From a virus, in the IMG/VR virus record IMGVR_UViG_3300008267_000240, positions 1-33,807 of that record: a stretch of 33,807 bases of DNA; one strand, given 5' to 3'. Each line of letters opens with the position of its first letter. Position 1 is the stretch's first letter. Made by a program: the position numbers and the translations under genes. This document shows positions 1 to 33,807 of this stretch, one piece after another. The notes below the pieces were generated by a model. That model searched no databases and was not told where the DNA came from. It saw only the letters and a program-made list of their open reading frames with translations.

Positions 1-68
1 TGGCAAAGGATTTCTGGACAACAGAAGACCTTGAGCCTTTACGACTCGCAGCGTTGGAGGACAAATAA
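1..68 (+). CDS. C-terminal end of an unidentified upstream gene (partial)
   Basis: Reading the frame that ends with TAA at 66-68 gives 21 codons with no stop, ending in DFWTTEDLEPLRLAALEDK. The stop shares bases with the ATG of the following tail-fibre gene (TAATG), which is the tight coupling seen throughout the structural genes. The rest of the gene lies outside the window, so no function can be given. Its position just before fibre genes suggests a virion protein, which is inference only. Confidence 0.6.
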   Translation, partial: AKDFWTTEDLEPLRLAALEDK

Positions 69-1459
69 TGTCTAAAATAACACTCGAGGGTAACGCAAGC
101 GGTACAGGTACATTTACCATTGCTGCGCCTAATTCAAATACAAGCTACACGCTGACGCTTCCACAAACTTCCGGCACGATATTAACATCAGGCGGATCAC
201 AGACCATTGAGTTTGTTGCTGGCTCTGCTTCAACACCATCTATTACCTTCACAGGTGACACAAACACAGGAATCTTCTCCCCTGCCGCAGATACCATTGC
301 CTTTACGGAGGGTGGTGCGGAAAGTATGCGGATAGACTCCAGCGGTAACTTGGGTATTGGGACTACATCGCCTACAAGAAAATTGACGGTTGTTGGTGAC
401 ACAACTAACTATGGAGTGCTCACACGCAACCCATCTGGGTATGGCGGCATAAATCTTAGTTCTAACACTATTACAGGTCAAGTGTGGTCGTTTATTGCAC
501 AAGACAATGGTGCAAATTCTGACCTTTCGATTTATGGCGGGGCATCTGCTGGCACTAAGTTAACCATCGACTCCAGCGGTAATGTGGGGATTGGTACAAA
601 TTCGCCGGGAGCCAATAGATTGTCTGTTGTAGGTGGCTCGCTAACGGTATCACGAGGCTCTAACGGTGTCTCCGGAAGTTTCGCTTCAAATGATGGCACA
701 AACAACACGACACTGCAAATCAGTCACGGAACTAGCGGAATCACACTCGCAAACTCAAACCCGTTTTCGGGCGCTTTTAACAATTTAATGTTTTCCAATA
801 CAACCGTTGGTGAAACGATGCGTATCGACCCCAACGGTAACTTGCTGGTGGGGACGACGAGTCGCCTGTTCAATGATAAATTTAACGTCACAACGGTTAA
901 TGGAACGGTTGCCTATTCCGTTTTTCACAACCAAAATTCTTCTGCTGGTACTGAATTTACTATTGTGTTTGCCCGCAACAGTACTACGGTAGGATCAATT
1001 AGCACAACATTGACTACCACCATTTACAACACCTCCTCCGACTACCGCCTAAAGAACACCATTGCACCCATGACAGGCGCACTGGCAAAGGTAGCATTGC
1101 TTAAACCTTGCACTTATAAATGGAATGTTGACGGCTCAAATGGTCAAGGTTTTATTGCTCACGAGTTGCAAGATGTAGTTCCTGAGTGTGTGACTGGTGA
1201 GAAAGACGCAACAGAGATTCGTCAGGTAGAAGTCTCTCCCGCAGTACCAGCAACCTATGATGACGAAGGCAACGAACTCACCCCTGCGGTAGAAGCAGTT
1301 CATGAGGAGCGTGAGGTTCCCGTGTATCAGGGGGTTGATACTTCATTCTTGGTGGCAACTCTGACTGCAGCAATCCAAGAACTCAAAGCAATCAACGATG
1401 CACAGGCAACCCGCATCGAGACCCTAGAAACCAAAGTAGCCGCATTGGAGGCTAAATAA
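68..1459 (+). CDS. Tail fibre with C-terminal S74 intramolecular chaperone
   Basis: A 463-residue fibre protein, presumably trimeric and used for host recognition. The shaft holds three copies of a beta-repeat of the type MRIDSSGNLGIGTTSP, near residues 87-102, 165-180 and 251-265, which is common in phage fibres. From about residue 323 the Peptidase_S74 chaperone begins with SSDYRLKN. In this family the domain trims itself off just before a Ser-Asp pair, here probably S324-D325. GFIAHELQ at 361-368 is also typical. Residues about 430-463 form a heptad-like coiled coil, as expected for the trimeric end. The stop overlaps the next ATG (TAATG), so translation of the second fibre gene is coupled. 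The S74 call is firm. The receptor is unknown. Confidence 0.9.
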   Translation: MSKITLEGNASGTGTFTIAAPNSNTSYTLTLPQTSGTILTSGGSQTIEFVAGSASTPSITFTGDTNTGIFSPAADTIAFTEGGAESMRIDSSGNLGIGTTSPTRKLTVVGDTTNYGVLTRNPSGYGGINLSSNTITGQVWSFIAQDNGANSDLSIYGGASAGTKLTIDSSGNVGIGTNSPGANRLSVVGGSLTVSRGSNGVSGSFASNDGTNNTTLQISHGTSGITLANSNPFSGAFNNLMFSNTTVGETMRIDPNGNLLVGTTSRLFNDKFNVTTVNGTVAYSVFHNQNSSAGTEFTIVFARNSTTVGSISTTLTTTIYNTSSDYRLKNTIAPMTGALAKVALLKPCTYKWNVDGSNGQGFIAHELQDVVPECVTGEKDATEIRQVEVSPAVPATYDDEGNELTPAVEAVHEEREVPVYQGVDTSFLVATLTAAIQELKAINDAQATRIETLETKVAALEAK

Positions 1460-1647
1460 TGAGTACAGTACGAGCAAACGCAATCTTAGACGCTAGTGGT
1501 GGCAATACCGCTACTATAAATAGCATGACCCCTACTGCGGATAGTTTGCAGGGCTTCCGCAACCGCATCATCAATGGGGTTCTGGGCAAGCAACTGATGG
1601 CGTGTTTACTTTACAACAATCATCTACTGCTCCAAGTGGATTTGTAA
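1459..1647 (+). pseudogene. Second tail-fibre gene, N-terminal fragment before a frame break
   Basis: A short frame opening with MSTVRANAILDASGGNT and containing DSLQGFRNRIING, an N-terminal signature of many phage fibre/adhesin proteins. In those relatives RNRIING normally leads into a stretch of about 25-40 residues containing D-x-R and D-R-W-like motifs. Here it runs instead into an unrelated tail (from VLGKQLM) and stops at 1647. The expected continuation resumes in the -1 frame around 1578-1602 and is listed as the next feature. The simplest reading is an out-of-frame internal deletion near 1574-1580 (phage variation or an assembly collapse). A programmed -1 shift at the G run in aatggggttc is possible but less likely. 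Confidence 0.6.
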
Positions 1648-2489
1648 ACTCCGTCATCGCTACTGTAACAACAGCAGATGCAAGCATAGGTGCTACTCAG
1701 TTTTATCTTTTTAACCAATATATTGAAGGTACAAATGTTGCTGATTTAGCGTGGGGAACGGCATCTGCCAAAACAGTTACTTTGTCGTTTTGGGTTCGGT
1801 CAAGCCTTACAGGAACATTTGGTGGGGTTATTTCTAATAGCGCACAAAATCGTTCTTATCCGTTTACTTATACAATTTCAGCAGCAAATACTTACGAATA
1901 CAAAACAGTAACCATTGCTGGTGACACTAGTGGAACATGGCTAACCACAACAGGTATTGGTATTCGACTGCACTTTGATTTAGGAGTGGGTTCAACTTAT
2001 CGTGGAACTGCTGGTTCATGGGCTGGCGCTACTTATCTTGGCGCAACTGGAGCAACAAATGTTATCGGCACTCTCAATGCCACTTGGTACATCACAGGCG
2101 TTCAACTCGAAGTAGGCTCTGTTGCTACACCGTTTGAGCGCATAGATTATGGGCGTGAGTTACAACTTTGTTTACGGTATTATCAAAACTCTTTTAATGT
2201 TGGAAATCAACCCGGAGTTTCAACATCACTTTCTGACGCTATTCATTTGCTTTCTTGGGGAGATGGAAATTGCAGCGGATTTCCTTTTCAAATTCCAATG
2301 AGGGCTGCGCCAACAGTTACTTTAAGAGCGCAAGGGTCTACAACGGCAGGGCAAGTAAGTAGTGGCGGAACAGACCGCAGCGCAACAGCAACAAACATTG
2401 GAGCAAAACAGGTTAGTTTTATTGCAGTAACTTCAGGAACAGCAAATACTTACACCCGATTTACTTGGGAAGCCGCAAGCGAGTTATAA
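1602..2489 (+). CDS. Second tail-fibre gene, C-terminal part (frame-shifted from 1459)
   Basis: This frame, with a nominal GTG at 1602, carries the body of the fibre: beta-rich, Thr/Ser/Gly-rich sequence and the signature ITGVQLEVGSVATPFERIDY followed by GRELQLCLRYYQ (about residues 165-195), a recurrent element of phage fibre proteins. The frame is already open upstream and encodes GSGQATDGV before the GTG, so the GTG is unlikely to be a true start and no good ribosome site precedes it. It is most likely the 3' part of one gene that began at 1459. Base composition is more AT-rich than the virion genes from 2940 onward, as often seen in exchanged receptor-binding modules. It ends one base before the next ATG. 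Confidence 0.65.
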   Translation: MFTLQQSSTAPSGFVNSVIATVTTADASIGATQFYLFNQYIEGTNVADLAWGTASAKTVTLSFWVRSSLTGTFGGVISNSAQNRSYPFTYTISAANTYEYKTVTIAGDTSGTWLTTTGIGIRLHFDLGVGSTYRGTAGSWAGATYLGATGATNVIGTLNATWYITGVQLEVGSVATPFERIDYGRELQLCLRYYQNSFNVGNQPGVSTSLSDAIHLLSWGDGNCSGFPFQIPMRAAPTVTLRAQGSTTAGQVSSGGTDRSATATNIGAKQVSFIAVTSGTANTYTRFTWEAASEL

Positions 2490-2490
2490 A

Positions 2491-2697
2491 ATGTATAAAC
2501 AAATTAAAGACCAATATTCAAATATGTTTTGCGTAATTGTAAACTTAAATGGCAATTCCAACATCCCATTTGACCCCGCCAACACAGACTACGCAGAGTT
2601 TAAGAAGGCAGTCACGGCTGGCGCAGAACTGCAAGACGCTTCTGGCAATGTGATGACTGCCCAAGCGGCTAAAGCCTTTATTGGAACGCTGCCCTAA
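2491..2697 (+). CDS. Small conserved phage protein following the tail fibre
   Basis: A 68-residue protein starting MYKQIKDQYSNMF, with the core IPFDPANTDYAEFKKAV and a C-terminus AKAFIGTLP. Proteins with an IPFDPxNTDYxxF core are commonly encoded directly after fibre genes in tailed phages and may act in fibre assembly or attachment. No enzymatic motif is visible. The ATG lies one base after the preceding stop. The last ten codons fall inside a 41-bp tandem duplication, which also spawns a 12-codon minicistron directly downstream (see the repeat entry). The gene call is solid. The role is inference. Confidence 0.7.
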   Translation: MYKQIKDQYSNMFCVIVNLNGNSNIPFDPANTDYAEFKKAVTAGAELQDASGNVMTAQAAKAFIGTLP

Positions 2698-2748
2698 TCA
2701 TGGAGGAGGCTAAAGCCTTTATTGGAACGCTGCCCTAATCATGGAGGA
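2667..2748 (+). repeat. Perfect 41-bp tandem duplication across a gene junction
   Basis: The segment 2667-2707, starting ggctaaagcctttattggaa, is repeated exactly at 2708-2748. Each copy contains the last codons and stop of the upstream gene plus the ATGGAGGA start of the downstream gene. The first copy therefore creates a minicistron at 2700-2738 encoding MEEAKAFIGTLP, sandwiched between two real genes. Either slipped-strand duplication in the phage or an assembly artefact could produce this. Confidence 0.95.
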
Positions 2749-2938
2749 GTCTGTGGAAACTCGATTGGCCGTTCACGAAGCGGTTTGCGCTCAGAGGTAT
2801 GAGCATATTTCCCATCAATTAAAGGATGGGGACAAGCGTATGAGCAAGATTGAATATCTTCTTTACGCAACGATTTTTGCGGTGTTATTTGGCCCTGGCG
2901 TTGCCGCTGAGTTTATTAAGAAGTTATTTGGTCTGTAA
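2741..2938 (+). CDS. Small single-span membrane protein, XhlA/holin-like
   Basis: A 65-residue protein. The first 35 residues are charged and helical (MEESVETRLAVHEAVCAQRY), followed by one hydrophobic segment at about 41-60 (LLYATIFAVLFGPGVAAEF) and a short basic end, KKLFGL. A soluble helical N-terminus plus a C-terminal anchor resembles haemolysin XhlA-type accessory lysis proteins, and the gene lies just upstream of the holin-endolysin pair. The family assignment rests on architecture, not a diagnostic motif. Its start lies in the second copy of the 41-bp duplication, whose GGAGGA could also affect initiation. It could equally be an unrelated small membrane protein. Confidence 0.65.
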   Translation: MEESVETRLAVHEAVCAQRYEHISHQLKDGDKRMSKIEYLLYATIFAVLFGPGVAAEFIKKLFGL

Positions 2939-2959
2939 AAATGTCTACGGAGCTTGCTC

Positions 2960-3418
2960 ATGTCGAACTTACCGGACCCTACCGATCCGGCGGCATCCGC
3001 AAGAGCCGCCCTTGGGGGTATCAAAGAAGCCATCAAAGTTGGTCGGGAGATCAAGGAGACCGGCAAGGAGGTTAGTAACTTTCTCGATGAGGAAGCCAAG
3101 GCTAGGATTGCGTGGAAAAAGAAGCAGTTACAGTTACAAAGGCGCGGTGATTTAGTTTTCGTTGATGCCGCCAAGGAGTACCGTGAAGTCAGAAAGATCC
3201 GTGCCGCCGAAGAGGGTATGTACGATGACATGGAGCGGGAGTTTGGCAAGCCAGCGGTAACGGAGGTTAAGGCTTTAGTTAGCCAAATGCGTAAGGAAAG
3301 AAAGATGCTTGACTATGAGTTCCAACGGGCAAGGCATGAAGAGCGTCTGATTTGGATAATCATCTTTACGGTTGCGGCGGTGTTTTACGGGATTCTTAAA
3401 GCAACGGGGGCATGGTGA
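2960..3418 (+). CDS. Uncharacterised C-terminally anchored coiled-coil protein
   Basis: A 152-residue protein starting at ATG 2960. GGAG at 2949-2952 is well spaced, and an in-frame TTG six bases upstream is a less likely start. After a Pro/Ala-rich start (MSNLPDPTDPAASARAALGG) the protein is highly charged and helical to about residue 128, then has one membrane segment at about 129-147 (RLIWIIIFTVAAVFYGIL) and a four-residue tail. I do not recognise the family. Its place ahead of another anchored protein, the holin and the endolysin suggests a role at the inner membrane, perhaps in lysis, but no spanin lipobox is present. It overlaps the next gene by seven bases. Confidence 0.7.
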   Translation: MSNLPDPTDPAASARAALGGIKEAIKVGREIKETGKEVSNFLDEEAKARIAWKKKQLQLQRRGDLVFVDAAKEYREVRKIRAAEEGMYDDMEREFGKPAVTEVKALVSQMRKERKMLDYEFQRARHEERLIWIIIFTVAAVFYGILKATGAW

Positions 3419-4029
3419 CTGAGAAGCTAAACGCTAATGACACGCTCTCTAAGGTGTTGGCGTATGTGGACTCGCCCTTTAAGTTGTTTGCCTTGATCCT
3501 AATGGCGGTCTTGGCCTTTGGTGGTTGGGTGGTTTACGACAACAAAGACCTAATCGTAGGCACCTATAAAGAACACCAGAAGTTGCCGGACATTGTTGAA
3601 GACCGGGTTGAGGATGCCGTAGCCCACTTATTTAAGACCACGGGTGCGACTACCGTGGCGGTGTTTAAGGTTAACCCCCTACTTGGAACGCGGGTGCAGT
3701 ATCGGGCGTATACCAAGGAGGGTAGGGACAAAACGAATGATGGGCTGGATGTCGGACTCTTTACCGCCAACCAGGGCAACAACCAGGATGTAGTGGCGCT
3801 GATGGCAGGAACGATTCCTTGCGGGGAATACAAGGCGGCGCAGTCAGAGATTGGTTTGTGGTACATCGAGAAGGGTATGCGGTTTGGGTGCAGGATTAGT
3901 GTCCCGCCTGAGCCAAGTAGGTTTGTAGGACAGATCACCGTGGGTTGGGCTACCCCTCCCGCTGATTTAGACCAAACCAAGGCGATGCTTAATATTGCCG
4001 CAACCATGCTTTCAAGGAGTAAGAAATGA
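3412..4029 (+). CDS. Uncharacterised N-terminally anchored protein of the lysis region
   Basis: A 205-residue protein with one N-terminal membrane segment at about 22-42 (PFKLFALILMAVLAFGGWVV), then a soluble domain of about 160 residues with mixed alpha/beta character, including the motif TTGATTVAVFKVNPLLGTR and a central cysteine pair spaced widely apart. The topology predicts a periplasmic or cytoplasmic globular domain tethered to the inner membrane. The layout of the soluble part loosely recalls small-molecule sensor folds such as GAF, but no diagnostic motif supports that. It overlaps its neighbours on both sides, and its end shares ATGA with the holin, so it is translated with the lysis genes. 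No function is assigned. Confidence 0.7.
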   Translation: MVTEKLNANDTLSKVLAYVDSPFKLFALILMAVLAFGGWVVYDNKDLIVGTYKEHQKLPDIVEDRVEDAVAHLFKTTGATTVAVFKVNPLLGTRVQYRAYTKEGRDKTNDGLDVGLFTANQGNNQDVVALMAGTIPCGEYKAAQSEIGLWYIEKGMRFGCRISVPPEPSRFVGQITVGWATPPADLDQTKAMLNIAATMLSRSKK

Positions 4030-4481
4030 TTGGTTTAGATACCATCCTGAAGATTGGCGAGAAGGTCTTAGACCGCGTACTGCCTGACCCTGCGGCAAAA
4101 GCTGAAGCCCAAACCAAACTCTTAGAATTAGCCCAAAAGGGTGAGTTAGCCCACCTAGAGGCCGATGTCAAAAGGATGGAGATTGAGGCCAAAGACCGGG
4201 ACTCAGCTCGCGGTCGTGAGGCTGAGATGGCAAAAGCCGATGTCCACCCAATCACCAAAAACATCAACTCAATCCTAAGCCTAGGGGTCATTACCCTGTC
4301 GTTTGTCCTTTTTGCAATCTTGATCTTTATTGAGGTCAAGCCGGCCGCCAAGGACATCCTGATCTACATCTTAGGAGTTTTGTCGGCGGCAGTAACCCAA
4401 ATCCTCTCCTATTACTTTGGTTCGTCGGCTGGTTCCAAAGAAAAGAGCAAGCAACTAGATGAGATTTTGGAAAAGAAATGA
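4026..4481 (+). CDS. Holin of the GTA_holin_3TM type
   Basis: A 151-residue protein. It opens with an amphipathic region containing LDRVLPDPAAKAEAQ, typical of the GTA/phage 3TM holin family, then a charged helix (about 30-70), two clear membrane segments at about 83-103 and 109-131, and the ending SYYFGSSAGSKEKSKQL, also a family hallmark. Holins accumulate in the inner membrane and open it at the programmed time, releasing the endolysin. The start shares ATGA with the previous gene and the stop shares ATGA with the endolysin gene, giving the expected holin-endolysin pair. Confidence 0.85.
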   Translation: MIGLDTILKIGEKVLDRVLPDPAAKAEAQTKLLELAQKGELAHLEADVKRMEIEAKDRDSARGREAEMAKADVHPITKNINSILSLGVITLSFVLFAILIFIEVKPAAKDILIYILGVLSAAVTQILSYYFGSSAGSKEKSKQLDEILEKK

Positions 4482-4927
4482 ACCCAACTGATAAATTATC
4501 GGAGAACTTTACTTATGAAGAACTTACTCGCTCGGATACGGCAGTTCGCCTTGGCGTTGAAAACACGCCTAATGGCGCTGAAATCGAAAACCTCAAACGC
4601 CTTGCCGGCCTCCTCCAAGAGGTCAAAAAAGCGATAGGCGGCAAAGCCGTGATGATCAATAGCGCCTACCGCTCAAAAGCAGTAAATGATGCGGTCGGTT
4701 CAAAAGATTCGTCGCAGCACCGGCTTGGCTGTGCGGCTGACCTCAGAGTTCCGGGGATGACACCACGGGAGGTGGTAGAAGCCTGCATGGCCTCCAAAGT
4801 AGCCTTTGATCAGATTATTCTAGAGTTTGACTCTTGGACTCATATTTCGGTGCCAAACGCACCTGAGATGCAGCCTCGCGGACAAGCCCTGATAATTGAC
4901 AAAAGCGGAACAAGGAGCTTCTCATGA
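4478..4927 (+). CDS. Endolysin, M15-family peptidase
   Basis: A 149-residue zinc peptidase of the Peptidase_M15_3 type, expected to cut peptide cross-links of peptidoglycan at lysis. Zinc-site residues are visible: the motif SQHRLGCAAD supplies H81 and D88, and WTHIS supplies H122. The upstream motif INSAYRS at 60-66 is the usual substrate-binding strand of the fold. There is no signal peptide, so export should depend on the holin directly upstream, with which it overlaps by four bases. Length and domain content match single-domain phage M15 lysins. The cross-link cut (L-Ala-D-Glu or D-Ala-meso-DAP type) cannot be decided from sequence. Confidence 0.9.
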   Translation: MNPTDKLSENFTYEELTRSDTAVRLGVENTPNGAEIENLKRLAGLLQEVKKAIGGKAVMINSAYRSKAVNDAVGSKDSSQHRLGCAADLRVPGMTPREVVEACMASKVAFDQIILEFDSWTHISVPNAPEMQPRGQALIIDKSGTRSFS

Positions 4928-5091
4928 GTGAAGTTTGGGAAAAAGAGCGCCCCAAAGGGCTAGGAAAGCCATCGAAACTTAGCCCCAACCAAAAGCGGGC
5001 GGCCAAGGCTTTTGCTAAAAAAACCGGCACAAAGTATCCCTCCTTGGTGGCCAATATGGCTGGAGCCAAGGCTAAGAAAGGGAAGTGGTAA
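4924..5091 (+). CDS. Small basic protein between lysis and head-tail genes
   Basis: A 55-residue protein: MSEVWEKERPKGLGKPSKLS, then a Lys/Ala-rich central region (NQKRAAKAFAKKTGTKYPS) and the end AGAKAKKGKW. The ATG shares ATGA with the endolysin stop, and the TAA shares TAATG with the adaptor start, so the frame is locked into the operon on both sides. It is strongly basic and short, compatible with nucleic-acid contact or a minor virion component. No family is recognised with certainty. Confidence 0.7.
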   Translation: MSEVWEKERPKGLGKPSKLSPNQKRAAKAFAKKTGTKYPSLVANMAGAKAKKGKW

Positions 5092-5726
5092 TGACCGTTG
5101 CGGCCGTAATGACCTACGACTCCTTGGTGGATGATATTTCCACCTATTTAGAGCGAACCGATCAGGCCACCCTAGATAAGATCCCCACCTTTATCATGCT
5201 CGCTGAGCAGGTCTTGGCCGCAGAGATCAAGTTCTTGGGCAACCTTACGGTTCAGCAAAGCACTATGGTGGCTTCCCAAGCGGTCATCGATAAGCCCGCT
5301 AGATGGCACAAAACCGTGTCTATGAATGTGGTTGTGGCCGGAGAGCGCCGCCCCGTATTACTTCGTAAATATGAGTACTTGAGGGAATATTGGCCTGATC
5401 CTACGGATACGGATGTCCCCAAGTTCTACTGTGACTATGACTATACCCATTGGTTGGTAGCCCCAACTCCGGCTTCGGCGTACAACTTTGAGGTTCTGTA
5501 CTACGAGCGGCTCCAACCCCTAGATTCCTCAAATCAGACCAATTGGTTCACGATTTATGCTCCCCAAGCCATGCTTTACGGGAGCCTTTTGCAGGCCATG
5601 CCTTTCCTTAAAAACGATGAGCGCATTCCGATGTGGCAGGGTCAGTACGACAAGATTGTCAATGTCTTGAAGACTGAAGACCTCATACGGATTGCGGATC
5701 GTCAAGCCACCGTATTGGATTCATAA
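5091..5726 (+). CDS. Head-tail adaptor protein (SU10 adaptor-like)
   Basis: A 211-residue protein from ATG 5091 (TAATG overlap with the previous gene). An in-frame GTG at 5085 is less likely. The N-terminal helix (YDSLVDDISTYLERTD), the motif PTFIMLAEQVLAAEIKFLG, the mid-region DYTHWLVAPTPASAYNFEVL and the end YAPQAMLYGSLLQAMPFL match phage adaptor proteins of the SU10/phiEco32 type. These form a dodecameric ring beneath the portal and connect it to the nozzle or tail. Direct adjacency to nozzle and fibre genes fits that role. The exact family name is from memory of conserved patterns. The functional class is well supported. Confidence 0.75.
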   Translation: MTVAAVMTYDSLVDDISTYLERTDQATLDKIPTFIMLAEQVLAAEIKFLGNLTVQQSTMVASQAVIDKPARWHKTVSMNVVVAGERRPVLLRKYEYLREYWPDPTDTDVPKFYCDYDYTHWLVAPTPASAYNFEVLYYERLQPLDSSNQTNWFTIYAPQAMLYGSLLQAMPFLKNDERIPMWQGQYDKIVNVLKTEDLIRIADRQATVLDS

Positions 5727-6967
5727 TGAGCTATAACTCGCCTTTTACCGGTAATGTGGTTCAGCCGACCGATGTCGCCTATCGGGCGATAACCCTGTCT
5801 GCCAACCTTCAGCTTGAGTGGCCAATCAACGGCAATGCGACCGATGACTATGCCGCTAGGATTATGGAAGTCACGGCTACGGCGGCCGGCCTGCGCTTGG
5901 ATATGCCGCCTGCCAATCAGGCTTCGGTGGGTAACGATGCCCTGATCCGAAATGTAGGGGCAAATACCTTCACGGTGGCTGACTTTGATGGGAACACCAT
6001 TGTTGCCATAGCCGCCGGACAGGCTAAATACATCTATATTGAGACCAACCCCAACACGGCGGGAACCTGGGGGGTCATTGCTTTCGGTGTCGGCACATCC
6101 AATGTGGATGCCTCCACCCTTGCCGGATACGGCCTTTTGGCAAGCGGCAACACCCTAAATCAGTCTCATCCGGTTATTTCAATTAATAGTAATTACACGG
6201 TAGTAGACACAGATCGAGCTCAAACCTTGGTTTGGACAGGGGGCACGGGGACTTTTACCCTGACCTCTTCCCTTACTCTTGGGGACAATTGGTTCACGGT
6301 AATCCGAAATGGCGGTACAGGAACCCTATCCCTGACCCCTCCCGGCGGCGAATTGGTTGATGGTAACGCCTCTTTAAACCTACAACCTTCGGATTCTTGC
6401 TTTTTGATTTGTTCAGGGTCTGGGTTCTTTACGGTGGGTATTGGTAGAGGAGCGGAATTTAACTTTACCCAGCTGACCAAGGCGGTAACGACCGGAACCT
6501 ACACCTTGACCCCTTCGGAAGCCTCCAATGTGATCCAAAAGTACACGGGCACATTGACCGGCAATGTCACCATTGAGGTGCCTCAGACCATTCAGGTTTA
6601 TTATGTAACCAACCAAACCGATGGCACGGCATCAAATTTTGATATCACCATAACCACCGGATTGCCAGGAGCCGGGGCGGCGGTCGTTCCCGCTGGCCAA
6701 CAGGTTATTCTTCTTTGCGACTCAGTCAATCTTCTAAACGCTTCGACCATTTTGGCCGGTACGGTGACCCTGTCGATCACGGATGGAACGGTTGGATCTC
6801 CATCCCTATCCTTTTCCTCAGAGCCTACTACGGGCATTTATAGACCCGCTACAGGGCAGTTTGGAATTACGGTTCAGGGAACCCAAAGGTTTAGGGCAAC
6901 CTCCTCAGGGATCGTTGTCACGGGAACCGGGACATTTAGCGGCGGTGTGCTTGGCGGAACATTCTAA
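5726..6967 (+). CDS. Beta-rich virion protein, fibre-like
   Basis: A 413-residue protein rich in Thr, Gly, Val and Asn. It begins MSYNSPFTGNVVQPTDVAYR and contains several short beta-repeat blocks, including two segments of the form TGTFTLTSSLTLGDNWFTV and SGSGFFTVGIG. The last 60 residues (SPSLSFSSEPTTGIYRPATG and onward, then TSSGIVVTGTGTFSGG) repeat a motif used in fibre shafts and also seen in the fibre at 68-1459 (SPAADTIAF-type repeat). It lies between adaptor and nozzle, with TAATG-type overlaps at both ends, so it is probably a tail-associated fibre or fibre-attachment protein. No receptor-binding or enzymatic domain is evident. Confidence 0.7.
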   Translation: MSYNSPFTGNVVQPTDVAYRAITLSANLQLEWPINGNATDDYAARIMEVTATAAGLRLDMPPANQASVGNDALIRNVGANTFTVADFDGNTIVAIAAGQAKYIYIETNPNTAGTWGVIAFGVGTSNVDASTLAGYGLLASGNTLNQSHPVISINSNYTVVDTDRAQTLVWTGGTGTFTLTSSLTLGDNWFTVIRNGGTGTLSLTPPGGELVDGNASLNLQPSDSCFLICSGSGFFTVGIGRGAEFNFTQLTKAVTTGTYTLTPSEASNVIQKYTGTLTGNVTIEVPQTIQVYYVTNQTDGTASNFDITITTGLPGAGAAVVPAGQQVILLCDSVNLLNASTILAGTVTLSITDGTVGSPSLSFSSEPTTGIYRPATGQFGITVQGTQRFRATSSGIVVTGTGTFSGGVLGGTF

Positions 6968-9201
6968 TGACGCAAAAGGTATTCGCCCTCGATACTCTTG
7001 CCGGTATCCAGCGGGATGGTACGGTATTCGATAAGCAGTACTACAACGATGGCCGTTGGGTAAGGTTTCAGCGTGGCCGACCTCGTAAAGTCGGGGGCTA
7101 TCGGGTTATCGCCAATGAACTTTTGGGGCCATCTAGGGGCGTTTGGGTCAACCCCCAAAACGGCTTTAACTTTGTCTTTTCCGGTTATTCAAGCGGCCTT
7201 CAAGAGCTCATCATCGATGACAACGGGGTGGGTGCCGGGGTAAACAACTTCACCCTTTCTAACTTTACGGCCACATCAACCAACCTTTGGCAGTTCGATG
7301 GCTTCTACGATGTTGCCGGAGCGGGGGTAAATTCTCTGCTTGCCCACCCAGGCCAAAACCTTGGGGCAATCGACAACACAACTAATAGCCCGGTTTTGAT
7401 TGGAGACATTAACGGCACAACAATGAGTCAAATAGGTGTTTTTACTGACTCAGTTACAACCTCAACTGGCACCCCAAACCTGACCTTGGCTGCGGCCAAC
7501 ACTCTAATTGGTGCCGGCCAAACGATCACAGGGGCTGGAATTCCGGCTTCAACCACCGTGGTTTCGGTCTCTGGAACGGCGGTTGTAATTTCAAACAATG
7601 CATCCGCATCGGCAACGGTGACCGCAACCTTTAATAACAATGTGACCGTATCTGGCGGGGTGGTATCCCTTCACCCTTATGTATTTGTATATGGTAACAA
7701 TGGCCTGATCAGGAACTGCTCAGCGGGTAATGCCCAAGATTGGGTGTCTGCCGATGCCAACGAGACCAATGTGGCCACCGGAAAGATCATCCAAGGACTA
7801 CCTGTTCGGGGTGGTTCAAACGCCCCATCAGGGCTTTTTTGGTCGCTAGACTCGCTAGTCAGGGTGTCCTACAACCCCCAATCCTTGGGTGTAGCTGGCA
7901 CCGGAAACTTTGCTCCGCCCACATTTTGGCGGTACGACATCATCTCGTCTCAGTCATCAATTCTGTCTTCCCAATCCGCTATTGAATACGATGGGGTCTA
8001 CTATTGGTGCGGAACGGATCGGTTTTTGCTCTATAACGGGGTGGTGAAAGAGATACCCAATCAGATGAACCAAAACTGGTTCTTTGACAATCTGAACTAT
8101 TCCCAAAGGCAAAAGGTATGGGTAACCAAGGTTCCTCGATTTGGCGAGGTGTGGTGGTTCTACCCCCGCGGTAACTCAACTGAGTGTAACGATGCGATTA
8201 TTTACAACATTAGGGAAAACACTTGGTATGACGCTGGCGAGGCTATAGGAGCAAGAAGGTCGGCGGGGTACTTCTCTCAGGTCTTCGCCTTTCCAATTCA
8301 GGCCGATTGGGATGTTCTGCCCCAAGAAACCCGCCTGACCGCTTCGTTTTCTTACACAAACGGTTTGGATAAGTTGACCACCGATACCTATTACGGATCG
8401 CTACGGGTCAACGATGTGGTTGAGGGGTTGGATATACCCAATAACACAACGATTACGGCTATCCAATCAAGCGGTATAGAGACCATAGGAGCGATTACGC
8501 CGGGGTCTGGGTATGTCGATGCCGTCTACACTAATGTCCCCCTCACAGGAGGCTCAGGAGCGGGCGCTACGGCCAATATAACAGTCTCCGGGGGTGCGGT
8601 TACCGCCGTTACGATATTTGATCCGGGTGCGGGTTATGAGGTCGGAGACTCTCTTTCTGCAAGCAATACAAACCTTGGGGGTAGCGGATCGGGATTTGCG
8701 GTTCCGGTGACTAACCTTTGGGTGATTGTCATTACCTTGTCTAACCCTCCGGTAGCCACGGCAACCGGGGATATTACTTTTAAGACTCCGGAAAACCGGA
8801 TTGATATTTACCAGCACGAAGTCGGGGTGGATGCCATCAACGGCCAAAATGTGGTTGCCATTGAGTCTTACTTTGAGACCTCAGACTTGGGTTGGGTGGC
8901 CGGTGGCCCATCGCAACCAACCATGGAAGGGGCAAACCGTTGGATCAGGCTTGAGCGGGTAGAGCCGGACTTCGTTCAAAACGGCCAAATGAGCCTAATA
9001 GTGACCGGAAGGCCATACGCCCAAATTGCTGACCAAGACTCCTCGCCGTTCTTTTTTGACCCAACCACCGGCAAGATCGATATGAAAGAGCAGCGCCGGG
9101 AGCTCAGGCTCAAGTTCACCTCCAATGTGGTCGGAGGTAACTATCAACTTGGTCGAGTAATCCTGAATGCAGATATTGGTGATGTCCGAGGCTACTCATG
9201 A
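6967..9201 (+). CDS. Tail nozzle / packaged-DNA stabilisation protein (P22 gp10-like)
   Basis: A 744-residue protein. The N-terminal part (DKQYYNDGRWVRFQRGRPRK, then ANELLGPSRGVW) and the central part (DGVYYWCGTDRFLLYNG near 339-355, GEVWWFYPRGNS near 394-405) match the beta-propeller tail-nozzle proteins of short-tailed phages, which close the channel below the adaptor. Two low-complexity beta insertions interrupt it: about residues 155-230 (Thr/Ala/Val-rich) and about 505-575, a Gly-rich repeat with GSGY and GAGYEVGDSL motifs that recurs in many phage virion proteins. The C-terminus resumes a conserved region. It is flanked by the adaptor and fibre-like genes and is translationally coupled to the next gene through ATGA at 9198. 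Confidence 0.75.
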   Translation: MTQKVFALDTLAGIQRDGTVFDKQYYNDGRWVRFQRGRPRKVGGYRVIANELLGPSRGVWVNPQNGFNFVFSGYSSGLQELIIDDNGVGAGVNNFTLSNFTATSTNLWQFDGFYDVAGAGVNSLLAHPGQNLGAIDNTTNSPVLIGDINGTTMSQIGVFTDSVTTSTGTPNLTLAAANTLIGAGQTITGAGIPASTTVVSVSGTAVVISNNASASATVTATFNNNVTVSGGVVSLHPYVFVYGNNGLIRNCSAGNAQDWVSADANETNVATGKIIQGLPVRGGSNAPSGLFWSLDSLVRVSYNPQSLGVAGTGNFAPPTFWRYDIISSQSSILSSQSAIEYDGVYYWCGTDRFLLYNGVVKEIPNQMNQNWFFDNLNYSQRQKVWVTKVPRFGEVWWFYPRGNSTECNDAIIYNIRENTWYDAGEAIGARRSAGYFSQVFAFPIQADWDVLPQETRLTASFSYTNGLDKLTTDTYYGSLRVNDVVEGLDIPNNTTITAIQSSGIETIGAITPGSGYVDAVYTNVPLTGGSGAGATANITVSGGAVTAVTIFDPGAGYEVGDSLSASNTNLGGSGSGFAVPVTNLWVIVITLSNPPVATATGDITFKTPENRIDIYQHEVGVDAINGQNVVAIESYFETSDLGWVAGGPSQPTMEGANRWIRLERVEPDFVQNGQMSLIVTGRPYAQIADQDSSPFFFDPTTGKIDMKEQRRELRLKFTSNVVGGNYQLGRVILNADIGDVRGYS

Positions 9202-9467
9202 CGATCTCTGCCCAAGCGGGGCAACCCCTAATCTATGACCCACGGTTCCATACCTTTGAATCTTGGGCGGCCTTGATGTGCGAGCAATATACGGCTCAAC
9301 AATTGGAAATACCCACCCAGCTCACCGATTGGAAGTTGTGGGGCAACGGCCTAAAGGCTATCGATATCTTTACTAATGAAGCAATTCCATCGACCGACAA
9401 CTATGACAATTGGTTTGATTGGGCGGCGGCTTTGTTGGCTTCGGTGAACCCAGGATCGGTCTCATGA
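9198..9467 (+). CDS. Small acidic protein of the tail region
   Basis: An 89-residue protein, MTISAQAGQPLIYDPRFHTF, rich in Trp and Asp (FESWAALMCEQYTAQQLEI, NWFDWAAALLASVNPG). ATGA overlaps couple it to the nozzle gene before it and to the diiron protein after it. Similar small Trp-rich proteins often follow the nozzle gene in short-tailed phages, where they may act as tail or ejection cofactors, but there is no diagnostic motif. No membrane segment or signal peptide is seen. Confidence 0.7.
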   Translation: MTISAQAGQPLIYDPRFHTFESWAALMCEQYTAQQLEIPTQLTDWKLWGNGLKAIDIFTNEAIPSTDNYDNWFDWAAALLASVNPGSVS

Positions 9468-10156
9468 AGTATTGGTGCGAAAACAATCCTGTAAGAACGC
9501 ACTTCTATGATGGATGGAGCATCCTGTTCCCGGCTTGGGAAAAAGCATTTGTTTATGTTGCCTCGCACTATAAAGAAAAAGTTAGCGATGAGGACTTAAA
9601 AGTCCGGATCGACCAGTTCTGTAAACAAGAGTTAGCCCATGCCAACGCCCATCAGGCACATAACAAGGCTCATGACCTAGGCAACATGGAGGCACGGGAG
9701 TTGAGAAAGGCTCGGTTGGTCTTTCGCCGGCCAAACCATCAAATGTGGTTGGCCACTATGGTGTCGATTGAGCATATGGCCGCCTGCGGTGCTAGAACCT
9801 TTTTAAAGCGGTATGAGAACCAAGCAAGTAAAGAATTAAATCTGTACAAGTGGCATTGTAGGGAAGAGTTGGAGCATAAAAGTCTAGCCATGGATCTGTG
9901 GATTCATTTTGGCAATTCCCGCTATACCCTCAAAAAAGTAGCCGCCTTGAATATGTTCTATGTTCTAAATTCGGTTCTCAAGTACACGATTACAAAATGC
10001 AAAGAAGATGGCGTTTTGTGGAAACTGTCAACAATAAAGTCGTTTGTGGGTCTTGGCTTGGAGTTGATTTTCAAGTCTTGGATTCCTTACACAGAAATCT
10101 TTCAAAAGAATTTTCATCCCAATAATCACGATGACTCTAAATGGGTGGCGGCATGA
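9464..10156 (+). CDS. Ferritin-like diiron protein (COG3687 / PF10118 metal-dependent hydrolase family)
   Basis: A 230-residue helical protein starting at ATG 9464, which shares ATGA with the previous stop. The helices carry a full diiron ligand set in order: E26 (PAWEKAF), E56 and H59 (CKQELAH, an ExxH), E103 (SIEHM) and E135 with H138 (ELEH, a second ExxH). H63 and H131 lie nearby. This E, ExxH, E, ExxH pattern is that of ferritin-like four-helix bundles and fits the predicted metal-dependent hydrolase family COG3687/PF10118. The substrate of that family is not established, so an enzyme or oxygen/iron role is inference. A position between nozzle and ejection-protein genes is unexpected for a metabolic enzyme and raises the possibility of a virion component. 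The next gene overlaps it by four bases. Confidence 0.75.
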   Translation: MKYWCENNPVRTHFYDGWSILFPAWEKAFVYVASHYKEKVSDEDLKVRIDQFCKQELAHANAHQAHNKAHDLGNMEARELRKARLVFRRPNHQMWLATMVSIEHMAACGARTFLKRYENQASKELNLYKWHCREELEHKSLAMDLWIHFGNSRYTLKKVAALNMFYVLNSVLKYTITKCKEDGVLWKLSTIKSFVGLGLELIFKSWIPYTEIFQKNFHPNNHDDSKWVAA

Positions 10157-10644
10157 CGGAAGAGAAGTCATATCGTAAAGCGTTTGGATCGATGAGCGTA
10201 GATGACATTCTACGCACCGATTGGGAAAAGAACTATAAAGACAAAGGCATACCTCTAGAGGTTGCTAGGGCATCTTTTAAGGTTCAGATAGATACTGGAT
10301 CGTTAGTCTTTAGAATGGGAAACACGCTTATTCTTTTTGTCCCTGAAGATGACTTTCAAGTAATTAAATTTCACACAATCACGGCAAATGGATTAGAAGA
10401 GTTTTTTTCTATTGTTTCAAAGTTTTTAATTTCTGCCAATAAAACAAGAGGTGTGGAGATTGCGTACACTTATTTAAACGATAAGACTATTTACGATGTC
10501 ATTAAAAAAGGGTATGGCTCATACATGATGTTAGAGCCAAACGATGATGACCCATCAAAAGGAAAATATAAACTTATTATTGAAATTGGTTCTTTAGTCA
10601 GAGAAATGGAAAATCGGGGAAAGGAACCAAATGGGTTGGGTTGA
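10153..10644 (+). CDS. Uncharacterised protein between the diiron and ejection-protein genes
   Basis: A 163-residue protein from ATG 10153 (ATGA overlap). An ATG twelve bases upstream is also in frame but less likely. It has mixed alpha/beta character: MTEEKSYRKAFGSMSVDDIL at the start, a beta segment near RMGNTLILFVPEDDFQVIKF, and a C-terminal pair of strands around YKLIIEIGSLV. The spacing of NDKTIYDVIKKGYG and the following strand is reminiscent of GNAT-fold virion proteins found at this position in some podoviruses, but no acetyl-CoA binding motif can be shown. The local DNA, especially 10320-10600, is clearly more AT-rich than its flanks. It overlaps the large ejection protein by 14 bases. 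Confidence 0.6.
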   Translation: MTEEKSYRKAFGSMSVDDILRTDWEKNYKDKGIPLEVARASFKVQIDTGSLVFRMGNTLILFVPEDDFQVIKFHTITANGLEEFFSIVSKFLISANKTRGVEIAYTYLNDKTIYDVIKKGYGSYMMLEPNDDDPSKGKYKLIIEIGSLVREMENRGKEPNGLG

Positions 10645-13600
10645 AGATAAAGTTGAAGACCTCGGTGATGCAGTAGAAGATGCCGTTGAATGGGTCGGAG
10701 ATGAAATTGTCGATCCGGTGGTTGACTTTGCCGGGGACATGATTGATGCGGCTCTCGATAACCCGATAAAAACAATCGCCCAGATTGCGGCCATAGCAAC
10801 CCAACAGTATTGGCTACTTCCTTATATTGAAGGAGCGGATGTCGCCGCTAAAGGTGGTGATATTGAAGATGTGGCTAAGGCGGTCGTAATTGCAGTTGTT
10901 GCCCAAGAAGCCGGGGCACGGGTTGGCCAAGCGGTTGCAGCCAATACAACAAATGCTGCCACGGCGATGAATTATGGCGTAAATGCAGGATCACAACAGG
11001 CCGCTATGCTTGCCGCCCAAGAAGCCGGTATGCAGACCGCCTCACAGATTGCGGGAAATATCGCTGGTTCAGCGGCCGGTTCTGCCGCATCCGCAATTGT
11101 TACCGGACAAGACCCTGTTAAGGCAATGATCACAGGTGGGGTGAATGCCGCCGTTCCTGCCGTATTGGGACAGGTTGATGGATTCCGGGACTTATCTCCA
11201 ACCACCCAAAAGATTATTGAAACCGCAGTTAAAACTCAACTTGCCGGGGGTGATGTTGGGGCGGCGGTTATTCGTTCAGCAATCGTAAGTTCCCAACTCG
11301 CAACGGACACAATTAAGAAACTAGATCCAAATGGAACTCTTTCAAAGAGTCAACAAGCTATTCTTGCCGATGTTGTGACCGCAGCTTCCGTGGCGGCATT
11401 TACAGGCGGAAATGTTAATGCGGCCATTCAAAAAGAACTATTCAACGCAGGTTCCAAAGCTCTTGGCGATGCGGCAACGGCTAAAGTTAAAGAATTAACA
11501 ACCAAGACCCAACAAACATCTGAACGGATGGCTTCGGTTGCAACGCAGGTTTCAGAAAATGAATCCAAACAAAATGAAGTAATTAATCAGTACAACATAG
11601 TCAGGGATCAATTAAGCGTAAGACTAGAAAAACAAAATGAATTAAAAAAGGTAATGGAGAGCAATAGCGAAACAGCAAATTTTTATGTCAAAGAATATAA
11701 CTCTGGAAATCTTCAAAAAGATGTTGTTGAAAGTTGGATAGCAACAGCTAATCGGTCAATTGAAGAATACAACTCTTATGTCACTTCACTTAATAGCGAC
11801 TATGAAAATGTATTTAAACCTGACTTGGATAAGTACGAATCTGAACTTAACGCTTTAAAAATACCTCATGATCAATTAGTTGCTGACTTTCAAAAAGAAC
11901 AGGCAAGCATAAAAGAATTAGCATTAGAACTAGGCAAAGAAGTTGAAGTCTTAGAAAACGGCGTTAAAAAGTCGTTTGTTGGGGTTATGGATACAAACTT
12001 CAATCCTGATGAATACCGCAAGATTAATGGATTGGATGCAAGTGTTGATCCCTACAATCATTGGCTTTCAACTGGTCAGTACGAAAAACTTCCAACAAAT
12101 TACAAGGCGGCAGAATCTTCCGTAGTGGAGCAACAAGCCCGCTTATTGTCTGAGGCATTAGAGGCTCGAGACTTAAAACTTACAAACCTCACAAAAGAAG
12201 ATCGGGAACGCTTTTACGAAACCATTGAAAACCAGTTTGGTAGCGATTTCAATGCGTTAAAGAACGCCACCATTGCTGACTTCGATGTTGATGATATTTT
12301 GCAGACCTCCTCATCCTCAACAGTCAATGAGGATTTGGTCAAAGATACCTACAACGCCGACAACCGGCCATCCTCAACGACTTACACGCCGCCAGAAGGA
12401 TATAAGTTAGCCACCTCAGAAGAGATTTTTGGCAACCAAGCCGTTCTAATGCCAACTTCTAACGGGGCATATGCATGGCTATCCAACGCCTCCGCAGATC
12501 AAAAAACCGATGGATACTTTTGGGACCCTGTGACCGGAGACAAAAAACTCCGGATTACGATTGAGGGTGTAGGTGACACCCGTGGGGTTGGAAACACGCT
12601 TGATGAGATGCGCGACCAAGACCCTATGGGTTGGTTTGAGATGTACCAAGACTTTGCCTCTGATGACAAGAAGAAAATTGACTTGGGAGACACGGTCTAT
12701 AACTACATCAAGGAAGCCTACGATAACTTCCAAAATAAACTGACTCCGGCAGAAAAAGAGGCTCTTGCAAGGTTTACTGCATCCGCAAGGCCAAATAGCA
12801 CCACCCTTGATTTAATGTCAGGAATTGTCAATGGTATCAAAGGCATTACCGATGCCTTCGGTGCAGACAACTCAGTATCAAAGGCTTTGGGAACCGCCCG
12901 TGGTTACATCCAATCGCTCTATAGTGCTGAGGCGTTAAATGACAAAGCCTTACAAGCCAAAATTCTTAATGATGCAAAAGACAAAGGTGTTTTGGATCAA
13001 GTAATTGCCGGTGTTGAAGCGTTAGTTGCCTATCCAGGTGTAATCGTAGAGGCGGCGGGAACTATCGTTCCAAATGTGGCCGCAGCCATGGCTACATCGG
13101 TTTTAGGCGCTCCTATGGTCGTAGCTCGCATCGCTCAGTACGGGACAGGAGCGGTGTCTGGAGCGGGAATTATCAAGGGCACTATTTACGATGAAACCAA
13201 GAAAGCGTTAATTGCCTCGGGCGTTGATCCCGGTACGGCAGAAATTAAGGCTCAGCAGGCTCAGGCTTATAACGGCAAAAATCTTGATTCCATCATTGCC
13301 GGCGCAATATTGGGAACCGCGGCCGCTATGGGACCAGCGGAAAAAATCCTTACAAAAGAAATAGCATCAAATATTGCTGAGGGTGTTGCCGCCAAGAATG
13401 TTGCGGGGCAGTTTGTTGTAGGCGGATTGAAAGAAGGCATTCCTGAGGCAGCTCAGGGCGGCCAAGAAAAGTTAGCGGAAAACATCGCTCTTCAGCGTGA
13501 AGGTTTTGCAGTCCCGACATGGCGCGGTGTTGTTGCATCCGGTACTTTAGAGGGGGTAGCGGGTGGCCCTATCGGAGGTGCCGCAGATGTTGCCTCAAAT

Positions 13601-15262
13601 CTACAGAAATATGATGCCGCCTACACTACAAGACAAGAACTTGAGCAACAGGCTGCCACAGAGGGGTATACCCTCAAGCCTGAGGACTACGCAAGATTTA
13701 CGGGTGCAAAAGACGAACAACCTACTTTAGAGTCCTTCCAAACTTACTCAGACCCGCTTGCAACACTAGAGTCAGAAGCCCGTGCGTTCTTGGCTGAGCA
13801 AGGATATACCGCCCCGACAGATGCTGATGTTCAAAAGATTGTTGGCCAAATCATTGAAACCCAGGCTAAAGAACAGGCCATATCAATTGCCGATCCAAAT
13901 GTATTTGATGTGGCAGAGATTAAGGCCGCGGCGGCGGCAGAGGGTTACACCCTTACCGATCAGCAGGCGTTGGCGTTGGCTCGCCAAGCTAATGAGGCAG
14001 AAGCAACCGCCGCCTATCGGGCGCAGATTGATCCATTGGCTACCCTCCAATCAGAGGCGCAAGAGTTCTTTAATACCTATGGGTATACGCCCCAGCCAAA
14101 CGAATTGGCGCAATTTGTTCTGTCCAAACCTGAGGCAGAGGTCAAGACCTCAATCGGGGAGTATGTTGATCCACGGCAAGTAACCCAAGCGGAAGTTGAG
14201 GCGTTTTATAAGGAGTTTGGTTATGTCCCGAACTCTCAAGAAATTGCTGAATATGTTCGCCAAGGCAAAGACATCCAACAGCAACAGGTCAAGTCACAAC
14301 TTGAATCCTATGTCGATCCACTTCTAACGACCACAGAAGAGGTTGTTGCAAAGTACAGAACTTTAGGTCTAGACCAACCAACGCCCGAAGATGTGGCTGA
14401 GTTTGTTGGCCAAAGACCGGAAGAAGCAACTTTAGAAGATGTTGCTAAAAACATAGATAAGGCTCGATATAACGCCTTACAACAAAGCATCGCCCTACAA
14501 AAGACTCAGGGTGAGAGACAGGCCGCCCAACAAGCCGCCATGCTTCCTTTGATCGGCCAAGCCCCTCAAGTCACCCCTGCCGATGACTCCGCAAAGTTTA
14601 AAAAGCCCTTTATCACAAGCACCACTAAGCAAGAGGAGTTCAAGGGGCCACTACAAGAGTTCATGGCCGAGGTTCAGTCCTCAGACTATGGTGACCAACC
14701 GTTTACGCAGACTCAGTCGCAGACAACCCCCGAAATACGGGAAAATACCCAACAAGGAGATCCTTTCATGCCGAATTACTTTACCTATGGGCAATCTACT
14801 GACATAGATCAGTTGTTTAGCCCATTCGGAACGGCGGGCACATCGTTCTACGGCTTGGAGCCGATGATCGCAAAAAGAGGTGGGTTGGCCACACCTCTGA
14901 TGGCCGGTGGCGGCCAAACCCGTTACGGCAGATATGCCGGCGGGGGCTTGCCTATGGTGGCGCACTCCGGTAAGGCGAGGGTAGACTTTCGGCAGGGTGA
15001 TGCGGTGACCGGCCCTGGGGATGGCCAATCTGATGACATTCCAGCGATGTTGGCTGATGGGGAGTTTGTGATCCCCGCCGATGTGGTGGCCGCTTTAGGT
15101 AACGGCTCAACCAAAGCTGGCTCCGATAAGTTGTACGACATGATGCATTCGATCAGGGCATACCACCGGTCGGCAAAGCCAAAGGACTTACCCCCGGAGG
15201 CTAAGGCAAACCCGCTAGATTATTTGAAGGGCAAAAAGTCTGCTCAGAAGGCTAGGAGATAG
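10631..15262 (+). CDS. Giant internal virion (ejection) protein
   Basis: A 1543-residue protein, by far the largest in the window, with AAGGAA four bases before its ATG. In order: an acidic amphipathic N-terminus (VEDLGDAVEDAVEWVGDEIV) of a type seen in podovirus ejection proteins; Ala/Gly-rich hydrophobic helices to about 290; a long coiled coil (about 290-450); a segment YRKINGLDASVDPYNHWLST near 460-480; a second hydrophobic stretch (about 790-860) that could insert in a membrane; six degenerate repeats (about 998-1265); a Gln-rich linker; and a C-terminal module GPGDGQSDDIPAMLADGEFV (about 1460-1480) shared by many phage internal proteins. It most likely enters the host with the DNA and helps build the trans-envelope channel. 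The exact division of labour with the next three genes is unknown. Confidence 0.75.
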   Translation: MGWVEDKVEDLGDAVEDAVEWVGDEIVDPVVDFAGDMIDAALDNPIKTIAQIAAIATQQYWLLPYIEGADVAAKGGDIEDVAKAVVIAVVAQEAGARVGQAVAANTTNAATAMNYGVNAGSQQAAMLAAQEAGMQTASQIAGNIAGSAAGSAASAIVTGQDPVKAMITGGVNAAVPAVLGQVDGFRDLSPTTQKIIETAVKTQLAGGDVGAAVIRSAIVSSQLATDTIKKLDPNGTLSKSQQAILADVVTAASVAAFTGGNVNAAIQKELFNAGSKALGDAATAKVKELTTKTQQTSERMASVATQVSENESKQNEVINQYNIVRDQLSVRLEKQNELKKVMESNSETANFYVKEYNSGNLQKDVVESWIATANRSIEEYNSYVTSLNSDYENVFKPDLDKYESELNALKIPHDQLVADFQKEQASIKELALELGKEVEVLENGVKKSFVGVMDTNFNPDEYRKINGLDASVDPYNHWLSTGQYEKLPTNYKAAESSVVEQQARLLSEALEARDLKLTNLTKEDRERFYETIENQFGSDFNALKNATIADFDVDDILQTSSSSTVNEDLVKDTYNADNRPSSTTYTPPEGYKLATSEEIFGNQAVLMPTSNGAYAWLSNASADQKTDGYFWDPVTGDKKLRITIEGVGDTRGVGNTLDEMRDQDPMGWFEMYQDFASDDKKKIDLGDTVYNYIKEAYDNFQNKLTPAEKEALARFTASARPNSTTLDLMSGIVNGIKGITDAFGADNSVSKALGTARGYIQSLYSAEALNDKALQAKILNDAKDKGVLDQVIAGVEALVAYPGVIVEAAGTIVPNVAAAMATSVLGAPMVVARIAQYGTGAVSGAGIIKGTIYDETKKALIASGVDPGTAEIKAQQAQAYNGKNLDSIIAGAILGTAAAMGPAEKILTKEIASNIAEGVAAKNVAGQFVVGGLKEGIPEAAQGGQEKLAENIALQREGFAVPTWRGVVASGTLEGVAGGPIGGAADVASNLQKYDAAYTTRQELEQQAATEGYTLKPEDYARFTGAKDEQPTLESFQTYSDPLATLESEARAFLAEQGYTAPTDADVQKIVGQIIETQAKEQAISIADPNVFDVAEIKAAAAAEGYTLTDQQALALARQANEAEATAAYRAQIDPLATLQSEAQEFFNTYGYTPQPNELAQFVLSKPEAEVKTSIGEYVDPRQVTQAEVEAFYKEFGYVPNSQEIAEYVRQGKDIQQQQVKSQLESYVDPLLTTTEEVVAKYRTLGLDQPTPEDVAEFVGQRPEEATLEDVAKNIDKARYNALQQSIALQKTQGERQAAQQAAMLPLIGQAPQVTPADDSAKFKKPFITSTTKQEEFKGPLQEFMAEVQSSDYGDQPFTQTQSQTTPEIRENTQQGDPFMPNYFTYGQSTDIDQLFSPFGTAGTSFYGLEPMIAKRGGLATPLMAGGGQTRYGRYAGGGLPMVAHSGKARVDFRQGDAVTGPGDGQSDDIPAMLADGEFVIPADVVAALGNGSTKAGSDKLYDMMHSIRAYHRSAKPKDLPPEAKANPLDYLKGKKSAQKARR
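13622..14430 (+). repeat. Six degenerate protein repeats in the giant ejection protein
   Basis: Six units of about 35-50 residues follow the pattern DP-x(3-5)-T-x-x-E-x(3)-F-x(3)-GY-x-P-(T/x)-x-x-E-(I/L)-A-x-FV-x-Q. Clear examples are SEAQEFFNTYGYTPQPNELA, AEVEAFYKEFGYVPNSQEIA and EEVVAKYRTLGLDQPTPEDV. The units have diverged enough that DNA identity is low, so this is an old duplication series. An alpha-helical linker or binding array is the likely structure. Confidence 0.75.
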
Positions 15263-15264
15263 AA

Positions 15265-16362
15265 ATGGCAATCACCCAAGGCGATCCGTTACCAAATGTT
15301 ACCCAAACGACCACCCGTGCGGAGGTCGCCCCGGATTACTACACCCAATACCTCCAAGACCTCTCCCAAGCGGGTCAGACCGCCATGGCAAGACCTGTTG
15401 GCCAAGGTGTCGCCCCGATGGATGCCCTTCAGACTCAGGGCTACGGGATGGTTCCAGGAGCGGCAACCTCTTATCAGCCAGGGCTGACCGCCGCCGGACA
15501 AACCGCAGCAACCGCTGCCGCGGGGTTTGACCCCAACCGGATACAAGCCCTCATGGACCCCTACCAAAGGCAGGTGGTCGATGAGATGGCAAGGCTCCAG
15601 CAACAGAACATACAAAGGTCGGTTCTACCTTCCCTAAAGGGAGCCTTTGTGGGGTCTGGAAACCTTGGCAGCCAGCGATATGCCGCTGCGACAGGCCAAA
15701 CCTTGGGCGATATGCAACGCAATTTGATGGGCCAACAGTACGGGGCGCTCTCATCTGGCTACCAAAACGCCATGAAGGCGGCCATGGAAGAGCTTCAACT
15801 ACAAAACCAAGCCGCTCAAACACAGGCTCAAATTGCTGGAAAAGAACAGGAATTAGGTCTGACCGGAGCTGGAGCGTTGACTAAGGCCGGGGCTGAGAAG
15901 CAAGCCTATGAGCAGAGCCTGCTCGATTACCCCCTGAAAACCGCTACAACCGCCGCTGGTCTAATGCGTGGCTATCAAATGCCAACCACCCAAACTGAGA
16001 CTTTTGTGGGGCCAAAGGCTGGCCTGTATAAAACCTCAGACTTGGCAAACATCCTTGGAGTTCTATCAACCCTTGGGGCTATCCGGCCAGGTGGCGTGAC
16101 TTACGATGCCCAAGGCAAGCCAATAGCAAGCGATAGCCTCCTCAAGGGCGTTTCGGATTTATTTTCAAAAGGTGCCGACGCAATTGGATCAACAGATTTT
16201 TATAAAAAGCTTTTTGGCACGGGTTCTGATTCTTACGGCAAGTCGGGTGACCCAGATGAGGATATTGGGCCATATTACGGGCCATCAACGACCAGCGTCC
16301 CAACTTCTCAGGAAGAGCCGCCTGGTAAACGCGGTGGATTATTCCATGTAAGTAAGGGCTAA
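15265..16362 (+). CDS. Internal virion protein
   Basis: A 365-residue, Ala/Gln/Gly-rich protein, with AGGAG upstream of the ATG and only two bases after the previous stop. Recognisable blocks: YYTQYLQDLSQAGQTAMARP near the start, NRIQALMDPYQRQVVDEMAR and GAFVGSGNLGSQRYAAATGQ in the middle, and a short basic end (PGKRGGLFHVSKG). The DPYQxQVVDxM and GAFGxxGSxR-type blocks are frequent in short-tailed-phage internal proteins. Helical and unstructured stretches predominate, and there is no enzyme signature. It lies second in a run of four ejection-type genes. The functional class is inferred from context and composition. Confidence 0.65.
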   Translation: MAITQGDPLPNVTQTTTRAEVAPDYYTQYLQDLSQAGQTAMARPVGQGVAPMDALQTQGYGMVPGAATSYQPGLTAAGQTAATAAAGFDPNRIQALMDPYQRQVVDEMARLQQQNIQRSVLPSLKGAFVGSGNLGSQRYAAATGQTLGDMQRNLMGQQYGALSSGYQNAMKAAMEELQLQNQAAQTQAQIAGKEQELGLTGAGALTKAGAEKQAYEQSLLDYPLKTATTAAGLMRGYQMPTTQTETFVGPKAGLYKTSDLANILGVLSTLGAIRPGGVTYDAQGKPIASDSLLKGVSDLFSKGADAIGSTDFYKKLFGTGSDSYGKSGDPDEDIGPYYGPSTTSVPTSQEEPPGKRGGLFHVSKG

Positions 16363-16364
16363 TC

Positions 16365-17915
16365 ATGGCAAAAGCACCTACAGTTGGATTTTTACCGGGG
16401 AACGACCCGGAAGCCTTTATGGCAAATCAAGAGTATCAGGCGGCTCTTAATCGGATGGAGCAGGCTCTAAACGCACGCCAAAACAGGTTTTTTGATCCTT
16501 CCATGTTGGCCTTGGCTCAAGGCTTTTTGGCTCCCACTCAAACCGGCGGGTTTGGAGAGTCCTTGGGGTTTGCCGCTAAAAATATCCGCGAGGCTCAAGT
16601 TGCAGAGGAAAAAGAAGAGCGGGATATTGCTGAGGCAAGGCTTGGTCTTGCCGGTCGAGGTATTGAAATTGAGCGTTTAAGGCAGCGGGATCGAGAGTTT
16701 GCAAAGTTGATGGGGCCAGAAACCTCCGGCGCTCCGGCAACTGGGCCATTGAGTAGGCAACAACCCGCGGGGCCACTCTCTGTTGCTCCGAAGGGTTTTG
16801 AGGGAGTCCAAGGAATCCCTGTAGCTCCGCCTAACCCCAACTTTATGACCGGACGCCAATACCTTGGTATGGCTCGTCTTGATCCAAGTATTGCGCCAAC
16901 GACCGCAATTAAGGATGCCACCAAACTAGAGCAGGATCGGTACCAAGTTAAAGAGGGCGGGGTTCAAGACCTGTCCTCTGGTATGTTTTATCCGTTCCCG
17001 AAAGGCGAATTGGTTGAGCGCCAAATCTTTGGCTACGATGGTGTTTATAAGGTCGATGCTAGGACTGCCGCCCTTCTTGATATGTATGCGGCCAACGGCG
17101 ATTCAAGATATTACGAAGTTGCGAAGAGAGCCGTGGAAGGGCCAAAGGCTCCTCCGAAACCGGGAGAGACAGCGCCTGAAAGCAAAGCTCCAGGAAAGAT
17201 TTCAAGTGTTGCTGAAACCGAAGCTGAAAAGGCCGGAGCAACAGAAAGAGCTCAGCAAAGAACCAAGGCTCAGGAAGCCGATAGGGCAGAAACAATCAAG
17301 GCTGGGTCAGATGCTCCATCACGCCTTGGAGTCTATCGCCAGCTTGATCAGATTGCCGCTAGTCCAAATGCGGCATTAATCTTCGGTGTCTTTGAGCGCC
17401 CAGGCGTATTTGAGAATTTTATGAAATTGATTGAGGGTGGCGTTGGAACGCCCGGATTCTCAATTACCTTGCCTGCAATCCGCGATGTTCTGACTAATGC
17501 CGGCTTGGATCAAAACATGATTAACCAAGCGCAGTATGGCCTGTCCTTGATGGCTCAGGTTCAGTTGCAGATGAGCCGGCTACAACAGGGTCAAGGCGCG
17601 GTATCTGACTTTGAGCGGTCATTATTTGCATCTGCGGCAATTGCCCGAACCGACAATCCGGATACCATCCGGGCAAAACTTGACCTCCTTCGTGCCCGCG
17701 CTGAGTTTGACCGCGAGGTGGCTAAGGCTGTCCGGACTTACAAGGGCAGCATCGATGACTTCAAGTCAGGCGATGATTACGCCAACATGGTTCAGAGGTA
17801 CGAAGAAAAATTGGGCGGAATTATCCAAAATCGATTGGGTGGAACCCCTCCTGAACGGCCATCAGCACCAAAGGGTCGTGATAACAAGGGTGCCGCCGGC
17901 CGCCTGCCAATTTAG
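16365..17915 (+). CDS. Internal virion protein
   Basis: A 516-residue protein beginning MAKAPTVGFLPGNDPEAFMA, two bases after the previous stop. The first 120 residues are helical and charged (AKNIREAQVAEEKEERDIAE), then comes a Pro/Gly-rich linker with several Pro-x-x-Pro segments, a charged low-complexity region (EAEKAGATERAQQRTKAQEA, about 280-300), and a helical C-terminal half (SRLGVYRQLDQIAASPNAAL and QAQYGLSLMAQVQLQMSRLQ). Composition and position, ahead of the transglycosylase and after two other internal proteins, point to a third ejection protein. No catalytic motif is visible. Its flexible charged linker would suit passage through a narrow channel, which is inference. Confidence 0.6.
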   Translation: MAKAPTVGFLPGNDPEAFMANQEYQAALNRMEQALNARQNRFFDPSMLALAQGFLAPTQTGGFGESLGFAAKNIREAQVAEEKEERDIAEARLGLAGRGIEIERLRQRDREFAKLMGPETSGAPATGPLSRQQPAGPLSVAPKGFEGVQGIPVAPPNPNFMTGRQYLGMARLDPSIAPTTAIKDATKLEQDRYQVKEGGVQDLSSGMFYPFPKGELVERQIFGYDGVYKVDARTAALLDMYAANGDSRYYEVAKRAVEGPKAPPKPGETAPESKAPGKISSVAETEAEKAGATERAQQRTKAQEADRAETIKAGSDAPSRLGVYRQLDQIAASPNAALIFGVFERPGVFENFMKLIEGGVGTPGFSITLPAIRDVLTNAGLDQNMINQAQYGLSLMAQVQLQMSRLQQGQGAVSDFERSLFASAAIARTDNPDTIRAKLDLLRARAEFDREVAKAVRTYKGSIDDFKSGDDYANMVQRYEEKLGGIIQNRLGGTPPERPSAPKGRDNKGAAGRLPI

Positions 17916-17924
17916 GGGTAGATT

Positions 17925-19265
17925 ATGAATCTGAGCTTTTACGAAAACCTCAACGAATCTCAAAAATCCTACGCCCAACGGATTGCCGCTAAGGCTAAGC
18001 AGATGGGGGTGTCTCCAGAACTTGCCGTGTCCGTGGCCTTCAAGGAAAGCGGTCTCAACCCTAAGGTTCAGGCAGGCGGAGCTGGCGAGATTGGGATCAT
18101 GCAGATCAAGCCCGATACCGCCAAAGAGGTTGGGTTCTCAGCGGAAGACATCCGTGACCCCGAAAAGAACATTGAGGCAGGGATAAAGTATCTGAAGAAG
18201 TCCTTGGATATGAGCGAGGGCGATGCTCGATTGGCCGCCGCTGGATATAACGCAGGGATCAACCACCCGTTTTTTACATCCAAAGGAACAACCCTCCCTG
18301 ACATAACAGTCAATTATTTAAAAGATTTGAAGGGCTACGGGGCATTCCCGACAGCAACCGCTGCGCCCGCACAGCCTGAAAAACCTGTGAGCTCAGAATT
18401 TGAGCCTACTCAAAGCCAAGATTCTGTTGAATTTCAAAAGCAAATTGATGCGGTTCGGGAGAAGTCTGCCCGCGGTCGGGGTGAGCTTGCCGGAGCCGGT
18501 GCGGGTACTGCCTTAACTGCTCTTCGTGCTGCTCCAGCGGTAGCCGGTAGAGCGGCGAGGCTCTTAGGCCAAGCGGCTGAGGAAGGCCGTTTATCCGCAA
18601 GTCCTCCTCTTGGTGGGTCGATGGCACCAAACCTAGCTTCAGAGGCTACCCAAGCCAATCGAATCCTTCAGGGCACAACCGATGTTGATTCTGGGGCGAC
18701 CGGAAGAGCTCGCATGGCGGGATTTAATGTTGAGACCGCCCAACAGGCTGCGCGAGCCAAAGAAGCCGCTCAAAACATCGGAGCCTTACAAAGGTCAGGA
18801 GTGGTTCCTCAGAGTGCATCCCAAGTATTTGCTCAATCACCTGGGATGACTGCAACCCCATCTGGGGTGCTATACCCAAGAAGTGCTCCCGCGACCAAGC
18901 CCGTTCCCCCACCTCCCCGTAGTGGCCTTGATGAGGTTACAAAATTATTCAGGGATATGATTGAACCAGGCTCAAGGATGAGAACCATAGGCGGCACGGT
19001 TATGAAGTACGGTGCGCCACCCTTGGCGTTTGCCCAAGCTGGAAGTGAGTTGGGTTCAATGGCAAGCGAGGCCGGAAAAGAAAAGCCAGACTACATGAAG
19101 ATGGGTCTGTCCGGTCTTGGGGCAACCGGTGCGGTTATGTCAGCCTTCCCCCCAACCGCTCCCGTAGGGATTCCGTTGGCCATCACCGCGCCACTAATTC
19201 AGTACATGAGAGAAAATCAGAGCAAGGCTCCGCTAGGTCAGACTAGCGAAACGATTGCTCCGTAA
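17925..19265 (+). CDS. Virion-associated lytic transglycosylase (SLT domain)
   Basis: A 446-residue protein whose first 115 residues are a soluble lytic transglycosylase domain. The catalytic glutamate is E41 in AFKESGLNP, followed by GIMQIKPDTAKEVG (57-70) and AAGYNAG (105-111), the three standard motifs. It would cut the glycan strand between MurNAc and GlcNAc, opening a local hole in peptidoglycan for DNA entry. The remaining 330 residues are Ala/Pro-rich and mostly unstructured, with a hydrophobic Gly-rich stretch near 415-435 (FPPTAPVGIPLAITAPLIQY). There is no signal peptide, consistent with delivery in the virion and not lysis from within. It is the last gene before the strong terminator, closing the late operon. 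Confidence 0.85.
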   Translation: MNLSFYENLNESQKSYAQRIAAKAKQMGVSPELAVSVAFKESGLNPKVQAGGAGEIGIMQIKPDTAKEVGFSAEDIRDPEKNIEAGIKYLKKSLDMSEGDARLAAAGYNAGINHPFFTSKGTTLPDITVNYLKDLKGYGAFPTATAAPAQPEKPVSSEFEPTQSQDSVEFQKQIDAVREKSARGRGELAGAGAGTALTALRAAPAVAGRAARLLGQAAEEGRLSASPPLGGSMAPNLASEATQANRILQGTTDVDSGATGRARMAGFNVETAQQAARAKEAAQNIGALQRSGVVPQSASQVFAQSPGMTATPSGVLYPRSAPATKPVPPPPRSGLDEVTKLFRDMIEPGSRMRTIGGTVMKYGAPPLAFAQAGSELGSMASEAGKEKPDYMKMGLSGLGATGAVMSAFPPTAPVGIPLAITAPLIQYMRENQSKAPLGQTSETIAP

Positions 19266-19297
19266 AAGTGTCTTGCTTCTTCCCTCGTGGAAGCTTC

Positions 19298-19333
19298 AGC
19301 CCCCTCTCCACTCCTCGGGAGGGGGCTTTTTTT
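19298..19333 (+). terminator. Strong rho-independent terminator of the late region
   Basis: The arms AGCCCCCTC (19298-19306) and GAGGGGGCT (19319-19327) pair perfectly around a 12-base loop, followed by seven T. A weaker hairpin (cttcc/ggaag) precedes it. It lies just after the transglycosylase stop and at the end of the convergent minus-strand operon. The T run serves plus-strand transcripts. There is no T tract on the other side, so minus-strand termination is less certain. Confidence 0.95.
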
Positions 19334-19592
19334 ATTTAATACCGTGAAACTCCTCAACCTTACGGATCAAGGTTTTTAGCCGGTCAAGCAACGCATCCCC
19401 GTTTTCGGTGAGATTTATATTAATCATGAAGTCGATTGCCTCATCCTCAGTCATTGGAGTTTTTTGAGACAAGGCAAAAGCGGCAATCTTTTGGCCAAAC
19501 TCAAGCACATCGACCTCATCGGCGTAATACCCATCCTTGTCGGTATGGTTGCAATGAAAAAATACCTGTTTGATGTCTTCGGGTCTAAGCAT
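19332..19592 (-). CDS. Small uncharacterised protein, last gene of the minus-strand operon
   Basis: An 86-residue protein from the ATG at 19590-19592 (MLRPEDIKQVFFHCNHTDKD). A purine-rich GGAAGAAAG precedes it. A longer in-frame opening exists upstream but lacks a ribosome site and overlaps the neighbour much further. The protein is acidic, with VDVLEFGQKIAAFALSQKTP and DEAIDFMININLTENGDALL, and the D/N-rich segments are faintly EF-hand-like without the canonical spacing. It overlaps the previous minus-strand gene by eight bases, and its stop runs into the late terminator. No function is assigned. Confidence 0.65.
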   Translation of the reverse strand: MLRPEDIKQVFFHCNHTDKDGYYADEVDVLEFGQKIAAFALSQKTPMTEDEAIDFMININLTENGDALLDRLKTLIRKVEEFHGIK

Positions 19593-19794
19593 TTTCTTTC
19601 TTCCATGTCTCCCAATTAATGATTGCCTGTCGGGCGATAGACTTTTGTGGCAATGCAATATAGTTGTTTAAGTGGCTTTTAAGAAAGTTATCGATGACAT
19701 CATGCTGACTTAAAAATATCTCATGCTTTTTTGCCTCCTCCTCAGAGGTAAAAACTTTGCCATCGGTAGTCTGAAATGCTTGTATTGTTTTCAT
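19585..19794 (-). CDS. Small uncharacterised protein
   Basis: A 69-residue protein starting MKTIQAFQTTDGKVFTSEEE at the ATG 19792-19794, which shares ATGA with the stop of the exonuclease gene. An upstream TTG in the same frame is less likely. The pattern F-x-T-x-D-G-x-x-F-x-(T/S)-x-E-E-A-x-x-H resembles the start of many small phage proteins of unknown role. The remainder is helical (SHLNNYIALPQKSIARQAII). It is translationally coupled to the exonuclease, so it could modulate recombination, but the sequence does not show how. Confidence 0.65.
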   Translation of the reverse strand: MKTIQAFQTTDGKVFTSEEEAKKHEIFLSQHDVIDNFLKSHLNNYIALPQKSIARQAIINWETWKKENA

Positions 19795-20564
19795 CGGTGC
19801 CCATTCTTTAATTGCCAAAACTCAAGGAGTTTAGAAAACATCTGCCAACCCCTTGTTATTTCCAAGGGTTCCCATTCCTTAATTACTACAAGTCCGGGAA
19901 CGCTGCGGGATATAAAAACATTAGCACATCGAGCGGCGGGCATATGAAGCCCAATCCGGTAGGCGGCCAACTGCATGACGTGCTCATCGTAGCCCTCCAC
20001 CTTGCTTGGGTCATCAAACTCCTTGGTCTTAATATCTAAAACAAGCCCGACCGATGGGTCATCCGTGCTTCGGGCATACATATCGCACTTGCCCCCGTAC
20101 CCAAGCTCATGGGCAAAAGAGTCCTCACACACCCACTTTTGGTCGCCAAAGGTTTTGTGGATCTCCGCATGGCACCCGGAAACATATTCGGAGTAAGACT
20201 TTACCGGCTTGTTTTCGTAGTGTTGTTGGATGGCCGCATGGATCTTGGTACCCTCATCGGCGGCAGACCTTCCTTGCTCCTTTGAGTCTTCCATGATCCG
20301 TTCAAGGTAGTCATCCTCAGCCTCATCATCCCGCCTTGGCAAGGTCAGCGAGGCAAACAAGACCTGTTGCATCTTCCACCGCTCAAGGCCTGGTTTGGCC
20401 ATGACATTCATGATGGAGGTCACCGATGGGACAAGATCTAACTCCCGTGCATCCCTAAGGGTGGTCTTGCGTTCCTTTTTGTTCTTGCCAATAACGGTGT
20501 AAAGAGGGTTACCCGTGCGGGTGTACCAATGGCCTGACTCAGCGGTATATGAGGATATCTTCAT
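19791..20564 (-). CDS. PD-(D/E)XK exonuclease, RecB/Cas4-like
   Basis: A 257-residue nuclease of the PD-(D/E)XK phage exonuclease group. Motifs in order: GTKIHAAIQ with H109 (the usual G-x-x-x-H helix), GYGGKCDMY with D161, VLDIKT with D177 and K179 (the D-x-K metal site), and VMQLAAYRIG with Q198 and Y202 (the Q-x-x-x-Y motif). Such enzymes resect DNA ends to make single strands for phage recombination or concatemer processing. It lies downstream of the SSB-like gene in the same operon, but no annealase or recombinase is recognised nearby. The start shares ATGA with the preceding small gene. Length is normal for the group, and all key residues are present. Confidence 0.85.
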   Translation of the reverse strand: MKISSYTAESGHWYTRTGNPLYTVIGKNKKERKTTLRDARELDLVPSVTSIMNVMAKPGLERWKMQQVLFASLTLPRRDDEAEDDYLERIMEDSKEQGRSAADEGTKIHAAIQQHYENKPVKSYSEYVSGCHAEIHKTFGDQKWVCEDSFAHELGYGGKCDMYARSTDDPSVGLVLDIKTKEFDDPSKVEGYDEHVMQLAAYRIGLHMPAARCANVFISRSVPGLVVIKEWEPLEITRGWQMFSKLLEFWQLKNGHR

Positions 20565-20728
20565 GCCAACCCCGCCTGATGAACCGCTCGCTTGGCCAAC
20601 CGGTAGGCGCGGCGCAGACCCCTAGACACCACGGTTTTATTGTTCTTGGCCATTGGCTGATATTCGCGTGGCTGAGTGGGATGGAACCCCACCGCCTTAC
20701 GAACCCTCTTGCTCTTTTTTTCGTTCAT
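20561..20728 (-). CDS. Small very basic protein
   Basis: A 55-residue Lys/Arg-rich protein: MNEKKSKRVRKAVGFHPTQP, then VVSRGLRRAYRLAKRAVHQA. GAGG lies seven bases before the chosen ATG at 20726-20728. An upstream in-frame start would add five residues. It overlaps the previous minus-strand gene and shares ATGA with the exonuclease gene, whose translation it probably leads. The charge suggests nucleic-acid binding, which is inference. No known family is recognised. Confidence 0.6.
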   Translation of the reverse strand: MNEKKSKRVRKAVGFHPTQPREYQPMAKNNKTVVSRGLRRAYRLAKRAVHQAGLA

Positions 20729-20954
20729 TTTCAATCCTCGCAAAATGTCGTTGTAGGTTGTGTTTTACGATAAAAGATCCAAAGTCAATCAAGCCATCCC
20801 CGCGATAACCAAGGCCGTTTAGGAACATTTGCAAGATTAATGAAACTTCCTTTCCGGTTATGTCATCTGTTGGATTGAACACAATTGCCTCTTCGCCCAT
20901 CTGAACCCGAATGTCGCCAACGGGTATTGATGTGTTTTTGGTTTCTTCAGTCAT
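20697..20954 (-). CDS. Small uncharacterised protein
   Basis: An 85-residue acidic protein, MTEETKNTSIPVGDIRVQMG, with FNPTDDITGKEVSLILQMFL in the middle and a charged C-terminal helix (RHFARIENERKKEQEGS). It is read in the recombination operon nine bases after the lipoprotein-like gene, preceded by GGAAACG. The central hydrophobic/helical stretch and charged tail suggest a small helical protein, perhaps an interaction partner. No catalytic or membrane signature is visible and no family is recognised. Confidence 0.6.
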   Translation of the reverse strand: MTEETKNTSIPVGDIRVQMGEEAIVFNPTDDITGKEVSLILQMFLNGLGYRGDGLIDFGSFIVKHNLQRHFARIENERKKEQEGS

Positions 20955-20963
20955 ATCGTTTCC

Positions 20964-21263
20964 TTAATATAGGGGAGCACAAGTAACATCGACCACGATT
21001 GGCGTGGATTGATTGTTGATTTTTTTCTTGCTATAGATCATGACCGCCCGAAGGCCGGTAACCTGACAGTCCTTGATTGCGTTGATAACCTCTACCCGAT
21101 CCATCGGCTGAACCGTTTGGTCAAGAACCAACATTTGGTTACCGCTAGTGTTTTCAAGAGCTTTCTTGTCCGTTGTCGAACAACCCTGAATCCATCCGGC
21201 CATACAAACGGCTAACGCAATCAACATAGGTCTCCTCGTCTTTCCATAATTAAATTGATTCAT
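20964..21263 (-). CDS. Putative phage lipoprotein
   Basis: A 99-residue protein with an N-terminus typical of prelipoproteins: charged MNQFNYGKTRRP, hydrophobic MLIALAVCMAGW, and then IQGC at 25-28, where C28 would be lipidated (the -3 to +1 match is moderate, with S at +2). The mature part is about 70 residues and polar, ending VVDVTCAPLY. Its position inside a recombination operon is odd for a structural protein. Small phage lipoproteins often act at the cell surface, for example T5 Llp, which blocks the receptor after infection. A superinfection-exclusion role is therefore plausible but unproven. The start shares ATGA with the upstream HTH gene. Confidence 0.7.
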   Translation of the reverse strand: MNQFNYGKTRRPMLIALAVCMAGWIQGCSTTDKKALENTSGNQMLVLDQTVQPMDRVEVINAIKDCQVTGLRAVMIYSKKKINNQSTPIVVDVTCAPLY

Positions 21264-21460
21264 TTTCTTTCCTTTATCAAAACATATCGGGCAAATTTCT
21301 TGCCATTCTTTTCTGCGGTGAGAGTCACAATTTGATGTCCCAAATCTTTTAGATCTTTAATTCTTGCCGCCAATCGAAGGCACCCAAACTTATTTAGTGC
21401 CTCAATTGGGGTGATTGGTGAACTCTTCATGTGCTCAAGGATGTCTTGCGATTGGCTCAT
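21260..21460 (-). CDS. Small winged-helix protein (HTH_39-like)
   Basis: A 66-residue protein from ATG 21458-21460 (MSQSQDILEHMKSSPITPIE), with GAGG six bases upstream. A TTG further upstream in the same frame is less likely. The sequence ILEHMKSSPITPIEALNKFG followed by LRLAARIKDLKDLGHQI matches the compact winged-helix domain PF14090 (HTH_39), common in phages. It would bind DNA. In this operon it may be a regulator or a recombination accessory. It sits between the SSB-like protein and the candidate lipoprotein, with an ATGA overlap on the downstream side. Confidence 0.8.
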   Translation of the reverse strand: MSQSQDILEHMKSSPITPIEALNKFGCLRLAARIKDLKDLGHQIVTLTAEKNGKKFARYVLIKERK

Positions 21461-21468
21461 GATTGACC

Positions 21469-22110
21469 TCAAAAAGGAATGTCATCATCAAGACCTTCGA
21501 TTCCCTCTGACTTTGGTGCCGAAGACCTTTGGGAAGCAGACCCGCGAGACTCTTGCCACTCCGGAGAGGACTCAATCTTCTTTTTGAGGTTTTCTGAAAA
21601 GGAATCAAAAAGTTCCATGTCAGGATTCTCAATGTCAAAGATTTTGAGTTCGTTAACCCCGTTGGGAAGACCCGCCTTTTTCATGTTGGCGGGAACCGGA
21701 TTGACCCCCGCAATGTTGGTATAGGTCTTACCGTTGGACTCCGTATGGGTGACATTCAGCATCGCCCACGCACCCAAGACATTTTTGAGTTCAAAGCCCC
21801 GCAACTCCTCAGCGGTAAAGTCACGCCCACGCCACATCTGAAGATCCTTACGGAGCGTAGATTTCTCTGCCAAGGTGAGGGTAAAACTCTTGGCAATCGA
21901 CAACGGGCGGCCATCCTGAGTCAGGAGGGGGGTACCCTTGTCATCCTCGCTATGGATCTCAAACTGAATCATGACCTTGGGTAGGTACTTCTCCTTGCCC
22001 ATGTACTCTGACTTCTGAGTCCCTTGGTCGATAATCCGATAGCACCTCGCAAGGTGCATTCCCGCCGGCACGGCAACAAAATCACCGGAATCTTTAGCCA
22101 CTAGTCCCAT
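21469..22110 (-). CDS. Phage single-stranded-DNA-binding protein, SSB-like acidic tail
   Basis: A 213-residue protein. The N-terminal 150 residues match a widespread phage ssDNA-binding type: DSGDFVAVPAGMHLARCYRI near the start, LTLAEKSTLRKDLQMWRGRD (79-97), GFELKNVLGAWAMLNVTH (105-122) and YTNIAGVNPVP. After a Ser-rich linker the protein ends LDDDIPF, the same kind of acidic tip that bacterial SSB uses to recruit partner proteins. It would coat single strands made by the exonuclease encoded downstream and at the replication fork. It is the first large gene after the leftward promoter. The OB-fold itself is inferred, while the family resemblance and tail are visible. Confidence 0.8.
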   Translation of the reverse strand: MGLVAKDSGDFVAVPAGMHLARCYRIIDQGTQKSEYMGKEKYLPKVMIQFEIHSEDDKGTPLLTQDGRPLSIAKSFTLTLAEKSTLRKDLQMWRGRDFTAEELRGFELKNVLGAWAMLNVTHTESNGKTYTNIAGVNPVPANMKKAGLPNGVNELKIFDIENPDMELFDSFSENLKKKIESSPEWQESRGSASQRSSAPKSEGIEGLDDDIPF

Positions 22111-22255
22111 AATTTTTCTCCTTTTTTAGTCCACATTCGTACCTGATAATTTCCCAATCTTCATCGGTTGCTTGGCCATCCTTGGCTCTCGCCAGGGCTT
22201 CCTCGCACCGCTGCATACGCTCTACCATCAACTGTTGAACCCATTCCATATCCAT
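22094..22255 (-). CDS. Small helical protein, first gene of the leftward operon
   Basis: A 53-residue protein read leftward from ATG 22253-22255: MDMEWVQQLMVERMQRCEEA, then LARAKDGQATDEDWEIIRYE and the ending KKEKNYGTSG. It has a good ribosome site (AGG five bases before the ATG) and its 3' end overlaps the start of the SSB gene by 17 bases. It is predicted almost entirely helical and acidic. It directly follows the leftward promoter described at 22291-22319, so it would be the first product of the operon. No function is recognised. Confidence 0.65.
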   Translation of the reverse strand: MDMEWVQQLMVERMQRCEEALARAKDGQATDEDWEIIRYECGLKKEKNYGTSG

Positions 22256-22290
22256 ATAAACCTACCTTTCCGAAGTTGTACTACATCCCA

Positions 22291-22319
22291 AATTTACCAA
22301 ATTTAAGTCCAACATACAA
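22291..22319 (-). promoter_or_regulatory. Leftward promoter of the recombination operon
   Basis: On the minus strand TTGTAT (22314-22319) is followed after 17 bases by TAAATT (22291-22296), a sigma70-like pair. The -35 hexamer is one arm of the palindrome 22314-22330. Transcription would enter the small gene at 22255 and then the SSB and exonuclease genes. Confidence 0.55.
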
Positions 22320-22330
22320 CAAGTTTGTAT
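22314..22330. promoter_or_regulatory. 17-bp palindromic operator shared by divergent promoters
   Basis: ATACAACAAGTTTGTAT has perfect 6-base arms (ATACAA / TTGTAT) around five bases. Each arm, read on its own strand, is the -35 box of one of the two divergent promoters. A dimer bound here would block both. The Cro/YdaS-like protein encoded at 22378 is the obvious candidate, which is inference. Confidence 0.6.
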
Positions 22331-22352
22331 TTTTTTTTGGTTAATGTATTAT
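22325..22352 (+). promoter_or_regulatory. Rightward early promoter
   Basis: TTGTAT (22325-22330), a 16-base spacer that includes a run of nine T, then TATTAT (22347-22352). Transcription would start near 22359, just before the GGAGGG that serves the ATG at 22378. This also argues against the in-frame ATG at 22366, which has no ribosome site. Confidence 0.55.
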
Positions 22353-22377
22353 CCAATTAAATTACATGGAGGGCGAA

Positions 22378-22587
22378 ATGACCTTGCAGGACTACTTTAA
22401 GGACAAAAAACGGGGGGCAAAAGATGCTTTATCCAAGGAGCTGGGCATCAGCCGAACCTGGATGAGCCAATTAATCCAAGGCCGACAGGTCTGCTCCCCC
22501 GAACTAGCCGTGGAGATCGAAAGACTCACGGTTGGGGCGGTAACCCGGAAGGATTTGCGCCCCGATTTATTCGGGGAGGTCGCATGA
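22378..22587 (+). CDS. Cro/YdaS-like helix-turn-helix regulator
   Basis: A 69-residue protein from ATG 22378, preceded by GGAGGG at four bases. The ATG at 22366 in the same frame lacks such a site. The HTH is LSKELGISRTWMSQLIQGRQ (about 19-38), followed by SPELAVEIERLT and the signature AVTRKDLRPDLF, typical of YdaS/Cro-type regulators next to phage replication genes. It probably binds the palindrome at 22314-22330 in its own promoter, repressing both directions as infection proceeds. Its stop shares ATGA with the DUF1376 replication gene. No CI-type partner was found in the window, so a lysogenic circuit is not demonstrated. Confidence 0.8.
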   Translation: MTLQDYFKDKKRGAKDALSKELGISRTWMSQLIQGRQVCSPELAVEIERLTVGAVTRKDLRPDLFGEVA

Positions 22588-23234
22588 TTTGGTACAAGTT
22601 TTACCTATCTGATTACATCACGGACACCCATCATTTAGATGATGCGGAGGATCTTGCCTATCGGCGTTTGATCGATATGTACTATTTGACTGAAAAACCA
22701 ATCCCTCTTGAAACCAATTTGGTTTCCCGCAAGGTGCGGCTTGACCTTGAGATAGTTGAAACAGTACTCAATGAGTTCTTTGAGAGGACTGAAGATGGGT
22801 ATCGACATACCCGTTGTGATCGTGAAATTGCTAAATATCAGCACCAAGTTAAGGTTTTGAAGCAGTCCGCACAGAAAGGCGGTAGGCCGAAGAAAACCAA
22901 ATTGGAAACCAAATTGGAACCAAAAAGCGACATAAATCAGATATCAGATATCAGAATAAAGAATAAAAACACTATGTCGGCAAAGCCGACCCGCTTCGAT
23001 GAGTTTTGGCAGACATGGCCATCAAGCAAGCGCAAGGTAGGCAAGTCCGCTTGTGAGGCGAAATGGAAAAAGCATGGCTTGGATTCCCTTGCCGATCAGA
23101 TCATCTCCAATGTCCAAAACCTGAAGGCTTCCGACCAATGGCGGGATGGGTTTGAACCGGCACCGTTGACCTACATCAACCAAAGGCGTTGGGAAGATGG
23201 AACCACCGAAACTTTCACCCGGAGGGCAAAGTGA
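22584..23234 (+). CDS. DUF1376 replication initiator-like protein
   Basis: A 216-residue protein. The N-terminal 95 residues (MIWYKFYLSDYITDTHHLDD, then DLAYRRLIDMYYLTEKPIPL) match DUF1376, a winged-helix type domain found in phage replication proteins. A basic linker (about 97-130, with RPKKTKLETKLEPK) leads to a C-terminal domain starting FDEFWQTWPSSKRKVGKSAC, found in phage initiator/helicase-loader proteins. It should recognise the origin and recruit the helicase encoded nearby at 23559. Unusually, the linker is encoded by direct repeats plus an AT-rich tract (22897-22971), the same arrangement as lambda O with its internal origin. It overlaps the regulator and the next gene by four bases each. 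Confidence 0.8.
   Translation: MIWYKFYLSDYITDTHHLDDAEDLAYRRLIDMYYLTEKPIPLETNLVSRKVRLDLEIVETVLNEFFERTEDGYRHTRCDREIAKYQHQVKVLKQSAQKGGRPKKTKLETKLEPKSDINQISDIRIKNKNTMSAKPTRFDEFWQTWPSSKRKVGKSACEAKWKKHGLDSLADQIISNVQNLKASDQWRDGFEPAPLTYINQRRWEDGTTETFTRRAK
22710..22726. repeat. 17-bp palindrome containing the CCAATTTGG element
   Basis: GAAACCAATTTGGTTTC has 8-base arms perfectly complementary around a single central T. It lies inside the N-terminal part of the DUF1376 gene, 170 bases upstream of two further CCAAATTGG copies. It may be a separate binding site for the same protein. Confidence 0.6.
22897..22971. other. Candidate replication origin: iterons plus AT-rich tract
   Basis: CCAAATTGG occurs at 22897-22905 and 22909-22917 with a 12-base period, followed by a degenerate third copy (CCAAAAAGC) near 22920. 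Immediately downstream, 22930-22971 is very AT-rich with short repeats (GATATCA twice, AATAAA twice), resembling a DNA-unwinding element. The block lies between the two domains of the initiator gene. Origin activity is inferred from layout. Confidence 0.55.
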
Positions 23235-23572
23235 TCGGCGAAGATGGGCTAATTCGCATGAGAACGGCGCGTAAGAGGCCGAAAGCGGTCTGGGTATGGG
23301 TAGGTATCAACCGATCCCCATGGGCGGCAAGGTGGGTCAATTATAGCGATTTGTGGGCGCACCCCGAAGTCTGCATTGAGCCGAAGGACAGAATCGACTC
23401 CCTTGACCTCCGTTTTTTGGTTGGATTGCAAGTCCACATCGATGGCGATGACACCACGGAGAGGGTGTTTGCGGCACATCTTGCCGCTTTGAAAGCCGGT
23501 GCCAAGGAGGTTTTTACCTTGCATAACGGCGAATTGATTTTCGATAAAGGGGAGGAATATGCAATTTCTTGA
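23231..23572 (+). CDS. Uncharacterised protein between initiator and helicase
   Basis: A 113-residue protein beginning at GTG 23231, which shares GTGA with the initiator stop and has GGAGGG four bases before it. An ATG at 23258 is possible. The sequence contains KAVWVWVGINRSPWAARWVN and a second half with VGLQVHIDGDDTTERVFAAH, AALKAGAKEVFTLHNGELIF. The mixture of strands and helices suggests a small globular domain, but no family is recognised. Its 3' end overlaps the helicase gene by 14 bases, so it is part of the replication operon and may be a loader or accessory factor. Confidence 0.6.
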   Translation: MIGEDGLIRMRTARKRPKAVWVWVGINRSPWAARWVNYSDLWAHPEVCIEPKDRIDSLDLRFLVGLQVHIDGDDTTERVFAAHLAALKAGAKEVFTLHNGELIFDKGEEYAIS

Positions 23573-24509
23573 TCCGGATGACATTGACTTTTCTGCCTAC
23601 CTGAAGGCCACGGACTCAGCGCAGAAGGTTAAGGAAGCCGGGGTGTACCTCACGGAACTGATGGATGAGGTTCTGAACCCCAACAAAGACCCGATCATCC
23701 AATTGCCATGGGCGAAAACCCACCAAGACTTCTCCTTCAGGCCGGGGGAGGTGACCTTGTACGCGGGGTCAAACGGAGGTGGAAAGTCCCTGATTACCGG
23801 CCAAATTGCCTTGCATTTGATCAGGCAGCACCAAAAAGTGTGCATTGCATCATTTGAGATGAAGCCCAAACGGTCATTGGAGAGGATGCTTCGGCAGTTT
23901 TCGGGGGAGAACATTCATAAACCTCGATACATGGATAAAAACAAGTACATCGAAGAAATTGTTACTAGATTACGGACATTCAGTAACAAATGTTTATGGT
24001 TCTACGATCAGCAAGGCACGGTTTCAGCCGACCAAGTGGTAGCGGTGGCCAGATATTGCGCCATCAAACTTGGGGTAACCCACTTCTTTATCGACTCCTT
24101 AATGAAGTGCGTTCAGGGTGAGGATGACTACAACGGTCAAAAGTCCTTCATCGATGAGCTCTGCTCGCTTGCGCGGGATCAAAACATCCACATTCACCTG
24201 ATCCATCACATCCGCAAGCTCAGCAACGAGGAGGCAACCCCGAATAAACACGACATCAAGGGCACCGGAGCCATTGCAGACCAAGTTGACAATGTGTTCA
24301 TGGTTTGGAGAAACAAGAAAAAAGAGCATCAGTTGTCTGCCGGGAACTCTGTAGACCCACAAACCAACGATGCCATGCTGATGTGCGAGAAGCAGAGGAA
24401 CGGCGAATCAGAGGATTGGTACTCGCTTTGGTTCCATAAAGATTCCCAACAGTTCGTAGACCAATGGGATGGCGCACCTATATCTTTCGATAACCAACCA
24501 AGGTTTTAA
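23559..24509 (+). CDS. DnaB-type replicative helicase (RecA domain only)
   Basis: A 316-residue ATPase of the DnaB/Twinkle RecA-like type. Visible motifs: Walker A GSNGGGKS (70-77), the catalytic glutamate in ASFEMKP (E100), Walker B HFFIDS (D179), motif LIHHIRK (214-220) and KGTGAIADQVDNVFMVWR (234-251). The N-terminal 60 residues do not resemble DnaB's usual N-terminal domain, and no primase domain is fused, so priming must come from the host or another protein. It should unwind the fork after loading by the initiator encoded just upstream. The start has GGAGG three bases before the ATG and lies in the preceding gene's end. Confidence 0.9.
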   Translation: MQFLDPDDIDFSAYLKATDSAQKVKEAGVYLTELMDEVLNPNKDPIIQLPWAKTHQDFSFRPGEVTLYAGSNGGGKSLITGQIALHLIRQHQKVCIASFEMKPKRSLERMLRQFSGENIHKPRYMDKNKYIEEIVTRLRTFSNKCLWFYDQQGTVSADQVVAVARYCAIKLGVTHFFIDSLMKCVQGEDDYNGQKSFIDELCSLARDQNIHIHLIHHIRKLSNEEATPNKHDIKGTGAIADQVDNVFMVWRNKKKEHQLSAGNSVDPQTNDAMLMCEKQRNGESEDWYSLWFHKDSQQFVDQWDGAPISFDNQPRF

Positions 24510-24512
24510 CTC

Positions 24513-24860
24513 ATGATTGAAATCACGCTTCCTTGGCCGCCATCAGTCAATACTTATTGGCGGATGTTTAAAAATCGAATGATCATCAGCGAGCCAGGCC
24601 GCAGATATCGAGTGGCGGTTGCTGAACAGGTTTTCTTGCAGACCCGCGGAAAGTCTACGGTCGGTAAGTTGAAGGTCACGATTGAGGCTTGGCGGCCGGA
24701 TAACCGGAGGCGGGACTTAGACAATCTTTTAAAGGCGGTCTTAGATTCGATGGGCCATGCGGGGTTATACATCGATGATTCCCTTATTGTGGATTTAAGA
24801 ATTTATTGGGCATCAGACATTGGCGGGATGTTGAAAATAAAAATTGAGGAACTTGAATGA
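24513..24860 (+). CDS. rusA: RusA Holliday-junction resolvase
   Basis: A 115-residue endonuclease with the RusA pattern: LPWPPSVNTYWR at the start, then RRRDLDNLLKAVLDSM (65-80) and GLYIDDSLIVDL (84-95). The aspartates D68, D70 and D89 correspond to the metal-binding triad of E. coli RusA. It would cut four-way junctions from recombination or replication before packaging. It starts three bases after the helicase stop and shares ATGA with the next gene. The length is normal for the family, and all catalytic positions are intact. Confidence 0.92.
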   Translation: MIEITLPWPPSVNTYWRMFKNRMIISEPGRRYRVAVAEQVFLQTRGKSTVGKLKVTIEAWRPDNRRRDLDNLLKAVLDSMGHAGLYIDDSLIVDLRIYWASDIGGMLKIKIEELE

Positions 24861-25060
24861 AGCGATTACATGGTTGGGCAATAAAAATGAAAAACGGTGG
24901 CTTCGTTCAAAACCAAAACCGCGAGTATTGGGAGGCCGACAGAACGATAGTGTTCCGCACAAGGAAGCAAGCAGAGAGCTGGTTGGCGGGCAATGAGTTT
25001 TGGAACCCAAAAGCATCCGTTGCAAGGGTAACTTTAACTGTAAAGGAGTATGGAGAATGA
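24857..25060 (+). CDS. Small uncharacterised protein
   Basis: A 67-residue basic protein: MKRLHGWAIKMKNGGFVQNQ, then REYWEADRTIVFRTRKQAES and the end ASVARVTLTVKEYGE. The alternating hydrophobic strands and the tryptophans suggest a small beta-rich fold. Both ends overlap neighbours by four bases (ATGA), so it is firmly embedded between rusA and the next gene. No motif or family is recognised. Confidence 0.65.
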   Translation: MKRLHGWAIKMKNGGFVQNQNREYWEADRTIVFRTRKQAESWLAGNEFWNPKASVARVTLTVKEYGE

Positions 25061-25401
25061 GCCAAGAAGATAATCAAAACAGAGACCCGCATCGAGCGGT
25101 CGATTACATCATTGCAAATGCCAAAAAGTTTGCTAAGGCGAAAGCTGAACGAATTTATATTGAGGAGTACCGCAAGAGCCTCAAGTCGATCCTGATGAAG
25201 AGAAGCCTTGAGGAAAGCCTTGGGGCGCAAGAGCGTGAGGCTTATGCCCACGATGAGTATAAAGAATTGCTACAGGGGCTACGCGAGGCCGTAGAAATTG
25301 AAGAAAAACTTCGGTGGAACCTAATCGCTGCCCAAGCCCGCGTTGAGATTTGGAGAAGCGAGCAAGCCAACCTAAGGACTGAGGGAAGAGTCACTCTATG
25401 A
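25057..25401 (+). CDS. Helical protein of unknown function
   Basis: A 114-residue protein from ATG 25057, which shares ATGA with the preceding gene. An earlier in-frame opening lies wholly inside that gene and is unlikely. It begins MSQEDNQNRDPHRAVDYIIA and continues with charged helices (AKKFAKAKAERIYIEEYRKS, LQGLREAVEIEEKLRWNLIA) that look like a coiled coil. Proteins with the layout D-x-x-I-x-x-x-A-x-x-(Y/F)-A-x-A-x-A-x-R-x-Y-x-E-x-(Y/F)-R-K-S are widespread in phages, next to replication genes, without a known role. Its stop shares ATGA with the next gene. Confidence 0.65.
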   Translation: MSQEDNQNRDPHRAVDYIIANAKKFAKAKAERIYIEEYRKSLKSILMKRSLEESLGAQEREAYAHDEYKELLQGLREAVEIEEKLRWNLIAAQARVEIWRSEQANLRTEGRVTL

Positions 25402-25628
25402 CACCTGAGATCGAAGAGGGCGACTGGGTTTTGGTCTGCGAAACCAACGAAAAAGGTCGCGTGACAGAGGTCTTCGATGAAGGAGAGCGGTTCTTGCTTC
25501 ATATCCCGGCTAACGATAAGTGGCCATTTCCAAAAAGAATGCACGTCATGATTGAAAAGATTAGAAAAATAAGGCCACCGAAAGAAGAAAAGCCTGAGTT
25601 GTATTGGGAACAACCAAAACTTTTTTAA
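25398..25628 (+). CDS. Small uncharacterised protein, possible SH3-like fold
   Basis: A 76-residue acidic protein: MTPEIEEGDWVLVCETNEKG, then RVTEVFDEGERFLLHIPAND and a charged C-terminus. The opening EGDWVLV-x(7)-GRVTEV resembles the small beta-barrel (KOW/SH3-like) domains seen in transcription and chromatin factors, but this is a loose pattern and not a diagnostic hit. ATGA overlaps the gene before it. The following gene starts ten bases downstream behind its own AAGGAG. Confidence 0.6.
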   Translation: MTPEIEEGDWVLVCETNEKGRVTEVFDEGERFLLHIPANDKWPFPKRMHVMIEKIRKIRPPKEEKPELYWEQPKLF

Positions 25629-25638
25629 GGAGATGTAG

Positions 25639-25971
25639 ATGAAAAAAACATTAATTGCAATCTTGTTGTTACCAAGTATGGCAAGCGCCGAATTTTTAAC
25701 CGGTAACGATTTGTTATCAAGAATGAATAGCGAGGAAGTAGTCCAAAGGATGTTTGCATTGGGCTATGTGGCCGGGGTCAGCGATGCCCAACAACACGTC
25801 TTTAGTTGCCCGCCAGCCGGTGTAACCAATGGGCAAGTGAGGGATGTTGCCAGAAGTTATATTGAAGCCAACCCTGGCATACGCCATAAAAGCGCAGATA
25901 TGTTAATTACCGATGCGCTCAAGCAAGTATGGCCCTGTGCGAATAGAAACAAAAGTAGGGGCGGAGTATAA
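25639..25971 (+). CDS. Secreted Rap1a/Tai immunity-like protein
   Basis: A 110-residue protein with a clear Sec signal peptide (MKKTLIAILLLPSMASA, cut after residue 17), so it should reach the periplasm. The mature part fits the Rap1a/Tai family (PF18602): FLTGNDLL, GYVAGVSDA (42-50), a C-P-P-x-G-V-T-x-G-Q segment (57-66), IEANPGIRHKSA (75-86) and LKQVWPC (94-100). C57 and C100 could form a disulphide. Family members with known roles bind and neutralise T6SS peptidoglycan amidases of the Tae type, but many homologues are uncharacterised. In a phage it could protect the infected cell from rival effectors, modulate lysis enzymes or exclude other phages. It has a strong AAGGAG site six bases upstream. 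Confidence 0.75.
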   Translation: MKKTLIAILLLPSMASAEFLTGNDLLSRMNSEEVVQRMFALGYVAGVSDAQQHVFSCPPAGVTNGQVRDVARSYIEANPGIRHKSADMLITDALKQVWPCANRNKSRGGV

Positions 25972-25990
25972 AAACAATTGGAGAAGCATC

Positions 25991-26221
25991 ATGGATCTTG
26001 ATTACCACGAAATGGATATGCAACTTGCTTCAGCGAATAGTCGAATTAAGGAACTAGAGGCATTGTTGGATACAAAAAGAAAACAAATAATTGAGTGGCA
26101 GTCATTGGCTCAAAAACAAAGAAACAATGAAAGTTTGTGGAAACCACCCATGACTGCATTTGGCCATGAGATGCAATCCGCCCTTCGAGATCTTCATGCC
26201 ACTCTTTTGGACAACAAATGA
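25991..26221 (+). CDS. Short coiled-coil protein
   Basis: A 76-residue protein from ATG 25991: MDLDYHEMDMQLASANSRIK, followed by ELEALLDTKRKQIIEWQSLA and the end EMQSALRDLHATLLDNK. GGAG lies seven bases before the ATG. A longer in-frame opening overlaps the previous gene and lacks a ribosome site. A heptad pattern over residues about 10-45 indicates a coiled coil. It shares ATGA with the methyltransferase start, so the two are translationally coupled. Function unknown. Confidence 0.65.
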   Translation: MDLDYHEMDMQLASANSRIKELEALLDTKRKQIIEWQSLAQKQRNNESLWKPPMTAFGHEMQSALRDLHATLLDNK

Positions 26222-27888
26222 AATATTTATCGGTCTGTAGTGGCATCGAAGCGGCCACATCGGCGTGGCACCACATGGGTTGGGAGCCGGTTGCTTTCTC
26301 AGAGATTGATGCCTTCCCATCTGCGGTGCTCAAGCACCATTACCCAACAGTCCCTAACCTTGGGGATATGTCCAAATTTAAGGAGTGGAATCTTGGAACA
26401 ATTGACCTTCTTGTCGGAGGAACCCCCTGTCAGTCCTTCTCTGTCGCCGGACTCAGAAAAGGATTGGATGACCCGCGTGGCAACCTCATGCTCACCTTTG
26501 GTGCCATTGCTCGCCACCTCTCTCCCCGTTGGCTGGTTTGGGAGAATGTCCCTGGGGTCTTGTCATCTAACGGAGGAAAAGATTTTGGTGCCTTCCTCGG
26601 AATGTTGGGAGAACTCGGGTATGGGTTTGCCTACAGAGTTCTTGACGCTCAGTACTTTGGAGTGGCACAAAGACGCCGCCGTGTGTTCGTTGTCGGATGT
26701 CTTGGAAACTGGCGAGATGCCGCAGCGGTTCTTTTTGAGCTCGCAAGCCTGTCGGGGAATCCTCCGCCGAGCAGAGAAGCGAGGAAAGTCACTCCCACCC
26801 TCTCTGCATCAGGCACTGGCGTCAGTCGTGTCGGGTTCAACTGCGAAGATGAATGGTTTATCCCACAAACCGCCGGAACCCTTGACCGGCAATGCGGAGG
26901 GGGAAAGTTAGATCATCAGTACGCCCAAAGTGGCCAACTTTTGCCAACTTGGTGGGATGGCGCTGAGAGCGCGGCAAGCCTGACAACTCGATGTCATGAC
27001 CAATTTATGCCAGATAAAGGTAACTTTGCGGCCGTGGTTCAGCCGATTCCATTCAGGAAGTCTAAGCGAGCTCAAAGCGTAGATGATGATGAGTCTTGGG
27101 TGGATGGGGAGGTGGCTAATACCATCAATCTATTCGATCAGGGCGACACTAGAACCACCCACGCGGTAGTGCAGACAATCCCAATCCATGACAAGGCTAC
27201 CCGACACCAAGGCGGGGGCGACACCCGGAACGGGGATGGAGCCGGCAACGGTTTGGGGGTAGGTAAACCAGGCGACCCGTGCCCAACCCTGACCGCGGGC
27301 GATAAACACGCCATCGCCTTCACCTCAGAACAAACACCAAAGGCGAGCTCTGACCTTGCCCACACCCTTACGAACACCACCTTTAAACACAATCAGATGG
27401 TCGCGTTTTCCTCAAATATGAGCGTTCCGGACTGTCAGATTGATGTCTCCCCAACGCTGAAGCTGGGGGGCCAAGGGGGCGGTAACCCGCCGGCGATAGC
27501 CTTTAATGGGGACCAGTCAGAGAAGACCCGCAGCATGGGAGAGTCCGTAGAACACACCCCTACCCTGAGGGCTGATGGGCCGTGCCATGTTGCCGCCCCA
27601 TCGCTAACCGCCACCAATAATCCGAGCCGTAGCCCTCAGTCTTCAGAAGTTACCCAACAAGTCGGGGCGGTTTACCAGGCATCGATGGCCGTGAGGCGGC
27701 TCACCCCCCGCGAATGTGAGCGGCTCCAAGGCTTTCCGGATGACCATACCCTGATTCCTTGGCGGGGCAAGGAGGCTGCCCTATGCCCGGATGGCCCCAG
27801 GTACAAGGCTTTGGGCAACTCAATGGCGGTCCCGGTCATGCGGTGGATCGGGGAGCGGATAAGGATGGTCAATGAACTACCGAAATAA
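26218..27888 (+). CDS. DNA (cytosine-5) methyltransferase with a repeat-rich insert
   Basis: A 556-residue m5C methyltransferase. The catalytic domain is complete: motif I SVCSGIEAA (5-13), GGTPCQSFSVAG with C71, ENV (109-111), QRRRR (151-155), then C-terminal RRLTPRECERLQGF (493-506) and YKALGNSMAVP (529-539). Between QRRRR and motif IX lies a stretch of more than 300 residues, far longer than in a typical single-specificity enzyme, built from loosely repeated units such as CPTLTAGDKHAIAF, HTLTNTTFKHNQMVAF and SPTLKLGGQGG. These may be serial target-recognition modules. It probably methylates phage DNA against host restriction. There is no cognate restriction enzyme in view. It overlaps the YbcO-like gene by 17 bases. 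Confidence 0.92.
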   Translation: MKYLSVCSGIEAATSAWHHMGWEPVAFSEIDAFPSAVLKHHYPTVPNLGDMSKFKEWNLGTIDLLVGGTPCQSFSVAGLRKGLDDPRGNLMLTFGAIARHLSPRWLVWENVPGVLSSNGGKDFGAFLGMLGELGYGFAYRVLDAQYFGVAQRRRRVFVVGCLGNWRDAAAVLFELASLSGNPPPSREARKVTPTLSASGTGVSRVGFNCEDEWFIPQTAGTLDRQCGGGKLDHQYAQSGQLLPTWWDGAESAASLTTRCHDQFMPDKGNFAAVVQPIPFRKSKRAQSVDDDESWVDGEVANTINLFDQGDTRTTHAVVQTIPIHDKATRHQGGGDTRNGDGAGNGLGVGKPGDPCPTLTAGDKHAIAFTSEQTPKASSDLAHTLTNTTFKHNQMVAFSSNMSVPDCQIDVSPTLKLGGQGGGNPPAIAFNGDQSEKTRSMGESVEHTPTLRADGPCHVAAPSLTATNNPSRSPQSSEVTQQVGAVYQASMAVRRLTPRECERLQGFPDDHTLIPWRGKEAALCPDGPRYKALGNSMAVPVMRWIGERIRMVNELPK

Positions 27889-28168
27889 ACCTCTCTTAGA
27901 GGTCGTGCGGGATGCCCCCTGCCAGCTTTGCGGGGCGCAGGATGGAACCGTGGTGGCCGCTCATAGCAATCAGCAAAGGGATGGTAAGGGCACCGGGATC
28001 AAGGCTCACGACTACCGGATAGCGGCTCTGTGCTACGGGTGCCATATGCAACTAGACCAAGGCTCCAAGATGAGCAAGGAGGATCGGGTGGACATCTGGG
28101 AAATGGCGCACCGCAAGACGGTGGGGTGGCTATTTGAAAATGACCGGCTAAAGGTAATACCCGACTAA
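27872..28168 (+). CDS. ybcO: YbcO-like (DUF1364) HNH-type nuclease
   Basis: A 98-residue protein of the YbcO/DUF1364 type: RNKPLLEVVRDAPCQLCGAQ, VVAAHSNQQRDGKGTGIKAH, and AALCYGCHMQLDQGS. Two C-x-x-C pairs (C17/C20, C54/C57) and histidines H31 and H58 form the zinc and active-site framework of the HNH-like fold. The family is found in lambdoid and other phages near rusA or antiterminator genes, as in DLP12. The exact substrate is unclear. It overlaps the methyltransferase gene by 17 bases, so it would be co-translated. It is the last gene before a new promoter. Confidence 0.85.
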   Translation: MNYRNKPLLEVVRDAPCQLCGAQDGTVVAAHSNQQRDGKGTGIKAHDYRIAALCYGCHMQLDQGSKMSKEDRVDIWEMAHRKTVGWLFENDRLKVIPD

Positions 28169-28194
28169 AACCTAGGGGTTATTATAAAAAAGTG

Positions 28195-28224
28195 TTTACA
28201 GATAATTTAAGTATCGCTTACATT
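28195..28224 (+). promoter_or_regulatory. Promoter of the second early block
   Basis: TTTACA (28195-28200), an 18-base spacer, then TACATT (28219-28224), a sigma70-like pair in AT-rich DNA after the ybcO stop. A start near 28231 would sit at the palindrome 28232-28246. It would drive the run of small genes from 28271 to 30515. Confidence 0.5.
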
Positions 28225-28231
28225 ATCACTA

Positions 28232-28246
28232 CGGTCAGCGTGACCG
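28232..28246. promoter_or_regulatory. 15-bp palindromic operator at the predicted transcription start
   Basis: CGGTCAGCGTGACCG has perfect 6-base arms (CGGTCA / TGACCG) around GCG, just after the -10 box TACATT. A repressor bound here would block the start. It does not resemble the palindrome at 22314-22330, so a different regulator (phage or host) is implied. Confidence 0.55.
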
Positions 28247-28270
28247 GTTAGGAAAGAAAAGGAAAGCAAA

Positions 28271-28564
28271 ATGCACAATGACATCGTTACCACCAACATC
28301 GACCGCTTAGGTCTTCTGCTCGCTGAGATTGATCGCCTTACCAAAGAGGCAAATGGCATCAAAGATAATCTCAAAGATATTGCCACCCTCCCCAACGGTT
28401 CCAAAGAGTTTATTGGCAACCTCTTCCGTGCATTAGTTATTGAGTCGGATCGTAAGACAACCGACTACAAAAAACTCATTGATGATCTTGGTATTGCATC
28501 AGATGTAGTTGCAAAGTACACCAATACATCTGCCGTGTTTTCTGTAAAAACAACCGCACGATAA
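28271..28564 (+). CDS. Small uncharacterised protein, first gene of the second early block
   Basis: A 97-residue protein, MHNDIVTTNIDRLGLLLAEI, with an AGGAAAG ribosome site. The N-terminal half is one helix (DRLTKEANGIKDNLKDIATL) and is followed by GSKEFIGNLFRALVIESDRK. Helical, slightly acidic, with no cysteines. Short helical proteins of this layout, with DRLG-x-L-x-A-x-I-x-x-L in the first 30 residues, are common in phage early regions, often without known role. Being first after an operator-controlled promoter, it is likely made very early in infection. Confidence 0.7.
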   Translation: MHNDIVTTNIDRLGLLLAEIDRLTKEANGIKDNLKDIATLPNGSKEFIGNLFRALVIESDRKTTDYKKLIDDLGIASDVVAKYTNTSAVFSVKTTAR

Positions 28565-28574
28565 GGAGATAGTC

Positions 28575-28862
28575 ATGACAATTACATTCGTTCACATCAA
28601 AGATGTCACACCACGCTCTACCCGTGTGTATTCGCAAGAAGAATTGCATTCAGCATTTGATCGCGTAAAAAATAAGGAGCATTGGAAGTTACCTATTCAA
28701 TGCTCTATTGATTACAAAGATCAAGAGGATATTAATTTGATCACGGAGGCGGTAGTTCACTTCACGGGTTCGGTGCCTCAATTCGATGTATATCAATTAA
28801 AGAGTGGCAAGAAAAGAGTAAGGATTTTCGCGGTTGGTTATTACTACGCTATCGGAGCATAA
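28575..28862 (+). CDS. Small uncharacterised protein
   Basis: A 95-residue protein, MTITFVHIKDVTPRSTRVYS, preceded by AAGGAG. It has mixed alpha/beta composition: a beta start, then a helix (EELHSAFDRVKNKEHWKLPI), a central part with ITEAVVHFTGSVPQFDVYQL, and a final strand pair (SGKKRVRIFAVGYYYAIGA). The strong ribosome site and early promoter suggest abundant synthesis. I do not recognise the family. It is compatible with a small host-takeover or anti-defence protein, as this kind of block often encodes, but there is no direct evidence. Confidence 0.65.
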   Translation: MTITFVHIKDVTPRSTRVYSQEELHSAFDRVKNKEHWKLPIQCSIDYKDQEDINLITEAVVHFTGSVPQFDVYQLKSGKKRVRIFAVGYYYAIGA

Positions 28863-28864
28863 CA

Positions 28865-29053
28865 ATGATTAAGAAAGGAGACATCGTAAAGATTAAACCT
28901 GAGTGGCAAGATCCGGGTGATGACAAATGCACCTTTATTGCCACGGAAGATCAGACTGAAGATAGCCCAAGAATTACGATCCGTGCAGAAATTGGTTGGG
29001 TTATTAATCCAACCTACCGTGTAGACATCGATATGTTAGATCTAAATAACTGA
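28865..29053 (+). CDS. Small uncharacterised protein, possible SH3-like fold
   Basis: A 62-residue acidic protein: MIKKGDIVKIKPEWQDPGDD, then TFIATEDQTEDSPRITIRAE and the end GWVINPTYRVDIDMLDL. The opening KKGDIVKIKPEW is the usual first strand of small SH3/KOW-like beta barrels in phage proteins. GGAG lies seven bases before the ATG, and the previous stop is two bases away. There are no catalytic residues or cysteine clusters apart from a single Cys. Role unknown. Confidence 0.65.
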   Translation: MIKKGDIVKIKPEWQDPGDDKCTFIATEDQTEDSPRITIRAEIGWVINPTYRVDIDMLDLNN

Positions 29054-29063
29054 GGAGAATATT

Positions 29064-29510
29064 ATGAAAGAGCAATTAGCAATCAAAGGTTTGAAAACTT
29101 GGACAACTTATGATGGTGGTGGTTATCAATTTAACCTCTACCGTAACAACAAAAAGGTTGCGTTTGTACATGAGGCCGGTGTCGGTGGTTGTTTGGACAT
29201 CGATTGGTCGGATGCACAAGCCAAAGCAGATATCGAAGCATATGTAAAGACTCTTCCAAAGATTGAAATGAAGAATCTTCCGGAGGGTTGCGAACCCGTT
29301 GTGTTAGATGCTTCCGTAGATCTGTTTATGGAAGAGTTGGTAACGGCATATGAGTGGGAAAAGAAACTCAGTCGGTACCGCAAGCAGAATACGCTTTTCC
29401 GTTTGCTTAACGATCCGGACTATTCGTTCAGACCTTTAAAGACTTTAGATTTAACAAAGGCTAAGGAATTCTTGGATAAGAAGTATCCCAATCAATATAC
29501 TTTTGTGTGA
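29064..29510 (+). CDS. Uncharacterised protein, largest of the second early block
   Basis: A 148-residue protein with a strong GAGGAG site. The N-terminal part is beta-rich (TYDGGGYQFNLYRNNKKVAF, then VHEAGVGGCLDIDW), followed by helices (DAQAKADIEAYVKTLPKIEM, LFMEELVTAYEWEKKLSRYR) and a C-terminal end that reads KAKEFLDKKYPNQYTFV. The first 55 residues look like a small beta-sheet domain of the kind often present in phage early proteins. No active-site motif is recognised, so the function stays open. As the largest unknown of an operator-controlled early block it is a good candidate for host interaction. Confidence 0.65.
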   Translation: MKEQLAIKGLKTWTTYDGGGYQFNLYRNNKKVAFVHEAGVGGCLDIDWSDAQAKADIEAYVKTLPKIEMKNLPEGCEPVVLDASVDLFMEELVTAYEWEKKLSRYRKQNTLFRLLNDPDYSFRPLKTLDLTKAKEFLDKKYPNQYTFV

Positions 29511-29518
29511 GGTGACAT

Positions 29519-29674
29519 ATGAGCACGGGATGGGTAGTTGAGAAATTTGAGAAAGAAAAGGACTCCGAAGAGGTGTTCTTTTCTTGGGAGAAAGGGGAGG
29601 TCTTAGAGAAGGCCGATGAGTTAAACGAAACCGCCCCTATCGGAACTTGGTACGGATGGAGGATGAATCGATGA
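29519..29674 (+). CDS. Small acidic protein
   Basis: A 51-residue protein starting at ATG 29519: MSTGWVVEKFEKEKDSEEVF, then FSWEKGEVLEKADELNETAP and IGTWYGWRMNR. GAGGTG lies four bases upstream, and the stop shares ATGA with the next gene. Charged and helical, with several tryptophans. The coupling on both sides makes it a real gene despite its length. No family is recognised. Confidence 0.65.
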   Translation: MSTGWVVEKFEKEKDSEEVFFSWEKGEVLEKADELNETAPIGTWYGWRMNR

Positions 29675-29874
29675 GCAATGTAATCAAACTTAGGAAACCC
29701 GTGGATTTCCACCAAGCATCCAACCTGATGGCTAATGGCCATTTAGGGGGGTTTGCGGAGTCCCTTGCCCTCACATGGTTCAAGGCAGACTCAGTTAATC
29801 GGGAAAAGATCCAATCGACTTGGCCTGATCTATTTATCCGTGCATTTGAAATCTTTGAGGAGCGGGACAAATGA
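29671..29874 (+). CDS. Small uncharacterised protein
   Basis: A 67-residue protein from ATG 29671 (ATGA overlap with the previous gene). An upstream in-frame opening is less likely. It starts MSNVIKLRKPVDFHQASNLM and continues GGFAESLALTWFKADSVNRE with the end FIRAFEIFEERDK. A single helical domain is likely. Its stop shares ATGA with the next gene. No recognised motif. Confidence 0.6.
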   Translation: MSNVIKLRKPVDFHQASNLMANGHLGGFAESLALTWFKADSVNREKIQSTWPDLFIRAFEIFEERDK

Positions 29875-30089
29875 TCCTTGCCTATTGTGACTACATATCC
29901 CACATCATCCAAAAGAACCTGAAGAGGATCGATCAGGATGCCATGATCGACTCTGTTGGCAAGGTTCAGTTTGACCTTGATCGGGATGGATCTTATCGAT
30001 CTACTAGGAAAATCATCAATGTCGTGGATAAGCACGGCACGGCATACACGATTACAATAGAGGAGAAGCGTAGTGATCAAAAAATCTGA
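29871..30089 (+). CDS. Small uncharacterised protein
   Basis: A 72-residue protein: MILAYCDYISHIIQKNLKRI, then DSVGKVQFDLDRDGSYRSTR and the end YTITIEEKRSDQKI. Mixed helix and strand. The segment D-L-D-R-D-G-S is Asp-rich but too short to be called a metal site. It overlaps both neighbours, the next by 17 bases. Function unknown. Confidence 0.6.
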   Translation: MILAYCDYISHIIQKNLKRIDQDAMIDSVGKVQFDLDRDGSYRSTRKIINVVDKHGTAYTITIEEKRSDQKI

Positions 30090-30294
30090 GTCAAGACCTA
30101 AATTTACAATTAGAGAACTTTTGTCAACGGCGAAGAATTATGGAGTCCAAATACCGAATACGCCGGAGGGTCTCAACAAGTTTTTATTATTCGGTGCGGC
30201 TCTTTGGGTTAGGGGTACAGTAGAGGGCTACCAAAACGCCATGGACATTTGGGAGCGATTAAAGAAAAAAAACAAAAGAGGAGAAGCGAGATGA
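30073..30294 (+). CDS. Small uncharacterised protein with GTG start
   Basis: A 73-residue basic protein starting at GTG 30073, which has GAGGAG about seven bases upstream: MIKKSESRPKFTIRELLSTA (first residue read as Met), then IPNTPEGLNKFLLFGAALWV and the end ERLKKKNKRGEAR. The middle part with GLNKFLLFGAALWVRGTVEG and the similarly placed LEFCDKLWMHGLQTGID of the next protein suggest that the two genes are distant duplicates. The stop shares ATGA with the next gene. Function unknown. Confidence 0.6.
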   Translation: MIKKSESRPKFTIRELLSTAKNYGVQIPNTPEGLNKFLLFGAALWVRGTVEGYQNAMDIWERLKKKNKRGEAR

Positions 30295-30515
30295 GCATAA
30301 GATTTGAAACCGACCGGATGCCACATAAGATCATGCTTTTGGATCAGGCGGCCGGGGCGGGGATTGAGTTTGAACCCGGAAGTTTGGCCGAAATGCACTT
30401 CTTAGAGTTCTGCGACAAACTGTGGATGCACGGCCTCCAAACCGGTATCGATGCTATGTTGCCATCTAGTGTCAAGATCATGGAGGTGACCCCCACGGGG
30501 GTAGAGCAAGTCTAA
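30291..30515 (+). CDS. Small uncharacterised protein, last of the second early block
   Basis: A 74-residue protein from ATG 30291 (ATGA overlap); the longer opening inside the previous gene is less likely. It begins MSIRFETDRMPHKIMLLDQA and contains FEPGSLAEMHFLEFCDKLWM followed by HGLQTGIDAMLPSSV. The segment around F-C-D-K-L-W-M-H-G-L-Q resembles the F-L-L-F-G-A-A-L-W-V-R-G segment of the preceding gene, hinting at a duplication. It is followed by 300 bases without a supported gene. No function is recognised. Confidence 0.6.
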   Translation: MSIRFETDRMPHKIMLLDQAAGAGIEFEPGSLAEMHFLEFCDKLWMHGLQTGIDAMLPSSVKIMEVTPTGVEQV

Positions 30516-30526
30516 AAGAGGGGTGA

Positions 30527-30696
30527 ACCGGAGCACCTAAAGACTCCGGTACCAATACGCATGGGGGTACTTGCCTCCATACGCATGGGGCGGGAACAAA
30601 AGGATTCCGGCAATGTGGGGTTCGGTTGTTGTACACACCCGCCCCACCACCTTAGGGGGTGTCAAGTAGGCGACAGAGGATGTGGGATACCGGAGT
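30527..30696 (+). ncRNA. Structured non-coding segment upstream of terS (RNA element or packaging site)
   Basis: Between the last early gene and terS (30516-30816) I see no supported gene, but dense complementarity. ACTCCGGTA (30543-30551) pairs with TACCGGAGT (30688-30696) over nine bases, and five T (30696-30700) end there. ACCGGAG at 30527-30533 can instead pair locally with CTCCGGT (30544-30550). Inside, atggggg (30561) pairs with cctccat (ending 30580), and GGGGCGGG (30587-30594) with CCCGCCCC (30638-30645), extended by AACAA/TTGTT. This could be a folded RNA with alternative pairings, a terminator of the early block, or a cos/pac site, given the terminase genes next door. Function unproven. 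Confidence 0.45.
30555..30590 (+). repeat. 12-bp direct repeat in the pre-terS region
   Basis: ATACGCATGGGG occurs at 30555-30566 and 30579-30590, a 24-base period, around the hairpin atggggg/cctccat. It may be a protein-binding repeat or part of the structured element described above. Confidence 0.7.
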
Positions 30697-30816
30697 TTTT
30701 CCTACTTTCCATCCGGTCTAGTCAAACCACCAAATCTGCCCCCGCCCGACTCAGTAGCGATAAATCAGGATACACCGTAGACTTTTAGCCTCCTCCATTC
30801 GATTGGACTAAGGGTC

Positions 30817-31392
30817 ATGCCTGAAACTCGAACAAAATCTAAACAAAAAGAAACCAATTTGGAATCCAATTTGGTTTTGACCCAAGCGGAGCCTAGTGCT
30901 GCCAAGCCGAAACATCCGGGTGGTCGCCCGACAAAATACGATGAAGCCTTGGCCGCAGACCTTTGCACCCGAATAGCAAATGGAGAGGCTCTAAGACAGA
31001 TATGCCAAGAAGAGGGTATGCCGGTACAGAGTACTGTCTACCTTTGGCTGTCCCGATTTCCAGAGTTTTCGGATATGTACACGAAGGCAAGGGAGGATCA
31101 GGCCGATACCCTTGCTGATGAGATTCATGCCATAGCGGATCAGATGCCTATGGAGAAGACAGACAAGGAGGGCAATACCTCTTTTGATTCTGCCTACATC
31201 AACTGGATGCGCCTGAGGATAGATGCCCGGAAGTGGACTGCATCGAAGCTCAAGCCCAGGAAATACGGCGACCGGATGGAGCTGGCCGGGGATAAGGACA
31301 ACCCGTTGAAGGTAGAGGCTTCCATAGAGGCCAAGGGATTGTTTGACAGCTTGCTGCAAAACCTAGAGCTGAAAAAACAGGCGGCCCAATGA
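30817..31392 (+). CDS. terS: Terminase small subunit
   Basis: A 191-residue protein. After a basic Lys/Gln/Pro-rich start comes PGGRPTKYDEALAADLCTRI (34-53), an HTH with ICQEEGMPVQSTVYLWLSRF (62-81), and a helical oligomerisation region with FSDMYTKAREDQADTLADEI (84-103) and SAYINWMRLRIDARKWTASK (125-144), then LKPRKYGDR. This order, ending in the R-x-R-x-D-x-R-K-W-x-x-x-K-L-x-P-x-x-Y-G-D pattern, is typical of Sf6-type small terminases, which recognise the packaging site and feed DNA to TerL. Two CCAATTTGG units lie in its first 20 codons. It shares ATGA with the next small gene. Confidence 0.88.
   Translation: MPETRTKSKQKETNLESNLVLTQAEPSAAKPKHPGGRPTKYDEALAADLCTRIANGEALRQICQEEGMPVQSTVYLWLSRFPEFSDMYTKAREDQADTLADEIHAIADQMPMEKTDKEGNTSFDSAYINWMRLRIDARKWTASKLKPRKYGDRMELAGDKDNPLKVEASIEAKGLFDSLLQNLELKKQAAQ
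30854..30874. repeat. Two CCAATTTGG units in the terS start region
   Basis: CCAATTTGG occurs at 30854-30862 and 30866-30874 with a 12-base period. Together they form a near-palindrome. The same element, in reverse complement and at the same period, is found in the initiator gene (22897-22917), and a single copy lies in a palindrome at 22710-22726. Confidence 0.7.
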
Positions 31393-31568
31393 CCGACCAA
31401 GAGATCGAGGATGCGATCCATGAGATCCACCCCGACATCAAGGTTGGGGGGTTTGAGCTCCTAGTTGGTAGGCTCATCGCCATGAGGCAGAGGGAGAAGT
31501 GCGCTGAGGTGGCAGAGATTCCCCATATGACACCCGTCGACATAGCCCGCGTGATCAGGAATGGATGA
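31389..31568 (+). CDS. Small protein between the terminase subunits
   Basis: A 59-residue protein from ATG 31389 (ATGA overlap with terS): MTDQEIEDAIHEIHPDIKVG, then GFELLVGRLIAMRQREKCAE and VAEIPHMTPVDIARVIRNG. It is acidic at the start and helical, and its stop lies inside the first codons of TerL (31566-31568), so all three are translated together. A small helical protein tucked between TerS and TerL might bridge them, but no family is recognised. Confidence 0.65.
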   Translation: MTDQEIEDAIHEIHPDIKVGGFELLVGRLIAMRQREKCAEVAEIPHMTPVDIARVIRNG

Positions 31569-33807
31569 AGTTCTTGAGATCCTTAAAGACCCGGACACTC
31601 AGGCCAAATTCTCTCAACTCAAGCCTGAGGATCAGGTCGCCTGGGCTTGGAGGGCTAACTGGGTATCTAAGGCGCATAGGCACCAGGTTATCCCGGCTGG
31701 GGATTGGTGGACGATATGGCTTATGCTCGCCGGCCGCGGTGCCGGCAAGACCAGGACGGCTGCGGAGCAAGTGGGGTGGTGGGCATGGCAGGAGGAAGGC
31801 ACTCGCTGGCTGGTGGGCGCACCAACCTCCTCCGATGTCAGAGCAACTTGTTTTGAAGGGGACTCAGGGCTTTTATCAGTTATACCCAGTTCACTTGTGG
31901 CAGATTACAACCGCGCCTTCCATGAGCTTAAATTGATTAACGGCTCCCTGATCAAAGGCATCCCAGCTTCGGAGCCAGAGCGGTTCCGGGGGCCACAGTT
32001 CCACGGGGCATGGCTGGATGAGTTGGCCGCTTGGGACTACCTCGATGAGGCCTGGGATCAGATCATGTTCGGGGTGCGACTAGGCAAGAAGACCCGGATT
32101 ATCTGTACGACAACCCCAAAGCCTAAAGACCTGATCGTGGATCTAGTAGGGCGGGAGGGCAATGATGTGGTGCTGACTACCGCCTCAACCTATGACAATC
32201 TCGCCAATCTGGCTCCCTCCTTCCAAAAGCAGATCCTCCAATATGAGGGAACGAAGCTGGGAAGGCAGGAGATCTACGCTGAGATCATCGACCCGGAGGA
32301 GTCCGGGATCGTCAAGCGGGAGATGTTCAAGCTCTGGCCGGCTCAGAAAGCCTTTCCCAAATTTGAGTACATCGTTCAGTCCTATGACTGCGCCTATACG
32401 GAAAAGACCATCAACGACCCAACCGCCTGCATTACTTGGGGGGTGTTCAAGCCCGTGGATGGCCCGATGTCGGTCATGGTGATTGACTGCTGGCAAGACC
32501 GCCTGCAATACCCCGACCTGCGGCCAAAGGTCATTGAGGAGTACGACACCATCTTCGGTGAGGGCAGGGAAAAGAAGCGGGTTGACCTGATCTTGGTTGA
32601 GGACAAGTCGGCTGGCATTAGCCTGATCCAGGACTTGCAGCGGGCCCACCTGCCGGTCAGGGCATATAACCCAGGGAATGCGGACAAGGTTCAGCGCCTC
32701 AATATCGTGTCCAACATCATTGCTCGAGGGAGGGTGTGGATACCGGAGAGCACGGTCAAGGAAGGCTATGTCCGGGATTGGGCTGAGCCTTTTGTCTCAC
32801 AGATATGCTCCTTCCCTGAGTCCACTCATGATGACTTTGTGGATGCTTATCACTTTATCGGTGCATCAATGAAGCCTGATCTCAAACTCAAAGCCTGGTA
32901 CGAAAGCCAAATGGCAGGCGGCGGTATTGCTAAGAAGACAGCCAAGGCTGCCACGAAGGCAAGCGAGAAGGCGGTCAGCGCGGCGCGGGACATGGCCAAG
33001 AAGTCTAAGTACAAGACTCTTGAGCCGCAGGTCAGAGAGCGCGAGGGTCAATACGGGGTTCAACGGCTAGAGCGAATCTTTGATGAAGTGCCAAATATCT
33101 ATCGGCAATATGATGATGAGGCTTTGCTCAGCGCCCTTAGAGGGGATAACGCCCAAACCCTAATGATCATGCGGCCGGGAGACTTTGAGAATTTTGCCTC
33201 CCCGCTCAATGTGTCGGGTTCGGACATGAGCAAGGGAAACAAGTCCCTCGATGAATATGTCAGAGAGTTAGGGGTCATTGCCCGCGATAAGGGGTTTGAG
33301 GATGTGCCATTCCTTGAGCTAGGCAAACCAAAAGGCTCCGCATACCTAAACATCCCAGGCCATGAAGGTCGCCATCGTATGAGGGCGTTAGAAGAGTTAG
33401 GTGATGAATCAACCTTGGTTCGCACTCTGCCAAGAGGGTCTGTGCGCGAGGCTTTGCCACGCCGCTCCCGGCAGGAGTACTTGGAAGCCTTGTCGCGTGA
33501 GCATGGCAACCCCCTGCTTGTGAACCCAGAGGATATTACAAGCGACATCATTGACCTGCGCCGTGCCCTACCCGAGCAATTTGCTGAGGGCGGCGAAGTT
33601 GCCCCTGAGGTATGGGGTGGCGGTACGGGCATCCCTTATGCCAAAGGCGGCGCAATTGATAAGAACCTCAAAGATTGGTACGCCGCTTCCGGTGGTGCTG
33701 CCTCCTATACGCAGAGCCAACAAGCCCAGGCGAAAAGATCATCCGATATACAGTCGTTTAAGGAGGGCAAGATTGGAGCGGATGAGCTGGTCAAGTACTA
33801 CCCAGGG
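31561..33807 (+). CDS. terL: Terminase large subunit with a long C-terminal extension (runs off the window)
   Basis: From ATG 31561 the frame is open for 749 codons up to the window edge. The packaging ATPase shows Walker A LAGRGAGKTR (56-65), Walker B AWLDEL with D153/E154 and the coupling motif TTTPKP (183-188). The RNase H-like nuclease has D276 (SYDCAY), E347/D348 (LVEDKSAG) and D425/D428 (HDDFVDAYHF). The core ends near 440. Beyond it the same frame continues through a Lys/Ala-rich helix (457-485), a domain with MRPGDFENFASPLNVSGSD, then IPGHEGRHRMRALEELGDE (598-616), a ParB-like motif, and Gly-rich sequence with FAEGGEVAPE. Most TerL proteins end after the nuclease, so this is a fusion or a polyvalent protein. 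LKAWYES (443-449) and LKDWYAAS (703-710) look like an internal repeat. The core call is secure. The extension's role is not known. Confidence 0.85.
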   Translation, partial: MDEVLEILKDPDTQAKFSQLKPEDQVAWAWRANWVSKAHRHQVIPAGDWWTIWLMLAGRGAGKTRTAAEQVGWWAWQEEGTRWLVGAPTSSDVRATCFEGDSGLLSVIPSSLVADYNRAFHELKLINGSLIKGIPASEPERFRGPQFHGAWLDELAAWDYLDEAWDQIMFGVRLGKKTRIICTTTPKPKDLIVDLVGREGNDVVLTTASTYDNLANLAPSFQKQILQYEGTKLGRQEIYAEIIDPEESGIVKREMFKLWPAQKAFPKFEYIVQSYDCAYTEKTINDPTACITWGVFKPVDGPMSVMVIDCWQDRLQYPDLRPKVIEEYDTIFGEGREKKRVDLILVEDKSAGISLIQDLQRAHLPVRAYNPGNADKVQRLNIVSNIIARGRVWIPESTVKEGYVRDWAEPFVSQICSFPESTHDDFVDAYHFIGASMKPDLKLKAWYESQMAGGGIAKKTAKAATKASEKAVSAARDMAKKSKYKTLEPQVREREGQYGVQRLERIFDEVPNIYRQYDDEALLSALRGDNAQTLMIMRPGDFENFASPLNVSGSDMSKGNKSLDEYVRELGVIARDKGFEDVPFLELGKPKGSAYLNIPGHEGRHRMRALEELGDESTLVRTLPRGSVREALPRRSRQEYLEALSREHGNPLLVNPEDITSDIIDLRRALPEQFAEGGEVAPEVWGGGTGIPYAKGGAIDKNLKDWYAASGGAASYTQSQQAQAKRSSDIQSFKEGKIGADELVKYYPG

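Follow-up and report, generated by a model that had tools for sequence, protein, structure and literature searches.

Does this phage encode a packaging motor whose large terminase subunit (TerL) runs, without a stop, into a second protein of a very different kind? The window analysed here is an entire IMG/VR virus record of 33,807 bp, and its ORF listing and translation contain a stop-free frame of 749 codons from an ATG at 31561 to the end of the window at 33807. A sequence-only reading had pointed to this frame and to the strings GHEGRHRMRAL, MRPGDFENFASPL and LKxWYxxS, and all of these were found in the translation as described. It had also proposed that a finished TerL carries a polyvalent-type tail. 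Comparison with other records suggests that this phage very probably has no such fusion. In all likelihood, the fused frame results from a deletion of 171 bases that is private to this assembled record, arising most probably as an assembly or consensus error.

The terminase frame and its neighbors

The features needed to follow the argument are these:
30817–31392, plus strand: terminase small subunit (TerS) gene, 191 aa (ORF; PHROG phrog_1482, E 1.1e-42)
31561–32847, plus strand: TerL, truncated in the window record to 429 codons, without its last 44 residues and stop (Terminase_6N/6C matches; sibling records L004–L006)
32846–32847: record-specific junction at which 171 sibling bases are absent (sibling alignments; 2-bp GC repeat)
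32869–33807, plus strand: 5′ part of a separate downstream gene (MKPDLKLKAWYESQM...), which the end of the contig cuts short (full product in the sibling, 2310 aa)

The first part of the long frame is an ordinary terminase of the Terminase_6 kind, with both domains matching above the Pfam cut-offs. Terminase_6N (PF03237) covers residues 55–256 (E 1.1e-20), providing the ATPase domain, and Terminase_6C (PF17289) covers residues 337–429 (E 6.5e-07; profile positions 51–147 of 155), providing the RNase H-like nuclease. The order TerS, TerL, large protein, portal is seen in the window and sibling together and, apart from a small CDS after TerL, in the annotated phage record MW202545.1. What sets this TerL apart is that its last 44 residues and stop are missing, and this is so in the window record only. 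As for the remainder of the frame, a Pfam scan of the tail alone gave no match, tblastn against annotated phages gave no relative at E 0.01, and PHROG returned two weak matches (E 0.081 and 0.5).

The 171 bases missing at the junction

A search with the tail protein retrieved three further IMG/VR records, of which one (L004) comes from a record of 56,983 bp and two (L005 and L006) begin at window position 31022. All three match the window perfectly (100%) as far as 32846 and then from 32845 through to 33807, with 171 extra bases in between. Past 32846 their TerL runs on as CTQALRFLRDAGW...NPYAS followed by a stop. A fourth record, L007, also has the 171 bases, at an identity of 97.4–97.7% upstream and 98.6% downstream. 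What the window lacks is the last base of an Ala codon, then 44 codons (CTQALRFLRDAGWLEIDPPPQEDYDEEDYIDSGAWKKRENPYAS) with the TGA stop after them, and finally 35 of the 57 spacer bases. Since 171 bases equal 57 codons, their loss keeps the frame while removing the stop, and the fused frame reads ...FVDAYHFIGASMKPD... across the junction. The GC repeat of 2 bp at the joint allows three equivalent placements of the deletion.

Several parts of the earlier proposal give way at this point. TerL had been thought complete by about residue 440; in fact, it is truncated after residue 429, and the 44 conserved residues that should follow (CTQALRFLRDAGW...NPYAS), a segment found in relatives past the Terminase_6C match, are gone from the window record. 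Nor does the terminase "continue" into the tail, since at 32846/32847 its end, its stop and 35 spacer bases are absent relative to siblings that are otherwise 100% identical. A missing stop or frame error near 32880–33000 had been named as what would undo the fusion, and the stop is indeed missing, just upstream of that interval. Finally, the LKxWYxxS pair had been placed inside the fused protein. The first copy is residues 7–13 of the siblings' separate downstream gene, and the second lies further along the same gene product.

In the 56,983-bp sibling, the downstream gene begins with an ATG at 5971 of L004 and ends with a stop codon at 12901–12903, giving a product of 2310 aa with the N-terminus MKPDLKLKAWYESQM. 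It is followed by a portal gene (850 aa; phrog_1216, E 3.8e-19), so that the large protein is encoded between TerL and portal. In the phage itself, then, TerL would have 473 residues, ending ...KKRENPYAS. Its stop would be followed by a gap of 57 bases, by a separate polyvalent-type gene of 2310 aa with an N-terminal ParB/sulfiredoxin-like domain, and then by the portal gene.

One could of course turn the comparison around and suppose that the window is right and the siblings wrong. No point in favor of this was found, and it is hardly credible when the three sibling records are in mutual agreement, L007 sides with them at a lower identity, and endings and stops of this kind are present in 77 of 80 TerL relatives (the best of 430). 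In addition, an ORF of 371 aa elsewhere in the record is intact in the sibling and split in the window.

The 56,983-bp sibling (start of L153, end of L155) has its first 62 bases a second time, beginning 194 bases short of its other end. Beyond that second copy the sequence is similar, not identical, to that near the start; there is thus no clean circular overlap.

Relatives keep the two genes apart

A tally of the best 80 of 430 TerL relatives shows how this gene normally ends. A stop is reached in 77 of the 80, none is fused, and none runs into a polyvalent frame. In 70 of those 77, the stop falls 40–44 codons past the end of the match, and in the other 7, it comes after an intein and the same tail. 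The remaining 3 of the 80 (L061, L105 and L112) end with their contig, the conserved segment having already begun in each. The segment lost from the window is begun or complete in all 80.

A frame test over 130 loci gave the same picture. There were 91 frames with a TerL match and 65 with the ParB-like domain (counted at E < 1e-10), and none with both; the window frame, as positive control, rang in both tests. TerL and the ParB-like domain occur in separate frames at 26 of the 130 loci (25 contigs, L008 being the same as L084). The test took in loci L004–L060, L077, L081–L083 and L084–L152, leaving out L001–L003, L061–L076, L078–L080 and later loci. Among annotated phage records, MW202545.1 comes closest (69.9% identity over query positions 4–429), with a TerL of 494 aa that ends NPYAA at its own stop. 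Its gene order is similar to that of the window and sibling, but a small CDS comes after TerL, followed by a large protein with a GP88 match and then a head-to-tail connecting protein.

Both parts in one frame were thus found in no second independent genome, whether among the best 80 of 430 relatives, across the 130 loci or in a search of viral_contigs for the junction. On the strength of the tally and the frame test, a real TerL–tail fusion was rejected. The sequence-only reading had favored a packaging motor with an in-frame polyvalent tail, and its parts prove to be separate genes in relatives. Its alternative, a separate protein joined to TerL, was right about the separate gene, while the joining itself is seen in the window record only.

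It is conceivable that the fusion nonetheless works and that the ParB-like, polyvalent extension serves the motor as cargo or as a further nuclease. As this idea would require, no stop interrupts the frame at the junction and the deletion preserves the frame. Against it stand the 0 of 80 relatives (best of 430) with a fusion, the lack of any dual frame in 130 loci, the loss of the C-terminal TerL segment, and identical siblings with separate genes, so that a functional fusion is almost certainly not what the record represents.

Other differences private to the record

Over 33.8 kb, the window differs from the 56,983-bp sibling at three places structurally and has no true point difference. The two further differences, both from the sibling comparison, are as follows:
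1577–1578: second record-specific junction, with 85 sibling bases absent; it splits the ORF that has 371 aa in the sibling
2667–2749: third record-specific difference, a perfect 41-bp tandem in two copies, against one in the sibling

The bases on either side of the 1577/1578 joint share no repeat. The sole BLAST mismatch, at 2709, lies inside the duplicated stretch, where two alignment pieces overlap, and was taken as an edge effect and not as a point difference.

Each private junction was sought in viral_contigs with the window's own record left out, and none was found: the 35-mer spanning 32846/32847, the junction at 1577/1578 and that at 2667–2749 all gave 0 matches. By comparison, the intact left edge of the TerL gap occurs in 18 stretches of viral_contigs, and that of the 85-base gap (coding IINGDMRIDQ) occurs in 37. 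The search omits the window's own record and possibly near ones too, and a second copy from the same sample could thereby be hidden. Three private junctions absent elsewhere in IMG/VR make assembly error the likeliest explanation. Three structural changes, two of them gene-breaking, unaccompanied by any substitution, look like errors of assembly, and the 171-base deletion would then be technical in origin, as judged from these sequence comparisons, and not a property of a real molecule.

Terminase inteins and a possible homing scar

Certain features of the TerL junction could indicate a real cut-and-rejoin event. The deletion is a multiple of three, the joint has a 2-bp repeat, and only 1–3 bases separate its left end from the site where some relatives carry an intein. 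The inteins themselves, of 298–304 aa, sit exactly at VDA/C in 8 of 80 TerL relatives (best of 430), and the two that were scanned matched Intein_splicing as well as an intein C-terminal model. A different frame within the intein holds an ORF with an HNH_3 domain (E 2.4e-14 and 3.8e-18 in the two tested). The comparison covered seven distinct inteins, the remaining intein loci being contigs already among them. Six are full-length and have the long ORF in the same relative frame; the seventh, a mini-intein of 125 aa at the same site, is without it. Their positions are these:
L102 1902–2813: TerL intein hiding an HNH ORF
L109 5288–6199: TerL intein hiding an HNH ORF
L132 5288–6181: TerL intein hiding an HNH ORF
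L138 5279–6172: TerL intein hiding an HNH ORF
L161 1801–2709: TerL intein hiding an HNH ORF
L163 2501–3316: TerL intein hiding an HNH ORF
L162 717–1091: mini-intein without the HNH ORF

Of the 32 substitutions that separate L102 from L109 in the HNH region, 21 are synonymous in the HNH frame, where 21% would be expected, and 5 in the intein frame, where the expectation is 24%. Across the six environmental inteins, the HNH frame is the more conserved in 15 of 15 pairs, at 36–94% against 22–88% for the intein frame. The HNH protein also finds matches, in the same relative frame, inside the annotated terL of Tetrasphaera phage TJE1 (L201), Acinetobacter phage Highwayman (L202) and Rhodobacteraceae phage LS06-2018-MD07 (L203). 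The TerL proteins of all three have Intein_splicing matches, above the Pfam cut-off in one (Highwayman), and that of LS06-2018-MD07 has Hint_2 above its own cut-off.

In the literature, PMC11855218 describes hidden out-of-frame HNH genes for an insertion in a phage methylase, which the authors were unable to assign to the inteins. In a dCTP deaminase intein of a phage, described in PMC6293099, a single protein has both a HintN and an HNH_3 domain. Among the papers listed in the searches, none was found to describe an intein whose HNH gene is out of frame, which does not prove that there is none.

In Caulobacter phage GB2A (L003 2445–5248), the annotation divides the terminase large subunit into two CDSs, separated by a "DNA methyltransferase" CDS, so that its terL may be an interrupted one. 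A split PHROG match hinted at an insertion in the DNA methylase of the window itself (26218–27888). This idea was dropped, as Pfam gave no match at E 0.01 for the alternate frame at 26240–26908.

The left end of the window's 171-base gap falls 1–3 bp before the TerL intein insertion site, maybe by chance or maybe as a homing scar. The 171-base deletion might belong to actual DNA of the sample, from a phage genome that is defective or in the minority. In its homing form, the HNH endonuclease of a TerL intein may cut an intein-free gene at VDA/C, with the ends rejoined on the 2-bp repeat, and the product would be a truncated TerL run into the next gene. The left breakpoint within 1–3 bp of the exact intein site of 8 of 80 relatives (best of 430), the HNH ORF in another frame of those inteins, and the GC repeat at the junction all fit. 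Even so, the junction is in no other contig of viral_contigs, the TerL of intein-bearing relatives is only 77–81% identical to that of the window, and the same record has two more structural differences away from the intein site and no true point difference. Moreover, with the lost segment begun or complete in all 80 relatives (best of 430), a genome without it would probably package badly. No intein-bearing allele close to the window was present among the 9 intein relatives or the best 80 of 430 TerL relatives. A real molecule of some kind is therefore unlikely. Much less likely still is the full scar scenario, in which the out-of-frame HNH of a co-infecting phage cut TerL at VDA/C and rejoining on the 2-bp repeat deleted the stop and fused TerL to its neighbor.

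The separate downstream protein

With an assembly or consensus error as the preferred account of the junction, the tail can be considered as what it appears to be, the beginning of a 2310-aa protein. No Pfam family matches this protein at E 0.1, residues 1580–1744 match phrog_7348 (annotated endolysin; E 8.9e-25), and one domain was assigned by fold. A search for LPD1 (PF18796) in the sibling gave no match, its controls being silent too. The domain assigned by fold lies within the window:
33004–33582, plus strand: ParB/sulfiredoxin-like domain with GHEGRHRMRAL (53-member alignment; AlphaFold2 model; fold matches)

The alignment drew on 54 distinct stretches spanning at least 95 profile positions, of which 52 were used together with the window; L005 (identical to the window) and L007 (a close sibling) were left out. 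GHEGRHR, P58 and P102 are invariant in all 53 members. By sequence, ParB_N matched 3 of the 53 (best E 0.0038) and PFIN 7 of the 53 (best E 0.03), the window member matching neither, and the domain profile found no ParB among PDB sequences. The two matches that it did give there, at E 0.00031 to a designed TIM barrel and at E 0.27 to a lipoprotein carrier, were taken as chance.

The AlphaFold2 model of the domain (pLDDT 83.5, pTM 0.74) fits the alpha+beta ParB/sulfiredoxin (Srx) fold, although with modest scores; its leading structural matches belong for the most part to this superfamily, as do many of the viral ones. Foldseek against PDB ranked ParB-like PadC, ParB, Noc and sulfiredoxin first, at E-values that are weak (6.1e-03 at best). 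VIA-align to sulfiredoxin 6ky4 gave Z 6.2 (rmsd 3.7 over 82 residues), the best ParB and Noc chains gave 5.0–5.6 and no chain reached 8, a range in which the program warns that Z may mean merely a common arrangement. Among viral models (BFVD), the best match has no functional name (2.1e-06), followed by models named ParB/Sulfiredoxin (3.3e-05 and 2.0e-04). Thus, the domain resembles this superfamily in its leading structural matches, but departs from it in the weak E-values, the lack of any Z at 8 and the presence of ParB_N in just 3 of 53 members. On the model, the GHEGRHR domain is likely ParB/Srx, in keeping with what the sequence-only reading had made of GHEGRHRMRAL.

Passages of Iyer et al. 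2017 (PMC5512222) describe phage polyvalent proteins that carry ParB/Srx domains and are encoded beside virion genes, and suggest an NTP-regulated DNase role for those domains. The protein here is likewise very large, encoded beside virion genes and equipped with a ParB/sulfiredoxin-like domain; it differs from the polyvalent proteins in those passages in having no Pfam family at E 0.1 and one domain assigned by fold. By analogy only, a DNase role of this kind could be carried over to the window's domain, which may act as a nucleotide-binding or nicking module. Presumably, the protein would be expressed late and on its own; like polyvalent proteins, for which this has been proposed, it may then be packaged or injected.

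Implications

Had the fusion been allowed to stand, databases would have gained a new kind of packaging motor, and finding the missing 171 bases prevents that. The case also illustrates how a single contig with a gap that preserves the frame can look like a domain fusion while nothing within the record gives it away. As for the biology of these phages, the TerL inteins with a second, out-of-frame HNH gene, seen in environmental contigs and in three annotated phages, may matter more than the fusion.
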